Positions 1 to 64,000 of a DNA stretch of 64,000 bases are shown piece by piece (the stretch's first letter is position 1; every line of letters starts with the position of its first letter). The translations under genes were made by a program, and so were the position numbers. The notes under the pieces are model-generated. The model had not been told where the DNA came from, did not search any database, and was given only the letters and a program-made list of their open reading frames with translations. The stretch covers positions 266,501 to 330,500 of the forward strand of contig NC_012115.1 of the NCBI RefSeq assembly GCF_000021725.1, written 5' to 3'. This DNA comes from Nautilia profundicola AmH. GTDB taxonomy: Bacteria; Campylobacterota; Campylobacteria; Campylobacterales; Nautiliaceae.

Positions 1-356
1 CGGATGCCAAGAAAAACGGACTTAAAATGGCTACAATTCAGGCTGCGGACGGCAAGTTTGTAGCTCCTACACCTGAAAATTTCGCCGAAGGAGCGAAATA
101 TGCCGGGTTTGATCCTAAAAAAGACTTTTATAAAATAATCGCTTATCCGAAAAAAGGATACCCTATTATCGCATCTACATTCATTCTCGTACCGCAGGAA
201 AAAATAGATACGGACAAAAAAGTAACCGCGTTTTTTGATTATGCATACGGCAAAGGTGACGAAGCGGCGAGCAAACTCGGATATATCCCGCTTCCTGCGA
301 GTGTAAAAGATCAGATTAGAAAATACTGGGCTGATAAGGGTATATCACCAAAATAA
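1..356 (+). CDS. pstS: Phosphate ABC transporter substrate-binding protein PstS (C-terminal part)
   Basis: The reading frame is open from base 3 with no start in view, so the gene enters from the left edge. The visible 117 or so residues match the C-terminal lobe of PstS, the periplasmic phosphate-binding protein that feeds the PstCAB importer: a stretch reading NADGKF/VAPTPE-like (here ADGKFVAPTPENF), then the YPIIASTFILVP strand typical of the family just before the end. The protein ends in GISPK. It is followed by a hairpin and then pstC, pstA and pstB on the same strand, which fixes the assignment. The ATG at 27 is an internal methionine, not the start. Assignment is by family recognition and operon context; the N-terminal signal peptide is outside the window. 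Confidence 0.88.
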   Translation, partial: DAKKNGLKMATIQAADGKFVAPTPENFAEGAKYAGFDPKKDFYKIIAYPKKGYPIIASTFILVPQEKIDTDKKVTAFFDYAYGKGDEAASKLGYIPLPASVKDQIRKYWADKGISPK

Positions 357-383
357 AAGGTCTTTAAAACCTTTTTTATTTTT
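355..383 (+). terminator. Hairpin between pstS and pstC
   Basis: AAAAGGT at 355-361 pairs with ACCTTTT at 369-375 around a 7-base loop and is followed by a T-rich run. It overlaps the pstS stop codon. A leaky terminator or 3'-end stabiliser here would let pstS be made in excess over the membrane components, a common arrangement for binding-protein transporters; the role is inferred. Confidence 0.5.
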
Positions 384-411
384 AATACAATAACAAAAAT
401 AAAGGCGGTGT

Positions 412-1491
412 ATGGAATCGATTTTCAGGAAACTTTCTTCACTTAGCGCTACACTTATTTTAATACTGCTCTCGGCAATATTCGTCGTTTTGTTTTTATA
501 CGCAAAACCGGCTATTAAAGAGTACGGGCTTCATTTTTTAATCGATCCGAGATGGGATGTTACCGTTGAGGTAAACACACCGAAAAATACGGATAAAATC
601 CAAAAAGACAAATCCGTTACCGCCTCTTCAAACGATACGATACCTACAGACAGTGAAGATATTGCGGTTCCGACAGACAGTGAGGATATTGCGATACCTC
701 AGGATGACGAAGATATAGCAATTCCTCAGGATGACGACGACATTGCGGTACCTCAGGATAATGATGATATAGCCGCTGCCGGGGATGTACAAGCAGAAAC
801 TAACGTAAAAACCGTTTACGGAGGACTTATTCCGATTGTGGGTACGGTGCTTTCTACAATACTTGCTATGCTTTTTGCGGTGCCTATCGCCATGGGAATT
901 GCCATATTTTTAAGTGAAATCGCACCTCCTTTTATAGCGAAACCGGTGGGAATAGCCATTGAACTATTAGCGGCGATTCCGAGTATTATTTACGGAATGT
1001 GGGGGCTTTTTTATTTCGGGCCTCTTGTTGCGGACGTATTTGGCGGAAGCAGCGTTTCTTTGCTTGTGGCGGGAATGGTGCTGGCCGTGATGATTATTCC
1101 GTTTATGGCAAGTCTTACAAGAGACAGTATGAATACGACTCCGAATGTTTTGAAAGAATCGGCTTACGCCATGGGCGCTACGAAATTCGAAGTGATTAAA
1201 GATGTTATTTTCCCGTATGCAAAGCAGGGGATTATCGGAAGTATGATACTCGCACTCGGAAGAGCGCTCGGTGAAACAATGGCGGTTGCGTTTGTGATCG
1301 GAGGGGTTTTCAGTTTTCCTCATAAACTAACAGACCCGACCGTCTCCATTCCGGTGGTTCTTGCAAACTCGTTTGCAGAAAGCAGCGGTATGAGTCTGAA
1401 TGCGCTCTTTTACCTGGCGCTTATTTTATTTGTAATTTCATTTGCCGTTATAAGTTTTGCTAAATTTTATTTTCTTAGGGAGAAAAAATGA
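412..1491 (+). CDS. pstC: Phosphate ABC transporter permease PstC with an acidic 9-residue tandem repeat
   Basis: Inner-membrane permease subunit of the high-affinity phosphate importer. One N-terminal membrane segment lies at about residues 13-31, and the transporter core begins near residue 137 and includes the coupling (EAA) loop with KESAYAMGATKFEVIKDVI. Between them sits an unusual insert: residues 77-121 are five tandem copies of a 9-residue unit of the form [IV]P[TQ]D[SDN][ED]DIA, very acidic and predicted to lie in the loop after the first helix, on the periplasmic side. The length of 359 is longer than the usual 300 or so because of this insert. The stop overlaps the start of pstA (ATGA). 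The start at 412 follows GGCGG spaced 2 bases away; the frame has no better upstream start. Confidence 0.92.
   Translation: MESIFRKLSSLSATLILILLSAIFVVLFLYAKPAIKEYGLHFLIDPRWDVTVEVNTPKNTDKIQKDKSVTASSNDTIPTDSEDIAVPTDSEDIAIPQDDEDIAIPQDDDDIAVPQDNDDIAAAGDVQAETNVKTVYGGLIPIVGTVLSTILAMLFAVPIAMGIAIFLSEIAPPFIAKPVGIAIELLAAIPSIIYGMWGLFYFGPLVADVFGGSSVSLLVAGMVLAVMIIPFMASLTRDSMNTTPNVLKESAYAMGATKFEVIKDVIFPYAKQGIIGSMILALGRALGETMAVAFVIGGVFSFPHKLTDPTVSIPVVLANSFAESSGMSLNALFYLALILFVISFAVISFAKFYFLREKK
640..774 (+). repeat. Five tandem 27-bp units inside pstC
   Basis: Five in-frame copies of a 27-bp unit encode the repeat [IV]P[TQ]D[SDN][ED]DIA. Copies differ at several synonymous and non-synonymous sites, so the array is not freshly made. 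Because 27 is a multiple of three, copy-number change would alter length without a frameshift. Confidence 0.9.
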
Positions 1492-2294
1492 GACTGGTTA
1501 TTAATAAAATCGTTTTACTGCTTTCAACACTCAGTGCGGTTGTGGGTCTCGGGTTTTTGTTTTGGATCCTTATTACCCTAACGATCAAAGGCATAGGTGC
1601 AATTGATTTACATATTTTTACAAACGACCTGGTAAACAACGGACTTAGAAACCTGCTTGTCGGGCAGTTTATACTGGCGCTTATTGCGGTTATTATAGGT
1701 GTGCCTATTGGAATGATTGCCGGGATTTATCTTCAGGAGTATTCATTCGGAAGCAAATATGCCGAGTTTATCAGAAATCTGAGCGATGTTATGATGTCTG
1801 CGCCGTCAATCGTAATAGGTACGTTTGTATATGCGATCGTGGTAAACCCTATAGGGCACCAGAACGGCTGGGCGGGTGCTATTGCGCTTGCGATTATGAT
1901 GATACCGATTGTGGTAAGAACAACCGACGATATGCTCGGACTCGTTCCAAAAGAATTAAGAGAAGCCGGAGTCGCAATAGGCGCTCCTAAGTATAAGGTT
2001 ATTTTCGATATTATTATAAAAGCGGCGAAAGTGGGTATAATGACCGGAATTTTGCTGGCTTTTGCAAGAATAGTGGGTGAGACCGCCCCACTTCTTTTTA
2101 CAAGCGGAAACAGCGAATATTTTACGCTGAATCTAAATGATACGTTTCCGAGTTTAACGGTTGCTATATACAACCTTGCAACCATGCCAGATGTCGAGCT
2201 TGTAAGAATCGCATGGGCGGGTGCGTTTATACTTACGCTTTTTGTTTTGATAATCAATCTGCTTGGAAGATATATTATAAAAGACAAGAAATAA
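1488..2294 (+). CDS. pstA: Phosphate ABC transporter permease PstA
   Basis: Second membrane subunit of the phosphate importer, 268 residues with about six membrane segments. The coupling loop reads [19 protein letters not shown], which is the ABC permease EAA motif, followed by the GETAPLLF segment typical of PstA. The start codon overlaps the pstC stop by 4 bases (ATGA), implying translational coupling and one-to-one subunit production. pstB follows 20 bases after the stop. Length and sequence are normal for the family, with nothing truncated. Confidence 0.93.
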
Positions 2295-2314
2295 CTAAGA
2301 ATGGAGTAATAAGA

Positions 2315-3115
2315 ATGGAGAATTTCAATAATATGAAAGTAATGGATATAAAAAATTTCAGCTTTACATACGCCGGGGCGTCTAAACCTTCGCTTAAAAA
2401 CATTAATCTACCTATTTACGAAGGAAAGGTTACTGCGCTAATCGGTCCCAGCGGATGCGGTAAATCGACACTTCTTAGAAGCCTTAACAGAATACACGAC
2501 CTGTATCCGGGCAATAAATACGAAGGCGAGATTCTTCTTAAAAACTTCCAAACGTCAGAGATGGAAAACATACTTGAATTTAAAAAAGAAAACGAGCTTA
2601 TAAATCTTCGCCAAAGAGTGGGTATGATTTTCCAAAAACCCACACCGTTTCCGATGAGTATATACGACAACATAGCTTACGGACTCAGACTCAAAGGCAT
2701 TAAAAGCAAAAGCGAACTTGACGCAAGAGTGGAAGACGCCCTAAAAGGCGGGGCACTTTGGAATGAAGTAAAAGACAGGTTAAACGACGACGCAAGGGGG
2801 CTTAGCGGTGGGCAGCAGCAAAGACTCTGCATTGCAAGGGCTATTGCGGTTGAACCTGAAGTGCTTTTAATGGATGAGCCGACAAGTGCACTTGATCCTA
2901 TTTCAACGCTTGCCATTGAAGAGCTTGTTACACAGCTAAAAGATAAAGTTACAATAGCAATCGTAACCCACAACATGCAGCAGGCAAGCCGTATAAGTGA
3001 TTACACCGCTTATATGTACTTAGGAGAGCTGATAGAATTCGGAGAAACGACTCAGATCTTCCTTAATCCAAAAGAAAAACACACTGCTGATTATATTGCC
3101 GGAAAATTCGGCTAA
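2315..3115 (+). CDS. pstB: Phosphate ABC transporter ATPase PstB
   Basis: Cytoplasmic ATPase that powers the PstCA channel. With the start at 2315 the protein is 266 residues: Walker [10 protein letters not shown] at 44-52, Q-loop [16 protein letters not shown] signature LSGGQQQR, Walker [14 protein letters not shown] and the H-loop IVTHNMQQA. The TPFPMS stretch after the Q-loop is characteristic of PstB. I chose 2315 because the frame could be extended upstream only by overlapping the end of pstA, whereas 2315 has GGAG 8 bases before it. No phoU follows, although it often sits here; a Pit permease gene comes next. Confidence 0.94.
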
Positions 3116-3164
3116 AAAAATAAAGATAATATTAATCTTCATTTACATCTCTCTTTTCTTTTTG

Positions 3165-3170
3165 TAAAAT
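3165..3170 (+). promoter_or_regulatory. -10 box upstream of the Pit gene
   Basis: TAAAAT preceded by TG (TGTAAAAT) lies 23 bases before the Pit start after a T-rich run, matching the extended -10 style of this lineage. It suggests the Pit gene can be transcribed apart from pst. Confidence 0.45.
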
Positions 3171-3193
3171 TCCTTTAAAAAAAAGAGGTTAAC

Positions 3194-4813
3194 ATGGAAC
3201 TCCAAACCGTCTCTAAAATAGAAAAAAAAGCAAGAAAATCCGCAGGTATTGATTTGATGCGTTTAGGTATCGCTTTAATCTTTATTGCGGTTGTTGTAAT
3301 TTACACTTACGCAAAAACGGGAAGCGTACCTAACAGTCTTTTTTTAGTGATAGCTACGGTTTTCGGTGCTTATATGGCGATGAATATCGGTGCGAACGAC
3401 GTTGCGAATAACGTAGGTCCCGCAGTCGGAAGTAGGGCACTAAGCCTTACGGGCGCTATTATAATCGCCGCTGTGTTTGAAGCGGCAGGTGCTCTTATCG
3501 CCGGTGCGGATGTAACCAATACGATTAGGAAAGGTATTATTGATATAGCAGCATTTAACGGTGATGTTAATATTTTCATCTGGGCGATGATGTCGGCGCT
3601 TCTTGCCGCAGCTCTTTGGCTGAACCTTGCTACTGCTTTCAAAGCTCCTGTTTCTACTACACACTCAATCGTAGGTGGTGTAATGGGTGCGGGTATTGCC
3701 GCTGCCGGCTTTAGTATAGTGCACTGGGCTACAATGGGTAAAATTGCCGCTTCTTGGGTGATTTCACCGGTACTTGGCGGTATAATAGCAGCAGGATTTT
3801 TATATGCGATTAAAAAAACGGTCGTATTTAAAGAAGATATGGCAGCAGCCGCAAGAAAATGGGTTCCTATTTACGTTTCAATTATGACATGGGCGTTTGT
3901 TACGTATCTGACTATGAAAGGTTTAAAACACGTTTGGGTAAATATTACGGATGTTTTAAGCTTTTTACCTCATACTAAAAAACCAACATTCGGTGTAGCT
4001 GCAATATTCGGCCTTATTTTAGGGGTGGCAGTTTATTTTATAATGGTTGCAAAACTTAAAAAAGAACAGATAATTAATACAAGAGAAGGGATCAACAGAT
4101 ATTTCACAGTACCTCTTATTTTTTCAGCTGCACTTCTTAGTTTCGCTCACGGTGCAAACGACGTTGCGAATGCGGTTGGTCCGCTTGCGGCAATTTCGGA
4201 TGCAGTTTTAAGCGGAGGTATTGCGAGTAAGTCGGCTATTCCTTTTTGGGTAATGGCTATCGGTGCGCTCGGTATTTCGATAGGCCTTGCTCTATATGGA
4301 CCGAGACTGATTAAAACAGTGGGTGATGAAATTACAAAAATAGACCCGATCAGAGGATTCTGTGTGGCACTTGCTGCAGCTATTACGGTTATTATCGCTT
4401 CACAGCTCGGGCTTCCTGTAAGTTCTACGCATATTGCGGTAGGTGCGATTTTTGGTGTAGGATTTTTAAGAGAGTGGCTGCATCTTGTAGAACAAAAAGA
4501 AGATGAAATCGAAAAAGAAATAGAAGAAGCGGAAAAAAGACTAAAAGCATACGAACTTGAACTTGAAGACCTGCAGCAAAAAACTGATAAAAGTAAAGAA
4601 GATTACAAAAGAATAGTAGAGCTTATTGAAGTTACGGAAGAACTTGAAAAAACTATAAAAAGATTCAAAAAAATCCTTAAAAAAGAAGAAAAGGTAAAAT
4701 ACGTAAAAAGAGATCTTTTCAAAAAAATTATTGCAGCGTGGATTATTACCGTACCGGTTGCAGCAGTTCTTGCGGCAATGATATTCTTTATGATTAAAGG
4801 TATGATGCTGTAA
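3194..4813 (+). CDS. pit: Inorganic phosphate transporter, PiT family, with cytoplasmic coiled coil
   Basis: Ion-coupled phosphate permease of 539 residues. It carries the two signature motifs of the family, GANDVANNVGPAVGSRA near residue 64 and GANDVANAVGPLAA near residue 318, as expected for the inverted-repeat fold of about ten membrane segments. Residues about 430-512 are a long charged helix rich in E and K, predicted to be a coiled coil, placed before one last membrane segment (AAWIITVPVAAVLAAMIFFMI). That insert is larger than in minimal Pit proteins. It lies directly after pstB, so high-affinity and low-affinity phosphate uptake are neighbours. The start at 3194 has AAAGAGG upstream. 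Ion specificity cannot be told from sequence; sulfate permeases share the fold. Confidence 0.9.
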   Translation: MELQTVSKIEKKARKSAGIDLMRLGIALIFIAVVVIYTYAKTGSVPNSLFLVIATVFGAYMAMNIGANDVANNVGPAVGSRALSLTGAIIIAAVFEAAGALIAGADVTNTIRKGIIDIAAFNGDVNIFIWAMMSALLAAALWLNLATAFKAPVSTTHSIVGGVMGAGIAAAGFSIVHWATMGKIAASWVISPVLGGIIAAGFLYAIKKTVVFKEDMAAAARKWVPIYVSIMTWAFVTYLTMKGLKHVWVNITDVLSFLPHTKKPTFGVAAIFGLILGVAVYFIMVAKLKKEQIINTREGINRYFTVPLIFSAALLSFAHGANDVANAVGPLAAISDAVLSGGIASKSAIPFWVMAIGALGISIGLALYGPRLIKTVGDEITKIDPIRGFCVALAAAITVIIASQLGLPVSSTHIAVGAIFGVGFLREWLHLVEQKEDEIEKEIEEAEKRLKAYELELEDLQQKTDKSKEDYKRIVELIEVTEELEKTIKRFKKILKKEEKVKYVKRDLFKKIIAAWIITVPVAAVLAAMIFFMIKGMML

Positions 4814-4838
4814 TTAATGAAAAATTTAAAATGTTTAA

Positions 4839-4880
4839 AGGAAAATGAGATTTCATTTTCCTATTTCATTTAATTTTTTA
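4839..4880 (+). terminator. Terminator after the Pit gene
   Basis: AGGAAAATGA (4839-4848) pairs perfectly with TCATTTTCCT (4853-4862) around GATT, followed by a T-rich tail ending in TTTTTTA. It lies 26 bases after the Pit stop. Confidence 0.7.
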
Positions 4881-4884
4881 CTAA

Positions 4885-5084
4885 AAGTGTCTGTCACTAT
4901 GATAGGTAGGGTGAAGAAAAGTAGAGGAAAGAGGGATAAATTAAAAATGGACAATGAAACAATGGAAAATAGATGATGAAGAAAAGAAGGTTAACGAAGA
5001 TATAAAAAGTAAATGTAACAAAGGATAAAAATAAAGATTAAACTAATTTTATTAGCGACTATATTTATATAGTGACAGACACTT
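4885..5084. mobile_element. 200-bp MITE/REPIN-like element with 16-bp terminal inverted repeats (copy 1)
   Basis: The left end AAGTGTCTGTCACTAT (4885-4900) and right end ATAGTGACAGACACTT (5069-5084) are exact reverse complements over 16 bases. Each end itself contains a small hairpin, AGTG-TCTGT-CACT. The interior is purine-rich and non-coding and contains GGTTAACGAAGATATAA, which recurs in the third copy. No target-site duplication is evident. Such structures are typical of non-autonomous elements; the hairpin ends recall REP sequences moved by IS200-type (Y1) REP transposases, which is an inference because no transposase gene is in the window. Confidence 0.7.
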
Positions 5085-5158
5085 AACTATTATCAGTATT
5101 GATTGTTTAAAATTAGTATAAGACATTATTATAAATATCCATAATAGACATCGGCCAA

Positions 5159-5292
5159 TTGATATTAGGCACTATGTATTGTGAGGTGAAGAGAAGGGAT
5201 GAAAAAGTATAAATGGAAAATTAGACAATGTAAATTGATTAATATGAATACATAAAATTGCTGCAATAATCAATGCTTTAGTAGAAGATACT
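5159..5292. mobile_element. Degenerate inverted-repeat element (copy 2)
   Basis: The left end retains GGCACTATG, then GAGGTGAAGAGAAGGGATGA and a later ATGGAAAATTAGACAATG that align with copy 1 (GGGTGAAG..., ATGGACAATG). A decayed right end TTAGTAGAAGATACT at 5278-5292 matches the copy 1 right end at about 10 of 15 positions. Boundaries are approximate. Confidence 0.4.
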
Positions 5293-5312
5293 GTTAGCAA
5301 GTATCGGTCATT

Positions 5313-5452
5313 TAGTGTCAAGCATTACAAAGGGTGGCGAGATGGTGAAGATGAAAGTAAGGGAAGAGGCAAATGGAAAGGAAAGAGGATTAGATTGGGT
5401 AAAGAAAATGAAGAGGTTAACAAAGATATAATGAACCGAATGTCAGACACTA
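5313..5452. mobile_element. Inverted-repeat element (copy 3)
   Basis: The left end TAGTGTCAAGCATT (5313-5326) and right end AATGTCAGACACTA (5439-5452) are reverse complements except for three central bases. The interior contains GAGGTTAACAAAGATATAA, nearly identical to the matching stretch of copy 1, so the two share ancestry. Confidence 0.55.
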
Positions 5453-5511
5453 TGTGTTTTTTTAGAAGCTGAATTCTTATAATAAGACATAAATGAAAAT
5501 ACCCGCTTTGT

Positions 5512-5517
5512 TATAAT
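5512..5517 (+). promoter_or_regulatory. -10 box of the fmt operon
   Basis: TATAAT in the context TTTGTTATAATTTC, 24 bases before the fmt start codon, with AAAGGA between. It probably heads the long fmt-birA-parA-parB run. Confidence 0.6.
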
Positions 5518-5540
5518 TTCAAAAACTCTAAAGGATATTA

Positions 5541-6425
5541 ATGAGAATAGTTTTTATGGGAAGTCCCGATTATGCGGTTAAAATATTGGATGAGCTTAAT
5601 AAAAGATATGATATTGTAGCCCTATATACCCAGCCTGACAAACCGGTGGGCAGGAAAAAGGTTTTAACTCCGACACCTGTTAAAAAATACGCCCTTGAAA
5701 ATTCTCTTGAAGTTTTTACGCCGTCAAGTTTAAGAGATGATGAAATAATTGCAGGTTTAAAACCTGATTTTATTGTAGTGGCGGCGTACGGTCTGTTGCT
5801 GCCTGAAAAGATTTTAAACATTGCTCCTTGTATTAACCTGCACGCTTCACTGCTGCCTAAATACAGAGGTGCAAGTCCTATTCAAAGTGCAATTTTAAAC
5901 GGGGATGAGTACACGGGAGTTACCGCAATGCTTATGGATGTGGGGCTTGATACGGGAGATATATTAACGTGGGATTACACAGAAGTGGGACGTAAAACAA
6001 GCATAGATCTTTTTAATGAACTCGCTGTTATTGCCGCAAAACAGACTCCTTTTGTAATTGATAATTTCAGTAAAATAAAACCTTTGAAACAAATAGATGC
6101 ATTTGCAAGCTATTCTCCTAAAATTAAAAAACAAGACGGTTATGTAACATTTGAGAGTGCTTTAATAATAGACAGAAAATACAGGGCGTTTCAGCCGTGG
6201 CCGGGTATTTACTGTGATGCGTTTAAAATAAACGAAATGGAGCTTGTTGATACTGATTCTGTTAATAAAGCGGGAGAGATTTTGGAAATAAACGACGGTG
6301 TAGTGGTGGGATGCGCCAAAGGTAAAATTAAGCTGCTAAAAATCCAGGTTCCGGGCAAGAAGGAAGTTAAAGCTATAGATTATGTTAACGGAAAACGTTT
6401 GAAAGCGGGAGATAACATAATATAG
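5541..6425 (+). CDS. fmt: Methionyl-tRNA formyltransferase
   Basis: Transfers a formyl group from 10-formyl-tetrahydrofolate to Met-tRNA for translation initiation. The 294-residue protein has the N-terminal catalytic Rossmann domain, starting MRIVFMGSPDYAV, and a C-terminal OB-like domain. By alignment with the E. coli enzyme, the catalytic triad is Asn99, His101 and Asp137, seen in INLHASLLPKYRGASPIQ and in MDVGLDTGD. The start has AAAGGA 6 bases upstream. It opens a run fmt-birA-parA-parB whose order I recall from Campylobacter jejuni. The family length is about 310, so it is slightly short but complete. Confidence 0.95.
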   Translation: MRIVFMGSPDYAVKILDELNKRYDIVALYTQPDKPVGRKKVLTPTPVKKYALENSLEVFTPSSLRDDEIIAGLKPDFIVVAAYGLLLPEKILNIAPCINLHASLLPKYRGASPIQSAILNGDEYTGVTAMLMDVGLDTGDILTWDYTEVGRKTSIDLFNELAVIAAKQTPFVIDNFSKIKPLKQIDAFASYSPKIKKQDGYVTFESALIIDRKYRAFQPWPGIYCDAFKINEMELVDTDSVNKAGEILEINDGVVVGCAKGKIKLLKIQVPGKKEVKAIDYVNGKRLKAGDNII

Positions 6426-6426
6426 A

Positions 6427-6461
6427 ATGGATAATGGACAATGGAAAATGGAAAATTACAA
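6427..6461 (+). repeat. ATGGAAA heptamer array at the birA start
   Basis: Five heptamers in a row, ATGGATA, ATGGACA, ATGGAAA, ATGGAAA and ATTACAA, span the fmt-birA junction. Each of the first four begins with ATG. The in-frame birA start is the third one at 6441. Confidence 0.8.
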
Positions 6462-7073
6462 ATAATTTATTTGGAAGAGGTAGATTCTACCCAGAAATAT
6501 TTAATTGAAAAGATTAAAAAAAATGAAATAAAGCCGCCCGTATGTATATGGACGGATTTGCAGACAAACGGTATAGGCAGTCGTAATAATAAATGGGTAG
6601 GGAAAAAGGGTAATCTTTTTTTCTCTTTTACTTATGAAAAGGATAAATTCAAAGATGTACCTATGCAGAGTTTATCTATATATTTTGGATGGTTGTTTAA
6701 AAAAATATTGAATGAGCTTGGAAGCAAAGTTGTAATGAAATGGCCTAATGATATATATTTGGTGGAAAATACGGCTTTAAAAATAGGGGGCGTTATTACA
6801 AACATAACCAAAAATTATATAATATGCGGAATTGGTCTGAATTCACAGTTTGCTCCTTCGGATGATTTTGGTCGTTTGGATATTAATATAAAAAATGATA
6901 AAATTCTTCAAAGGTTTTTTTCAAATCTGGAAAAAAACATATCCTGGCAATCGGTTATAAAAGAATTTAAAACAGAGTTTGAAAAATATAAAGATATTTT
7001 TTCAATAGACGGGGAATTAGATATTGACGGAAGTTTAAAAATTCAAGAAAAAAGGATATATTCAAAGCGATGA
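6441..7073 (+). CDS. birA: Biotin--[acetyl-CoA-carboxylase] ligase
   Basis: Attaches biotin to the carrier domain of acetyl-CoA carboxylase through biotinyl-AMP. The 210-residue protein is of the short type without the N-terminal DNA-binding domain, so it is an enzyme only. Recognisable motifs are EVDSTQKYL, the substrate loop GIGSRNNKWVGKKGNLFFSF, and KWPNDIYL, then GIGLN. The first few residues (MENGK) are encoded by a heptamer repeat rather than conserved sequence, and no good Shine-Dalgarno sequence precedes the start; translation may depend on coupling with fmt, which ends 15 bases upstream. The stop overlaps the parA start by 4 bases. Confidence 0.88.
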   Translation: MENGKLQIIYLEEVDSTQKYLIEKIKKNEIKPPVCIWTDLQTNGIGSRNNKWVGKKGNLFFSFTYEKDKFKDVPMQSLSIYFGWLFKKILNELGSKVVMKWPNDIYLVENTALKIGGVITNITKNYIICGIGLNSQFAPSDDFGRLDINIKNDKILQRFFSNLEKNISWQSVIKEFKTEFEKYKDIFSIDGELDIDGSLKIQEKRIYSKR

Positions 7074-7858
7074 TAGAAATTATATCTGTAGCTAATCAAA
7101 AGGGTGGGGTAGGAAAAACTACTACAGCAGTAAATCTTGCGGCATCTATTGCAATAACGGAAAAAAAAGTATTACTAATCGATGCTGATCCTCAGGCAAA
7201 TGCAACCTCTTCATTAGGATTTTTAAGAAGTGATTATGAATATAGTTTGTATCATGTTTTGATAGGTAGTAAAGATATTAACGACACTATTTTAAATACT
7301 TTAATTCCTACACTCGATCTGGTTCCTTCAAATATCGGGCTTGCGGGAATCGAAAAAGAGAGCGAGTATCTTGACAAAAAAGAGCTGACACTTAAAGAAA
7401 GAATTAAAGAGCTGAAAGAAGATTACGATTACATAATAATAGATACACCTCCGATGCTCGGTACTATAACAATTAATGCACTTAGTGCGAGTGACAGTGT
7501 AATTATTCCGATACAGACGGAATTTTTTGCTCTTGAAGGGCTGGCACAGCTTCTAAATACAATTAAACTCGTACAAAGAACTAAAAATCCGAAGCTTAAA
7601 ATAAAAGGCCTGCTTCCTACTATGTTTAGCAAAAGCAACAATCTTTCAAAACAGGTCTTTCAAGATCTTATCAATCACTATTCGAGTAAACTTTTCAAAA
7701 ACAAAAAAAGCGGAAAATATATTTATATTCCGAGAAATGTAAGACTTGCAGAAGCACCGAGTTTCGGTAAACCCGTTATACTTTATGATATAAAAAGCTC
7801 AGGTGCTCTTGCATATGAACTGCTTGCAAAAACCATAATAGAGGAAGCGGAACAATGA
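7070..7858 (+). CDS. parA: Chromosome partitioning ATPase ParA (Soj)
   Basis: Deviant Walker-type ATPase that, with ParB and parS sites, segregates the replicated origin. The 262-residue protein begins with the signature NQKGGVGKTTTAVNLA at about 9-24, then LLIDADPQANATSSLG and the YIIIDTPPMLG switch region. Length and motifs are those of chromosomal Soj proteins, without the N-terminal regulatory domain of plasmid ParA types. It overlaps birA by 4 bases and parB by 4 bases, implying coupled translation. ParAB operons usually sit near the origin, but no dnaA or oriC is visible here. Confidence 0.95.
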   Translation: MIEIISVANQKGGVGKTTTAVNLAASIAITEKKVLLIDADPQANATSSLGFLRSDYEYSLYHVLIGSKDINDTILNTLIPTLDLVPSNIGLAGIEKESEYLDKKELTLKERIKELKEDYDYIIIDTPPMLGTITINALSASDSVIIPIQTEFFALEGLAQLLNTIKLVQRTKNPKLKIKGLLPTMFSKSNNLSKQVFQDLINHYSSKLFKNKKSGKYIYIPRNVRLAEAPSFGKPVILYDIKSSGALAYELLAKTIIEEAEQ

Positions 7859-8688
7859 AAAGATTAGGAAGAGGGCTAAGCTCTATACTTGAAGACGCGG
7901 AAGCCGGATATTTAAAAGAACTGCCAAGCCGCGGGGTGGAAGAAATAGAAGTCAGTAAGATAAAACCGAATCCTTATCAGCCAAGAAGAGAATTTAATGA
8001 AGAAGCTATTAACGAACTTGCAAACTCTATAAGAAAATACGGTCTTTTACAACCAATTGTTTTAATAAAAGATGAAGACGAATATATCTTAGTGGCAGGA
8101 GAAAGAAGACTCAGAGCAACTAAACTGCTCGGAGAAGAGTATATAAAAGCTATAGTTGTAGATTACTCTAAAAACGATTTGAGAGAATATGCGCTTATTG
8201 AAAATATACAAAGAGAAGATTTAAACCCTATTGAGGTTGCATATTCGCTTCAGAGTCTGATTGAAGAACACGGTTACACTCATGAAGAACTTGCAAACGC
8301 AATATCCAAAAGCAGAAGTTATGTTACGAATTTACTCAGGATATTAAATTTACCGGAATTTGTTCATGAAAAAATAAAAAGAGGCATTTTAAGCGTAGGG
8401 CATGCTAAAGTATTGATAGGTCTTGATGATGAATTATTAAAAAAAGTTATAGAAGAAATAGAAAAAAAATCTTTAAATGTCCGTGATACCGAAAAACTGA
8501 TTCAAAGATTAAAAAATCCGAAACCGGAAGCGGAAGATATTCCTATTGACAAAAGAGTGATAGAAATAGCGGATAAATTCAAAAAAATCGGATTAAAAGT
8601 AGAAATTAACAAAGATTCTATTAAGATTAAGTTTAAAAATAACAAAGATTTGAAAAAATTAGAAAAACTTTTAAATGTAATCGGTTAA
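7855..8688 (+). CDS. parB: Chromosome partitioning protein ParB (Spo0J)
   Basis: CTP-dependent DNA clamp that loads at parS and spreads to nucleate segregation. The 277 residues comprise the N-terminal CTPase/ParB domain with NPYQPRREFNEEAINELANSI, the GERRLRATKL phosphate-binding box and the ENIQREDLNPIEVA segment, a central helix-turn-helix (THEELANAISKSRSYVTNLLRIL), and a short C-terminal dimerisation region ending near KLLNVIG. It starts inside the parA stop (ATGA). The next gene is atpF', 33 bases downstream with its own -10 box. No parS site was recognised in the window. Confidence 0.95.
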   Translation: MKRLGRGLSSILEDAEAGYLKELPSRGVEEIEVSKIKPNPYQPRREFNEEAINELANSIRKYGLLQPIVLIKDEDEYILVAGERRLRATKLLGEEYIKAIVVDYSKNDLREYALIENIQREDLNPIEVAYSLQSLIEEHGYTHEELANAISKSRSYVTNLLRILNLPEFVHEKIKRGILSVGHAKVLIGLDDELLKKVIEEIEKKSLNVRDTEKLIQRLKNPKPEAEDIPIDKRVIEIADKFKKIGLKVEINKDSIKIKFKNNKDLKKLEKLLNVIG

Positions 8689-8696
8689 ATTTATGT

Positions 8697-8702
8697 TAAA
8701 AT
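8697..8702 (+). promoter_or_regulatory. -10 box of the atp operon
   Basis: TAAAAT in the context TATGTTAAAATTCC, 19 bases before the ATG of atpF' with an AAAGGAG ribosome site between. Transcripts would have a very short leader. Confidence 0.5.
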
Positions 8703-8721
8703 TCCAAAAAAAGGAGAATTA

Positions 8722-9147
8722 ATGCTTGACCTTAATATAGGTGTGATGCTCATAGAAGCCGGTATTTTCCTGGTTACACTGATATTACTGAAAATGTGGC
8801 TGTTTGATCCGTTGGTTAAATTTATGGACGAAAGAGAAGAAAAGCTTAAAAAATCTCTTGAGATGATTAACGCTAATTCTGAAGATTCAAAAGAATTGGA
8901 AGAAGAAATTCAAAGGGTTTTAGCTGAAGCTAAAAAAGAAGCTAAAGCGATAAGAGATGAAGCAAGAGCGAAAGCTCAGGCTGAAGCTGCAGAAATGAAA
9001 GCTAAAAGATTAGCTGAAATCGAAGCGGCTAAAGAAGAACTTGCAAAAGAAATTCAGGCTGAAAAAGAGAAAATTTTAGCAGAGCTTAGTACAAGCAAAG
9101 AAGAGATTAAAACTCTTGTTGAAAACAAAATAAGGAATGCGGCATGA
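8722..9147 (+). CDS. atpF': F-type ATP synthase subunit b' (stator)
   Basis: Peripheral-stalk subunit linking the membrane sector to F1. The 141-residue protein has one N-terminal membrane helix (IEAGIFLVTLILLKMWLF) followed by a long charged coiled coil rich in E, K and A. It is paired with a second b-type gene directly downstream, so the stator is a b/b' heterodimer as in cyanobacteria and Campylobacterota. The start at 8722 has AAAGGAG 7 bases upstream. The stop overlaps the next start by 4 bases. Subunits a and c are not in this cluster. Confidence 0.88.
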   Translation: MLDLNIGVMLIEAGIFLVTLILLKMWLFDPLVKFMDEREEKLKKSLEMINANSEDSKELEEEIQRVLAEAKKEAKAIRDEARAKAQAEAAEMKAKRLAEIEAAKEELAKEIQAEKEKILAELSTSKEEIKTLVENKIRNAA

Positions 9148-9647
9148 AAAAAGCATTATTAGTTGTGTTTTTAAGCGCTGTTGCATTTGCAAGTGAGGCG
9201 GCTGCGACAGGCGGGACGGATATTGTTGCAAGAACAATAAACTTTTTAATTTTCGTAGCGATTCTTTGGTATCTTGTAGGAAATAAAGCTATTACTTTTT
9301 TCAGAAACAGAAAAGAAGAAATCGCAAGTAAGTTTCAAGAAGTTGAGAATAAATTAAAAGAAGCAAAACTTAAAAAAGAAGAGCTTAAAGCTAAACTTGA
9401 AGAAGCTAAAATAAAAGCGACAGAAATTATTGAAGATTCTAAAAAAGAAGCAGAACATATTTATAATTCTATTTTAGAAGAAACAAAAGCTGAACTTGAA
9501 ATGCTTGAAAAACATTTCGAAGAAGCTAAAATTGCTGAAATCAGAAAAGCAAAAAGAGAAGCAATTAAAGCATTTCTTGAAGATGTACTTAAAGATGTAC
9601 ATCTTACAAGTGAAGATGCGGCTAAACTTGTATTAAAGGTAGCATAA
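9144..9647 (+). CDS. atpF: F-type ATP synthase subunit b (stator)
   Basis: Second stator subunit, 167 residues. It opens with a hydrophobic stretch resembling a signal peptide (KKALLVVFLSAVAFAS), as is usual for this subunit in Campylobacterota, then a membrane helix near INFLIFVAILWYLVGNKA with the charged FRNRKEEI flank, and a long coiled coil. It shares 4 bases with atpF' and 1 base with atpH (TAATG), so the three are translationally coupled. It acts in the inner membrane, holding F1 still against rotor torque. Confidence 0.88.
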   Translation: MKKALLVVFLSAVAFASEAAATGGTDIVARTINFLIFVAILWYLVGNKAITFFRNRKEEIASKFQEVENKLKEAKLKKEELKAKLEEAKIKATEIIEDSKKEAEHIYNSILEETKAELEMLEKHFEEAKIAEIRKAKREAIKAFLEDVLKDVHLTSEDAAKLVLKVA

Positions 9648-10162
9648 TGGTAGTTGAAAAATACACAAAAGCTTTTTTAGCGTCTTTAAGTGAAGATGAG
9701 ATTGCTAAGGCTTATGAAGCTATAGCGAAAATCGCATTAGTTGCAAAAGATGAGAAATTTATTTTAATTGTAAAATCACCTTTGTTAAGTATTGATGAAA
9801 AAATTGATGTACTTGCAAAAATTGCTGAATACGACAATCCTAAATTTTTAAACTTTTTAAGAATAATTCTTGAAAATAAAAGAGAAGATCTGTTCAAAGA
9901 AATTCATACGTCTTTATATGAAAAAGTTTCAAGACATTTTAATAGATACGCTGGTGTAGTTGAAGGTAATATAAGTGAAGCTACGTTAAAAGAAATCGAA
10001 GCTAAACTTTCTCAAAAGTTTAATGCTGAGATTCAGTTAACTTTGGACAAAAAAGATATTAACGGTATTAAAGTATTCGTTGATATCTTAAATGTTGAAG
10101 TTGCACTTAGTGAAGATAAAATCAAAAACGATTTAATAAACAATATTTTAAAAGCAATCTAA
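9647..10162 (+). CDS. atpH: F-type ATP synthase subunit delta
   Basis: Caps the F1 head and joins it to the b/b' stalk. The 171-residue protein starts with the N-terminal helical domain (KYTKAFLASL...), and carries FLNFLRIILENKREDLFKEI in the middle, the standard NFL..L..N.R signature of delta/OSCP. The C-terminal part ends with KIKNDLINNILKAI. The gene abuts atpF (TAATG) and is separated from atpA by 15 bases that contain AAAGGAG. Nothing is unusual in it. Confidence 0.9.
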   Translation: MVVEKYTKAFLASLSEDEIAKAYEAIAKIALVAKDEKFILIVKSPLLSIDEKIDVLAKIAEYDNPKFLNFLRIILENKREDLFKEIHTSLYEKVSRHFNRYAGVVEGNISEATLKEIEAKLSQKFNAEIQLTLDKKDINGIKVFVDILNVEVALSEDKIKNDLINNILKAI

Positions 10163-10177
10163 AAGAAAGGAGTATAA

Positions 10178-11677
10178 GTGGTACAAGAAATCACTTCGAT
10201 AATCAAGGAAAGAATTGAAAACTACGACTTAAAAGTAGACGTAGAAGAAGTTGGTAAAGTAATTTACTCAGCTGACGGTATCGCTAAGGTATATGGTCTT
10301 ACAAACGTAATGGCCGGTGAAATGGTTGAATTTGAAACTGGTGAAAAAGGTTTGGTATTCAACCTTGAAGCTGACAATGTTGGTGTGGTAGTTCTTGGAA
10401 AAGGAACTGATATTACTGAAGGAAGTTCAGTAAAAAGACTTGGAAAATTAATTTCAGTACCTGTTGGTGAAGCATTAATCGGAAGAGTTGTAAACGCATT
10501 AGGTGAGCCAATTGACGGTAAAGGTCCAATCGAAGCTACAGAATACAGATACGTTGAAGAAAAAGCACCTGGAATCATGGCAAGAAAATCTGTTCATGAG
10601 CCACTTCAAACTGGTCTTAAAGCTATTGACGCGCTTGTTCCAATCGGAAGAGGGCAAAGAGAGCTTATCATTGGGGACAGACAAACAGGTAAAACTACTG
10701 TTGCGCTTGATACTATCTTAAATCAAAAAAATGAAGACGTAATCTGTATTTACGTTGCAGTAGGACAAAAACAATCAACAGTTGCTAACATCGTTAGAAT
10801 TCTTGAAGAACACGGAGCAATGGATTACACAATCGTTGTTAATGCTTCTGCATCTGAAGCAGCTTCACTTAAATTCTTAGCGCCGTATGCCGGTGTTACA
10901 ATGGGTGAATATTTCAGAGACAACGGAAGACACGCTCTTATCGTTTACGATGATTTATCTAAACATGCAGACGCATACAGAGAAATGTCATTACTTCTAA
11001 GAAGACCTCCAGGAAGGGAAGCATATCCAGGTGACGTATTCTACCTACACAGTAGATTACTTGAAAGAGCAGCTAAACTTAACGACGAACTTGGTGCGGG
11101 AAGTTTAACAGCATTACCAATTATCGAAACTAAAGGTGGTGACGTTGCTGCTTATATTCCGACAAACGTAATTTCAATTACTGACGGTCAGATTTTCCTT
11201 GAAACTAACCTATTCAACAAAGGTATCAGACCTGCTATTAACGTTGGTCTTTCAGTATCAAGGGTTGGTGGTGCCGCTCAGATTAAAGCAATGAAACAGG
11301 TTGCAGGTAACCTAAGACTTGACCTTGCACAGTTTAGAGAGCTTGAAGCGTTCTCTCAATTCGCAAGTGACCTTGACGAAGCAAGTAGAAAACAGCTTGA
11401 AAGAGGTGAAAGACTTGTTGAGATTCTAAAACAGCCGGCATATTCACCATTACCTGTTGAAAAACAAGTTGTAATTATTTATGCAGGTACGAGAGGATAT
11501 TTAGACGATATCGATACTAAATCAATTAGAAGATTTGAAGACGAACTATATCCGTTCATCGAAACTAAATATCCACAAATTTTTGAAAGCATCAGAACTA
11601 AGAAAAAACTTGACGACGAAACTGAAGAACTACTTAAAAAAGCATTAGAAGAGTTTAAGGCTGGGTTCGAAGGATAA
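10178..11677 (+). CDS. atpA: F-type ATP synthase subunit alpha
   Basis: Non-catalytic nucleotide-binding subunit of F1, 499 residues. The P-loop GDRQTGKT is at 166-173, followed by the [11 protein letters not shown] segment and the family signature [17 protein letters not shown]. The gene uses a GTG start at 10178, well supported by GAAAGGAG 7 bases upstream and by the conserved [14 protein letters not shown]-terminus. It lies in the order b', b, delta, alpha, gamma, beta, epsilon on one strand. Codon use here is noticeably cleaner, with fewer G/C-ending codons and more regular spacing than in neighbours, as expected of a highly expressed gene. Confidence 0.98.
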
Positions 11678-11680
11678 TAA

Positions 11681-12559
11681 ATGGCAACTTTAAAAGAGCT
11701 AAAACAAAAAATAAGCAGTGTTAAAAACACTCAAAAAACAACAAGAGCGATGAAGCTCGTTTCTACCGCTAAATTAAAAAGAGCGGAAGAAGCGATTATG
11801 CGCTCAAGAGAATATGCAAGAAAAATTGATGAAGTTATGCATGAGATCTCAGCAAAACTTGCAAGTGTTAAAGATTCTATAGAACTTAGAGCATTTGCAA
11901 AAATTGAAAATGTTGAAAAAGTAGATGTAATAGTTATTACTGCAGACAAAGGTCTGTGCGGTGGCTTTAATATTCAAACTATTAAACAAACAATCAAACT
12001 GATTGAAGAACTAAAAGAAAAAAAAGTTAAAATCAGACTTAAAGTAATAGGAAAAAAAGCTATTGAATATTTCAAATTTGTCGGAATCGATATGTATGAA
12101 GAAGTAATAGGACTTAGTGCAGCTCCAAATTATGAAAAAGCGGCTGAGCTTATTCAAAAAAGCTATGAAGATTTCGTAAATGAAGAAATTGACAATATTA
12201 TTACTATCCATAACGGATATGTGAACAAACTTACACAGCAGGTATATGTAAAAGAACTTTTACCTATAGAAGTTGATGTAAACGATTCTCAAGAATTTTT
12301 AGAAGTTGAACCTGATAACGATTATGAAACAATTCTTGAGACTTTAGTTAAAAAATATATTGAGTATTCACTTTATTATGCGCTTTTAGATTCACTTGCG
12401 GCAGAACATAGTGCAAGAATGCAAGCAATGGATGCTGCAACTAACAACGCAAAAGAAATGGTACATCAGTTGACACTTGAATTTAATAAAGCAAGACAAG
12501 AAGCTGTAACAAGAGAACTTATCGAAATCGTTACTGCAATAGAAGCAATGAAAAAGTAA
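11681..12559 (+). CDS. atpG: F-type ATP synthase subunit gamma
   Basis: Central rotor shaft of F1, 292 residues. The N-terminal helix has the hallmark KISSVKNTQKTTRAMKLVSTAKL and the C-terminal helix ends with FNKARQEAVTRELIEIVTAIEAM, the segment that contacts the catalytic beta subunits. The central Rossmann-like part contains ITADKGLCGGFN. The start lies 3 bases after the atpA stop and has GAAGGA just before it. Length is normal. Confidence 0.96.
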   Translation: MATLKELKQKISSVKNTQKTTRAMKLVSTAKLKRAEEAIMRSREYARKIDEVMHEISAKLASVKDSIELRAFAKIENVEKVDVIVITADKGLCGGFNIQTIKQTIKLIEELKEKKVKIRLKVIGKKAIEYFKFVGIDMYEEVIGLSAAPNYEKAAELIQKSYEDFVNEEIDNIITIHNGYVNKLTQQVYVKELLPIEVDVNDSQEFLEVEPDNDYETILETLVKKYIEYSLYYALLDSLAAEHSARMQAMDAATNNAKEMVHQLTLEFNKARQEAVTRELIEIVTAIEAMKK

Positions 12560-13975
<1,416 letters not shown>

Positions 13976-13984
13976 AGGAAGCAA

Positions 13985-14365
13985 ATGAAACTTGATATTG
14001 TTACACCTCTTGGTAGAATATACGAGGGTGAAGTAAAAGAAGCATATTTTCCTGGCATTGAAGGTGAGTTCGGTGTCCTTGAAGGACACGCACCTTTAAT
14101 GACAACTCTTCAGCCTGGTATTATTACAATTAAAAAAGAAGACGGATCTGAAGAGATTATTGCAATTAATTCAGGATACGTTGAAGTAACACCTGATCAT
14201 GTAAATGTACTTGTAGACGGTGCTCAGCCTGTATCCGGAGAAAAAGCCGGAGATATTGCAGAAGCAATTGAAAAAGCTAAAAAACTTATTCGTGATGCGG
14301 CTAACAGTGATGTTTTAGTTGCATCTGTTGAGGCAAAGATAGAAAGTGCTGCCAGAAATCTCTAA
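13985..14365 (+). CDS. atpC: F-type ATP synthase subunit epsilon
   Basis: Rotor-associated regulatory subunit, 126 residues. The N-terminal beta sandwich is recognisable from KLDIVTPLGRIYEGEVKEAYFPGIEGEFGVLEGHAPL (conserved core PGIEGEFGVLEGHAP) and the AINSGYVEV strand; a shorter C-terminal helical region follows. The final 20 bases overlap the GTG start of the tolQ-like gene in another frame, which ties the atp cluster to the Tol-Pal cluster. Confidence 0.93.
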   Translation: MKLDIVTPLGRIYEGEVKEAYFPGIEGEFGVLEGHAPLMTTLQPGIITIKKEDGSEEIIAINSGYVEVTPDHVNVLVDGAQPVSGEKAGDIAEAIEKAKKLIRDAANSDVLVASVEAKIESAARNL

Positions 14366-14894
14366 AATCTTAAGTAACCCTATAAACGTAATAGTTTTAG
14401 GGTGGCTTGGGATTTATCTTTTCTTTGTATTTTTCGTATTTTTCTACAAATATTTTTCATTAACATCATGGATAAAAAAAGAAAAAGAATCACTAAACGC
14501 ACTTTTAATGAGCGGAAATATCTCAGGTGTTTCTTCACTTAAAAGATGTATAGACAAAAGTGATAATATTAATAGCTTAACATTTGATGCCTGCATTCAA
14601 GCTGCAAGAACCGAAGCTGAAAGCGGTATTACATTTTTGGGAATCGTAGCATCTACTGCACCTTTTATTGGTCTTTTTGGAACAGTTATCGGTATTTTAA
14701 CCGCTTTTTCCTCAATGCAAAGTGTTACTACGATTAATATGATTGCACCTGCTATTGCAGACGCGCTTGTAGCGACAGCCGTAGGTATTATTGTGGCCGT
14801 TCCTGCGTATTCATTTCATCAGATACTCAGTAAAAAAGTAGAAGATTTAATCAGTATATTAATCATGCAAAAGGACTTTTATTTAAGCAAATGA
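14346..14894 (+). CDS. tolQ: TolQ/ExbB-type proton channel protein
   Basis: Inner-membrane stator that, with TolR, uses the proton motive force to energise TolA. The 182-residue protein has three membrane segments and the family core GITFLGIVASTAPFIGLFGTVIGI followed by MIAPAIADALVATAVGIIVAVPAY, both diagnostic of MotA/TolQ/ExbB. I call it TolQ rather than ExbB because tolR, tolA-like, tolB and pal follow; ExbB-type names are used for this gene in Campylobacter. The start is GTG at 14346, overlapping atpC by 20 bases; no later methionine keeps the first helix. Its stop overlaps tolR by 4 bases. Confidence 0.87.
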   Translation: MLPEISKILSNPINVIVLGWLGIYLFFVFFVFFYKYFSLTSWIKKEKESLNALLMSGNISGVSSLKRCIDKSDNINSLTFDACIQAARTEAESGITFLGIVASTAPFIGLFGTVIGILTAFSSMQSVTTINMIAPAIADALVATAVGIIVAVPAYSFHQILSKKVEDLISILIMQKDFYLSK

Positions 14895-15268
14895 AAAAAC
14901 CAGAATTAAATATTACTCCTTTTGTGGATATAATGCTTGTGTTACTTGCAATTCTCATGGTTTCAGTTACAGTTAGTACTTATCAGGAAAAGACGGTAAA
15001 CTTACCGGAAGGCAGCAAAACAACTCCTGCCGCTAAAAAGCCGACGATAACAATCACAATTAAAAAAGACGGTAGCGTAATTGTCAATAAAGAACAAATC
15101 CCAATGAAGAATTTTTTAGAAGAATTTAATTTAAAATACGGAAATTTTAATAAAAACTCTCTTGTTTACATTGCAGCAGATAAAAATATCAAATATCAAA
15201 CATTTATGAAAGTATACTCTGCTGTAGTAAAGCTTGGATTTACTCAAATAGGATTACTTACTAAATGA
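14891..15268 (+). CDS. tolR: TolR/ExbD-type protein
   Basis: Second part of the TolQR motor, 125 residues. A short cytoplasmic N-terminus (KKPELNITPFVDIMLVLLAILMV) contains the conserved membrane aspartate (FVDIMLVLL, Asp13) that carries protons, followed by a periplasmic domain with the ITIKKDGSVIVNKEQI strand. The start is within the ATGA overlap with tolQ and the stop overlaps the next start by 4 bases. Normal length for the family. Confidence 0.88.
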   Translation: MKKPELNITPFVDIMLVLLAILMVSVTVSTYQEKTVNLPEGSKTTPAAKKPTITITIKKDGSVIVNKEQIPMKNFLEEFNLKYGNFNKNSLVYIAADKNIKYQTFMKVYSAVVKLGFTQIGLLTK

Positions 15269-15951
15269 GGCTTCTTGTTTCCTTTCTATTAACCTTAATA
15301 GTTTATAGTTTGATTGTTGTTTTTTTTCTGTTTTTTTTGTTTCCGAAAAAAAAACCTGAAAAGAGAGTTTATGTTCATACTGCAATACTTGCAAAAAAAG
15401 CAAAAATAAACTCTCAGGCTAAAAAAAACAGTAAATCAATAAAAAAAACTCAGGTTTCGAAAATCAAAAAAACAGTAAAAAAAGTCAAAAAAAGCGGTTC
15501 TAAATCTAATATAACTCATGGCGGTAAAGATATAGGATTTAATGATATCTTTAAAAATGTAAATTATAATGTGGATACGAAAAAAATTCTTCAAAAAAAA
15601 CAGCTTGATATGAGTAGATTCAGAGGAATTGAGAGAAATTTGAAAAATATAAAAAAAATAAGTGTAGAAGTTAATTTTGTACAAAATAGTGGTAAAAAGC
15701 TGACAAAAGAAGAAATTAACGATATCATTTCACAAAAGCTGTATTCTATTTGGTACGATGTTTCAACATTACCGAGTGATTATGCTAAAATTAATATACA
15801 AAATATTAACGGTCAAGTAATGGTAAATATTTTGGAAAGTAATCTGCCACTTGATAGGCAGAATCAATTAATAGAAGAAATTAAAAAAGTTAATTTTGAT
15901 AAAAATTTTGACATAACAGTATTATTCCAATCAAAGGTAAGCAATGATTAA
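15265..15951 (+). CDS. tolA: TolA-like energy transducer
   Basis: Protein of 228 residues with one N-terminal membrane helix (LLVSFLLTLIVYSLIVVFFLFFLF), a Lys/Ser-rich periplasmic stretch at about 30-90 (AKKAKINSQAKKNSKSI and similar), and a C-terminal globular domain of about 90 residues that fits TonB/TolA C-terminal folds only weakly. Its place between tolR and tolB and its architecture make it the likely TolA, spanning the periplasm to reach Pal and TolB. The sequence itself is poorly conserved, so the name rests on context. It overlaps tolR by 4 bases and tolB by 8. Confidence 0.7.
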   Translation: MRLLVSFLLTLIVYSLIVVFFLFFLFPKKKPEKRVYVHTAILAKKAKINSQAKKNSKSIKKTQVSKIKKTVKKVKKSGSKSNITHGGKDIGFNDIFKNVNYNVDTKKILQKKQLDMSRFRGIERNLKNIKKISVEVNFVQNSGKKLTKEEINDIISQKLYSIWYDVSTLPSDYAKINIQNINGQVMVNILESNLPLDRQNQLIEEIKKVNFDKNFDITVLFQSKVSND

Positions 15952-17104
15952 AAAAATAGTTTTATTTTTATTAAGCATGATGTTTTTATTTGCAAATGAG
16001 CTTGTAATAACAAAATATTTTAATGAAAAACCTAAAATAGGTGTATTTTATACCGGTGATAAAAATGTGTTAAAAATTCTTAAAATGGACTTGACCGTAC
16101 TTGATCATTTTAATTATACAATCAATAAAGACACTAACGCAACATATAGGTTCGAATTTAATTATTCAAATAAAAAACTAACTGTTAAATATTTTGAAAA
16201 AAATATTTTAAAAGTAGAAAAGATATATAAATCTAACAGTTACGCTTATTTTCCGTTTTTGGTCCATAAGGCGGTTTATGACATAAATGAATATTTCGGA
16301 CTTCCTCAGGCTAAATTTTTAATTAGAAAAGTAATATATTCAATGCTTGTGGCACCGAAACAGGCAAATATTTATCTGTCTGATTACACTCTTTCATATA
16401 AGAAAAGGATAATAAGCGGAGGGCTTAATATTTTTCCGAAATGGGCTGATGAAAAACAGAATGTTATCTATTATACAAAATTAGGAAGATTGCCAACATT
16501 ATACAAATTGAATTTAAGAACGGGTAAAAGAGAGAAAATTCTAACTTCCCAAGGCCTTCTTATTGTATCCGATGTTAAAAAAGATAAGCTTTTATTAACA
16601 TTGGCACCGACAGGACAACCGGATGTATATGAATATGATATAGCAAATAAAAAACTAACAAAAATTACTAAATATAACGGTATTGACGTAAATGGTAAAT
16701 TTTGGGGGGATGATAAGATTGTTTTTGTTTCCGACAGATACGGTATGCCTATGATATTCAGCAAAGATACGGAAAACGGTAGAGTTCAAAGAGTGTTATA
16801 TCATGGAAAAAATCAAATAGGGGTAGATGCATATAAAAATTATTTGGTGATTAGTACAAGAGAGACAAGCAATGCATTCTCAACAAATACCTTTAATCTG
16901 TTTCTTGTAAATAAAAACGACGATTCTTTAAAAAGACTTACTTTTAAAGGTCAAAACAGTTATCCTAACTTTTCAGTTGACGGAAATTCTATAATGTTTA
17001 TAAAAAGAGAAAATTTTTATTCAAAAATTGGTATAATACGTTTAAATGAAAACAAAGTGTTTTATTATCCGTTACCAAAAATACTACAATCATTTGATTG
17101 GTAA
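15944..17104 (+). CDS. tolB: Tol-Pal system beta-propeller protein TolB
   Basis: Periplasmic protein of 386 residues with a cleavable signal (KKIVLFLLSMMFLFANE), a small N-terminal domain and a C-terminal beta propeller. Propeller blades are visible as the repeated pattern of PxWxDxxxxIxY and DxYGMPxIF elements, for example FPKWADEKQNVIYYT, KIVFVSDRYGMPMIFS and YPNFSVDGNSIMFI. It starts 8 bases inside tolA. It is a little shorter than the 400-430 residues usual in Gammaproteobacteria. pal follows after 15 bases with a strong AAAGGAG. Confidence 0.9.
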   Translation: MIKKIVLFLLSMMFLFANELVITKYFNEKPKIGVFYTGDKNVLKILKMDLTVLDHFNYTINKDTNATYRFEFNYSNKKLTVKYFEKNILKVEKIYKSNSYAYFPFLVHKAVYDINEYFGLPQAKFLIRKVIYSMLVAPKQANIYLSDYTLSYKKRIISGGLNIFPKWADEKQNVIYYTKLGRLPTLYKLNLRTGKREKILTSQGLLIVSDVKKDKLLLTLAPTGQPDVYEYDIANKKLTKITKYNGIDVNGKFWGDDKIVFVSDRYGMPMIFSKDTENGRVQRVLYHGKNQIGVDAYKNYLVISTRETSNAFSTNTFNLFLVNKNDDSLKRLTFKGQNSYPNFSVDGNSIMFIKRENFYSKIGIIRLNENKVFYYPLPKILQSFDW

Positions 17105-17119
17105 AAAAAAGGAGAGAAA

Positions 17120-17707
17120 ATGAACAAAAAATTACTGATTGCAACTGGTTTAGCGGCTTTATTGATGATTACAGGATGTTCAAAGCAACCGAATTTAGAA
17201 AATGCAACTGAAACTCAGTCAGCACAGACTACACAAACAACAGGTGAAGCAACAACAGCTACTACTAACGAAAATGAAACTGTAAACACTCAAAATGCAA
17301 ATGTTGAAGAGCAAACTATAGGTGAAGGTACTAAAATTAGTGTAACAGCTGATCAAAAATTTGCAAAAGATTTAGCAAATATCGTTGTATATTTTGATTT
17401 TGATAAATACAATATTAGACCAGATCAATGGCCAAAAGTTGAAAAACTTGCGGAACTTATCAAAAATAATCCTGCTAACTATACTGTTAGAATCGAAGGT
17501 AACTGTGACGAATGGGGTACTGAAGAGTACAATTATGCACTTGGATTAAAAAGAGCAAATTCTGTTAAAAACGCATTAATCAAACTTGGTGTAGATCCTA
17601 AAAAACTTACTATTATCAGCTATGGTGAACTAAATCCGGTATGTACTGCTCATGCTAAATGGTGCTGGAGAAAAAACAGAAGAGATAATTTTACATATTT
17701 ACCATAA
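17120..17707 (+). CDS. pal: Peptidoglycan-associated lipoprotein Pal
   Basis: Outer-membrane lipoprotein that binds peptidoglycan and TolB. The 195-residue protein has a lipoprotein signal ending in LLMITGC (lipidated Cys20), a Thr/Gln/Asn-rich linker to about residue 75, and a C-terminal OmpA-like domain with VVYFDFDKYNI, GNCDEWGTEEYNYALGLKRA and KLTIISYGELNP. A CxxxxxxxC pair near the end (VCTAHAKWCWRK) replaces the usual charged ending, as in other Campylobacterota. It ends the tol set before cpoB. Confidence 0.94.
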   Translation: MNKKLLIATGLAALLMITGCSKQPNLENATETQSAQTTQTTGEATTATTNENETVNTQNANVEEQTIGEGTKISVTADQKFAKDLANIVVYFDFDKYNIRPDQWPKVEKLAELIKNNPANYTVRIEGNCDEWGTEEYNYALGLKRANSVKNALIKLGVDPKKLTIISYGELNPVCTAHAKWCWRKNRRDNFTYLP

Positions 17708-17713
17708 TTAAGG

Positions 17714-17739
17714 TACAATTCCTTTAAAAAGGAATTGTA
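17714..17739 (+). promoter_or_regulatory. 26-bp perfect palindrome over the cpoB ribosome site
   Basis: TACAATTCCTTT (17714-17725) and AAAGGAATTGTA (17728-17739) are exact complements with a 2-base spacer. The right arm holds the AAGGA ribosome binding site and the first base of the cpoB start codon; the left arm contains TACAAT, which could act as a -10 box. An RNA made from upstream would fold the ribosome site into a 12-bp stem, while one begun at this box would not. Confidence 0.6.
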
Positions 17740-18632
17740 TGAAAAAACTTTTTTTTCTTCTACCTATTCTGTTATTAGCAGATGTAGATCCCTTTAAAGC
17801 AGGTGATTTAAATTCTCCTAATCCGTATGGACTTACTCCACAAGAAAAAGCAATACTTCAAAATAAAAAAAATATCCAAAAAAATAGCAGTTTAATTGAA
17901 CAATTAAAGAAGAATTTAGATGAGTTTAAATCAAAATTAGCTCAAAAGTTTGTGGAGTATGATCAAACTATTTCCGATTTGAGCAATAAATTATCATCAT
18001 TTAATACGATACTCAGTGAAATCGACTCTACAAAACTTTCAATTGATAAACTAAAAAAGCAGCTCCAGGATACTAATTTAACGGATATTAAAAATAGAAT
18101 TAAAACATTGGAAGATAAAGTAGCAGCTTTAGAAGAACAAAATCAAGCTATTAAAAAAACAATAGAAGAAATTACAAAAATACAAAATGAGAATTTTCAA
18201 AATTTAAGTAATTCTATACAGACAATATTAAACCAGCTTAAAAATTTAAATAAACCGGCTAAAAACATAAATCCGAAAACCGCATTCGCTCAAGCAAAAA
18301 AATATTTTTACAGTGGTAAATTGAATAAGGCCGAAGAATTGTTTGCTTATACATTACAGAAAAAATATTTACCTGCAACATCTTCATATTATTTAGGTGA
18401 AATTGCTTACAAACAAGGAAGGTATAAAGAGGCACTCGCTTTTTATAAAAAAAGTATATCTTTATATCCTAAAAAAACATCATTTACCGATAGGCTTTTA
18501 TATCATACGGGTATGTCATTTTTAAAACTGAATCAAAAACAAAATGCAAAACTTACTTTTAAAAAATTAATAAGTGATTTTCCAAATTCCAAATATGCTA
18601 AATTAGCAAAAAAAGAGTTGGAAAAATTATAA
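17739..18632 (+). CDS. cpoB: Tol-Pal system protein CpoB (YbgF)
   Basis: Periplasmic TPR protein of 297 residues that links Tol-Pal with cell-wall synthesis during constriction. A signal peptide (KKLFFLLPILLLADVD) is followed by a long coiled coil at about 40-170 (many heptads such as IKNRIKTLEDKVAALEEQ) and C-terminal TPR repeats from about 187 (AFAQAKKYFYSGKLNKAEELF, YKQGRYKEALAFYKKSISLYP). The coiled coil is longer than in E. coli. The ribosome site lies in a 12-bp palindrome that also includes the first base of the start codon. Confidence 0.9.
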   Translation: MKKLFFLLPILLLADVDPFKAGDLNSPNPYGLTPQEKAILQNKKNIQKNSSLIEQLKKNLDEFKSKLAQKFVEYDQTISDLSNKLSSFNTILSEIDSTKLSIDKLKKQLQDTNLTDIKNRIKTLEDKVAALEEQNQAIKKTIEEITKIQNENFQNLSNSIQTILNQLKNLNKPAKNINPKTAFAQAKKYFYSGKLNKAEELFAYTLQKKYLPATSSYYLGEIAYKQGRYKEALAFYKKSISLYPKKTSFTDRLLYHTGMSFLKLNQKQNAKLTFKKLISDFPNSKYAKLAKKELEKL

Positions 18633-18640
18633 GAATATGT

Positions 18641-18646
18641 TATACT
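18641..18646 (+). promoter_or_regulatory. -10 box upstream of slyD
   Basis: TATACT in the context ATGTTATACTGCG, 23 bases before the slyD start; GTAAAAT follows it as an alternative. Confidence 0.4.
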
Positions 18647-18669
18647 GCGTAAAATTTTAAAGGATTACA

Positions 18670-19155
18670 ATGGCAAAAGTATACGGAATTGAATATACAG
18701 TAAAAAACTCAAAAGGTGAAGTAGTTGATTCTAATAAAGGACAGGCTCCGTTAGAATTCATCGCTGGACAAGGACAAATTATTCCTGGACTTGAAAAAGA
18801 AGTTGAAGGTATGGAAGTTGGAGAAGAAAAAACTGTAACAGTTAAAGCAGACGAAGCATACGGTCAAAGAAATGAAGAGTGGGTTGAGACATTACCAAGA
18901 GAACAGTTTGAAGGAATTGATCTTCAAAAAGGAATGACTCTTTACGGACAGTCTCCGGACGGGCAAACAATTGCAGTAACAGTAAAAGATTTTAACGATA
19001 AAGAAGTTACAATCGATTATAACCATCCTTTAGCAGGTGAAGATTTAACTTTTGATGTTAAAGTAGTTAGTAAAAGAGACGCAACTTTAGAAGAACTTGC
19101 TGGTGGAGAGCAAGGTCAGGGTTGCGGTTGTGGTACAGGATGCGGATGCCACTAA
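18670..19155 (+). CDS. slyD: FKBP-type peptidyl-prolyl isomerase SlyD
   Basis: Cytoplasmic foldase and metallochaperone of 161 residues. The FKBP domain is split by an insert-in-flap domain (EEWVETLPREQFEGIDLQKGMTLYG), which is the SlyD layout; FIAGQGQIIPGLEKEVEGM and YGQRNEEW are the active-site region. The C-terminal tail GQGCGCGTGCGCH is rich in Cys and His and would bind nickel, as in other SlyD proteins that help mature NiFe hydrogenases. This fits a hydrogen-oxidising lifestyle, though no hydrogenase is in the window. AAAGGA precedes the start by 5 bases. Confidence 0.93.
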   Translation: MAKVYGIEYTVKNSKGEVVDSNKGQAPLEFIAGQGQIIPGLEKEVEGMEVGEEKTVTVKADEAYGQRNEEWVETLPREQFEGIDLQKGMTLYGQSPDGQTIAVTVKDFNDKEVTIDYNHPLAGEDLTFDVKVVSKRDATLEELAGGEQGQGCGCGTGCGCH

Positions 19156-19186
19156 TCCCTCTCTTTTCTTTTTATTGAACTATTTT

Positions 19187-19312
19187 AGTGTCTGTCACTT
19201 TTAGTAAGAGATCTTTTCTTGTTTTTTATTTTCTCGATTAAAAAAATCAATTGTTTTGTATTTCTTTTTTATTTATATGGTCAAGAATAAATCATAAAGC
19301 GATAGAGGCTAT
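19187..19312. mobile_element. Inverted-repeat element, copy 4, upstream of fabD
   Basis: AGTGTCTGTCACTTT (19187-19201) reproduces the end of copy 1 exactly over 13 bases. About 100 bases on, AAAGCGATAGAGGCTAT (19296-19312) matches its reverse complement at 12 of 17 positions, giving a decayed right end. The interior is pyrimidine-rich on this strand. It fills most of the 181-bp gap between slyD and fabD. Confidence 0.5.
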
Positions 19313-19316
19313 ATGA

Positions 19317-19322
19317 TATAAT
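19317..19322 (+). promoter_or_regulatory. -10 box of fabD
   Basis: TATAAT in ATGATATAATTTTAT, 21 bases before the chosen fabD start. It lies just after the decayed right end of an inverted-repeat element, so that element forms the -35 region. Confidence 0.6.
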
Positions 19323-19342
19323 TTTATAAAAAAAGGATGATA

Positions 19343-20254
19343 ATGAAAGTTGGTTTACTTTTTCCTGGTCAAGGTAGTCAATTTGTCGGAATGGGAAAAG
19401 ATTTTTATGATTCAAATGACAAAGCAAAGGAAATGTTTGAAGTTGCAAGTGATGCGATAAAGACAGATTTTAAAAAACTTATGTTTGAAGAAAACGAAGA
19501 AATAAACAAAACAGAATACACACAGCCTGCAATTTTATTATATTCAGCTATTGCATATGAACTTTTTAAAAATGCGGATTTTGATTATGCGTTTTCATTA
19601 GGACATTCTTTAGGAGAATTTAGTGCTCTTTATTCTGCAGGAGCTATAGATCTTGCAGATGCAATTAAACTTGTACATGAAAGAGGAAAACTTATGAATG
19701 CGGCTTTTCGTGATAAAGTCGGTTCAATGATGGTAGTTTTGGGTCTTGATGACGAGACTATAGAAAACATCTGTAAGGAATCCGGTCTTAAAGTATGGCC
19801 TGCAAACTACAACAGCGACGGTCAGCTTGTTCTTGCTGGACTTAGGGAAGATTTGGAAAAACTTGAACCGGTTTTAAAAGAAAAAGGAGCTAAAAGGGTA
19901 ATGCTTTTAAATATGAGTGTGGCAAGCCACTGTCCTTTGCTTGAGAGTGCAAGCGCACCGTTAAGAGATCTTTTGGATGAATATTTAAAAGATGAATTTA
20001 AATCTGTTGTGAGTAATGTAAGTGCAAAAGCATACAATACAAAAAAAGAAGCGCTTGAATTGTTGCCGGTACAGTTAACAAAACCGGTACTTTACAAACA
20101 GTCAATCAAAAACTATGAAAACGATGCGGATATTTTCGTGGAACTCGGTGGTAAGGTTTTAATGGGTATTAATAGAAAAATCACAAAGAAAAAGACTCTT
20201 CCTGTAACCGATATGGCGAGTCTTGAAAAAGTTATTAATACATTAGAAGGATAA
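19343..20254 (+). CDS. fabD: Malonyl-CoA--acyl carrier protein transacylase
   Basis: Loads malonyl groups onto acyl carrier protein for fatty acid synthesis. With the start at 19343 the protein is 303 residues: LLFPGQGSQFVGMGKDF at the N-terminus, the nucleophile motif GHSLGE with Ser89, and the second catalytic His in MSVASHCPLLESA near 197. I prefer 19343 over 19337 because AAAAGG ends right before 19337, leaving the normal 6-base gap only for the second ATG. The nitrilase-family gene follows closely. Complete and typical. Confidence 0.95.
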   Translation: MKVGLLFPGQGSQFVGMGKDFYDSNDKAKEMFEVASDAIKTDFKKLMFEENEEINKTEYTQPAILLYSAIAYELFKNADFDYAFSLGHSLGEFSALYSAGAIDLADAIKLVHERGKLMNAAFRDKVGSMMVVLGLDDETIENICKESGLKVWPANYNSDGQLVLAGLREDLEKLEPVLKEKGAKRVMLLNMSVASHCPLLESASAPLRDLLDEYLKDEFKSVVSNVSAKAYNTKKEALELLPVQLTKPVLYKQSIKNYENDADIFVELGGKVLMGINRKITKKKTLPVTDMASLEKVINTLEG

Positions 20255-20282
20255 TTTGGTAAAAAATAAACGGAGTAATAAT

Positions 20283-21023
20283 ATGAAAATCGCACTTGCA
20301 CAGATAAGGCCTAAATTAAGTCCGGAAAACATAAATAAACATATAGAGTTTATTGAAAAAACGGATGCTGATTTAGTTGTTTTCCCGGAACTTAGTATGA
20401 ATGGGTATAAAATAAAAGACGCATTACTTGAAGATGCGTTTGATATAGAGTATTTTAAGAACCTTACATTCAGTAAAGACGTTGTTTTAGGTGCGGCCAT
20501 TAAAAAAGAAGGAAAAATATATAATTCCGCTCTTTATATTGATAATGAAATAAAAATACACAACAAAGTGCATCTACCTACATACGGAGTATTTGAAGAA
20601 GGCAGGTTTTTTTTCAGCGGGGATGAATTTAGTTTATTTGATACGAAATTCGGGAAAACGTGTATGTTTGTATGTGAGGATGTTTTTAGCGGAGATGCCA
20701 TTAATTTCGTTTCTCAAAAAAAGCCAGATTTAATCATTGTAATAGCCGCTTCGCCTGCAAGAGAATTTAGTGATGGTAAACTGTTAATTGAAGATCAGTG
20801 GGAAGCGCTTTTAAAATCAATGGCTATTTTGAGCGGTGCGTATGTACTTTTTTGCAATCGTGTGGGGTTTGAAGACGGACTTGGCTTTTGGGGCGGAAGC
20901 AGAGTGATTAATCCAAAAGGACAAACGGAAATTAAGGCAAATTATTTCGAAGAAGAGTTGATAGAATGCGAGCTTAATCATAATCTGACGCTTACACAAA
21001 AATATTTTTTAAGAAAAGACTAA
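20283..21023 (+). CDS. Carbon-nitrogen hydrolase (nitrilase family)
   Basis: A 246-residue member of the nitrilase superfamily with the full Glu-Lys-Cys triad: Glu36 in LVVFPELSMNGY, Lys95 in NKVHLPTYG, and Cys131 in FVCEDVFSGD. The CED triplet resembles the glutaminase domain of NAD synthetase more than true nitrilases, so an amidase acting on a small amide is likely; the substrate cannot be told. The start at 20283 is supported by GGAG 8 bases upstream and by the family N-terminus MKIALAQIRP; the longer frame back to 20256 is a TTG codon without conserved sequence. It lies between fabD and mtnN, 9 bases before the latter. Confidence 0.85.
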   Translation: MKIALAQIRPKLSPENINKHIEFIEKTDADLVVFPELSMNGYKIKDALLEDAFDIEYFKNLTFSKDVVLGAAIKKEGKIYNSALYIDNEIKIHNKVHLPTYGVFEEGRFFFSGDEFSLFDTKFGKTCMFVCEDVFSGDAINFVSQKKPDLIIVIAASPAREFSDGKLLIEDQWEALLKSMAILSGAYVLFCNRVGFEDGLGFWGGSRVINPKGQTEIKANYFEEELIECELNHNLTLTQKYFLRKD

Positions 21024-21032
21024 AGGATATAA

Positions 21033-21722
21033 ATGACAGGAATTTTATGTGCGATGAGGGAGGAGCTTGACCCTATTTTAGAGTATATGAATATAAAAGA
21101 AAAAATAAAGCACGCAAATAATATATTTTATATAGCGGAGTTCGAGGGTGAGGATATTGTTCTGGCATATAGTAAAATAGGGAAAGTAAACGCTTCGATT
21201 ACCGCTACTATAATGATTGAAAAATTCGGTGTTGATAAGCTGTTATTCAGCGGGGTTGCCGGCGGTGTTGACGAAGATCTTAAAATAGGGGATTTGATAA
21301 TAGCCACTAAAACGTGTCAGCACGATGTTGATTTGACGGTTTTCGGGTATGAGCCGGGATACATTCCTGAGAGCAAGGTATTTTTTGAATGTGATGAAGA
21401 TTTAAACAATATAGCTCAAAATGTAGCCGGCAAACTCGGAATCAAACTAAAAGATGGCGTAATAGCCAGTGGAGATCAGTTTGTACATTCGAAAGAACGT
21501 AAAGAATGGATTAAAAAAATATTTAACGCAAGTGCCATTGAAATGGAAGGCGGAGCGGTAGGATGTGTTTGCTGGAATGAGGGTGTACCTTTCTTTATGC
21601 TAAGGGCTATAAGCGATACGGCTGAAGAAGGGGCTGGTGTGGATTTTGATGAATTTTTGGAAGAATCAAGTAAAATAAGTGCCAAATTTTTAATTGAAAT
21701 GCTAAAAGAACTGAAAAAATAA
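21033..21722 (+). CDS. mtnN: 5'-methylthioadenosine/S-adenosylhomocysteine nucleosidase
   Basis: Cleaves adenine from methylthioadenosine and S-adenosylhomocysteine; in Campylobacterota the same enzyme also hydrolyses 6-amino-6-deoxyfutalosine for menaquinone synthesis. The 229 residues show GILCAMREELDPIL at the N-terminus, SGVAGGVDEDLKIGDL, the substrate motif SAIEMEGGAVG and the catalytic Asp in RAISDTAEEGAG. AAAGGA precedes the start. No other futalosine-pathway gene lies nearby, so the second role is from family knowledge only. Confidence 0.92.
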   Translation: MTGILCAMREELDPILEYMNIKEKIKHANNIFYIAEFEGEDIVLAYSKIGKVNASITATIMIEKFGVDKLLFSGVAGGVDEDLKIGDLIIATKTCQHDVDLTVFGYEPGYIPESKVFFECDEDLNNIAQNVAGKLGIKLKDGVIASGDQFVHSKERKEWIKKIFNASAIEMEGGAVGCVCWNEGVPFFMLRAISDTAEEGAGVDFDEFLEESSKISAKFLIEMLKELKK

Positions 21723-21730
21723 AAAGGAAA

Positions 21731-22927
21731 ATGATGAGAAATAAATTAATAGTAATGGGGATAACGTTTTTAATATTAATAGCGATTACTCCTTTGATAT
21801 TCGGAAAACTGATGAATTCAAAATATAATCAGATGCTTAATGATTTAAGAGAAAAAGGGATGCAGATTAAAATAGTAGAAGATAAAAGCAGCTATTTACA
21901 GACTGATAAAATATTAGAAGTTACAATTCCGTCAAAAATATTAAATACACAAGGAATAATTGAAGAAATTAAATTAAATATCGAAACAAAATTTAAAAAC
22001 CTGCCTGTAACTAACGTGGTGTTTTTAGGAAAGCTTGATAAAGTAATTTTAAATGAACAATTTAAAAATTCTGAAAAAGAACTTAATAAGTTTTTAAAGA
22101 AATATATAGAATTTGTGGTAACTACACCTAATTTTAGGGACTATTCTTATAAATTTAAAGATATTATAATAAATAATAATCCTATCGTTGGAATTGAACA
22201 TATCACCGGAGTGTTTAAAAACGGAGAACTTTTAAAAAACAAGTTAAATATTAAAGATATATATGTTAAAGATAAAAAAGGATTTATTGAAATTAAAAAT
22301 TTCAAAAACGAATTTGAAGGAAATGAGAAAAACTCACTTTCAAAAACAAATTTTAATGTAAACGTGGACTTAAACAGATTTAAACTTCAGATTCAAAACG
22401 TATATTCAACAACAAAAACCGTTTTAACGGATGTGGCAAAAGTAAATTCAACTTTTGGATTTAAAACATTAAGTGTACCTAATGCTGTTAATGCTGATAA
22501 TTTTAAAGTTATAGCGGAAGTTAAAGGCATAGAAACAAATTTATTAAAAAAACTTGCACAGGCTAAAGAAACCGAAAAAGACAAATATTTAGAGAAAATT
22601 TTTGAAAAAGGTTTTAGTATTAATATCGATAGTTTGTTAAAAGATATAAAAGTAATGCAAAGAGATTTTGGAGGGTATAACTTAAACTTCAATATTAAAT
22701 TTTTGCCTACCAAAAACTTCAGAGAAAAATTAAATAACAATAATGTTGATTTTATTGATGCGAAGCTGCATCTTGTTACAACACCTGAGATTGCGAATAT
22801 TTTAATGAATGCATTGCCGAGAAGTGCGTTTTTATTTGCTCTTGCTAAAAAAGAAAACGGAAAAGTAATTTTAAATTTAGAGTTTAAACAGGGTAAATTA
22901 TACAGTGAAGGACAACTTGTTAAATGA
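21731..22927 (+). CDS. DUF945-like (YdgA-type) membrane-anchored protein
   Basis: A 398-residue protein with one N-terminal hydrophobic helix (LIVMGITFLILIAITPLIFG) and a large, probably periplasmic, beta-rich remainder. The layout, with an anchor followed by segments such as LNIKDIYVKDKKGFIEIKNFKNEFEG and FNIKFLPTKNF, resembles the DUF945/YdgA family, whose function is poorly known. The match is by general pattern rather than a strict motif. Two ATG codons in a row (21731, 21734) can serve as the start; AAAAAGGA lies just upstream. The stop overlaps ttcA by 4 bases, so the two are co-translated. Confidence 0.6.
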   Translation: MMRNKLIVMGITFLILIAITPLIFGKLMNSKYNQMLNDLREKGMQIKIVEDKSSYLQTDKILEVTIPSKILNTQGIIEEIKLNIETKFKNLPVTNVVFLGKLDKVILNEQFKNSEKELNKFLKKYIEFVVTTPNFRDYSYKFKDIIINNNPIVGIEHITGVFKNGELLKNKLNIKDIYVKDKKGFIEIKNFKNEFEGNEKNSLSKTNFNVNVDLNRFKLQIQNVYSTTKTVLTDVAKVNSTFGFKTLSVPNAVNADNFKVIAEVKGIETNLLKKLAQAKETEKDKYLEKIFEKGFSINIDSLLKDIKVMQRDFGGYNLNFNIKFLPTKNFREKLNNNNVDFIDAKLHLVTTPEIANILMNALPRSAFLFALAKKENGKVILNLEFKQGKLYSEGQLVK

Positions 22928-23703
22928 AAAACCCCATAAAAGATATATACTTCTCCAAAAAAGTAATCAAATTCGTCGGACGTGCAAACGGCGAGTTTGA
23001 GCTTATTAAAGAAGGTGACCGTGTAATGGTTGCTTTCAGCGGCGGAAAAGACAGTTTTGTAATGCTGCATGTGCTTAAAAGAATGCAGCTGATAGCTCCG
23101 TTTAAGTTTGATCTTTTAGCCGTTACAATCGATGCCGGTACGGGAATTGATTACACACCTCTTAAAAAACACTGTGAAGAGTTCGGAATCGAATATATTA
23201 TCTACGAAACCCCCATACTTGAAATACTTGAAGAAAAAAAACGTCCGGGAAGCAGCGCCTGCGGATTTTGCGCAAGGATGAGAAGGGGAGCGCTTTATAC
23301 CAAAGCATTGGAGCTCGGGTACAACAAAATTGCCCTCGGGCATCATTTCGACGATGCGGTGGAAACTTTCTTTATGAGTATGTTTTACAACGGAATGATG
23401 CGCTCTATGCCGCCTAAATATAAAGCGTACAACGAAATAGAAGTAATCAGGCCTCTTATTAAAGTTCGTGAAAAATGGATAAAGTATATGAGCGAGCAGA
23501 ATAACTTTCCTATAATAGACGGCGAATCAAGCTGCCTTGCATTTAACGAATCGGATCAGGCAAAAACTCCTTATGTAAGAAGTGAAATTAAAGAGTGGCT
23601 GAGAAACATGGAAGAAAAAGAACCTAAACTTTTCCAAAGGTTAGACAGCGCATTCGGGAATATTGACTGTTCTACTTTTTTTATGAAGGAGTTTTTTAAA
23701 TAA
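22924..23703 (+). CDS. ttcA: tRNA 2-thiocytidine synthetase TtcA-like protein
   Basis: ATP-dependent PP-loop enzyme that thiolates cytidine 32 of some tRNAs. The 259 residues contain the PP-loop SGGKDS at 39-44, the CGFCARMRRG motif with Cys113 and Cys116 that ligate an iron-sulfur cluster, GHHFDDAVETFFM and a further Cys in ESSCLAF. These are the TtcA features. It overlaps the DUF945-like gene by 4 bases and mnmA by one base (TAATG), pairing two tRNA-thiolation genes in one operon. Confidence 0.9.
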   Translation: MKNPIKDIYFSKKVIKFVGRANGEFELIKEGDRVMVAFSGGKDSFVMLHVLKRMQLIAPFKFDLLAVTIDAGTGIDYTPLKKHCEEFGIEYIIYETPILEILEEKKRPGSSACGFCARMRRGALYTKALELGYNKIALGHHFDDAVETFFMSMFYNGMMRSMPPKYKAYNEIEVIRPLIKVREKWIKYMSEQNNFPIIDGESSCLAFNESDQAKTPYVRSEIKEWLRNMEEKEPKLFQRLDSAFGNIDCSTFFMKEFFK

Positions 23704-24728
23704 TGGCAAAAAGAGTATTGGTAGGTGTCAGCGGCGGGGTTGACAGCGCTATGAGCGTATATCTTTTAAAAGAGCAGGGGTATGATGTAGTCGGTATATA
23801 CATGAAAATGCATGAGGGTGTAAATCATGTGGAAAATGTGGCCAAATTAAACAGACTCAGTAAAAAGCTGGGGTTTGAGTATGTTATTGAGGACGTTGAG
23901 GATGAGTTTAGAAAAGAAGTTTACGAATACTTCGTAGAAAGTTATAAACAGGGAATTACTCCGAACCCCTGCGCAATGTGCAATATCAAAATAAAATTCG
24001 GTATTTTTATGGGCTTTTTGGAAAAGTACGGGTGTGAACTTGCGGCTACAGGGCATTATGTAAGAAACGACGGAGAGTTTTTATACCAGGCTAAGGATCA
24101 GAGTAAAGATCAGAGCTATTTTCTTTTCGGAATAAAAAAAAAGGTTCTTCCTAAAATCCTTTTCCCTCTTGGGGAATATACAAAAGATGAAATCAAAAAA
24201 CTCGCTTCCGAAATAGGGCTTGACGAATTCGCAAGCCAAAAAGAATCCCAGGATATATGTTTTATAGACAATTCATATATCGATGTGCTCAAACTTCACT
24301 TCAACCCTGAAAGAAAAGGGAAAGTCGTAAATAAAAGAGGTCAGAAAATAGGCGTGCATAAAGGATATTCGTTTTATACGGTGGGGCAGAGAAAAGGCTT
24401 TAATCTTTTCAAATCACACAAACCCCAGTACGTAATAGGAATAGATGCCAAAAGCAATACGCTGATTGTAGGCGATAAGAAAGACCTTGAAAAAAAACAG
24501 GTTTTTTTAAAAGGCGTAAATCTGTTTATTGATGATAAAGTGTTTGAGTGTGAGGCAAAAATCCGTTACCGGGCTCCTAAAGTGCCTGCGGTTGTGAAGA
24601 TGGAGAGCAAAAGCAAGGCTGTTGTAAATTTCCACGAACCTGTTTCAGGCGTGGCAAAGGGACAGGCATGTGTTTTTTATGAAGGAGAGAAACTGCTTGG
24701 CGGCGGATGGATCAGGGGAGGAAGATGA
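23703..24728 (+). CDS. mnmA: tRNA-specific 2-thiouridylase MnmA
   Basis: Puts sulfur on uridine 34 of Lys, Glu and Gln tRNAs. The 341-residue protein has the PP-loop SGGVDSAMSVYLLKEQGYDVVG at 9 onward, the first active Cys in NPCAMCNIKIKFG, ATGHYVR, and the second in SQDICFIDN; the C-terminal part has YTVGQRKGF. It is slightly shorter than the 360-370 of other families. It starts on the last base of the ttcA stop. A heptamer repeat follows the gene before prs. Confidence 0.95.
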   Translation: MAKRVLVGVSGGVDSAMSVYLLKEQGYDVVGIYMKMHEGVNHVENVAKLNRLSKKLGFEYVIEDVEDEFRKEVYEYFVESYKQGITPNPCAMCNIKIKFGIFMGFLEKYGCELAATGHYVRNDGEFLYQAKDQSKDQSYFLFGIKKKVLPKILFPLGEYTKDEIKKLASEIGLDEFASQKESQDICFIDNSYIDVLKLHFNPERKGKVVNKRGQKIGVHKGYSFYTVGQRKGFNLFKSHKPQYVIGIDAKSNTLIVGDKKDLEKKQVFLKGVNLFIDDKVFECEAKIRYRAPKVPAVVKMESKSKAVVNFHEPVSGVAKGQACVFYEGEKLLGGGWIRGGR

Positions 24729-24736
24729 TATTTACA

Positions 24737-24785
24737 GTGAACAGTGAAGAATGAAAAATAAAAAGTTAATAGAGAAAAGTGAAAA
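24737..24785 (+). repeat. Seven-copy heptamer array between mnmA and prs
   Basis: Seven consecutive heptamers of the loose form GTGAAAA: GTGAACA, GTGAAGA, ATGAAAA, ATAAAAA, GTTAATA, GAGAAAA, GTGAAAA. The strict 7-base phase is kept throughout although units differ. Confidence 0.7.
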
Positions 24786-24859
24786 AATCTAAAACTTGAC
24801 AAAGTAAAATTAAAGTAATTTTGATACCATTTCATTAATAAAACAAAGGAGCGTGAAAA

Positions 24860-25786
24860 ATGAAATTCAAACTATTCAGCGGTACGGCTAACCCTAAAGT
24901 GGCGGCGGATATAGCGGAGTATCTTGACAGACCTTTAAGTAAAATTACGGTTAATAGATTCAGCGACGGTGAGATTAACGTACAAATCGGTGAGAGTATT
25001 AGAGGGATTGACTGTTTTATCATTCAGCCTACATGTGCACCTGCGAATGATAATTTAATGGAACTTTTGATTATTACGGATGCTATGAGAAGAGCGAGTG
25101 CTAAAAGCATTACTGCAATCGTTCCGTATTTCGGATACGCAAGACAGGACAGAAAAGCGGCTCCGAGAGTTCCTATTACCGCTAAACTTGTAGCTAATAT
25201 GATGGAAAAAGCGGGAATCGACAGGGTAGTGACAATTGACCTGCATGCTGGACAGATTCAGGGATTTTTCGATATTCCGGTTGACAACCTCTATGGAAGT
25301 ATTCTGTTTTTTGAATATTTCAGAGAAAAAAATCTTAAAAACCCAATAATCGCTTCTCCGGATATAGGCGGGGTTGCAAGAGCGAGATATTTCGCAAGCA
25401 AACTTGGACTTGATATGGTAATTGTTGATAAAAGAAGAGAAAAAGCAAATGTTGCGGAAGTTATGAATATTATTGGAGATGTTAAAGGAAAAGACGTAAT
25501 TTTAATTGATGACATGGTTGATACTGCAGGTACGATGGTAAAAGCCGCAAAAGCACTTAAAGCAAAAGGAGCTAATTCCGTAATGGCATATGCTACTCAT
25601 GGAGTTTTAAGCGGACCTGCACTTGACAGAATTAAAGACTCTGTTCTTGATGAACTCGTAATCAGCGATACTATTCCTTTTAAAGGGGACTGTAAAAAAA
25701 TAAAAGTGCTTTCAACTGCAAAACTTTTTGCGGAAGTTATCAGAAGAATTATGTATAACGAAAGTATCAATAAACTTTTTGATTAA
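24860..25786 (+). CDS. prs: Ribose-phosphate pyrophosphokinase
   Basis: Makes phosphoribosyl pyrophosphate from ribose 5-phosphate and ATP for nucleotide, histidine and tryptophan synthesis. The 308-residue protein shows the regulatory flexible-loop region YGYARQDRKAAPRVPITAKLVA-like (conserved FGYARQDRK), the DLHAGQIQGFF motif and the PRPP-binding loop LIDDMVDTAGTM. AAAGGAG lies 8 bases before the start. TTGACA occurs at about 24797 but no well-spaced -10 follows. The gene abuts the next one (TAATG). Confidence 0.96.
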   Translation: MKFKLFSGTANPKVAADIAEYLDRPLSKITVNRFSDGEINVQIGESIRGIDCFIIQPTCAPANDNLMELLIITDAMRRASAKSITAIVPYFGYARQDRKAAPRVPITAKLVANMMEKAGIDRVVTIDLHAGQIQGFFDIPVDNLYGSILFFEYFREKNLKNPIIASPDIGGVARARYFASKLGLDMVIVDKRREKANVAEVMNIIGDVKGKDVILIDDMVDTAGTMVKAAKALKAKGANSVMAYATHGVLSGPALDRIKDSVLDELVISDTIPFKGDCKKIKVLSTAKLFAEVIRRIMYNESINKLFD

Positions 25787-26340
25787 TGAAAACTGTAAAT
25801 TCGATTTCTGCTGCAACGCTCGAAATTAAAAAATCAAAATTTCACTCTTTCCTTGTTCCTTTTTCCCTTTTTGAAGAAAAACTCGAAGAACTTAAAAAAG
25901 TGCACCCCAAAGCAAATCATCATGTGACGGCATTTAGATATCTCAATGAATACAATCAAATTGTTGAAGGCTCGTCAGATGACGGAGAGCCCAGAGGAAG
26001 CAGCGGGAGACCTACGCTGAAAGTACTTCAGGGAAATGATCTGATAAATGTCGGTATTATAACCGTGAGATATTTCGGAGGTATTCTTTTAGGAGTCGGA
26101 GGACTTGTAAAAGCATACAGCGATGTGGCAAATTTGGCTGTAAAAAATGCAAATTTACTTGAATATAAAGATATTTTTGAGTATTCTTTTAGTGTCGATT
26201 ATGAAAAAACAAGAGAAATCGAATATATTCTCAAACAAAACGGTATTTTTGTTGAGAATAGGGAATTCGGGATTGAAGGTATCGAATATACAATTAGAGA
26301 CGATATCGAAAAAATAAATTTAATAAAAGGTGTGCTATGA
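25786..26340 (+). CDS. IMPACT/YigZ family protein
   Basis: A 184-residue YigZ-like protein. The N-terminal IMPACT domain is recognisable from IKKSKFHSFL, HHVTAFRY and the strongly conserved SSDDGEPRGSSGRPTLKVL, then VITVRYFGGILLGVGGLVKAYS-type sequence (core RYFGGILLGVGGL). A C-terminal ferredoxin-like domain follows. Eukaryotic relatives act in translation control and YigZ is used as a general stress-linked protein, but the bacterial role is unclear. It abuts prs and overlaps the RNase T2 gene by 4 bases. Confidence 0.88.
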   Translation: MKTVNSISAATLEIKKSKFHSFLVPFSLFEEKLEELKKVHPKANHHVTAFRYLNEYNQIVEGSSDDGEPRGSSGRPTLKVLQGNDLINVGIITVRYFGGILLGVGGLVKAYSDVANLAVKNANLLEYKDIFEYSFSVDYEKTREIEYILKQNGIFVENREFGIEGIEYTIRDDIEKINLIKGVL

Positions 26341-26969
26341 AGAAGATTTTGTTTGCTCTTATGTTTCCTTTAATGCTTTTGGCAGTATCGAATGAAAATA
26401 TTTTAGCGCTTACGTGGCTTAATGGTTTTTGTAAAGCAAATCCAAAAAAGGCGGTTTGTATTAATAGAAAGCCCGGTGATTATTCGTTAACACATTTTAC
26501 TTTACATGGACTTTGGCCAAAGAAAAAAACATTTTGTTCGAATGAACCTCTAAAACTTTCTAAAAATTTTATGAGAATTTTAGAAAAATATATGCCTGCT
26601 GCAAAATATGGACTTGCAAAACATGAATGGAAAAAACACGGGACTTGTTTTGGAACAGATCCGGAAACATATTTCATAACAGGTATAAAATTTACACAGC
26701 AGTTTAATGAAACAATGCTTTTACAATTTTTTAGAATGCATATGGGGCAAAGCGTTAGTTTAAAAAGAATGAGATGGATGTTCTCTCAGGTGTTTGGGCC
26801 TGGAAACGCAAGAAAATTTCAAATGCTATGTAAAAACGGCTTTATTACGGAAATCAGAATTAATTTAAAAGGTGATCCAATTAATGGAGATTTTTACGAG
26901 CTTGTAAACAATGCAGACGAATTCAAAGGTGTTAAACAATGCCAAGTGGGAATTATAGCCGCTCCTTAA
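26337..26969 (+). CDS. Secreted ribonuclease T2
   Basis: A 210-residue protein with a cleavable signal (KKILFALMFPLMLLAVS) and both catalytic segments of the RNase T2 family: CAS I in HFTLHGLWP with His57, and CAS II in KHEWKKHGTC with Glu97 and His101. Cysteines at 32, 41, 67 and 104 could form the usual disulfides in the periplasm. E. coli RNase I belongs to this family and degrades RNA to nucleotides from outside the cytoplasm; a nutrient role is plausible here. It overlaps the upstream gene by 4 bases and converges with the APC permease gene, 6 bases apart. Confidence 0.9.
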   Translation: MKKILFALMFPLMLLAVSNENILALTWLNGFCKANPKKAVCINRKPGDYSLTHFTLHGLWPKKKTFCSNEPLKLSKNFMRILEKYMPAAKYGLAKHEWKKHGTCFGTDPETYFITGIKFTQQFNETMLLQFFRMHMGQSVSLKRMRWMFSQVFGPGNARKFQMLCKNGFITEIRINLKGDPINGDFYELVNNADEFKGVKQCQVGIIAAP

Positions 26970-26975
26970 TTCCCT

Positions 26976-28277
26976 CTATTTTATAAACTCACTTGTAATG
27001 TTCTTAATTTGTTTTTTAATTGTTCTTTTAGAGATTAATCTTAATAAGATTTCTAATATGAAACATATTACAAAGGCTAAAAATAGATAATAAATAATGT
27101 TTTTATCGGTCATATAATTATATATAAGTGTTAAAGCCGTAATACCGAACATTGAAAACATTGCTAAGAAAACAAAAGTTTTGTTCGCATCGGTTTTTTT
27201 AATAATAAATAAATGTCCTAAATGAACGAATCCTTGAATAATAAGTACGCTTAATGCTGCTACGGTAGTAATTTCGCTTAAATTAAAAAATAAAATCATG
27301 GGAATGATTATTAAGGCACTTATAATTAATCCCTCGTTTGAATTGAATATATTGTATTCGTATATTTTAGGTAGTTCACCTTTTTTTGCTAAAGTATAAG
27401 AAATTTCGGCGGTTGAATAAAGTGTGGCATTGATAGCGCTTGCGGTGGAAATTAGTGCGGCGATTGCCATTATTTTAAATCCTAAATTTCCAAATACCGG
27501 TTCTGCAGCTTTGGCCAAAGCATAATCTTTTGCTTTTATAACTTCATCCAAAGGCAGGTTTCCTAAAACAGCGAGACTTGTTAATACATATAAAACCATT
27601 ACAATAGATATTGCCAAGAACATTGCCTTAAGCATTGTTTTTTTAGGATTTTCCATATCTTCAATCGTATTTGTTATTACACTAAATCCTTGATATGCAA
27701 AAAAAGTGAGACCAATCGCAAAGAACATATTAGAAATAGGCGGCATATCTTTTAAACTTAAATATTCCGGATTAATAAAAAAAAGAGCTGATATCGTAAA
27801 TGTTGTAAGAATCGTAAGTTTTAAAATAACAATAATATTTTCAGATTTAGCTACTATACTTGCACCTATAAGATTGATAATAGTAAATACTACGACAATT
27901 CCGACTGCAAAAGTGTTTATAATAAATTTAGACTCATATCCGAAAAGTCTTGCGCCATATTCTCCAAAGCTTTTTGCTACTGCTGCAAGTGCAATGATTT
28001 GAGCAAAATAAAACATAATACTTAAACCGCCTGAGAATATGTTTTCTTTGTATTCTTGAGTAATGTATTCTATAATCCCGCCTCTACTCGGAAAACGTAT
28101 TGCAAGTTTTGCCAGAGAATATCCGCTAAGAAGAGCTGCTATACCGCCTAATACAAAAGAAAGCCATACAATATTTCCTGCAATACTTCCGGCTTCACCT
28201 ATAACTATAAAAATCCCCGCACCAACCATTGACCCTATTCCGAGCATTGCGGCACTGAATGTATTAAACGCTTTCAT
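26976..28277 (-). CDS. APC-superfamily amino acid permease
   Basis: Inner-membrane transporter of 433 residues with about twelve hydrophobic segments. The N-terminus AAMLGIGSMVGAGIFIVIGEAGSIAG contains the glycine-rich GxGxxGxGIF substrate motif of the APC fold, and the FFAYQGFSVITNTIEDMENPKKTM segment in the sixth helix region is also typical. Substrate cannot be told; amino acid uptake or exchange is most likely. The minus-strand -10 box TATAAT lies about 20 bases upstream. It is transcribed toward the RNase T2 gene. Confidence 0.88.
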   Translation of the reverse strand: MKAFNTFSAAMLGIGSMVGAGIFIVIGEAGSIAGNIVWLSFVLGGIAALLSGYSLAKLAIRFPSRGGIIEYITQEYKENIFSGGLSIMFYFAQIIALAAVAKSFGEYGARLFGYESKFIINTFAVGIVVVFTIINLIGASIVAKSENIIVILKLTILTTFTISALFFINPEYLSLKDMPPISNMFFAIGLTFFAYQGFSVITNTIEDMENPKKTMLKAMFLAISIVMVLYVLTSLAVLGNLPLDEVIKAKDYALAKAAEPVFGNLGFKIMAIAALISTASAINATLYSTAEISYTLAKKGELPKIYEYNIFNSNEGLIISALIIIPMILFFNLSEITTVAALSVLIIQGFVHLGHLFIIKKTDANKTFVFLAMFSMFGITALTLIYNYMTDKNIIYYLFLAFVICFILEILLRLISKRTIKKQIKNITSEFIK

Positions 28278-28295
28278 TTTGAAGCCTTTTTTATA

Positions 28296-28301
28296 ATTAT
28301 A
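28296..28301 (-). promoter_or_regulatory. -10 box of the APC permease gene
   Basis: On the minus strand, TATAAT in GAGTTATAATTAT, about 18 bases before the start codon, with AAAAAGG between. Confidence 0.5.
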
Positions 28302-28312
28302 ACTCAGTATTA

Positions 28313-28804
28313 TTAAATAAGTTTCAAATATCCCATATACATAAGTCCCGCTAAAATACCTCCGAATATCCCGGCTAAAATATCATCTCCCATAACACCG
28401 AGCCCTCCGGGAGCTTTTTTGTCTATTTTTCCGATAATCGAAGGCTTCCAGATATCAAACAGCCTGAAAGCTAAAAATGCAAATAATACTTTAATTAGTG
28501 TGTCTTCTTTTAAATGACCAAAAAGGCCTATGGCTATAAAAACACCTGCAAATTCGTCAATTACTATTCTTTTATCGTCATGAATCCCGCCTTTGGCTTC
28601 GTAATCATTTACGAGCTTAATGCCTACAACTGAAAAAAACACAGCAAGAAGCCATATAGTTGTTACAGGGTTTGGTAGATACGTGATTATAAAATATGCA
28701 ATAACACTTGCAACTATACTACCCCAAGTTCCGGGAGCTTTCGGCAGCAGTCCGCTGAAAAAACCGGTCAGCAAAAACCAGTTAAATTTATTGTAGTTTT
28801 CCAT
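28313..28804 (-). CDS. pgpA: Phosphatidylglycerophosphatase A
   Basis: Removes phosphate from phosphatidylglycerol phosphate, the last step of phosphatidylglycerol synthesis. The 163-residue membrane protein has GLLPKAPGTWGSIV near the N-terminus, the catalytic DDKRIVIDEFAGVFIA segment, and GVMGDDILAGIFGGIL near the end, all hallmarks of PgpA. I chose the start at 28804 because GGAGG sits 6 bases upstream on the minus strand; the two methionines further upstream would overlap that site. An octamer array lies just upstream. It follows the ATP-sulfurylase-like gene as in Campylobacter. Confidence 0.92.
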   Translation of the reverse strand: MENYNKFNWFLLTGFFSGLLPKAPGTWGSIVASVIAYFIITYLPNPVTTIWLLAVFFSVVGIKLVNDYEAKGGIHDDKRIVIDEFAGVFIAIGLFGHLKEDTLIKVLFAFLAFRLFDIWKPSIIGKIDKKAPGGLGVMGDDILAGIFGGILAGLMYMGYLKLI

Positions 28805-28822
28805 TAAAACCTCCATTTTTTT

Positions 28823-28870
28823 CACATCTTCACAACTTCACCACTTTACAACTTAGCTACTTAATTACTT
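28823..28870. repeat. Six-copy octamer array upstream of pgpA
   Basis: Six consecutive 8-base units on the plus strand: CACATCTT, CACAACTT, CACCACTT, TACAACTT, AGCTACTT, AATTACTT. Every unit ends in CTT. Read on the minus strand it is AAGTTGTG-like. It fills nearly all of the 71-bp gap between the ATP-sulfurylase-like gene and pgpA. Confidence 0.75.
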
Positions 28871-28875
28871 CCCCA

Positions 28876-30051
28876 CTAAGTAAGCGAACTTGTCTGATAA
28901 AGTTTCATAAGAGAAATGTAAAAATCCTCTTCTTTGTTTTTTTCAATAAGTCCTTTATTAGGTGAAATATCATAATAAAGTTTTTGAAGGTTTGCAAACC
29001 TGTCAGGATACATTTTCGCTAAAAATTTGGCACTTATTTCTTTTCTCATAAGAATCGTAGGCGGCATCAATCCTGTTTTTAAAAGCTCGAAAATCGAATC
29101 ACTGTGATAGCTTATATGATGGTGGCTTCCGTGAGGGCATGAATTTACGCTAACAATCGTTTTACACTGGTCGCAGTAAACGTATTCGTTGATTGTTTCT
29201 ATTTCTATATCTAAATCCATAGAATCGAATATACTTTTTAAATGGTTTGCTTCATAATGTATTCCAAGACCTTTGTGCGTCTGTCCCATTATAAATTTAT
29301 TGCATCCGAAGTTTTTGGCGATCATAGCATCAAGTATCGCTTCATTAACACCTGAGAAAATATATGTATTTAAAAGCGGTACGATTATAATTTTGTCTTT
29401 TGGAAAATAGTTATCAACAACATGAGAAAGCGCTTCGTATCTTAGCTCATAAGGAACTTCTTCGTTTTGCATGTTTTTAATTAAAAACACTATAAGCATA
29501 TCGTTTTTTTCAATTGCGCTTCTCATAATTTTTTCATGCACCCTGTGGATTGGTTTTGCGTGCATTGTCATACCTACAACATTTTGAAGATTTTTAACTT
29601 TTTCTCTTATAAAGTCAATTTTTTTCTTAATTCCCGTGTCTTCCACCCAAAAATTTCCGGCAATGGCATAATTTCCGAGTCTTTTTAAAGTTTTTGCAAC
29701 CTGAGGGTAATTTTTGGCGTCTTTTGTACCGTATATGATTTCAACTCTTTTTTGAGGGTCTATTTCATAAATTTCTTCAACTTCCACTTCACCGACTTTT
29801 TGTTTATCACAGTAAAGTTCGATTTTTTTAGGATTACTTTTTAATATTTCTTCGTTTTTTCTACCCGAGGGGGCTAATATAAAAGAAAAAGGCACAGGTT
29901 TGTTTTTATATTTTTTCTGCGTATCCGCTATTTTTGCTTCTTCCCTGTTCATCAGTTTATCTATGGGATTTAAAAGCCCGGCTTGAACCATTGCAAGGGT
30001 TATATAAGCTTCTTTGTCTATAAAAATTTTATTTTTGTTTAAAGATGCCAT
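28876..30051 (-). CDS. ATP-sulfurylase-like protein with altered active site
   Basis: A 391-residue protein with the full fold of sulfate adenylyltransferase: an N-terminal PUA-like part, then the nucleotidyltransferase domain. Yet the catalytic motifs are changed: the QTRNP-x-HRAHE box reads MTMHAKPIHRVHE (the HxxH survives, the Arg is gone), GRDHAG reads GQTHKG, and the AGPREA region reads FSGVNEA. A CxxC...CPH zinc-type cluster (YCDQCKTIVSVNSCPHG) is kept. So it probably does not make adenylyl sulfate in the standard way. The start at 30051 has AAAGGA upstream and overlaps the regulator gene by 23 bases. The same neighbour order, I recall, occurs in Campylobacter jejuni. Confidence 0.8.
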   Translation of the reverse strand: MASLNKNKIFIDKEAYITLAMVQAGLLNPIDKLMNREEAKIADTQKKYKNKPVPFSFILAPSGRKNEEILKSNPKKIELYCDKQKVGEVEVEEIYEIDPQKRVEIIYGTKDAKNYPQVAKTLKRLGNYAIAGNFWVEDTGIKKKIDFIREKVKNLQNVVGMTMHAKPIHRVHEKIMRSAIEKNDMLIVFLIKNMQNEEVPYELRYEALSHVVDNYFPKDKIIIVPLLNTYIFSGVNEAILDAMIAKNFGCNKFIMGQTHKGLGIHYEANHLKSIFDSMDLDIEIETINEYVYCDQCKTIVSVNSCPHGSHHHISYHSDSIFELLKTGLMPPTILMRKEISAKFLAKMYPDRFANLQKLYYDISPNKGLIEKNKEEDFYISLMKLYQTSSLT

Positions 30052-30892
30052 ATTTTTTCCTTTTTTCCCATAAACTTTTTCTACTGATACCAAGTCTTTT
30101 ACTAAGTTCCGTATCAGGAAGTTTATGTTGATGGTTTAAAATTATGAATTTTATGTAATCTTCAATTGACAGAATTTCATCGTTTAAAAAGCTTTTTTTA
30201 GAAATTTCAATCTCCAGCATATTAAAATGAGGGTAGTTGTTTTCAAATTCTTTAGGAACAATAATAACTGTGTTATATTTTGATAATAAATTTATAATTT
30301 CAGGATTGTCGTAAAAGTTTTTGGAATAATAAATTGTATTTTTATTTTTTAGATCTTTAGGATTTAAATTTTGTATGTCTATGAGTTTTATATCGCACAT
30401 ATTTTCTTTTGCGTATTTAAATATCAGTTTGTCTATGGCTTTAGGATAATTAGTTTTCACAAATAATGGAAAATTTAACTCGTAGTCTTTATCGAGCTCT
30501 ATATCTTCCAATATATGTTCTATAAAATTTTCCATTTTAGAAGTTTTGTTTTTCAGTGAATAATATTCTTTTAAATGAACGATTTTTCTAATAAGTTCCT
30601 CAATGGAAAAAGGTTTTTGTAAATAATCGTCCGCTCCCATTTGAATAGGTTGTGTCACACTTGTATAAGTTACATAAGGAGCAAGGAGAATAATAATTTT
30701 TTCTTTTTTTGCATCTATTAATTTTTCTATATTACCTTTTAAATTCGTGTTGACAATATAAACTTCACCGTCAGTATTCAATGCTTCATCATATGAAGCA
30801 AAAATTTCGCATTTTGCGTTTAATTTTTCGCTCAAGTTATTTTGTATGCTTTGAGCTAAATATAATTCGTTTTCAACGATTATAATCTTCAT
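30029..30892 (-). CDS. HP1021/Cj1608-type orphan response regulator
   Basis: DNA-binding regulator of 287 residues. Residues 1-115 form a receiver-like domain that keeps Lys93 (DDYLQKPFS) but has Asn48 where the phosphorylated Asp should be (VYIVNTNLKG) and Glu7-Asn8 in place of the acidic pair, so phosphorylation is unlikely. The C-terminus is a Fis-type helix-turn-helix (DTELSKRLGISRKSLWEKRKKYGI). This, and its place between ispDF and the ATP-sulfurylase-like gene, identify it as the HP1021 type, reported in Helicobacter and Campylobacter to act in redox and oxygen response and at the replication origin. It overlaps ispDF by 20 bases. Confidence 0.82.
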   Translation of the reverse strand: MKIIIVENELYLAQSIQNNLSEKLNAKCEIFASYDEALNTDGEVYIVNTNLKGNIEKLIDAKKEKIIILLAPYVTYTSVTQPIQMGADDYLQKPFSIEELIRKIVHLKEYYSLKNKTSKMENFIEHILEDIELDKDYELNFPLFVKTNYPKAIDKLIFKYAKENMCDIKLIDIQNLNPKDLKNKNTIYYSKNFYDNPEIINLLSKYNTVIIVPKEFENNYPHFNMLEIEISKKSFLNDEILSIEDYIKFIILNHQHKLPDTELSKRLGISRKSLWEKRKKYGIFKQK

Positions 30893-31982
30893 GCCAATCC
30901 TTGTATTGTAGTGTTGCTGTTGATATTACCGCAATTCCTTCCCCCCGACCTATAAATCCCATTTTTTCGTTTGTAGTGGCTTTAATATTAACTTGTGCGT
31001 TTAAAATTTTTGATAAGTTTCTTTGGATTTTTGTTTTATATTCTTTAAGTTTTGGTTTTTGCGCGATTATTGATATATCCGCGTTAATTATTTCATACCC
31101 TTTGTAAGTTAGGGTGTTTATAACCTCTTTTAAAAGTTCAACACTTGATATGCCTTTGTATCTCTCATCCGTATCCGGGAAAAATTCTCCTATATCACCG
31201 AATCCGGCGGCTCCTAAAAGAGCATCTATTAAAGAGTGAATAACTACGTCTCCGTCGCTGTGTGCCTTTAGCCCGTAAGGCACGTCTATTTCAACACCGC
31301 CTAAGATCATGTTTTTGTTTTCCTCAAAGGCGTGTGTATCGTATCCGTTTCCGGTTAGAGTATTTTTGGAAGGAGGAGTAAGGCACGGAAGATTCAGATC
31401 TTTAAAATATGTGATTTTTTTACTCTCTTCACTACCTTCGATATATTTGATTTTGCCGCCCATAGCTTCAATAGCCGCTCTTTCGTCTGTAAAAAGTTTA
31501 TCGGTATCAAGGGCTTTTTTTAGTATTTCTGTGCGACTAAGCTGAGGTGTTTGAATAAGCTTTACTTCATCCCTATTAATAGTTTTATTTTGATAAACGA
31601 CAGTATCAACCGGCTTTAAATAAGGTACGGTGCAATCTGCAGGGTTTGAGAGCAGATTTTCTATAATGTTTTTGGGAACACAAGCTCTCGCTACGTCAGT
31701 TACCATAACATATTCAGTAGACACATGCTTAAGGGCATTTTTTAAAGACAGCTGTCTTTCTCGATCACCGGCGACAATTGTATAATCGCATAATTTTTCA
31801 TATAATCTTATATCATTTTTATTTGAAGTGATTATAGTTTGTTTGAAGGTATAAAAACTGTTTAATCTGTCGGCGACATATAGCCATAAAGGTTTATTAT
31901 CGATTCTTAACCATTGTTTTTTTACAGGATAATCTAATCTTGTTGAATTGCCGGCGCTTAAAACTATTAAAGTTACATCCAA
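30873..31982 (-). CDS. ispDF: Bifunctional IspD/IspF isoprenoid enzyme
   Basis: Two steps of the methylerythritol phosphate pathway in one 369-residue protein. Residues about 1-205 are the cytidylyltransferase IspD with LSAGNSTRLDYPVKKQWL; residues about 210-369 are the cyclodiphosphate synthase IspF with GNGYDTHAF, LKAHSDGDVVIHSLIDALLGAAGFGDIG and the zinc-binding Asp and His (YDTH). The fusion is common in Campylobacterota and Alphaproteobacteria. The minus-strand -10 TATAAT and AAAGGA are visible upstream. It heads the ispDF-regulator-sulfurylase-like-pgpA run. Confidence 0.94.
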   Translation of the reverse strand: MDVTLIVLSAGNSTRLDYPVKKQWLRIDNKPLWLYVADRLNSFYTFKQTIITSNKNDIRLYEKLCDYTIVAGDRERQLSLKNALKHVSTEYVMVTDVARACVPKNIIENLLSNPADCTVPYLKPVDTVVYQNKTINRDEVKLIQTPQLSRTEILKKALDTDKLFTDERAAIEAMGGKIKYIEGSEESKKITYFKDLNLPCLTPPSKNTLTGNGYDTHAFEENKNMILGGVEIDVPYGLKAHSDGDVVIHSLIDALLGAAGFGDIGEFFPDTDERYKGISSVELLKEVINTLTYKGYEIINADISIIAQKPKLKEYKTKIQRNLSKILNAQVNIKATTNEKMGFIGRGEGIAVISTATLQYKDWHEDYNR

Positions 31983-32011
31983 ACTGTTTCCTTTGGTAAA
32001 AGTGTTACGAA

Positions 32012-32017
32012 ATTATA
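32012..32017 (-). promoter_or_regulatory. -10 box of ispDF
   Basis: On the minus strand TATAAT in ATGTATAATTTCG, 30 bases before the ispDF start. It is back to back with the box of the CAP-domain gene. Confidence 0.55.
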
Positions 32018-32037
32018 CATAAAAATGTTACAAATTG

Positions 32038-32043
32038 TAAAAT
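32038..32043 (+). promoter_or_regulatory. -10 box of the CAP-domain lipoprotein gene
   Basis: TAAAAT preceded by TG (TTGTAAAATTA), 13 bases before the first ATG. The leader would be very short. Confidence 0.4.
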
Positions 32044-32056
32044 TAAAATAGGAAGA

Positions 32057-33298
32057 ATGATGAAAAAATTATTTATGTTTTTTATTGCTTTATTGAGTTT
32101 TTGGGGATGTGGAGGTGGAAGTTCTGAAAGTGTAATTGAAGATAATACATCTTCTGATACATATTTATATGAATTGGATTATTTGAATTTTTTAAGAAAT
32201 AAAGCTGGAATGATATCATTAAAGGCTAATAATAATTTAATAATTGCAGCAGAAAATCATGCATATTATTTATATGTAAATAATGCAACTGGACATGAGG
32301 AAGAAGAAGGAAAAAAAGGATTTACTGGTCAATGGCCTTCAGATAGAGTAGTTTATGCAGGCTTTTTAAGCAAAGATGTTTCAGAAAATGTATCAGTTGG
32401 ACAAGAGAATTATATGGATTCAATAGATAATCTTTTTTCTGCTATTTATCATAGATTCGGATTTTTAAATACAACTATTGATTTGATTGGAATAGGTATT
32501 GAAAGTAAAGATTATGTTTATGATATGGGTAATTCAATATTAAATACATTATGTTCTCATCAAAATGATGTAAATGGAGCATATTATCTTAATGTATGTG
32601 CAGATGATGATATTGTGATTGATGCAGATGATTATAATGATGCTAAAAATAATTTTAGAAAACAAAATCCAGACATTATTATATGGCCATATAATAATGC
32701 TATTGATATGCTACCTGTATTTTATAACGAAACACCTGATCCTTTACCGGATTATAATGTAAGTGGATACCCGATAAGTATTCAGTTTAATGAATATTAT
32801 TTTAATGAAGACAATATAACGTTAAAAACATTTAAACTATATGATCAAAATGGTAATGAAGTGACAAATACAAGACTTTTAGATAAAAATAATGATCCAA
32901 ATGATAAATTTGATGAATATGAGTTTGCATTGTTTCCTTTAGAAAGATTGGAATGGAACGAAACATATAATGTAAATGCTGTATATGAATATAATGGTAA
33001 TGATTATAATTTAAGCTGGAGCTTTAAAACAAAAGAGTTACCATATCCGTATTTTAGAATAACTACGGATGACGAAACTATTTATGTTGATAGTAATAAA
33101 ACATTTGCTTATTATTTTGTGCCTGATGATGGTAATGATCTTATAAAAAGCTACGGTTATACGTATCCTGCAGGGGATAAAGTTGAAAGTGGTTTTATAG
33201 ATTATAATACTTTATGGATTAGAGTAATAGGAAAGAGCGGAGATGAATTTAATTTTGATTTTGATAATGGTGATAAACTTAAACTTATTATTAAATAA
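32057..33298 (+). CDS. CAP-domain lipoprotein
   Basis: A 413-residue lipoprotein with a signal ending LLSFWGC (lipidated Cys18) and a Gly/Ser-rich linker. Residues about 40-200 look like a CAP (SCP/PR-1) domain: YLNFLRNKAGM, AAENHAYYLYVNNATGHEEEEGKKGFTG and VSENVSVG, with the two His expected in the CAP cleft in AENHA and TGHE. A C-terminal part from about 225 (YPISIQFNEYYFNEDNITLKTF and WNETYNVNAVYEY) resembles an Ig-like Big_5 repeat. Such proteins are surface or secreted and of varied function. Base composition is even more AT-rich than neighbours and codon use is plainer, so recent acquisition is possible. ATG at 32057 or 32060 may serve. Confidence 0.65.
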   Translation: MMKKLFMFFIALLSFWGCGGGSSESVIEDNTSSDTYLYELDYLNFLRNKAGMISLKANNNLIIAAENHAYYLYVNNATGHEEEEGKKGFTGQWPSDRVVYAGFLSKDVSENVSVGQENYMDSIDNLFSAIYHRFGFLNTTIDLIGIGIESKDYVYDMGNSILNTLCSHQNDVNGAYYLNVCADDDIVIDADDYNDAKNNFRKQNPDIIIWPYNNAIDMLPVFYNETPDPLPDYNVSGYPISIQFNEYYFNEDNITLKTFKLYDQNGNEVTNTRLLDKNNDPNDKFDEYEFALFPLERLEWNETYNVNAVYEYNGNDYNLSWSFKTKELPYPYFRITTDDETIYVDSNKTFAYYFVPDDGNDLIKSYGYTYPAGDKVESGFIDYNTLWIRVIGKSGDEFNFDFDNGDKLKLIIK

Positions 33299-33359
33299 TT
33301 TAAGCTGATTTTAAGCTTTTTTGGGTAAATTCCGAGCAAATATATCTTAAAGGGAATAA

Positions 33360-34745
33360 ATGAGAACTGAATGGATTAAAAAAAGAATGAATGATAAAAC
33401 CAGAACTCAGATGTATTACGCCAAAAAAGGCATTATTACTGAAGAGATGGAGTATGTTGCAAAAGAAGAAAACCTTGATCCGGAGCTTGTTAGAAGCGAA
33501 GTGGCGAGAGGAAGACTTATAATCCCGGCCAACATAAACCACAAACATCTAAAACCTATGGCTATCGGAAGAGTTAGTAAAACAAAAGTAAACTCAAACA
33601 TCGGTGCAAGCGCACTTGCGAGTGATATTGAAGAAGAAGTTAGAAAACTCGAAACTTCCGTAAAATACGGAGCCGATACGGTTATGGATCTTAGCGCCGG
33701 AGCTAAAAACATGGATGAAATCCGTGAAGCCATTATTGCTGCAAGCCCGGTTCCTATCGGTACCGTTCCTATGTATCAGATAATCGACGAAATAGGCGAC
33801 GTGCTTGAACTTACATACGACGATATTTTAAGAGTGCTTGAAAAACAGGCGAAGCAGGGGGTCAGCTACTTTACAATCCATGCGGGGCTGCTTCTTAGAC
33901 ACATGCCTGAAATAGCAAAAAGAAAAATGGGAATAGTAAGCCGCGGGGGAAGTCTGACTGCTTCATGGATGCTTAAACACCATAAAGAAAACCCTTTTTA
34001 TACGATATTTGACGATATTTTGGATATCTGTAAAGAGTATGACGTTTCACTTTCTCTTGGAGATAGTTTAAGACCCGGATGTTTATATGACGCAAGCGAC
34101 AAAGCTCAGCTTGAAGAGCTTAAAGTCCTTGGAGAGCTAACACTTAGAGCATGGGATAAAGACGTGCAGGTTATGATAGAAGGACCGGGGCACGTTCCTA
34201 TTAATGAAATCGAAAGAAACGTAAGGCTTGAGCAGATCTACTGCCATGAAGCGCCGTTTTATGTATTAGGGCCTCTTGTGCTTGATATAGGTGCCGGGTA
34301 TGATCATATAGGAAGCGCTATCGGTGCTGCAATGGCGGCATGGTACGGGGTTAGTATGCTTTGTTACGTAACACCGAAAGAGCATCTCGGACTTCCGAAC
34401 GAAGAGGATGTTAGAGAAGGTATGCTTGCGTATAAAATTGCGGCTCACTCAGCGGATATCGCAAGAAAAATTCCGGGTGCAAGGGATAAAGACGACGAAA
34501 TGAGCGACGCAAGATACAAATTCGACTGGAAAAAACAGTTTGAACTCGCACTCGACCCCGAAAGAGCGAAAGAATACCACGACGAAACGCTTCCTCAGGA
34601 AGTATTTAAAGAAGCGGAATTCTGCTCTATGTGCGGGCCTAAATTCTGTTCATACAAAGTAACGCAGGATGCTATGGAAAATTTCGACTGGGACGAGTTT
34701 AAAAAAGAAGCAGAAGAAAAAATGAAAGCCGAAGCCAATAATTGA
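33360..34745 (+). CDS. thiC: Phosphomethylpyrimidine synthase ThiC
   Basis: Radical SAM-type enzyme that makes the pyrimidine half of thiamine from aminoimidazole ribotide. The 461 residues include [16 protein letters not shown] at the N-terminus, MEGPGHVP-type sequence ([13 protein letters not shown]), and the C-terminal cluster motif [10 protein letters not shown] (Cx2Cx4C) that binds the 4Fe-4S cluster. A 61-base leader separates it from the CAP gene; it has a weak -10 TAAATT near 33326 and AAAGGGA before the start, and no TPP riboswitch can be seen in it. mrp, an iron-sulfur carrier gene, is next. Confidence 0.96.
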
Positions 34746-34754
34746 TATAGGTTA

Positions 34755-34783
34755 TTGACAAAAAGCAAAAAAAGTATTATAAA
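34755..34783 (+). promoter_or_regulatory. Strong sigma-70-type promoter of mrp
   Basis: TTGACA (34755-34760), a 17-base spacer, then TATAAA (34778-34783), 24 bases before the mrp GTG start. This is one of the few promoters in the window with a full -35. Confidence 0.7.
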
Positions 34784-34806
34784 GCAAAAAAACTTAAGGA
34801 GTTAGA

Positions 34807-35922
34807 GTGAAAGATAAAATTAAAGAGTTGCTGCAAAACGTGATTTACCCTGGATTTAAAAAATCAGTGGTGGATTTCGGTTTTGTAAAAGATATTGAAG
34901 TAAGCGAAGACGGAAAACAGGCAATTATTACTTATCAGATTCCGTCAACCGACGATGAAGTGGCGCAAAAACTAAACGATTCCACAATCGATACGTTAAA
35001 AGCTGAGGGAATTGAAGCAAGTGTAAACATCATAAGACCTAAAAAACCGAGAGAAACATCAAGCAGAGGCGTTAATAAAATGCCTAATGTTAAATCATTC
35101 GTAATGGTCTCTTCAGGTAAAGGCGGGGTTGGTAAATCGACAACATCCGTTAACCTTGCTCTTGCTCTTGCAAAACAGGGAAAAAAAGTAGGTATTCTTG
35201 ACGGTGACATTTACGGACCGAATATCAGCAGAATGCTCGGAATGCAGGACAGAAAACCTGAAGTTGTAGGAAATAAAGTTAAACCTTTTGAAAATTACGG
35301 AGTGAAATTCATCTCAATGGCAAACTTATTGCCTGAAGGAAAAGCACTTATGTGGAGAGGCGCGATGCTTGTAAAAGCGCTTCAGCAGTTTATGGAAGAC
35401 GTTGACTGGGGTGAACTTGACATTCTTGTAATCGATATGCCTCCGGGAACAGGTGATGCTCAGATGACTATGGCTCAGCAGGTACCCGTAACTGCGGGTG
35501 TGGCCGTAACAACTCCTCAGACTGTAGCGGTTGACGACGCAAAAAGAAGTATGGATATGTTCAAACAGCTTCATATTCCAATCGCAGGTGTTATTGAAAA
35601 CATGAGCGGGTTTATCTGCCCTAACTGCGGTGAGAAGTATGATATCTTCGGAAGCGGCGCAGCTGAAAAACTTGCAAACGATTACGATACTAAAATCCTT
35701 GCCAAAATCCCTATCGAGCCTGCAATCAGAGAAGGAGGAGATAAGGGTGAACCGATTGTGGTAAGCAGACCGGAGAGTGAAAGCGCAAAAGAATTTTCAA
35801 AAGCTGCAAAAGAACTTATTGAGTTTATCGACTACGTACACAGCGAAGATCTTTCAGGAAATGAAATGATCCAGCCGATTTACGGAGTGAACGGAACTCC
35901 GAGCGCATGCAGTATGAAATAA
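34807..35922 (+). CDS. mrp: Mrp/NBP35-family iron-sulfur cluster carrier ATPase
   Basis: Cytoplasmic P-loop protein of 371 residues that carries iron-sulfur clusters to client enzymes. The N-terminal MIP18-like domain (LLQNVIYPGFKKSVVDFGFVKDIEV) is followed by the deviant Walker A SSGKGGVGKST with Lys110, the DGDIYGPN switch, and the CxxC motif FICPNCGEKYD that binds the cluster. A GTG start at 34807 has AAGGAG 5 bases before it. It lies after thiC, whose product needs a 4Fe-4S cluster, so a supply role is plausible. A perfect hairpin terminator follows. Confidence 0.94.
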   Translation: MKDKIKELLQNVIYPGFKKSVVDFGFVKDIEVSEDGKQAIITYQIPSTDDEVAQKLNDSTIDTLKAEGIEASVNIIRPKKPRETSSRGVNKMPNVKSFVMVSSGKGGVGKSTTSVNLALALAKQGKKVGILDGDIYGPNISRMLGMQDRKPEVVGNKVKPFENYGVKFISMANLLPEGKALMWRGAMLVKALQQFMEDVDWGELDILVIDMPPGTGDAQMTMAQQVPVTAGVAVTTPQTVAVDDAKRSMDMFKQLHIPIAGVIENMSGFICPNCGEKYDIFGSGAAEKLANDYDTKILAKIPIEPAIREGGDKGEPIVVSRPESESAKEFSKAAKELIEFIDYVHSEDLSGNEMIQPIYGVNGTPSACSMK

Positions 35923-35950
35923 GGGTTTTTCCTTATTTCCATTTTTTATA
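35916..35950 (+). terminator. Terminator after mrp
   Basis: GAAATAAGG (35916-35924) pairs with CCTTATTTC (35931-35939) around GTTTTT, followed by CATTTTTTA. The stem includes the mrp stop codon. Confidence 0.75.
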
Positions 35951-35977
35951 AAAAGATTCAGTTTAGCTTTAAACTAT

Positions 35978-36215
35978 TAGTGTCTGGCACTATTAATTGG
36001 ACCGCTATATTATAAGGTTTGCAGGATTCAATAAAGTTTTAAGTTCAAGTTTTTGGATCTTTTTAATATTACAATACCTATAGCAACGGTACAATTTAAA
36101 AATTTGTATTGAAAAACAAAACGTTCAATTGTCATCATAAATCATTATAAATTGTAAGGCTTACTAATTCAGGTGTTATACTAATGATTGATGTAATGCG
36201 CCTGGTACTTTTAAA
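35978..36215. mobile_element. Inverted-repeat element, copy 5, downstream of mrp
   Basis: The left end TAGTGTCTGGCACTA (35978-35992) is a close variant of the element end of copy 1 (one base changed, GG for GT). A weak right end CGCCTGGTACTT at about 36204-36215 matches its complement at 6 of 9 core bases. The rest of the 366-bp mrp-to-36289 gap is non-coding, with no other feature I can support. Boundaries on the right are tentative. Confidence 0.35.
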
Positions 36216-36288
36216 TTGATAATACTTTACTTGATTTTTGCTTTTTAAATATTTTTAAGAAATTACTATAAATTTTTTCAGCAAAAGA

Positions 36289-36810
36289 TTAAGAACAGCT
36301 TGCGGGTACTTTACCTGCGAGTACTCCTTTTAAAAAAGCTTTTAAGTCGTTTAGTCTATCTTTTTTAATAATTTTTTCAAGCCCTTTAACGGCAATAAAC
36401 TGTTTTTGCTCTTTAAGTACCTGGATTAATTTTTCAGCGTTGTTTGCAAACAGCTCGTCTAAGTCTTTGTCTGTTTTAGCGCCGATTATTTTTACAAAAT
36501 CCGTTACTTTTATCTGAGAGGGTTTTAGTATGTATTTTGTGTAGTATTTATACCCTTGGGAGTAGTCTCCTTCTTTTACAAGTAGTTCGCTGACGCTAAG
36601 TGTCTGCTGTACTTTGTAGGTTTTTAGCGTTACGCTTTTTTGCGTTTTGTAGATTCTTAAAATAACGATTGATTCGCCGTTTTTATCCAAATCTTTGACT
36701 ATTTGCGGCAGTATTTTTGAATTGAAGTCTTTTTTGATAATTTCACTTGGAGTAGCTGCAAGTAAAAACGAGACAGGTAATATAAACATTAATAATGAAT
36801 TTTTATTCAT
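36289..36810 (-). CDS. Secreted protein of unknown function
   Basis: A 173-residue protein I do not recognise. It has a clear signal peptide (KNSLLMFILPVSFLLAATPSE) and is otherwise soluble, helical and Lys-rich, with two regions: a beta-leaning part (IVILRIYKTQKSVTLKTYKVQQTL) and helices thereafter, ending in a single Cys (KVPASCS). A periplasmic location is likely. It uses AGGGG as ribosome site and has a -10 box TATAAT inside the loop of an upstream hairpin. It follows the CDF transporter gene on the same strand, 36 bases apart, so readthrough co-expression is possible. Confidence 0.6.
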   Translation of the reverse strand: MNKNSLLMFILPVSFLLAATPSEIIKKDFNSKILPQIVKDLDKNGESIVILRIYKTQKSVTLKTYKVQQTLSVSELLVKEGDYSQGYKYYTKYILKPSQIKVTDFVKIIGAKTDKDLDELFANNAEKLIQVLKEQKQFIAVKGLEKIIKKDRLNDLKAFLKGVLAGKVPASCS

Positions 36811-36816
36811 AAAAGT

Positions 36817-36846
36817 CCCCTTTTTTTTATTATAGCAAAAAAGGGG
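36817..36846 (-). promoter_or_regulatory. Hairpin with a -10 box in its loop, between the CDF gene and the secreted unknown
   Basis: CCCCTTTTTT (36817-36826) and AAAAAAGGGG (36837-36846) form a 10-bp stem. The loop carries, on the minus strand, TATAAT (36829-36834). The distal arm holds the AGGGG ribosome site of the gene starting at 36810. RNA reading through from the CDF gene would hide that site in the stem; RNA begun at the loop promoter would leave it free. Confidence 0.6.
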
Positions 36847-37698
36847 TTACTCGTAGTGAGTAATAACCTTTTCTACTTCAGGAATTGCCTGTTTAATTTT
36901 TTCTTCCAGTTGGTGTACGTAAGCGTGGGCTTCTTTGATTGAATCCGTTTTTACGTCTATATCAAGGTAGATAAATTTATAGCTGCCGGCGTTTCTGCCT
37001 TTTATATCGTTGATTTTTTCAATCATATCTTCTTTTTCAAGTATCTTTCTGATCTGTTCAAGCGTTTCATGATCAACGGATGCGTCAAGAAGCACCTTAA
37101 TCGCGTCCACAAGTATTTCCCATCCGCTGTGGAAAATAAAATAAATTACAACGGCCACCGCTATTTTTTCAATTACAGGATATCCCATATACTGCCCGAT
37201 AACACCTACAAGCACCACAAGTGCGGTAAAAAAATCACTTTTAACGTGTTCCGCATCCGCCATAAGTGAGGGTGAATTTAGCTCGATAGCTTTTTTCTTT
37301 TCCCATTTTGAGTACAAAAACGTAATAACAACGGTAAGTCCGATTGCGGTTACCGCAACAGGCAGGTTTGTTATTTTCATAGGTTCGCCGAAAAATACGT
37401 CTTTTGCAATTTCATATCCTGCAAAGAATATAGCAAATGCTGATACTAAAGCTACGAGGTTTTCAACCTTGTAAAGTCCCATTGGGAAATCTTTTGCCTT
37501 TTTGTTGGCGATAATTATCCCTGCAAGCACACTAAAAGACGCTGCGAGGTCTGATAGTGAGTGGATTCCGTCCGCAGTAAGCGCCGCACTTCCTGAGAGG
37601 GTACCTCCTATAATTTTTATTAAAGCAAGCACAGTATTTACTATAACTGAGAATATTGCAATTTTTTTCTTTTCTTTATAAAGTCTGACTCTATCCAA
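36847..37698 (-). CDS. Cation diffusion facilitator (CDF) metal exporter
   Basis: Inner-membrane divalent-metal/proton antiporter of 283 residues. Six membrane segments are expected; the metal-site motifs are in ADGIHSLSDLAAS (HxxxD type) and DAEHVKSDFFTA (HxxxD), and a C-terminal cytoplasmic ferredoxin-like domain ends in VEKVITHYE. The pattern is HxxxD in both sites, as in FieF/MamM-like exporters of iron, zinc or cobalt; the metal cannot be told. Its promoter has a full TTGACA/TATAAT pair overlapped by a palindrome of ArsR/SmtB type, so metal-induced expression is likely. Confidence 0.9.
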   Translation of the reverse strand: MDRVRLYKEKKKIAIFSVIVNTVLALIKIIGGTLSGSAALTADGIHSLSDLAASFSVLAGIIIANKKAKDFPMGLYKVENLVALVSAFAIFFAGYEIAKDVFFGEPMKITNLPVAVTAIGLTVVITFLYSKWEKKKAIELNSPSLMADAEHVKSDFFTALVVLVGVIGQYMGYPVIEKIAVAVVIYFIFHSGWEILVDAIKVLLDASVDHETLEQIRKILEKEDMIEKINDIKGRNAGSYKFIYLDIDVKTDSIKEAHAYVHQLEEKIKQAIPEVEKVITHYE

Positions 37699-37728
37699 TT
37701 TTCATCCTTTTTTTTAAATAAAGGCGTA

Positions 37729-37758
37729 ATTATATAACATTATATGAACATATGTCAA
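37729..37758 (-). promoter_or_regulatory. Consensus promoter of the CDF gene
   Basis: On the minus strand TTGACA (37758-37753), an 18-base spacer, then TATAAT (37734-37729). It is about 30 bases before the CDF start. Confidence 0.7.
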
Positions 37759-37762
37759 TATA
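37741..37762. promoter_or_regulatory. Candidate ArsR/SmtB-type operator
   Basis: TATATGAACA-TA-TGTCAATATA: two 10-base arms, 8 of 10 complementary, around TA. The form TGAACA...TGTCA(A) closely resembles the TGAACA-x-TGTTCA operators of metal-sensing ArsR/SmtB repressors. It covers the -35 and part of the spacer of the CDF promoter. No such repressor is encoded in the window. Confidence 0.5.
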
Positions 37763-37793
37763 AATAGAATTTCTAATATATTTGTGTTATTAT

Positions 37794-37811
37794 TTACTTA
37801 ACAGTAAGTAA
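37794..37811 (+). promoter_or_regulatory. Inverted repeat before the FmdE-like gene
   Basis: TTACTTA and TAAGTAA, 7-base exact complements around ACAG, end just before AAAGGA of the gene starting at 37822. It could be an operator or an RNA hairpin that slightly spaces the ribosome site. Confidence 0.4.
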
Positions 37812-37821
37812 AGGATCTAAA

Positions 37822-38415
37822 ATGAATTATCCAAAATTTTTCGATAATGTGGAGAAAATTGTAACTTATGACGAACTTGCTCAGTTTTTGGGTGTAAACG
37901 ATGACGGTATTATTGAGTACACATATCTTGATATCGTAAAAACTTCAGGGCACAGCTGTGCTACGGTTGCGGGAGCGTATCTGAGTGCTCTATACGGTTT
38001 AAAAGCCCTGTATAAAGAGACTCTTCCAAGAAGAGGGGAAATTAAAGTCGAAATTAAAAATCAGCCAAGAGAACATAATGCGGGAGTTGTGGGATGTGTG
38101 ATTTCAAATATAACGGGTGCGACTACGGATTATGGGTTCGGAGGAATCCCTACAGGCAAGTTCAACAGACGCGACCTTCTTTTTTACGGTGCCGATATCG
38201 AAACGGATATCAGTTTCACAAGGCTTGATAACGGCAAATCGGTAGGCATAAACTACAGACCTGGTAAAATAGTAAACCCTATGGCGATACTTAAAAGTGC
38301 GATCTCTCCTGATGCGAGTGAAGAGGACAAAAAATCTTTTCCTAAAAGATTTCAGGAAATGGTAAAAACTGTTCTTGAAAACGGGGATAAGGTTATCGAA
38401 GTTATTGAATATTAA
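37822..38415 (+). CDS. FmdE-like protein
   Basis: A 197-residue cytoplasmic protein. The segment KTSGHSCATVAGAYLSALYGLKAL (core GHSCATVAGAY, His44 and Cys46) fits the GHxCxxxxxG start of the FmdE domain, first named from a formylmethanofuran dehydrogenase operon and later found in many bacteria with unclear role. GEIKVEI and NAGVVGCVISNITGAT are also consistent. A metal-binding His/Cys centre is likely. The gene diverges from the CDF transporter and shares its control region, which hints at a metal link but does not prove it. It converges with the methyltransferase gene, overlapping it by 14 bases. Confidence 0.6.
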   Translation: MNYPKFFDNVEKIVTYDELAQFLGVNDDGIIEYTYLDIVKTSGHSCATVAGAYLSALYGLKALYKETLPRRGEIKVEIKNQPREHNAGVVGCVISNITGATTDYGFGGIPTGKFNRRDLLFYGADIETDISFTRLDNGKSVGINYRPGKIVNPMAILKSAISPDASEEDKKSFPKRFQEMVKTVLENGDKVIEVIEY

Positions 38416-39271
38416 AAACCAGGCTTTTTAACGTGGAATTAGTATATTCCTCAGGATTTGGAATCTGTTTTTGGAATCTGAAAGAGGTATTTGATTCAAT
38501 CATGTTTATTAATTCCTCTTTTGAAAACGCAGGGGAGTTTATGCACGCCAAAAGTGTAGTGTTTTGGTGTGAAAGTGACGGGAGTTTTTTAATGATTTTG
38601 ATGTAGTCTTTTGAGGCTATGAAACTCCCTTTTTGGTGTGTGGGCGGGTCTATTATGATTATGTCGTAAGGGGCCTGCTTTTTAAGTTTCGGAAATGCTT
38701 TTAGTATGTTATAGGGCCAAAACGATATGTTTTTGATATCAAGCCCGTTTATCTGATGGTTTGCCATTCCCGTGGCAAGGACGGATTTGCTCATATCCAC
38801 GTTTGCTATATATCCCGCCTCGCCTCTTCTTGCGAATAGTGAAAACCCGCATGTGTAAGCGAAAAGGTTTAGAACTTTTTTATCTTTGGAGATCGATTCT
38901 ATGAATTTTCTTGAGTTTTTCATATCACCGAAATAGCCGATGTTTTGATTTAGGAAATTGAGTTTAAATTTCATACCGTTTTCAATTGCCGTGTAATTTT
39001 CGGGTATTTCTCCGAGAGCAGCAAAGGTTTCGTTGCCGTATCTTCTTTTTACTATTATCGCGTTATGTCTTGATGTTTGGATATATTCTTTGAATAGATC
39101 TAAAAGATCTTTTTCATAATTGCTTTCTTCGTAAAACTGTACGAACAGTATTTCGTCTATACTGTCGAGAGTGAGGAATTTAAACTCCTCTTCACCCCTT
39201 CCGTGATACAGACGCTTAAACTCTTCGCTTAGGGTGTGGGATTTGATTTTATGCAAAAGGTTTTCAAACAT
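38402..39271 (-). CDS. Class I SAM-dependent methyltransferase (RlmI/RlmK-like)
   Basis: A 289-residue methyltransferase. The SAM-binding motif I is VLNLFAYTCGFSLFARRGEA (core LNLFAYTCGFS), preceded by GYFGDMKNSRKFI and followed by YDIIIIDPPTHQKGSF (IDPP, motif IV), the pattern seen in 23S rRNA cytosine methyltransferases of the RlmI type; there is no N-terminal PUA domain, so the target is uncertain. The start at 39271 lies on the last base of the upstream stop (TAATG); the longer frame beginning at 39337 would run through the end of the DUF502 gene. Confidence 0.82.
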   Translation of the reverse strand: MFENLLHKIKSHTLSEEFKRLYHGRGEEEFKFLTLDSIDEILFVQFYEESNYEKDLLDLFKEYIQTSRHNAIIVKRRYGNETFAALGEIPENYTAIENGMKFKLNFLNQNIGYFGDMKNSRKFIESISKDKKVLNLFAYTCGFSLFARRGEAGYIANVDMSKSVLATGMANHQINGLDIKNISFWPYNILKAFPKLKKQAPYDIIIIDPPTHQKGSFIASKDYIKIIKKLPSLSHQNTTLLACINSPAFSKEELINMIESNTSFRFQKQIPNPEEYTNSTLKSLVFNIQ

Positions 39272-39834
39272 TATTTGAGTCCGAGCGAGATTATTTTGCT
39301 TAGTGCCTCTTTTACATCCGTATCGACTCTTTTCCACTCTCCGAGCGCTTTTATTTCGCCAACTTCTTTGTCTTTATCGAGCATAATTACATATCCCGAA
39401 GTCGGGTTTGGAGCGGTCGGGACGAAGGCAATGAATCTGTTTTTTTCCTCTTTTGTCAAAAACGCATAGGTTTTGTAGTTCGCAAACATAACTTCAACGA
39501 CTCCAAGGTAGTTCTTGTCGTTTGAAAACATCTGCATAAGCTCTTTGAAAAAGTTGTAGATGCTTTTAATTACAGGAACTTTGGAGAAAATATTTTCAGT
39601 TATGTAAAGAATTATGCTTTTTTGGTTTTTGGTGATTATGTATCCAATGTAAGTAATTAGAAGAACCGTTGCTATTATAAGTCCTATACTGTAGAGTGGA
39701 TTGTTTATTTTGGCGTAAAAGATCTTGATAAACTGAATAAGAATGCCTGCAATGTATGTCACCACCCAGATCGTAAACACAACCGGCAAGATGGCAAAAA
39801 CACCTTTTATAAAATAACGCACAAACACTTTCAT
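39271..39834 (-). CDS. DUF502 family membrane protein
   Basis: A 187-residue protein with two N-terminal membrane helices (FAILPVVFTIWVVTYIAGIL and SIGLIIATVLLITYIGYII), then the DUF502 core: IFSKVPVIKSIYNFFKELMQ, FVPTAPNPTSGYVIMLDKD and a short C-terminal tail ending SKIISLGLK. Members are widespread and uncharacterised. It starts back to back with addA, sharing a short spacer in which both ribosome sites (AAAAAGGC-like) form an inverted pair. The downstream methyltransferase gene is translationally coupled to it. Confidence 0.85.
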   Translation of the reverse strand: MKVFVRYFIKGVFAILPVVFTIWVVTYIAGILIQFIKIFYAKINNPLYSIGLIIATVLLITYIGYIITKNQKSIILYITENIFSKVPVIKSIYNFFKELMQMFSNDKNYLGVVEVMFANYKTYAFLTKEEKNRFIAFVPTAPNPTSGYVIMLDKDKEVGEIKALGEWKRVDTDVKEALSKIISLGLK

Positions 39835-39892
39835 ATATTGCCTTTTTGAAATTGTAACATTTTAGGTAAAATTATATAAAAAAGGCATTTTT

Positions 39893-42529
<2,637 letters not shown>

Positions 42530-42530
42530 G

Positions 42531-42689
42531 ATGTGTATGCAGACGCTTTACGGATGCTGTCTTATGGACGGGGAAGTGGTAAAAAGTAAAAGTGAAAAGT
42601 TAAAAATAAAAAATGAAAAAATGAAAACGGATAAAAAAAATAAAAAGTCTAAAAAAGTAATTCATCAAAGTGAGGTCGGGTTTGAATAA
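42531..42689 (+). CDS. Small 52-residue protein of unknown function
   Basis: A short frame that begins with ATG one base after the addA stop region, preceded by GGGAGG (7 bases) in the end of addA. The product has a Cys-rich N-terminus (MCMQTLYGCCLMDGEVV) and a Lys-rich tail that is mostly encoded by AAAAGTG/AAAAGTT/AAAAATG heptamers (42582-42630), ending VIHQSEVGFE. It overlaps the first codons of lpxB in another frame. The strong ribosome site and tight packing make translation likely, but I recognise no family; CxxxxxxCC could bind a metal. Confidence 0.5.
   Translation: MCMQTLYGCCLMDGEVVKSKSEKLKIKNEKMKTDKKNKKSKKVIHQSEVGFE
42582..42630 (+). repeat. AAAAGTG-type heptamer array in the 52-residue ORF
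   Basis: AAAAGT(A), AAAAGTG, AAAAGTT, AAAAATA, AAAAATG in strict 7-base phase, then an 8-base AAAAAATG and AAAACGG. It is read in frame as a lysine-rich stretch. Confidence 0.75.
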
Positions 42690-43716
42690 GATACTTGTAA
42701 GCGCACTGGAGCCGAGTGCAAACCTGCATTTAAAACAGGTTTTAAATGAGTGTAAAGTGAAAAATGAAAAGTGTAATATTGTTGGTGTATTTGATAAAAG
42801 CCTGGGTGAACCCGTAATTGACGGCAATGAATTTAACGTAATGGGATTTTTGGATGTTTTGCCGAAAATAAAGCTTGCCAAAAAGGCCATTAACGAACTT
42901 GCCGAGCTTAGCAAAAAGTGCGATAAGGTGCTTTTAATAGACGCGCCGTCTTTTAATCTGAGGCTTGCTAAAAAAATAAAAGAGGTTAACCCGGGTGTTG
43001 AAATAATTTATTATATACTGCCGAAAGTATGGGCTTGGAAAAAGGGAAGAATAAAAGACGTAAACAGATATGTGGATAAAAAGGCATATATTTTTCCTTT
43101 TGAGCGTGAGATATGGACTGACGGAATATATGTCGGAAATCCTCTTTTGGATGAGATAAAAACTTTCAGGGATGATAAGCTTTATGGGAATATTGCGTTT
43201 TTACCCGGAAGCCGTAAGAGTGAGATTAAAAATTTGATGCCTGTATTTAGAGAGCTTATAAAACACTTACCCGGAAATAAAATATTGGCGGTACCTGAAA
43301 TATATAAAGATAAACTCTCTGAAATTTACGGGGATTTAAGCGGGTTTGAGATTGTATATGATGCTCACGAAGCGCTTTTAAAAAGTGATTTCGCATATAT
43401 CTGTAGCGGTACGGCCACACTTGAAGCGGCGATTATAGGTACTCCGTTTGTCTTAATGTATAAAGCAAGGGAAATTGAATATATAATAGCTAAAATGTTT
43501 GTAAAACTTAATTATGTAGGGCTTGCCAATATAATTTTTGAACGTGAGGGACTTGGTGAATTTCATAAAGAATATCTGCAGGATTTTGATATTGAAAAGC
43601 TTATAAATGATTTTAAAAACAGTAGTCTAAAAGAATTTCAAAAAAAATCCGATAAATTAAAAGAGATTTTAAAACACGGAAGTGCGAAAAACGTTTTTAA
43701 ACTATTAAAATTATAA
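42682..43716 (+). CDS. lpxB: Lipid-A-disaccharide synthase
   Basis: Joins UDP-diacylglucosamine and lipid X to the lipid A disaccharide. I take a TTG start at 42682, since GAGG lies 6 bases upstream and the family N-terminus KILVSALEPSANLHL follows; a GTG at 42670 is possible. The 344-residue protein has the GT-B features DAPSFNLRLAKKIK, YYILPKVWAWKKGR, FLPGSRKSEI and CSGTATLEAAIIGTPFVLMYK. Residues CKVKNEKC early in the protein come from an AAGTGAAAAATGAAAAG heptamer stretch at 42748-42774. In Campylobacter lpxB is next to greA; here a chemoreceptor gene sits between. Confidence 0.92.
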   Translation: MNKILVSALEPSANLHLKQVLNECKVKNEKCNIVGVFDKSLGEPVIDGNEFNVMGFLDVLPKIKLAKKAINELAELSKKCDKVLLIDAPSFNLRLAKKIKEVNPGVEIIYYILPKVWAWKKGRIKDVNRYVDKKAYIFPFEREIWTDGIYVGNPLLDEIKTFRDDKLYGNIAFLPGSRKSEIKNLMPVFRELIKHLPGNKILAVPEIYKDKLSEIYGDLSGFEIVYDAHEALLKSDFAYICSGTATLEAAIIGTPFVLMYKAREIEYIIAKMFVKLNYVGLANIIFEREGLGEFHKEYLQDFDIEKLINDFKNSSLKEFQKKSDKLKEILKHGSAKNVFKLLKL

Positions 43717-43746
43717 TTTAATATTAATTTGTTTTTAACTTTTGGT

Positions 43747-43752
43747 TATAAT
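43747..43752 (+). promoter_or_regulatory. -10 box of the chemoreceptor gene
   Basis: TATAAT in GGTTATAATTATT, 27 bases before the start codon, with a T-rich -35 region and AAAGGGG as ribosome site. Confidence 0.5.
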
Positions 43753-43778
43753 TATTTAAAATAATAAAAGGGGAAGAG

Positions 43779-45734
43779 ATGAGTATCAAAAAACGAAGTA
43801 TTATTTCGATAATTATCCTGATTTTGAGTATCGGGGGGTTGATTTTTATTAATTTTTACTCACAATCGGCGATTGAAGAGATTAGTTCGAAAGTAACAGA
43901 TATTGAAAATAAAATAATCACTACCGAAAAGGTTAGGACAGCACATATTAGGTTTGTAGCAAATTTTGAAAAAGCATATCTGCAAAACAAGCCGGCAAAA
44001 CTAACAACCGATTTTAATAATTGTGCTTTTGGAAAATTTATTAAAAAATATAAGCATGAGTTACCTCCTAAACTTCAACGAGACTTGGAAGAAGTTCTTA
44101 AATATCATGAGCATTTGCATAATCTTGTAAAAATTTACAACACCAAATACATAAGAATAGATAGAGACATACATGAAAGAACTTATGAAGCTTTTATGCA
44201 TAAATATCTTGGACTTTTAGATGTTGCCAATGTGGCAATGGGTTTTAGTAATAAAAATATAGCGACTTCTCCGAAAAAATGTATGGTCGGTAAATATTTA
44301 AATAGTTATTCAAAAGAATATTTTGATAAATTAAATCTTCCGGAAGCCGGTAAATTATTTGAATCAATGAAAGCGCCTCATGATAAACTTCATAAATTAG
44401 CGGCTGAACTGATGAAACTGCCTGTTTCTCAAAGAGAAGAATTTTATGAAAAGAATATCGTACCTGTTTATAAAAAACTTCAAAAACTTTCAGAAAAATA
44501 TTTAAATATATTAACCGATGTAGATGACAGAATAAATGCAAAAATCAGCAAAGCAATTATTAATGATACTTTTAGAGATTTACAGTACATTGAAAAATAT
44601 CTTGATGATATTATCAAATATTACACCACCCTGAAAAAACAACTGATTCATAAAAGACATCAAATAGAAAGAAATGTTTATATTTTAGAAATAATAATGG
44701 TTATTCTTGCGATAATCGGTATGGTTTTCGTAATTTGGAATTTTATGACAATAATAAAAAGAATAGAATTTTTAAAAAATAACATTTTAAGTGTAGGACT
44801 TGATCTAAGCTATAAAATAAAAACAGATGTGAAAGATGAAATAAGCGAAATTGCTGATGCAGTTAACACTCTTCTTGAAAAAATAAGAGAAACGGTCGTT
44901 AATTCTAAGATTATCAGTAATAAAAACGCTCAGACATCGCAGCAGTTAGCGAAAACAGCTCATGATGTAGGTAAAAAAGTAGAAACTGAAAGCGAGCTAA
45001 TTCAAAATGTCGGCAATGAAGTAGAAAACGTGGCTAATACAATGAATAGCTCTAAAGATTCAGCAATTGAAACGCTAAATGAAATAAAAGAAACACAAAA
45101 CGAGCTTGAAGAAGCTAATAAAGAGATAGATTTCTTAACACAAAAAATAATAAGCGTATCCGACAAAGAAGCGGAACTTGCGGAAAAAATAAAACACCTT
45201 AATGAAAATACGCAAGAAGTCAAAAACGTTCTTAACGTTATTAGGGATATAGCTGATCAGACTAATCTTCTTGCTCTTAATGCTGCAATTGAAGCGGCAA
45301 GAGCCGGGGAACACGGAAGAGGTTTTGCGGTGGTTGCGGATGAGGTTAGAAAACTTGCCGAAAAAACACAAAAAAGCCTTGCTGAAATCGACGCTACCAT
45401 CAATGTAATCGTAATGGCGGTGATGGAAGCGAGCACAAATATGGACGAAAGCGCCAAAAACGTTCTTGAACTTGTTGAAGACGCTTCAAAAGCAAAAGAA
45501 GAGATTGATAAAAGTATGGGTAAAATGCTTTCATCAACCAAAAAAGTCGAAGATTTGGTAAATAATTTTGAAGTTTCGGCTAAATCAATTGAAGAAGTTT
45601 CGAAAAACCTTGAAGAAGTTAAAAATATTTCTAAAAACAATGCAGAAAATGTTGAAAAAATTATAAAAGCAATTGATTCATTAAATCAAATGATTAAAGA
45701 GTTAGACTCACTTTTACAACATTACAAAACATAA
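43779..45734 (+). CDS. Methyl-accepting chemotaxis protein with two periplasmic CZB-like domains
   Basis: Chemoreceptor of 651 residues. A membrane helix at about 8-28, a periplasmic region to about 300, a second helix at 302-322, a HAMP-like region, then the signalling domain with [20 protein letters not shown] and [15 protein letters not shown]. The periplasmic part holds two successive CZB-like units: His56, Cys82 (NCAFGKFI), His110 and His114; then His141, Cys168 (KKCMVGKYL), His201 and His205 (APHDKLH). Three His and one Cys per unit match the zinc site of CZB domains, which elsewhere sense hypochlorous acid, zinc or related cues. The gene is inserted between lpxB and greA and has its own promoter. 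Confidence 0.85.
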
Positions 45735-45768
45735 AAAACTCTTCTTATTTTCCTCTTTTCCATTTTGA

Positions 45769-45774
45769 TATAAT
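45769..45774 (+). promoter_or_regulatory. -10 box of greA
   Basis: TATAAT in TTTGATATAATTACT, 32 bases before the greA start. AAAGGA follows. Confidence 0.55.
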
Positions 45775-45805
45775 TACTAAAAAATATACATTATAAAGGA
45801 TAATA

Positions 45806-46294
45806 ATGCATAAGGAACCAATGACTAAATACGGATATGAAAAACTATCTAAAGAGCTTGAGTATTTAAAAACAACAGCAAGACCCGAAGTGGCAAAAGA
45901 GATTGACAGCGCGAGAGAACTCGGAGATTTAAAAGAAAACGCTGAATATCACGCCGCTAAAGAAAAACAGTCTCATATAGAAAGAAGAATAGCGGAGCTT
46001 AGCGATATCTTAAGTAGAGCCGTAGTGGTGGATCCGAAAGAACATGCACATAACCGTGTAGCATTCGGTAGTACCGTTTATTTAATCGACGTAGATACGG
46101 ACGAAAAAGAAAAATACACAATCGTAGGAGCTCCCGAGGCAAATCCTGATAAGGGACTAATTTCATATCATTCACCTCTTGCAAAAGCACTTATCGGTAA
46201 AGAAGTAGGAGATGAGGTGGAAGTAAATCTTCCGGGTGGTGTGAAAGTATATGAAATAGATAAAATCTGTTATGAAGACATCTGTTTTTCATAG
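45806..46294 (+). CDS. greA: Transcription elongation factor GreA
   Basis: Restarts stalled RNA polymerase by stimulating transcript cleavage. The 162 residues form the N-terminal coiled coil with PMTKYGYEKLSKELEYLKTTARPEVAKEI, the acidic tip pair in ARELGDLKENAEYHAAKEKQ (conserved DLxENAEYHAAKE), and the C-terminal FKBP-like domain with YHSPLAKALIGKEVGDEV. Typical length. The start has AAAGGA 6 bases away. dut follows after a 41-bp degenerate heptamer spacer. Confidence 0.96.
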   Translation: MHKEPMTKYGYEKLSKELEYLKTTARPEVAKEIDSARELGDLKENAEYHAAKEKQSHIERRIAELSDILSRAVVVDPKEHAHNRVAFGSTVYLIDVDTDEKEKYTIVGAPEANPDKGLISYHSPLAKALIGKEVGDEVEVNLPGGVKVYEIDKICYEDICFS

Positions 46295-46335
46295 TGAAAA
46301 GTTAAATATTTTAAAATAAAAAGTGAAGGTTAAGT

Positions 46336-46764
46336 ATGAAACTTAAAATAAAAAAACTAAATCAAGAAGCTTTAATTCCTGCATATCAGACAAAAGAAGC
46401 AGCAGGGTTTGATCTTCATTCGATTGAAGATGTGATTATCAAACCGGGTGAAAGAAAATTGATAGGAACAGGACTTGCGTTTGAGATAGAGTTTGGTTAC
46501 GAAGTGCAAATCAGACCAAGAAGCGGGTTGGCTTTCAAGCATGGAATTACGGTGTTAAACACACCAGGAACAATTGATAGTGATTATAGGGGTGAAATAA
46601 AAGTTCTTTTAATAAATCATTCAAACGAAGCTTTTGAAATTAAAAAGGAAGAGAGAATAGCCCAGGCGGTAATCGCTCCTGTGGTACAGGCTGAAATTAT
46701 TGAAGTTGAAGAGCTCAGCGATACCGAGCGCGGTGCCGGAGGGTTCGGAAGCACGGGGAAATGA
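46336..46764 (+). CDS. dut: Deoxyuridine triphosphatase
   Basis: Hydrolyses dUTP to dUMP, keeping uracil out of DNA. The 142-residue trimeric type shows all five motifs: [46 protein letters not shown] and the C-terminal [10 protein letters not shown]. The start at 46336 follows GAAGG. The spacer to argC (46765-46797) is an AAAAGTG-type heptamer array and carries GAGG for argC. Complete. Confidence 0.96.
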
Positions 46765-46791
46765 AAAGTTAAAAGTGAAAAATGAAAAGTG
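46764..46791 (+). repeat. AAAAGTG-type heptamer array between dut and argC
   Basis: AAAAGTT, AAAAGTG, AAAAATG, AAAAGTG in strict 7-base phase directly after the dut stop; the last unit runs into the GAGG ribosome site of argC. Confidence 0.8.
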
Positions 46792-46801
46792 AGGTAGAAA
46801 A

Positions 46802-47779
46802 ATGATAAAAACAGCGATTGTAGGGGCGAGCGGTTATACGGGGCTGGAGCTTATAAAAATACTGCTTAATCATCCCCATTTTGAAATCAGTGCACTTTTC
46901 GGAAGCGAGGGCGGTGAAAGAATAGAAGATATTTATCCGTCTTTAAAAGGTGTGTTTGAAGCCGAAATTCAAAAATCCGATGTTGAAAAAATAGCCAAGT
47001 ACGATCTTGTTTTTTTAGCGGTTCCGCATAAAACGGCTATGGCTTTGGTAAAAGAGTTATACGGTAAAACTAAAATTGTAGATTTTTCCGCCGATTACAG
47101 GCTGAATCAGAAAAATTACGAAGATTTTTATTGTCCTCACATTGACCCCGCCAATCTTGAAAACAGCTCTTACGGTTTGCCTGAAATTTTCAGGGAATAT
47201 GTAAAAAAATCTAATCTTGTGGCAAACCCTGGATGTTATCCGACAGCTACTATTTTAGGTCTTTATCCTTTTATAGATTATATAGAAAACGGTGTTTTTG
47301 TTGATGCCAAAAGCGGAGTTAGCGGCGCTGGAAAAAAACTAAGTGCAACTACGCATTTTGTTAAAGACAACGAAAACTTTTTCGCCTACAATCCTATCAA
47401 ACACAGACATAGTGTGGAGATTAAAGAAAAAACGGGTCTTGATGTTACGTTTGTGCCGCAATTATTGCCTATTACGAGAGGAATGCAGGTAAGCATATAT
47501 GCCAAACTTAAAAAAGACATAGAACCCCTTGAAGCGTTAAAAAATATTTATGCAAATGAGGAATTTATCAGAATAGCGGACAAACCAGTTGAGATAAAAA
47601 ACGTAGCGGGGACGCATTATTGTGATATTTTTGCTGCAAAAAACGGAAATATGCTTTTTATCAACACCGTTATAGATAATTTACTAAGAGGTGCATCTTC
47701 ACAGGCCGTGGCTAACGCCAATTTGATGTTCGGGTATGATGAAGGGCTTGCTCTTCCTAAAATAGCATATGTACCTTAA
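46802..47779 (+). CDS. argC: N-acetyl-gamma-glutamyl-phosphate reductase
   Basis: NADPH-dependent third step of arginine synthesis. The 325-residue protein has the GASGYTGLELIKILLNHP nucleotide-binding start, the catalytic Cys in VANPGCYPTATIL, DAKSGVSGAGKK and HRHSVEI, with the C-terminal FINTVIDNLLRGASSQAVAN. Typical of the short ArgC type. GAGG lies 7 bases before the start. The frame ends 16 bases before the next start in a heptamer array. Confidence 0.95.
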   Translation: MIKTAIVGASGYTGLELIKILLNHPHFEISALFGSEGGERIEDIYPSLKGVFEAEIQKSDVEKIAKYDLVFLAVPHKTAMALVKELYGKTKIVDFSADYRLNQKNYEDFYCPHIDPANLENSSYGLPEIFREYVKKSNLVANPGCYPTATILGLYPFIDYIENGVFVDAKSGVSGAGKKLSATTHFVKDNENFFAYNPIKHRHSVEIKEKTGLDVTFVPQLLPITRGMQVSIYAKLKKDIEPLEALKNIYANEEFIRIADKPVEIKNVAGTHYCDIFAAKNGNMLFINTVIDNLLRGASSQAVANANLMFGYDEGLALPKIAYVP

Positions 47780-47825
47780 AAGTGAAAAGTTAAAGTGAAA
47801 AGTGAAAAATTAAAAGTTAAAAATA
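47778..47825 (+). repeat. AAAAGTG-type heptamer array over the start of the LpxH-like gene
   Basis: AAAAGTG, AAAAGTT, a 6-base AAAGTG, AAAAGTG, AAAAATT, AAAAGTT, AAAAATA. The GTG start codon of the gene at 47795 is the end of the third unit. Confidence 0.82.
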
Positions 47826-48511
47826 TTGAATTAAAAAATGGAGCAGTAATTATAGCGGATGTTCATTATAGAAAAGGAGACACGGAATTTTTAATTCTTT
47901 TGAAAAAATGGATAAAAAATCCTCCTCCTCAGGTGTTTTTGCTTGGTGATATATTTCATCTTCTTTTACCTTTTAAATATCTTGTAAAATATAATAAAGA
48001 AGCTGTCGAACTTATAAATATTTTGGCTACAAAGACGGAAGTTTATTATACTCCCGGTAATCATGATTTCAATATTAAAAAAGTATTTCCCGAAGTAACG
48101 GTTTTTGATGCTTTTTATGATGAAAAGAAAAATGTTTTTTTAACACATGGAGATTTAACGGACAGTGATTTGTCTTATAAGATTTATGTTAGTGTGATAA
48201 GAAATAGAACTTTTAATGTTTTTTTAAATTTTTTCAGTTTAAACTTTTTAAATAATTGGCTTTTTAAAAAAATTCTCCAAAAAAAAATCGATTGTACAAA
48301 AATAAAAAATTTTGAAAAAAAAATTAAAGAAAAAACAAAAAAACTCGATTATGATATAATTATTGAAGGTCATTATCATCAAAATGAAATATTACATTTT
48401 CATGACAAAACATATATATCTTTACCGGCATTTGTTTGCACTAAAAGCTATATTTTAATACAATTAGATAATAATCCGATTATAAAGGAAATTGATTATG
48501 ATGGACGATAA
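47795..48511 (+). CDS. LpxH-like UDP-2,3-diacylglucosamine pyrophosphatase
   Basis: Calcineurin-like phosphoesterase of 238 residues with the metal motifs IADVHYRKGDTEF, LGDIFHLLL (GDxF), TPGNHDFNIKK (GNHD), LTHGDL and EGHYHQNEI (GHxH). These fit the Campylobacterota enzyme that removes UMP from UDP-diacylglucosamine in lipid A synthesis, and lpxB is 5 kb upstream. The first ten residues, MKSEKLKVKN, are encoded by heptamer repeats and the start is a GTG within them; the only other in-frame candidates are ATT codons, so the true start is uncertain. It overlaps cheV by 14 bases. Confidence 0.75.
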   Translation: MKSEKLKVKNIELKNGAVIIADVHYRKGDTEFLILLKKWIKNPPPQVFLLGDIFHLLLPFKYLVKYNKEAVELINILATKTEVYYTPGNHDFNIKKVFPEVTVFDAFYDEKKNVFLTHGDLTDSDLSYKIYVSVIRNRTFNVFLNFFSLNFLNNWLFKKILQKKIDCTKIKNFEKKIKEKTKKLDYDIIIEGHYHQNEILHFHDKTYISLPAFVCTKSYILIQLDNNPIIKEIDYDGR

Positions 48512-49451
48512 AACACTGAAAGTTGGATCAAACGAATTAGAACTTGTTGATTTCAGATTATATAAAAAAGAGCCGAACGGCGGTATTTATGAAGGTGTTT
48601 ACGGTATAAACGTTGCAAAAGTTAGAGAGATTATAAAAATGCCGGAACTTACCGAACTGCCAGGGAGTGAAGATTATATTGAAGGTATATTTGATTTAAG
48701 GGGAGTGGTTGTCCCGGTTGTGGATTTGGCTAAATGGATGGGTATAGAAGTACCTGATGAGAGTGAGGCACCTATTAAAAAAAGAGTAATTATTACGGAG
48801 TTTAACAATATACTTATCGGTTTTATCGTTCACGATGCAAAAAGAATAAGACGTATAAGCTGGGCGGATATCGAACCGGCACAATTCGGTGTGGGTCAGG
48901 GTAAACTTGACAGAAGCAAAATTACGGGTATAACAAGAATAGAAAACGGAGAAATTTTATTAATACTTGATTTGGAAAGTATTGTAGAGGAGATGGGACT
49001 GTTTGAAGCGAATCTTGAAGCGGATTTAGACGCGATTGAAAAATTCAGCGGTATGGTTTTGCTTGTAGATGATTCTGCGACTGCGCGAAGAATTGAAAGA
49101 GAAGCTCTTGAAAAAATGGGGTTTGAAGTAATTGAAGCTACAAACGGAGAAGAAGGACTTCAAAAATTAGAAGAATTATACGCTCTTTACGGGGACAATT
49201 TAAAAGAAAAACTGAAACTTATATTAAGTGATATAGAAATGCCTAAAATGGACGGTTATCATATGGCTGCAAAGATACATGCCGATAAAAGATTTAAAGA
49301 CATCCCTCTTGTATTCAGTTCTTCAATTTCAGATGCATTTAGCGATATAAGAGGAAAAGCGGTTGGTGCGGAAGGATATCTTGTAAAATTTGATTCAAAT
49401 AAATTTTATCAACAGATTGCAGATATTCTTAATAATAAAGACAATAAATAA
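48498..49451 (+). CDS. cheV: Chemotaxis coupling protein CheV
   Basis: Adapter of 317 residues that joins receptors to CheA and tunes the signal. A CheW-like domain at about 15-165 (GVYGINVAKVREIIKMPELTELP; FDLRGVVVPVVDLAKWMG) is followed by a receiver domain from about 185 with VLLVDDSATARRIERE, the phosphoacceptor Asp in LILSDIEMPKMDGY, and Lys in YLVKFDS. The start at 48498 (or 48501) has AAGGA upstream; a longer TTG frame is less likely. It overlaps the LpxH-like gene and leads the cheV-cheA-cheW operon known from Campylobacter. Confidence 0.93.
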   Translation: MMDDKTLKVGSNELELVDFRLYKKEPNGGIYEGVYGINVAKVREIIKMPELTELPGSEDYIEGIFDLRGVVVPVVDLAKWMGIEVPDESEAPIKKRVIITEFNNILIGFIVHDAKRIRRISWADIEPAQFGVGQGKLDRSKITGITRIENGEILLILDLESIVEEMGLFEANLEADLDAIEKFSGMVLLVDDSATARRIEREALEKMGFEVIEATNGEEGLQKLEELYALYGDNLKEKLKLILSDIEMPKMDGYHMAAKIHADKRFKDIPLVFSSSISDAFSDIRGKAVGAEGYLVKFDSNKFYQQIADILNNKDNK

Positions 49452-49469
49452 TTCTAAGAAAGGTTGGCT

Positions 49470-51974
49470 ATGGATGAAATTCAAGAGTTATTGGAAGACT
49501 TCCTGGTAGAAGCATTTGAAATGATAGAGGAGATGGACCAGGATTTGGTTGAGCTGGAAAATTCTCCCGACGATTTGGATTTACTAAATAAAATATTTAG
49601 GGTTGCTCATACAATTAAAGGGAGCGGGAGTTTCTTAAATTTTGATAAATTGACAAGACTTACTCACCATATGGAAGCTGTTCTTGATAAAGCAAGGAAA
49701 GGTGAGCTTACGATTACACCTGAAATAATGGATGTTATTTTAGAATCCGTTGACGCAATGAAGGGTATTTTAGAATATATCAGAGACAACGGCGATGATT
49801 CGGCACCTGATATTGACATAGAACCAATTGTAGTTAGACTCGATGCTATCGTAAATGGTTCTCAAGCTTCTTCTAAATCCGCTCAAACCGAGAATACGAG
49901 TGAAAAAAATGAAGGAGAGAAAAAACCGAAAATAGTCGGTAATATTAACCTTGACGAAATAACACTTGAAAACGCTGATGAAATTGATTTAGATTCACTT
50001 TCACCTGAAGAACTTGATGCCGTACTTGAGCATTTGGTTGAACTCAGAAACAAAAAGCCTAAAAAAGTAGGTAATATCAACCTTGACGAAATAACACTTG
50101 AAAATGCTGATGAGATTGATTTGGATTCTTTAACTCCTGAAGAAGCTGATGCTGTTCTTGAACATTTGGTTGAATTAAGAAATAAACCGGCTGATAAGAC
50201 AGAAAACAAGCAAACTGAAGAAAAAGATGAAAAGAAAGACAATGCACAATCTCAGGAAACAAAAAAAGAAGAAAGTAAAAACGAATTAACGCCAGCCAAA
50301 AAACAAGAACTGACGAATGAACAAAAGAAAAAAGAAGTAAAAAAAGCTATTTCATCCGTAGCCGAACAGACAATTAGGGTAGATGTAAAAAGATTAGATC
50401 AGTTAATGAACCTTATCGGGGAGCTTGTACTTGCCAAAAACAGACTTATTAAAATTTATAACGACGTAGAAGAAAGATACGAAGGTGAAAAGTTCTTAGA
50501 AGAGTTAAATCAGGTAGTGTCAAGTATTTCAATAGTAACTACTGATTTACAAATTGCCGTTATGAAAACAAGAATGCTGCCTATTGGTAAAGTATTTAAT
50601 AAATTCCCACGTTTGGTAAGAGACCTATCACGCGAACTTGGTAAAAAAGTCAGATTGATTATTGAAGGGGAAGATACCGAACTTGATAAATCTATTATCG
50701 AAGAAATCGGAGATCCACTTGTTCATATGATCAGAAACTCCGTAGACCACGGTATAGAACCGCCAGAAGAGAGGGTCAAACTCGGAAAACCTGAAGAAGG
50801 AACCGTGTGGCTTAGAGCTTACAACGAAGGTAATATGATTGTAATAGAAATTAAAGACGACGGTAGAGGAATGGATCCTGAGGTACTTAAAAGAAAAGCC
50901 ATCGAAAAAGGTATCATTACCGAAAGCGAAGCGGCTAATATGAGTGATAAAGAAGCGTTTATGCTTATATTTAAACCCGGATTTTCAACCGCCGCTAAAG
51001 TTACAAGTGTTTCAGGTCGTGGTGTGGGAATGGACGTTGTTAAAACTAATATCGAGAAATTAAACGGTATTATCGAAGTGGATTCCGCACCTGGTAAAGG
51101 TAGTACGTTTAAACTGAAAATTCCTTTAACACTTGCAATTATCCAGGCACTTCTTGTAGCGAGTCAGGAAGATCTTTTTGCAGTTCCTCTTTCAAACGTA
51201 ATCGAGACGGTGAGAATCGTTGAAGAAGATATATATACCATCGAAGGAAAAAGCGTTCTTAAACTTCGTGAAGAGGTATTGCCGCTTGTAAATATGGCGG
51301 ATATTTTTGAAATCGAAAAGGTTCTTGAACCTGAAAAATACCTATATGTTGTTATCTTAGGACTTGGAGCTACTAAAATCGGTCTGATTGTAGACAGATT
51401 TATAGGTCAGGAAGAAATCGTTATTAAATCGCTCGGTGAATTCTTAAAAGGAATTCCTGGTATTGCGGGTGCAACAATAAGAGGTGACGGTAGGGTTACG
51501 CTTATTATTGATGTTGGAAGTTTAATGAGACTTGCTAAAGAGACTCACAATAGAAAAATAGTAACCGAGTCGTTAAAAGAAGCTAAAAAAAATAAAGAAA
51601 AACCGGAAGATTATACTGTAATGCTTGTAGACGACAGTGCAATGGACAGAAAAATTATGAGAAACGCTTTGGAAGATTTGGGAGTTAATTTAATAGAAGC
51701 AAAAGACGGTGTGGAAGCACTTCAAATGTTAAAAAGCAATGAAGTGGATGCGATGCTTATTGATATAGAAATGCCAAGAATGGACGGTTATACTCTGGCA
51801 CAGGAAATCAGAAAATACAATAAATACAGAAAGCTTCCTTTAATCGCGGTAACAAGCAGAACTACAAAAGCGGACAGGGTAAGAGGCGTTGAAGTGGGTA
51901 TGAACGAATATATTACAAAGCCTTATACGGCTGAATATTTGCAAAATGTTGTTAGAAGAAATTTAGGATTATAA
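49470..51974 (+). CDS. cheA: Chemotaxis histidine kinase CheA with receiver domain (CheAY)
   Basis: Kinase of 834 residues. P1 phosphotransfer domain with His47 in FRVAHTIKGSG; a linker with two tandem 44-residue units (153-196 and 197-239); P3 dimerisation (DQLMNLIGELVLAKNRL); P4 kinase with N-box VHMIRNSVDHGIE, DDGRGMD and SVSGRGVGMDVVKTN; P5 CheW-like; and a C-terminal receiver with LVDDSAMDRK and LIDIEMPRMDGY. The extra receiver is the CheAY layout of Campylobacterota. A start at 49470 has AAAGG 6 bases upstream. The standard P2 domain that docks CheY is not obvious; the tandem units lie where it would be. Confidence 0.94.
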   Translation: MDEIQELLEDFLVEAFEMIEEMDQDLVELENSPDDLDLLNKIFRVAHTIKGSGSFLNFDKLTRLTHHMEAVLDKARKGELTITPEIMDVILESVDAMKGILEYIRDNGDDSAPDIDIEPIVVRLDAIVNGSQASSKSAQTENTSEKNEGEKKPKIVGNINLDEITLENADEIDLDSLSPEELDAVLEHLVELRNKKPKKVGNINLDEITLENADEIDLDSLTPEEADAVLEHLVELRNKPADKTENKQTEEKDEKKDNAQSQETKKEESKNELTPAKKQELTNEQKKKEVKKAISSVAEQTIRVDVKRLDQLMNLIGELVLAKNRLIKIYNDVEERYEGEKFLEELNQVVSSISIVTTDLQIAVMKTRMLPIGKVFNKFPRLVRDLSRELGKKVRLIIEGEDTELDKSIIEEIGDPLVHMIRNSVDHGIEPPEERVKLGKPEEGTVWLRAYNEGNMIVIEIKDDGRGMDPEVLKRKAIEKGIITESEAANMSDKEAFMLIFKPGFSTAAKVTSVSGRGVGMDVVKTNIEKLNGIIEVDSAPGKGSTFKLKIPLTLAIIQALLVASQEDLFAVPLSNVIETVRIVEEDIYTIEGKSVLKLREEVLPLVNMADIFEIEKVLEPEKYLYVVILGLGATKIGLIVDRFIGQEEIVIKSLGEFLKGIPGIAGATIRGDGRVTLIIDVGSLMRLAKETHNRKIVTESLKEAKKNKEKPEDYTVMLVDDSAMDRKIMRNALEDLGVNLIEAKDGVEALQMLKSNEVDAMLIDIEMPRMDGYTLAQEIRKYNKYRKLPLIAVTSRTTKADRVRGVEVGMNEYITKPYTAEYLQNVVRRNLGL
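49926..50186 (+). repeat. Tandem duplication in the CheA linker
   Basis: Two 132-bp (44-residue) units encode nearly identical sequence beginning VGNINLDEITLENADEIDLD and ending DAVLEHLVELRNK. Only a few residues differ (SPEELD against TPEEAD), while several synonymous codon changes show the duplication is not very recent. Confidence 0.92.
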
Positions 51975-51983
51975 GGGTAAGTC

Positions 51984-52502
51984 ATGGGAAGTTTAAATGA
52001 AATAGTAAAACAACAGCAGCAGTCATTGACTCAGCCTGAAGAAAACGTATCTGAAGAAATTGTCCAGCTTGTAGGGTTTATTGTTGGTGAAGAAGAATTT
52101 GCCGTTCCAATTCTTTCTATTCAGGAAATTATCAAGCCTATAGAGTGGACAAGAGTACCTTTTACGCCTGATTATGTACTTGGTGTATTTAACTTAAGAG
52201 GTAATGTTTTGCCTTTAATTGATTTAAGGGTAAAATTCGGATGTTCGGCAAATGAAATTGACGAAAACACTCGTTTTATAGTAATGAAAATAAAAAACGA
52301 AGATGTGGCGTTTATTATTGACAGATTAACATCCGCTCTTAGAATTAAGAAAAAAAACATTCTTCCTCCTCCTGATACCTATTCAAATGAAGACGATATC
52401 ATTGAAGGTGTCGGAAGAATGGATGACGGAAGAATTATTACTATTTTAAAAGTTGATAATTTAATAAAAAGGGAAGATATAGTCCCTAATAACGAAAGTT
52501 AA
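51984..52502 (+). CDS. cheW: Chemotaxis coupling protein CheW
   Basis: Scaffold of 172 residues linking receptors with CheA. After a 20-residue Gln-rich N-terminus (IVKQQQQSLTQPEEN) the CheW fold is clear: LVGFIVGEEEFAVPILSIQEII (core FAVPI...I), FNLRGNVLPLIDLRVKFG and VAFIIDRLTSALRI. It is 9 bases downstream of cheA and ends the operon. The final bases overlap the end of speA on the other strand (stop codons share bases), so the two operons converge without visible terminator. Confidence 0.95.
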   Translation: MGSLNEIVKQQQQSLTQPEENVSEEIVQLVGFIVGEEEFAVPILSIQEIIKPIEWTRVPFTPDYVLGVFNLRGNVLPLIDLRVKFGCSANEIDENTRFIVMKIKNEDVAFIIDRLTSALRIKKKNILPPPDTYSNEDDIIEGVGRMDDGRIITILKVDNLIKREDIVPNNES

Positions 52503-54325
52503 TCTTTTAGATATACCATATCGTTTAAGAGAAGCAGTAATTCACCTAAAATTTCTTTTTGCTCTTCTTCATTTTTGATATTTTTTTCAATATTTTCTTT
52601 TAACATCCATTCAACTTCATTAATATCATAATCAAGGTCAATTAAAATTTCTCTTATTTTTTGTGTAGGTTCTAAAAATTCTATCTGGTGGTTACCTTCT
52701 TCATCAAAGCTTACTATCGCTTCATTGGTAAAACTGAAAAGATTGTGTTTCATTCCAAGAATTTCCTGATATGCACCGACCAAGAAAAAGCCCAAATAAT
52801 ATTTTTCCTTTGAAAGATCAACATCATGTAAATATATCGGATTTTTTTTGCTGAAAGGTATTTCACCGTCACTGTCGCATGTAATATCCCAGATGGTAGC
52901 ACTTCTGTTTGGAGTTATATTTAATTTGGTTAAAGGCATTACCGGGAATCTCTGTCCAAGACCCCAAAAGTCTGGGAGACTTTGGAAAATAGAGAAGTTT
53001 GCAAGATATTTTTCCTGGATTTTTTCATTAATGGATTTAAGCTCTTTGTTTTTAAATCCTCTGGCAGTTGCGAATTGTAAAGCTTTTCTTATAATTAGAT
53101 GAACCAATATCTCACTATTACTTCTGTCTATTAAATCTATATATCCCAAGTCAAACAAAGTCAAAAGACTTTCGAAATGATCAAGTGCGTCGTGGAAATA
53201 TTCTATATAGTTGTTTTCGTTGATTGTATCGTATAAATCAAAAAGCTCTTCCACCAAATCAGGGTTTTTGTTTTTGAGTCTTAGAGATTTTTCGCTGTAT
53301 TCCTGTGAAAAAAGTTCAATCACGGGAGCTATCAGTATAGTAGAGGGTGATGCAATAAAGCGTCCGCTTTCCGTAAAAATATCCGGCATAGGAACCTGCT
53401 TTTTGTTGGAGATTTCTTTAAGAAGATAAACAACGTCGTTGCTGAATTCTTCAATCGAGTAGTTTTTATCCCTTTTTTCTTCCCATTGCGAATATTCTAT
53501 TGCAAGGCCACCTCCGATATTAATTGCACTGAGGTTTTTGGCTCCGAGTTTTCTGAGGTCCGCATAAATGTTACCGCTCTCCCTAATGGCTTTTTTTAGG
53601 GGAGATATGTCGTTTATCTGACTTCCTATATGAAAATGGATCATTTTGAGTTTATCAAGCATATTGTGTTGTTTTAGAATTTCTATAGCTTCAATGATTT
53701 CCGTTGAACTAAGCCCGAACTTGCTCTCAATTCCCCCGCTTTTAGCCCATATTCCCACACCTGAAGTGTGAAGACGGATTCTTATTCCGATATTTACGGG
53801 CATTTTATGATATTCTCCGCTAACTTCAATGATTGATTTTAGTTCATTTAACCCTTCAATGGTGATAGTTACGTTATATCCCATAAATCCGGCTATAAAT
53901 GCAAGACGGATCATGTCTTTGTCTTTAAATCCGTTGATTGTTATGGGAGCTGTTTTATTATTGTATGCCATTGCTAAAATCAGCTCGGCTTTACTCCCGG
54001 CTTCAAGTCCGTAATTATATCTGTTGGCTATTTTTATAAGAGGTTTTAGAAAAGTCGGAAACTGATTTACCTTTAAAGGAAATACGGCCTGGAATTTACC
54101 TTTGTAGTCAAAGTCTTTAATCGCTTTATTGAATGAAGTGTACAGGGAGTTGATCTGTTTTCTTATAAGATGGGGGAAACGCAGAAGTATAGGGCCTTTT
54201 ATTCCTTTTTCTTCTATTTCTTCCACTATGTCGATTAAAGCGGGCTGATTGCCGTAATTTATTTTAAGTTTACCGTTTTCAATAAAAAAATTATTAGCAC
54301 TCCAAATATCGATTCCGTAATTCAT
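52499..54325 (-). CDS. speA: Biosynthetic arginine decarboxylase
   Basis: PLP enzyme of 608 residues that makes agmatine for polyamine synthesis. The N-terminal barrel shows FPLKVNQFPTFL with the PLP-binding Lys, LEAGSKAELILAMA, INGFKDKDMIRLAF, LKMIHFHIGSQINDI and INIGGGLAIEYSQ; the C-terminal part has CDSDGEIPF with the active Cys and FLVGAYQEILGMKHNLF. All fit SpeA of the large fold-III type. Length is about normal (630 in E. coli). It follows hisS on the same strand. Confidence 0.95.
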   Translation of the reverse strand: MNYGIDIWSANNFFIENGKLKINYGNQPALIDIVEEIEEKGIKGPILLRFPHLIRKQINSLYTSFNKAIKDFDYKGKFQAVFPLKVNQFPTFLKPLIKIANRYNYGLEAGSKAELILAMAYNNKTAPITINGFKDKDMIRLAFIAGFMGYNVTITIEGLNELKSIIEVSGEYHKMPVNIGIRIRLHTSGVGIWAKSGGIESKFGLSSTEIIEAIEILKQHNMLDKLKMIHFHIGSQINDISPLKKAIRESGNIYADLRKLGAKNLSAINIGGGLAIEYSQWEEKRDKNYSIEEFSNDVVYLLKEISNKKQVPMPDIFTESGRFIASPSTILIAPVIELFSQEYSEKSLRLKNKNPDLVEELFDLYDTINENNYIEYFHDALDHFESLLTLFDLGYIDLIDRSNSEILVHLIIRKALQFATARGFKNKELKSINEKIQEKYLANFSIFQSLPDFWGLGQRFPVMPLTKLNITPNRSATIWDITCDSDGEIPFSKKNPIYLHDVDLSKEKYYLGFFLVGAYQEILGMKHNLFSFTNEAIVSFDEEGNHQIEFLEPTQKIREILIDLDYDINEVEWMLKENIEKNIKNEEEQKEILGELLLLLNDMVYLKD

Positions 54326-54350
54326 TTTTCAGCCTTTATTTAAATTGCTT

Positions 54351-55511
54351 TTATAACTCTTTTTCGAAAAATGTTTTGTTTTTAAGCTCTTCTTCTCCGA
54401 CAATCATCGCCTTTTTATAGTTGCCTTTATCAGCCGCTTTAAGGTGAGCTTTTAGAGATTTTACTTTCGGTTCGAAATATACTTTTTCGTTTTTTCTTAA
54501 ATTTTTGGCTTCTTTTTGTGCAAATTCAAGTGCATCTTCCAGCATTACGCCTATATAAATTCCTTTTCTTGTCTTTTCGGTTTTTACAAGCTCCATAATT
54601 CTTTCTATTCCTATCGCAAATCCTACGCCGGGAGTCGGTTTTCCGCCTAAATATTCAACGAGTCTGTCGTATCTACCACCTCCGGCTATGGCGCTTTGCG
54701 CTCCTATTTCGGTTGATACGAATTCAAAAGTCGTTTTGGAATAATAATCAAGCCCTCTTACCAGGTTTTTGTCTACTTCATATTTAATTCCCAGGTTTTC
54801 AAGTCCTTTTTTAAGAGTTTCAAAGTCTTTTTGACAGTTTTCACAAAGGTTATCCGTGATTTTCGGTGCGTCTTTGAGTATTGCCTGGCAGCTATCAACT
54901 TTACAGTCAAGCGTTCTTATAGGGTTTTGGGTAATTCTTCTTTGACAGTCTTCGCATAGATCTTCTTTATGTAAGTTTAAAAACTCAACAAGTTTTTCTC
55001 TGTATTTAGGCATACATTCGCCGCATCCGAGTGAATTAATTTTTAAAGTATATTCAATTCCGAGTGCGTCGAAAATATCCGCCGCCATAGCTATTATATT
55101 GATGTCTTCATAAATGCTCGGTTCCCCAAAACTTTCAATTCCGAACTGATGGAATTCTCTAAGTCTTCCTTTTTGCGGTCTTTCATATCTGAACATAGGG
55201 CCGAAATACCAGAATCTTTTTGGAGTCTGGGCTTTATCGTATTTGTGTTCTATAAAACTTCTGACAACACCGGCAGTGCCTTCCGGTCTAAGACATACGT
55301 CGTTTCCGCCTTTATCTGTAAACTGATACATTTCTTTATTTACAATGTCGCTGCTTTCCCCAACACTTCTTTTAAAAAGAGCCGTTTCTTCCAAAACAGG
55401 GGTTTCAATATATGAGTATCCGTAATTTTCCGCAATTTCTCGTGCAGTGTCGAATATTTTTAAAAAGCGGGGATCTTCGATGTCTTTCATACCTCTTAAC
55501 GCTTTAATCAT
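54351..55511 (-). CDS. hisS: Histidine--tRNA ligase
   Basis: Charges tRNA-His. The 386-residue class II synthetase has motif 1 near GYSYIETPVLEETALFKRSVGE, motif 2 PKRFWYFGPMFRYERPQKGRLREFHQFGIES (core RYERPQKGRLREF), the histidine motif LVRGLDYYSKTTFEF and GGGRYDRLVE. A zinc-type CxxC pair (CEDCQ and CENCQ) is in the insert. The C-terminal anticodon domain is short. The minus-strand -10 TAAAAT (55532-55537) and AAAAAGG precede it. Confidence 0.96.
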   Translation of the reverse strand: MIKALRGMKDIEDPRFLKIFDTAREIAENYGYSYIETPVLEETALFKRSVGESSDIVNKEMYQFTDKGGNDVCLRPEGTAGVVRSFIEHKYDKAQTPKRFWYFGPMFRYERPQKGRLREFHQFGIESFGEPSIYEDINIIAMAADIFDALGIEYTLKINSLGCGECMPKYREKLVEFLNLHKEDLCEDCQRRITQNPIRTLDCKVDSCQAILKDAPKITDNLCENCQKDFETLKKGLENLGIKYEVDKNLVRGLDYYSKTTFEFVSTEIGAQSAIAGGGRYDRLVEYLGGKPTPGVGFAIGIERIMELVKTEKTRKGIYIGVMLEDALEFAQKEAKNLRKNEKVYFEPKVKSLKAHLKAADKGNYKKAMIVGEEELKNKTFFEKEL

Positions 55512-55531
55512 AAAAAAACCTTTTTAATGAA

Positions 55532-55537
55532 ATTTTA
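55532..55537 (-). promoter_or_regulatory. -10 box of hisS
   Basis: On the minus strand TAAAAT in TAGATAAAATTTC, 21 bases before the start. It lies between the end of the upstream gene and hisS. Confidence 0.45.
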
Positions 55538-55538
55538 T

Positions 55539-56357
55539 CTAAAATTTATAATTTATACTTAAATCCAACACGCCTTTTAGTTTAAAATTATATGTTTTTG
55601 AATATAGTAAATACGGCTTAATTTCATAATATAATCTTTTAGTGTCAAATATATTCTGTCTGTAACTGATAAAAACGGTATGTGCCGAAATAAAGGGGGT
55701 TTTATTTTTCTCTCCGTTTAATTCATATCCGATTATGTAAAGTTTTTTATAAAAATAAAAATGATTATAAAAACCGAGTGTGTAAAAGAGGTTGTGTTTT
55801 TGATATCTGTTTGTTGTAATGCTTAGCGTTGATGTTTTTTGTTTTTTATTTATTGAAAACTGAGTGCTTTCTTCCCAGTAACTGTCTAAATAATAATCAA
55901 ATTTTTGTAAAAAGGTAAAGTTAAAATAACTGTTTTTTTTAATCATAAAAGCATTGGAGAAAAATACTTTGATTTTTTTGTCTTTTAAACGTATGTAAGG
56001 TCTGAATTTATAAGTAAGCTGTGTTGACGGTTCTGTTTTTTTAACATTATTTTTGATGTTATAAGGACTTTTGATTTTTTCAATTTTAAATGATGGAAGT
56101 CTTAAATGTAATGTTAATGAAGTTGTAACTTTATGGCTAAGAGTAGTATAATTAGAACTTAGGTTAACAAAGGATTTTTCCGGGTTTATATTTAAATATT
56201 CCGGAAAAAGATAATTGATTTTTGATATAAAGTCTTTTTTTATGCTTATAAGCAGTTCGTCTATACCGTTTTGGGTTGTTTTAGTATGTTTATAGATTAT
56301 TTTCTCAGACGCGGTTAAAAAATTGAATATAATTATTAGTATAATAAACTTTTTCAT
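55539..56357 (-). CDS. Probable outer-membrane beta-barrel protein
   Basis: A 272-residue protein I do not recognise at family level. It has a signal peptide (KKFIILIIIFNFLTASEKI), then alternating aromatic and polar stretches suggestive of amphipathic beta strands (for example FNFTFLQKFDYYLDSYWEE and LYYEIKPYLLYSKTY), and ends with Tyr-Lys-Phe, the terminal Phe typical of outer-membrane barrels. It is very rich in Lys, Tyr and Phe. It diverges from ymdB with only 25 bases between starts. Confidence 0.6.
   Translation of the reverse strand: MKKFIILIIIFNFLTASEKIIYKHTKTTQNGIDELLISIKKDFISKINYLFPEYLNINPEKSFVNLSSNYTTLSHKVTTSLTLHLRLPSFKIEKIKSPYNIKNNVKKTEPSTQLTYKFRPYIRLKDKKIKVFFSNAFMIKKNSYFNFTFLQKFDYYLDSYWEESTQFSINKKQKTSTLSITTNRYQKHNLFYTLGFYNHFYFYKKLYIIGYELNGEKNKTPFISAHTVFISYRQNIFDTKRLYYEIKPYLLYSKTYNFKLKGVLDLSINYKF
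56340..56345 (+). promoter_or_regulatory. -10 box of ymdB inside the opposite gene
   Basis: TATAAT in TTAGTATAATAAAC, 38 bases before the ymdB start and within the first codons of the barrel-like gene on the other strand. A minus-strand TAAAAT at 56364-56369 would start RNA almost at that gene's start codon. Confidence 0.45.
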
Positions 56358-56382
56358 TTTAGTATTTTACCAAAGGATTTTA

Positions 56383-57171
56383 ATGAATATACTTTTCATA
56401 GGCGATATAGTCGGAAAACCCGGCAGAAAAATGGTTAAGAATTTATTGCCGGAGCTTAAAAGGAAATATAATATCGATTATGTAATAGCGAATTATGAGA
56501 ATGCCGCACACGGATTCGGAATAACCGAAAAAGTATATAATGAGCTTAAAAACGCGGGAGTCGATATTTTCACAGGCGGAAATCATACTTTTGATAAGAA
56601 AAAAGACGCGTTTAAACTATTAGAAGAAAATAAAATACTAAGGCCTCTAAATTATTTCGAGGCTCCCGGTGAGTGGTATTATGAAGACGACAATATTATC
56701 GTAATAAGCGCAATGGGAATATTTGCCATGCCTTACGGAAAAAACCCCTTTATAGAACTCAACAGTTTCGTGGAGGGAAAAGACAAGTTTATTTTTGTGG
56801 ATTTTCATGCCGAAGCCACTGCGGAAAAGAGAGCGATGTATTTAATGCTAAAAGGCAGGGTCGGGGCGGTTGTGGGAACGCACACCCATATAGGAACGGA
56901 TGATTTGGAAATAGATGAGGGTACGTGCTATTTAACCGATATAGGGCTTAGCGGATGTATGGATAATGTAATAGGAATGGAGGCAAAAGCTCCTATTGCC
57001 CATATGCTGACAGGACTTAAACACAACTTTGACGTAAAAGAAAAGTGTAAAAAAATATTTCAGGCTCTTTTAATTATAATAGACGGTAAAAAGGCCGTGG
57101 AAGCGAAAAAACTTAAAGCCGTGGATGACGGGGAAGTGAAAATTACGCAAGAGGTTAAATATGGAGTTTAG
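56383..57171 (+). CDS. ymdB: YmdB-family metallophosphoesterase
   Basis: Cytoplasmic cyclic-nucleotide-type phosphodiesterase of the YmdB (TIGR00282) family, 262 residues. Metal motifs: FIGDIVGKPGRKM, NYENAAHGFGI, FTGGNHTFDKK, FVDFHAEATAEK and GTHTHIGTDD. The start at 56383 has AAAGGA 5 bases upstream; the longer frame back to 56323 lacks conserved sequence. In Bacillus YmdB hydrolyses cyclic AMP and affects biofilm formation; the role here is unknown. It overlaps magIII by 11 bases. Confidence 0.9.
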   Translation: MNILFIGDIVGKPGRKMVKNLLPELKRKYNIDYVIANYENAAHGFGITEKVYNELKNAGVDIFTGGNHTFDKKKDAFKLLEENKILRPLNYFEAPGEWYYEDDNIIVISAMGIFAMPYGKNPFIELNSFVEGKDKFIFVDFHAEATAEKRAMYLMLKGRVGAVVGTHTHIGTDDLEIDEGTCYLTDIGLSGCMDNVIGMEAKAPIAHMLTGLKHNFDVKEKCKKIFQALLIIIDGKKAVEAKKLKAVDDGEVKITQEVKYGV

Positions 57172-57784
57172 CAATTCGTACGAACTGTTAATTGAACTTA
57201 AAAACAAAAACCTCTTAGAAAACAAACCGAAATACTGGTGGCCTAATTTCGGTACTTTTGAGGTTGTAGTAGGAGCTGTGCTTACTCAAAATACCAGATG
57301 GGAGAATGTGGAAAAAGCCCTTAATCAATGGAAAATGGAAAATGAAAATTGGAGAGTGGAAGATATAGCGAGTTTAGATCCTGTGTTTTTGGCGGAAATA
57401 ATAAAACCGGCCGGATTTTACAATCAAAAATCAAAGCGTCTTATCGCCTTAAGCCGTAATATCTTGAGGGATTTCGGGGATTTTGAGAGTTTTAAGGAAA
57501 ATGTGGACAGGGAGTGGCTTTTAGCTCAGAAAGGGATAGGGTTTGAAACGGCGGATTCGATTTTGTGTTATGCATGCGGCAGGGAAATAATGGTTGTGGA
57601 CGCGTACACAAGAAGGCTTCTTAAAAAACACGGGTATGAGTTTGAGAGTTATGATGAAATGAGAGAGTGGTGCGAAAGAGGAGTGGAAGAAAACTGGGAT
57701 AAACTTGATAGTATCTATGAAAACAGTTTAAATCTCTGTTTTGCAAGATTTCACGGCAAAATTGTGGAATTTATGAAGAAATAG
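57161..57784 (+). CDS. magIII: 3-methyladenine DNA glycosylase MagIII
   Basis: Base-excision repair enzyme of the endonuclease III fold lacking the iron-sulfur cluster, 207 residues. The N-terminus KYWWPNFGTFEVVVGAVLTQNT matches Helicobacter pylori MagIII (as recalled), and the helix-hairpin-helix LLAQKGIGFETADSIL (121-136) is followed by the catalytic Asp147 in VVDAY. The C-terminus CFARFHGKIVEFMKK lacks the cluster Cys set. Residues 56-66 (QWKMENENWRV) come from a heptamer array at 57326-57352. It overlaps ymdB by 11 bases. Confidence 0.88.
   Translation: MEFSNSYELLIELKNKNLLENKPKYWWPNFGTFEVVVGAVLTQNTRWENVEKALNQWKMENENWRVEDIASLDPVFLAEIIKPAGFYNQKSKRLIALSRNILRDFGDFESFKENVDREWLLAQKGIGFETADSILCYACGREIMVVDAYTRRLLKKHGYEFESYDEMREWCERGVEENWDKLDSIYENSLNLCFARFHGKIVEFMKK
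57326..57352 (+). repeat. AAAATGG-type heptamer array inside magIII
   Basis: CAATGG, AAAATGG, AAAATG, AAAATTGG in a row, read as residues QWKMENENWR. It is the same repeat family as in addA and at the birA start. Confidence 0.7.
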
Positions 57785-57785
57785 A

Positions 57786-58349
57786 ATGGAGAAACTTTTT
57801 TTCAACGGGATAGAAATAAGGTATAAAATCGTAAAAAAACCGATTAAAAACCTGTATATGGAAATAAAAGAGGATTTTGTGGAGGTTAGGTGTAATCGGT
57901 TTGTACCGAAATTTCACATTGAGAAATTTATTTTAAAGCACGCCGAACATATTATTCATAAACTTTCACAAAAAGAGTTTTTTTATCTCTTCGGTACAAA
58001 ATATGATAAAAACGGACAGGACGTGAGAGAAATTTTCAGACACAAACTTCCCCCTATTATATTACATTACGTTAAAATATATTCGGAAAAAATGAATTTA
58101 TATCCTTCTAAAATATCGTTTAGGTTTAATAAAACAAGATGGGGAAGCTGCAGTCCGAAAAATGGAGTGAGTTTTAATTATTATCTCGCACAGCTGCCTG
58201 AAGAATTGATAGAATACGTCGTAGTACATGAACTTGCGCACATTAAGCATAAAAACCATTCTAAAGAATTTTGGAAAGAAGTTGAAAAATATCTGCCGGA
58301 CGTCACAAAACGGCGTAAAGATTTGAGAAAATTTGAAAAATTACTATAG
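57786..58349 (+). CDS. YgjP-like M48-type metalloprotease domain protein
   Basis: A 187-residue protein of the YgjP/DUF45 family. The zinc motif is YVVVHELAHIKHKNHSKEFW, with HExxH plus a downstream His, and the SFRFNKTRWGSCSP segment before it is diagnostic of the family. No signal peptide, so cytoplasmic. The role is not established. One base separates its start from the magIII stop; rmuC follows 8 bases after the stop. Length is typical. Confidence 0.88.
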   Translation: MEKLFFNGIEIRYKIVKKPIKNLYMEIKEDFVEVRCNRFVPKFHIEKFILKHAEHIIHKLSQKEFFYLFGTKYDKNGQDVREIFRHKLPPIILHYVKIYSEKMNLYPSKISFRFNKTRWGSCSPKNGVSFNYYLAQLPEELIEYVVVHELAHIKHKNHSKEFWKEVEKYLPDVTKRRKDLRKFEKLL

Positions 58350-58357
58350 GAGAGAGG

Positions 58358-59959
58358 ATGGAGAATATTTATATATTACTGGGTGTTTTAGGTGTTTTGA
58401 TTATTGTAGCTGTTGTAATTGTGGTAATTTTAAAGAAAAAAAACGATGCTTTATTAGAAGAGCTTTCCTTAAAAGAGCAGGCTATTAATGAATTAAACGC
58501 ATCACTGCAGTATGAAAAAACGCAAAACGCAATTTCGGAAGAGCAAATTAGAAACCTTAGTGAATTTAAGGAAAAATATCATACTATGGAGAAAGAATAT
58601 ATCCAAAATAAAGAGCTTTTAAAAGAAATGCAAACCAAATATGAACAGACACTCTCAAACCTCAGGGAAAAAGAGGAACTAAACGAAAAATTGGATAATG
58701 AACTTTCAAATATCAAAAAATTATATTCTGATATAAGTGTGGAACTTCAGGAATTTAAAACCAAGCTTTATGAAAATGAAAAAATGTTAAATAAAAAAAA
58801 CGAAGAATTGATTGAATTAAAAGAAGAATTGGATAGATACAGAGAACAAAGCAGCAGACTCTCCGTAGAAAATCAGGAACTTAAGACGAAACTTGAAGAG
58901 AGTGAAAAGGCTTTTGAAGAAAAACTTGAACTTCTTAAAAAAAGCGAAGAAAAACTGAAAGAGTCTTTTGAAAACTTAGCAAATGAAATACTTGAAAAAA
59001 CAAACGAAAAAATGACAAAAACTTCAAAAGAGAGTCTTTCACAGATTTTGAACCCTTTGCAAAACCAGATGAAAGAGTTTAAAGAAAAAATAGAATTTTT
59101 AAGCAAAGACGAAGCTGAAAAAATAAGCGCACTTCAAAACGAACTTAAAAACTTAAAAGAACTCAGCCACAAACTATCAACTGATGCCGAAAATCTTACA
59201 AAAGCCCTTAAGGGTGAAAGCAAAACACAGGGAAACTGGGGCGAGCTTGTACTTGAAAGAGTGTTGGAGCTAAGCGGACTTACCGAAGGCAGGGAGTTTG
59301 AAAGGGAAGTGAGTCTTAATGATGAAGACAACAAACGCTACCGTCCGGACGTGGTCGTTCATCTTCCGAATCAAAGGGATGTGATAATTGACGCCAAAAC
59401 TTCCCTAAACGCTTATCAGGAATATATTAAAACGGAAGATAAAACATATATTAAAGCACATATTCAGGCACTGAAAAAACATATAGACGATTTAGCGGAT
59501 AAAAAATACGAAGACTTAAAAGGAGTAAATTCTCTTGATTTTATTTTTATGTTCGTACCGATTGAAAACGCTCTTATGCTGGCACTTGAGAATGATTCTT
59601 CCCTTTTTGAGTATGCGTTTAAAAAACGTGTGGTGCTCGTATCTCCGACGACTCTTCTTGTTTCTCTAAGAGCCATTGAAAGCAGCTGGAGATTTGAAAG
59701 ACAGGCTAAAAACATCGATGAGGTCGTAAAAGCAGCCGAAAGTCTTTACGACAAGGTAAGGGGATTTACAGAAGATTTTGAAAAAATAGGCAAGTCGCTT
59801 GAATCAGCTCAAAAATCATTTGACAACGCCAAAAACAAACTTACAACCGGAAGAGGAAACGTTATTAGACAGGTGGAACTTCTTAAGGAAAAAGCAGGTA
59901 TCAAACCTAAAAAAGAAATATCAAAAGATTTAATCGATATTGCTGTGATAGAAAAATAA
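58358..59959 (+). CDS. rmuC: DNA recombination protein RmuC
   Basis: Nuclease-like protein of 533 residues thought to limit recombination at inverted repeats. One N-terminal membrane helix (IYILLGVLGVLIIVAVVIVVIL), a long coiled coil to about 280 rich in E, K and L, then the conserved RmuC domain with QGNWGELVLERVLELSGLTEGREF, RYRPDVVVHLPNQRDVIIDAKTS and FIFMFVPIENAL. The domain resembles a restriction-endonuclease fold. The start has GGAGAG 5 bases upstream. It closes the ymdB-magIII-ygjP-rmuC run. The hairpin with a U-rich tail lies right after. Confidence 0.93.
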   Translation: MENIYILLGVLGVLIIVAVVIVVILKKKNDALLEELSLKEQAINELNASLQYEKTQNAISEEQIRNLSEFKEKYHTMEKEYIQNKELLKEMQTKYEQTLSNLREKEELNEKLDNELSNIKKLYSDISVELQEFKTKLYENEKMLNKKNEELIELKEELDRYREQSSRLSVENQELKTKLEESEKAFEEKLELLKKSEEKLKESFENLANEILEKTNEKMTKTSKESLSQILNPLQNQMKEFKEKIEFLSKDEAEKISALQNELKNLKELSHKLSTDAENLTKALKGESKTQGNWGELVLERVLELSGLTEGREFEREVSLNDEDNKRYRPDVVVHLPNQRDVIIDAKTSLNAYQEYIKTEDKTYIKAHIQALKKHIDDLADKKYEDLKGVNSLDFIFMFVPIENALMLALENDSSLFEYAFKKRVVLVSPTTLLVSLRAIESSWRFERQAKNIDEVVKAAESLYDKVRGFTEDFEKIGKSLESAQKSFDNAKNKLTTGRGNVIRQVELLKEKAGIKPKKEISKDLIDIAVIEK

Positions 59960-59984
59960 AAGCTTCGCTTATTTAGCGAAGGCT
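59960..59984. terminator. Hairpin terminator shared by rmuC and the 36-aa ORF
   Basis: CTTCGCT (59963-59969) pairs with AGCGAAG (59975-59981) around a 5-base loop. On the minus strand it is followed by CTTTTATTTTTC, giving a proper U-tract; on the plus strand by GCTTTTAGG. It can end both converging transcripts. Confidence 0.65.
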
Positions 59985-60079
59985 TTTAGGAAGTTGATTA
60001 CCATTGCTACGGTAAACAGCCAAAATCCGCATACCATTACTACGTTAGTTGCAGTTGCTAAATCAGGTAATTGACACAT
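59969..60079 (-). CDS. 36-residue single-pass membrane peptide
   Basis: A short frame on the minus strand: MCQLPDLATATNVV, then a hydrophobic run (VMVCGFWLFTVAMVINFL) of a length fit for one membrane helix, and KAFAK. It has AAGGAGAG 4 bases before the ATG, a minus-strand -10 TAAAAT about 30 bases upstream, and a hairpin terminator over its stop, so all the parts of an expressed gene are present. Codon use is coding-like. I do not recognise a family; small one-helix subunits of membrane complexes are the obvious kind. It lies between rmuC and the unknown gene at 60221. Confidence 0.6.
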   Translation of the reverse strand: MCQLPDLATATNVVMVCGFWLFTVAMVINFLKAFAK

Positions 60080-60163
60080 TTTCTCTCCTTTTTTTCTTTA
60101 TTTTATCAAAATGTATGAATATTTGTTCAAATATAATTAAATTTTATATGTAGTCTTTAATCA

Positions 60164-60192
60164 TTAATTAATATTGACTTAATATTAATTAA
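60164..60192. promoter_or_regulatory. 12-bp perfect inverted repeat at the promoter of the gene at 60221
   Basis: TTAATTAATATT (60164-60175), GACTT, AATATTAATTAA (60181-60192). It overlaps the -35 TTGACT, placed to act as an operator for a dimeric repressor. Confidence 0.6.
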
Positions 60193-60202
60193 GAGTTATA
60201 AT
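60174..60202 (+). promoter_or_regulatory. Consensus promoter of the gene at 60221
   Basis: TTGACT (60174-60179), 17-base spacer, TATAAT (60197-60202), 18 bases before the start, followed by AAAAAAGG. Confidence 0.7.
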
Positions 60203-60220
60203 TAAAAAAAAGGCCTACAA

Positions 60221-61435
60221 ATGAAAAAATTAATCAAACTGTTAATTGGATTGGTAATAGGAAGTTTGGGTTTGTATGCTTTTAATCTGCCGCAAACACA
60301 AAAAAGTACTTTTTTGAACACAAAAACTTCAAAAGCTGAAAATGCTCGTAAAGTTGAGTATAAAAATTATAAATTGGGTGATGTTCTTTTTTCAAAAGAG
60401 GTATTGTTTATTCCTATGAAGTTGAAAGAGTATGTTCCCGAGTTTTTAGCGGCATTTGGCCATAATGATAACGTATTGTATTTTTTTAAAAAGTCTCCGG
60501 AAATTGGTGAAAAAGGTGTTTTAGTAAATGCGGTATTAAATATATATGATATGAAAAATAATAAAAGTTTTTCTTCAATGAAAATAGAAACTGATTATTA
60601 TCATAATTATTATAATAATATTCATTTCGTAAGTTTACAAAATTTAAAAGACAATTATTTGTTTTTAGTTAACAATACAAAAATAAATTTTATAAATATA
60701 AAAAATCTCTTTTATCCTGAGGATGATACTGAATTGTTAAATCCTTTTATGATACGAAAATGTTTAACGGATAATAATTTGATTTATTGTATGAGTAATA
60801 ACGGTGTGTTGAGTGTATTTAAAAATAAGAAAATATATTATTCAAGAAATTTGGGCATAAAAGCATATTGGGGTATAAATGCTTTTGTAAAAAGCGGGGA
60901 TGATAAGTTTTTTTATGTGTTAACTAATGAAATGTTTTATGTTGTAGATAAAAAGTGGATTAATAAGGAAAAAGTTGTAGGTTCTGTTCCGGTTAAAAAT
61001 GCGGTAAGTATGCTTGTGGATGAAAAACGAAAAAGCGTATATGTTTCCGCGAAAGATCATTTTTATAATATAAGGATTTCTAATCGTAAAGATCCTGAAA
61101 TATTGTATGGGCTTAGATTTAAAGATGAAAGGTTAAAAGGAACGGAACTTTTAAATTTCAGCAAAGACAAAAACTTTTTTTATGCTTTAAATAAAACCGA
61201 TAATACGGTTTATAAAGTAAATATCGAATCAAGAATTATTGTAAAAAGTAAAAAACTGTTTGATAAAAAAATAAAAAAAGGCGTGGAGTATTACTCAAAA
61301 GGTGAAATTGTATATTTTAGGGTTTTAAATAAAAAACCTGAAGTATTGTTTGTTGTAAAGAGAAAAGTTAATTCTTTTAGTTTAAAAGGAAGAAACGGGG
61401 ATGTGTATGAAGTAGACGAGGTGGTTCTTCCTTGA
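60221..61435 (+). CDS. Secreted protein of unknown function, probable beta propeller
   Basis: A 404-residue protein I do not recognise. The N-terminus is a signal or anchor (IKLLIGLVIGSLGLYAFNLP). Downstream, repeating short beta elements of the form LxxxDNxVYKVN and DKFFYVLTNEMFYVVD suggest a propeller-like sensor or structural fold, but no diagnostic motif is visible. No Cys for lipidation in the signal. It has a strong promoter overlapped by a perfect inverted repeat. Its stop codon abuts that of polA on the other strand with no bases between. Confidence 0.6.
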   Translation: MKKLIKLLIGLVIGSLGLYAFNLPQTQKSTFLNTKTSKAENARKVEYKNYKLGDVLFSKEVLFIPMKLKEYVPEFLAAFGHNDNVLYFFKKSPEIGEKGVLVNAVLNIYDMKNNKSFSSMKIETDYYHNYYNNIHFVSLQNLKDNYLFLVNNTKINFINIKNLFYPEDDTELLNPFMIRKCLTDNNLIYCMSNNGVLSVFKNKKIYYSRNLGIKAYWGINAFVKSGDDKFFYVLTNEMFYVVDKKWINKEKVVGSVPVKNAVSMLVDEKRKSVYVSAKDHFYNIRISNRKDPEILYGLRFKDERLKGTELLNFSKDKNFFYALNKTDNTVYKVNIESRIIVKSKKLFDKKIKKGVEYYSKGEIVYFRVLNKKPEVLFVVKRKVNSFSLKGRNGDVYEVDEVVLP

Positions 61436-64000
61436 TTATTTCAACTCTCCCCATCTTTTTCCGAAACTGATTCCCACTTTCAAAGGCACTTCGAGTTTGA
61501 AGACGTTTTGCATAATTTTTTTATATTCGTATGCCTCGTCACGTGAATCTATTTCGAAAATAAGTTCATCGTGTATTTGTAAAAGCATTTTAGCTTTTGG
61601 GAATCGCTGTTTGATTTCTATCATCGCTTTTTTGATAATATCGGCCGCACTTCCCTGGAATATCGTATTTACGGCTTCTCTTTCAAAATTTGCGAGTGTT
61701 CTTGCGTTTGCCGCCGCGAAGTCAAAAAACCTTCTTCTTTTAAGAAGTGTTTCCACGTATCCTTTTTCCCTTGCTTCTATTTTGGTGTTTTCCAAAAACG
61801 TTTTGACGGTAGGGAAAGAAGCGAAATATTTTTCTATAAATTCTTTGGCTTCTTTTGTGGAAACGTTTATGGTTTCGCTGAGTTTCTTAGGTCCCATACC
61901 GTATATAAGTCCGAAGTTTATAGATTTTGCCACCGGGCGGTATTCTTTTGCCCTGTTTTCCCCGAAAATTTTTACCGCCGTTTCGAGGTGAATGTCTTTG
62001 TCTTCCAAAAAGGCGTTTATCAAATGTTCGTCTTTTGAGAAGTGTGCCAAGAGTCTGAGTTCAATCTGAGAATAATCCAAACTTACGAACTCTTTTTCAG
62101 CTACAAATGCGTCACGTATGTTTATATCCGTTGAAGTCGGGATATTTTGAAGATTCGGGTTTTTGCTTGAAAGTCTGCCTGTAGCCGTTCCGGTTTGAAG
62201 GAAGTTAGTGTATATTTTGTGATTCGGGTCTTTTTTGGCGTACTCCTGCAGAGGAATGATGTATGTGCTTAAAAGTTTGTCAAGTTTGCGGTATTCAAGC
62301 AGTTTTTCAATAATCGGATGTGTTCCTTTTAGGGATGTCAGGACTTTTTCGTCTGTTGAGTAGCCTGTTTTTGTTTTTCTTTTTACAGGCAGTTTTAACA
62401 CTTCAAAAAGAATATGAGCCAGCTGTTTTGTAGATTTGATATTGAATTCGCTGCCGGCGTATCTATATATTTCCTGCGTGAGGTTTTCAAGTTTTTCAGT
62501 GGTTTCGGTTTGAAGTTTTTGCATATATTCTATGTCAAGCTTTATTCCTTGAGATTCTATATCGATTAAAAGATTTATAAAAGGCATTTCGATATTTTCT
62601 ATATCCCACTTTACTTCTTCCCAGAGTTTTTCTTTTAGTATTTCATACAGTTTAAGAGAAATAAGTGCGTCTTCAGCCGCGTATTTTGCGGCTTCCTGGA
62701 TGTCGACTTCCGAGAAGTTTTTTCTTTTTCCTATCACTTCTTTGAATTTTATATTTTGATGGTCAAGGTATCTTTTGGCTACACTGTCAAGTCCGACCGG
62801 GCTGTCCGGGTCGAGTATCCATGCCAGTATCATCGTGTCTGCATGAGGGGTTGGAATTTCAAGGCCATATTTTTTAAGCATTTTGAAGTCAAATTTCAGG
62901 TTATGTCCTATTACCTTTTTATCAAGAATTTTTTGTATTGCTTTTAGAGCCGTTTTTTCAGGAATTTGATCCGTTACCCCCAAATAAAAATGATTGATAG
63001 GTACATAATAGGCTTTGTTTTTTTCATAAGCAAAACTGAAACCAACAATATTCGGATTTTCAAGGCTGTCGGTTTCGGTATCGAATGCTACTATTTTATC
63101 TTCAATTTTATCAATTATTTCAAAAAGCTCTTTTTCGTTTTCTATAAGTACAGCATCAAATTTTACCTGATTATCCGGCATTTTGGTTTTGACGTAAAGA
63201 CCGTCTTTTTTTACTCTCTCAAGTATCGATGTTATATCCAAGTCTATCAATTTGTCGGCTACTTTGAGTATTGGGTTGATTTCCGGATATTTAAACTCTT
63301 CAAGGTTGATGTTATCAAACAGATCTGTTTTAAGGGTTACAAGCTCACGGCTTAAAAATGCGTTTTCTTTGTCTGCAAGGAGTTTTTTTTGAAGGGCGCC
63401 TTTTATTTCGTCGATATGGTCGTATAAATTTTCAAGAGTTTTATATTGGTTTATCAGTTTTGCGGCTGTTTTGACGCCTACGCCTTTTACACCCGGAATA
63501 TTATCGCTTGAATCTCCTACAAGCGCCTGAAAATTTATAAAATCTTTAGGGTGAACGCCGAATTTTTCTATACATTTGGCTTCGTTGATTTCCACTTTTT
63601 TAATTGGGTCGAATATAACTATTTTATCGTCGTCTATGAGTTGGTACATATCTTTGTCATGACTAACTATTTTTACTTTAATACCCTGACTTGCCGCTAA
63701 CTTAGCAAGGCTTGCTATTATGTCGTCACTTTCATATCCCGGGATTTCAAGCATTTTAAAGCCCATTTCATTAATTAGTTCAATTGCTACCGGAAGTTGA
63801 GTTTTCAAATCTTCCGGAGCTTCTGGGCGGTTTGCTTTATAGTCTTTGAAAATCTCTTTTCTGAATGTGTCTTTTTCTTTTGAATCTAAAGTAAAAACAA
63901 TATAATCCGTTTCAAAATCCCTCCCGAGTGACGCTACAAAATTTAAAAACCCTGTAATCATTCCCGTTGGGAATCCTTTTTTGCTTTTGAGAGGCGGCAG
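61436..64000 (-). CDS. polA: DNA polymerase I (N-terminus cut by the right edge)
   Basis: The frame stays open to the window end, so about 15-20 residues are missing; the ATG at 63961 is internal (LPPLKSKKGFPTGMITG reads on past it). Visible domains in order: 5' nuclease (VKGVGVKTAAKLINQY), 3'-5' exonuclease with the metal residues in VAFDTETDSLENP, GHNLKFDFKML and YAAEDALISL, and the polymerase with TATGRLSSKNPNLQNIP, SLDYSQIELRLLAHFS, RPVAKSINFGLIYGMG and LQIHDELIFE. The exonuclease residues are kept, so proofreading is likely. It processes Okazaki fragments and repair gaps. Confidence 0.95.
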   Translation of the reverse strand: MPPLKSKKGFPTGMITGFLNFVASLGRDFETDYIVFTLDSKEKDTFRKEIFKDYKANRPEAPEDLKTQLPVAIELINEMGFKMLEIPGYESDDIIASLAKLAASQGIKVKIVSHDKDMYQLIDDDKIVIFDPIKKVEINEAKCIEKFGVHPKDFINFQALVGDSSDNIPGVKGVGVKTAAKLINQYKTLENLYDHIDEIKGALQKKLLADKENAFLSRELVTLKTDLFDNINLEEFKYPEINPILKVADKLIDLDITSILERVKKDGLYVKTKMPDNQVKFDAVLIENEKELFEIIDKIEDKIVAFDTETDSLENPNIVGFSFAYEKNKAYYVPINHFYLGVTDQIPEKTALKAIQKILDKKVIGHNLKFDFKMLKKYGLEIPTPHADTMILAWILDPDSPVGLDSVAKRYLDHQNIKFKEVIGKRKNFSEVDIQEAAKYAAEDALISLKLYEILKEKLWEEVKWDIENIEMPFINLLIDIESQGIKLDIEYMQKLQTETTEKLENLTQEIYRYAGSEFNIKSTKQLAHILFEVLKLPVKRKTKTGYSTDEKVLTSLKGTHPIIEKLLEYRKLDKLLSTYIIPLQEYAKKDPNHKIYTNFLQTGTATGRLSSKNPNLQNIPTSTDINIRDAFVAEKEFVSLDYSQIELRLLAHFSKDEHLINAFLEDKDIHLETAVKIFGENRAKEYRPVAKSINFGLIYGMGPKKLSETINVSTKEAKEFIEKYFASFPTVKTFLENTKIEAREKGYVETLLKRRRFFDFAAANARTLANFEREAVNTIFQGSAADIIKKAMIEIKQRFPKAKMLLQIHDELIFEIDSRDEAYEYKKIMQNVFKLEVPLKVGISFGKRWGELK

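Follow-up and report, generated by a model that had tools for sequence, protein, structure and literature searches.

A chemoreceptor of Nautilia profundicola with two CZB domains in tandem, predicted to lie in the periplasm

The CZB domains of DgcZ and TlpD signal by zinc occupancy (PMC8262984, PMC12871147). Periplasmic representatives are already on record, since Perkins et al. (2021) identified 384 putative periplasmic CZBs; these make up about 3.9% of CZB sequences, and position 2 of their motif is Ala or poorly conserved (PMC8262984). A preliminary description of the receptor treated here held that a CZB domain outside the cytoplasm is unusual. This is right as far as rarity goes, and not as far as novelty goes, the group having been described by these authors. 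The periplasmic location is thus by itself not new, and the tandem arrangement is the unusual part. Tandem CZB domains were not mentioned in the literature searched; the wording 'two CZB' in PMC12871147 was rejected as a case because it denotes both chains of one homodimer.

The window, that is, the whole stretch of DNA that was analysed, covers 64,000 nucleotides of the genome of N. profundicola, a hydrogen-oxidising and sulfur-reducing vent bacterium (PMC2628731). The features of the receptor gene and its surroundings are as follows (window coordinates; + is the forward strand).

42670..43716, +, lpxB, the left flank
43717..43778, +, intergenic region with a TATAAT-like box (GGTTATAATT) and an AAAGGGG ribosome-binding-like sequence
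43779..45734, +, chemoreceptor (MCP) gene, ATG to stop, 651 aa (ORF translation and Pfam)
43800..43856, +, transmembrane helix 1, residues 8-26 (hydrophobicity)
43944..44132, +, CZB domain 1, residues 56-118 (Pfam; ligands line up with those for zinc in DgcZ, 3T9O)
43944-43946, 44022-44024, 44106-44108 and 44118-44120, +, codons of the CZB 1 ligands H56, C82, H110 and H114
44199..44411, +, CZB domain 2, residues 141-211 (Pfam; ligands conserved in the G545 kinase, see below)
44199-44201, 44280-44282, 44379-44381 and 44391-44393, +, codons of the CZB 2 ligands H141, C168, H201 and H205
44424..44678, +, helical stretch from CZB 2 to the membrane, residues 216-300 (predicted as helix with low confidence overall)
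44682..44738, +, transmembrane helix 2, residues 302-320 (hydrophobicity)
44796..44891, +, HAMP domain, residues 340-371 (Pfam, weak, below the cut-off here)
45180..45629, +, MCP signalling domain with hairpin tip, residues 468-617 (Pfam MCPsignal)
45806..46294, +, greA, the right flank

The open reading frame at 43779-45734 encodes a methyl-accepting chemotaxis protein, with an MCPsignal domain at residues 468-617 (Pfam, E=4.4e-36) and the conserved hairpin tip motif at 496. The HAMP domain falls below the Pfam cut-off in this 651-aa receptor, whereas it is strong in the homologue from genome G408 described below. Hydrophobic helices at about 8-26 and 302-320 flank the CZB pair, and HAMP (340-371) and MCPsignal come after the second of them. 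As these two domains are necessarily cytoplasmic in an MCP, residues 28-300 are predicted to be periplasmic, and established MCP topology accordingly places the CZB pair outside the cytoplasm. The layout is that of the periplasmic CZB chemoreceptors, with CZB between TM1 and TM2 and HAMP/MCP beyond TM2; it is not the TlpD-like plan with a C-terminal cytoplasmic CZB, both CZBs here preceding TM2. The 85-residue helical tail (residues 216-300) matched no Pfam family.

When the whole protein was searched with the CZB profile (PF13682, cut-off 29.4 bits), two stretches were matched with a combined E=4e-13. Scored alone, the first half gave 31.6 bits for CZB 1 (E=2.1e-7), above the cut-off, and the second half gave 26.2 bits for CZB 2 (E=1.1e-5), slightly under it with all four ligands present. 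All eight putative ligands were found (H56, C82, H110 and H114; H141, C168, H201 and H205), C82 and C168 being the only Cys residues of the protein, and the two HCHH spacing patterns did not occur once when residues 28-300 were shuffled 200,000 times. The Cys motif of CZB 1, CAFGKF, has Ala at motif position 2. In a comparison of the sensor-family profile with the PDB, DgcZ (3T9O) topped the list (E=0.045), and the four ligands of CZB 1 aligned residue for residue with its own zinc ligands. Direct BLAST of CZB 1 against CZB 2 gave no significant match. A CZB tree set the cytoplasmic copies apart from most periplasmic ones; given its long branches and few columns, we do not claim a single duplication. 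AlphaFold models made without an alignment for residues 28-300 and 36-160 (pLDDT about 60) were too poor to judge metal geometry, and a PDB fold search with these low-confidence models returned generic four-helix bundles, none significant and DgcZ not among the matches. The preliminary description had given the coordinates and strand of the gene, a tandem of CZB domains between two membrane helices and the positions of two 3-His/1-Cys sites. The translation from ATG to stop and the His and Cys positions agree with it exactly, and the profile search, together with the helix positions and the order of HAMP and MCPsignal, supports the tandem and its placement, copy 2 alone being slightly under the cut-off.

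The family-wise CZB search brought up a protein of genome G545 (L137/L196) with two CZBs in one frame. HisKA and HATPase_c mark this protein as a histidine kinase, and its tandem domain is flanked by membrane helices; it is 25% identical to the receptor over 201 residues (BLASTP, E=5e-10), and it keeps all eight ligands (H59, C85, H118 and H122; H150, C176, H210 and H214, numbered from its Met). The third ligand of site 1, a His, and the first His of site 2 lie 31 residues apart in the receptor and 32 in the kinase. The kinase gene overlaps that of a REC-DUF3369-HD response regulator and stands between hypD and hypE in a cluster encoding HupE/UreJ, HypB, HypD, HypE and HypA. As a single instance, this hydrogenase/nickel cluster serves us as a lead; its context points to a metal or hydrogenase/redox-linked signal rather than to hypochlorous acid. 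A profile of the receptor and the kinase then found, in genome G408 (E=1.4e-43), an MCP that is 35% identical to the receptor over its full length (647 residues), and this full-length relative shows that the receptor family is real. It retains the equivalents of C82, H110, H114, H201 and H205, and its sites have otherwise decayed: H56 is replaced by Q, H141 by E and G85 by Ala, and C168 falls in a deletion. Since the domain has been kept though the equivalents of H56, H141 and C168 are lost, the module can persist without intact sites.

These two were the only full-length tandem-domain relatives among the best-scoring candidates in more than 530 distinct Campylobacterota genomes, over which the tandem profiles were run in partly overlapping sets of 399, 104 and 397, with the best five candidates per genome scored in most, so that weaker members may be missed. 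A single-sequence search of 397 Campylobacterota genomes gave no full-length match to the tandem sensor, and its weak matches were discarded as cytoplasmic CZBs or unrelated helical regions. Coverage beyond Campylobacterota consisted of two pattern scans of genome contigs, the second of which used a pattern alignment built for it and including synthetic rows, and neither scan yielded close sensor-domain relatives; plasmids and phages searched by tblastn yielded no sensor-domain relatives. A cytoplasmic, C-terminal CZB is the usual plan in Campylobacterota: all 21 CZB matches in the 20 long-ORF regions examined are of this kind, and the other two CZB receptors in the N. profundicola genome follow this same plan. 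MCPs with a single periplasmic CZB were found twice (in G549 and G577), and a related receptor in G589 has Ser replacing the CZB Cys. Weak CZB matches in genus g4 (G453, G482 and G468) proved to be cytosolic CZB-EAL-type proteins and not homologues. A family present in Nautiliaceae and G408 (L138, L139, L140 and L197:2533-4527) combines a CZB-like region with an EAL domain, and in G408 a gene of this CZB-EAL family immediately follows that of the tandem-CZB-derived receptor and precedes flhB. Two CheW-like proteins with an inserted CZB, recognised by eye (L160 in G133 and L165 in G342), correspond to the CheW-CZB proteins grouped by Perkins et al.

The gene had also been described as an insertion between lpxB and greA, genes given as adjacent in Campylobacter. 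The order lpxB-MCP-greA is correct, and comparison with Nautiliaceae relatives supports the insertion: in ten of the ten Nautiliaceae loci compared, lpxB and greA are direct neighbours, about 5-220 bases apart, with no MCP between them. Because the MCP is absent from all ten, the insertion appears specific to the N. profundicola genome. The sensor is also missing from the other two Nautilia genomes; one of them is only 57% complete, yet it does contain the lpxB-greA locus, with nothing inserted. The box in 43717..43778 may point to a promoter of the receptor gene's own, although promoter-like sites are no commoner than chance. The window and both MCP-less Nautilia relatives have a similar promoter-like stretch ahead of greA, in the relatives with the box GATATAATTA(C/T)TAAAAAATATAC, so that the gene would have come in with its own leader upstream of the greA promoter, unless it was lost elsewhere. 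The receptor gene has 30.8% GC (28.8% in the sensor part, GC3 20%) and its neighbours 34-40%, an AT-richness that is compatible with a foreign origin and does not prove it. In a search of 150 genomes, the best non-self matches of the signalling domain were a Nautiliaceae receptor and a paralogue from the same genome, both 48% identical; that both have short sensors without CZB suggests sensor swapping. The receptor's nearest chemotaxis neighbour is a CheV-like gene (CheW plus receiver, by eye) at 48492-49451 of the window, four genes past greA's upstream neighbour, and it occupies the same place in all ten Nautiliaceae loci. A further insertion in this row of genes is seen in a Nautilia relative (L128, G485), where the greA-dut gap holds an extra ORF of about 270 aa (~2730-3581) that by eye resembles a PD-(D/E)XK/Rpn-family nuclease. 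One nearly complete Nautiliaceae genome (G223) has lpxB in three pieces with a stop (L084-L086), either a sequencing error or a pseudogene.

We think it rather probable that this transmembrane chemoreceptor signals by putative metal occupancy of its predicted periplasmic sensor, two CZB modules in tandem that are presumably four-helix bundles, with periplasmic metal or redox status as the most likely stimulus. Each site would use three His and one Cys to bind Zn2+ or another divalent metal like it. The helix past H110 and H114 of CZB 1 probably also carries H141 of CZB 2; the spacing of 31 residues in the receptor and 32 in the kinase, the two proteins with full ligand sets, fits one helix serving both modules, and a shared helix would couple the two sites mechanically. 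Metal may be gained or lost at one CZB site or at both as free metal changes, or as oxidants, polysulfide or zinc-stripping sulfide react with or compete for the Cys thiolate, and this would then shift the helices and, through TM2 and HAMP, act on CheA. Vent fluid supplies zinc, nickel, sulfide and polysulfide, all able to alter site occupancy. Zinc, hypochlorous acid and sulfur species had been put forward in the preliminary description as candidate stimuli. Cytoplasmic DgcZ binds zinc very tightly; with binding as tight as this, a simple zinc-level sensor would be saturated, unless the affinity is lower here.

The CZB sites might alternatively be structural zinc staples in a helical bundle that senses an organic ligand, a partner protein or the state of the membrane, as the persistence of the G408 receptor with decayed sites and the helical tail of no known family would allow. 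However, all eight residues are kept in both fully liganded proteins despite 25% identity, and the zinc site is the route of signalling in known CZBs (PMC8262984), so that we regard this explanation as unlikely. It is quite improbable that the tandem reports periplasmic Ni2+, with the MCP steering toward nickel and the kinase tuning hydrogenase maturation: 3His-1Cys CZB sites are known as zinc sites, the N. profundicola receptor gene has no nickel neighbours and the hydrogenase context is a single genomic instance, even though the only other fully liganded member sits between hypD and hypE, near HupE/UreJ and hypA, and N. profundicola lives on H2 (PMC2628731). A sensor of HOCl-type oxidants, used in contact with animal hosts such as Alvinella, would fit the oxidation by HOCl of the zinc-binding Cys of the DgcZ and TlpD CZBs (PMC8262984). 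But Perkins et al. tie the relevance of HOCl mostly to animal colonisers and invoke other zinc-linked signals elsewhere (PMC8262984), there is no evidence of HOCl in the vent habitat and the tandem module is rare, all of which makes this role highly improbable.

With signalling by metal occupancy as the preferred reading, a broader proposal can be put forward, doubtful as it is: the fused periplasmic CZB tandem, with its shared helix and two coupled metal sites, would be a distinct and rare sensor class, exchanged between chemoreceptors and histidine kinases, through which hydrogen-dependent Campylobacterota read periplasmic nickel or zinc together with redox status. If true, this class would link metal taxis with hydrogenase control. 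What CZB domains do inside the cell is under debate, with direct sensing of zinc on one side and sensing of oxidants on the other; the external two-site receptor, its G545 kinase twin and the site-decayed G408 protein may form a comparison set for CZB sensing away from the pools of zinc and thiol in the cytoplasm.

HBM and other double four-helix-bundle sensors of the periplasm likewise stack two helical modules; they have no CZB motif and offer us a lead. Like DgcZ of E. coli (PDB 3T9O), the receptor has an N-terminal CZB, and all four CZB 1 ligands align; DgcZ is a soluble diguanylate cyclase with a single CZB, whereas the receptor is transmembrane and has two. The cytoplasmic receptors TlpD and McpA likewise couple a CZB ligand set to an MCP signalling domain, but their CZB is C-terminal and cytoplasmic, and those of the receptor are predicted to be periplasmic, before TM2. 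The periplasmic subgroup of Perkins et al. (2021) shares the CZB between the two membrane helices of an MCP, the 3His/1Cys set and the Ala seen in CZB 1; tandem copies are unmentioned there, while the receptor has two CZBs in series. Finally, the G545 kinase has the same tandem periplasmic domain, eight ligands and both membrane helices, and differs in its HisKA/HATPase output and its place in a hydrogenase maturation cluster, the output of the receptor being that of an MCP.
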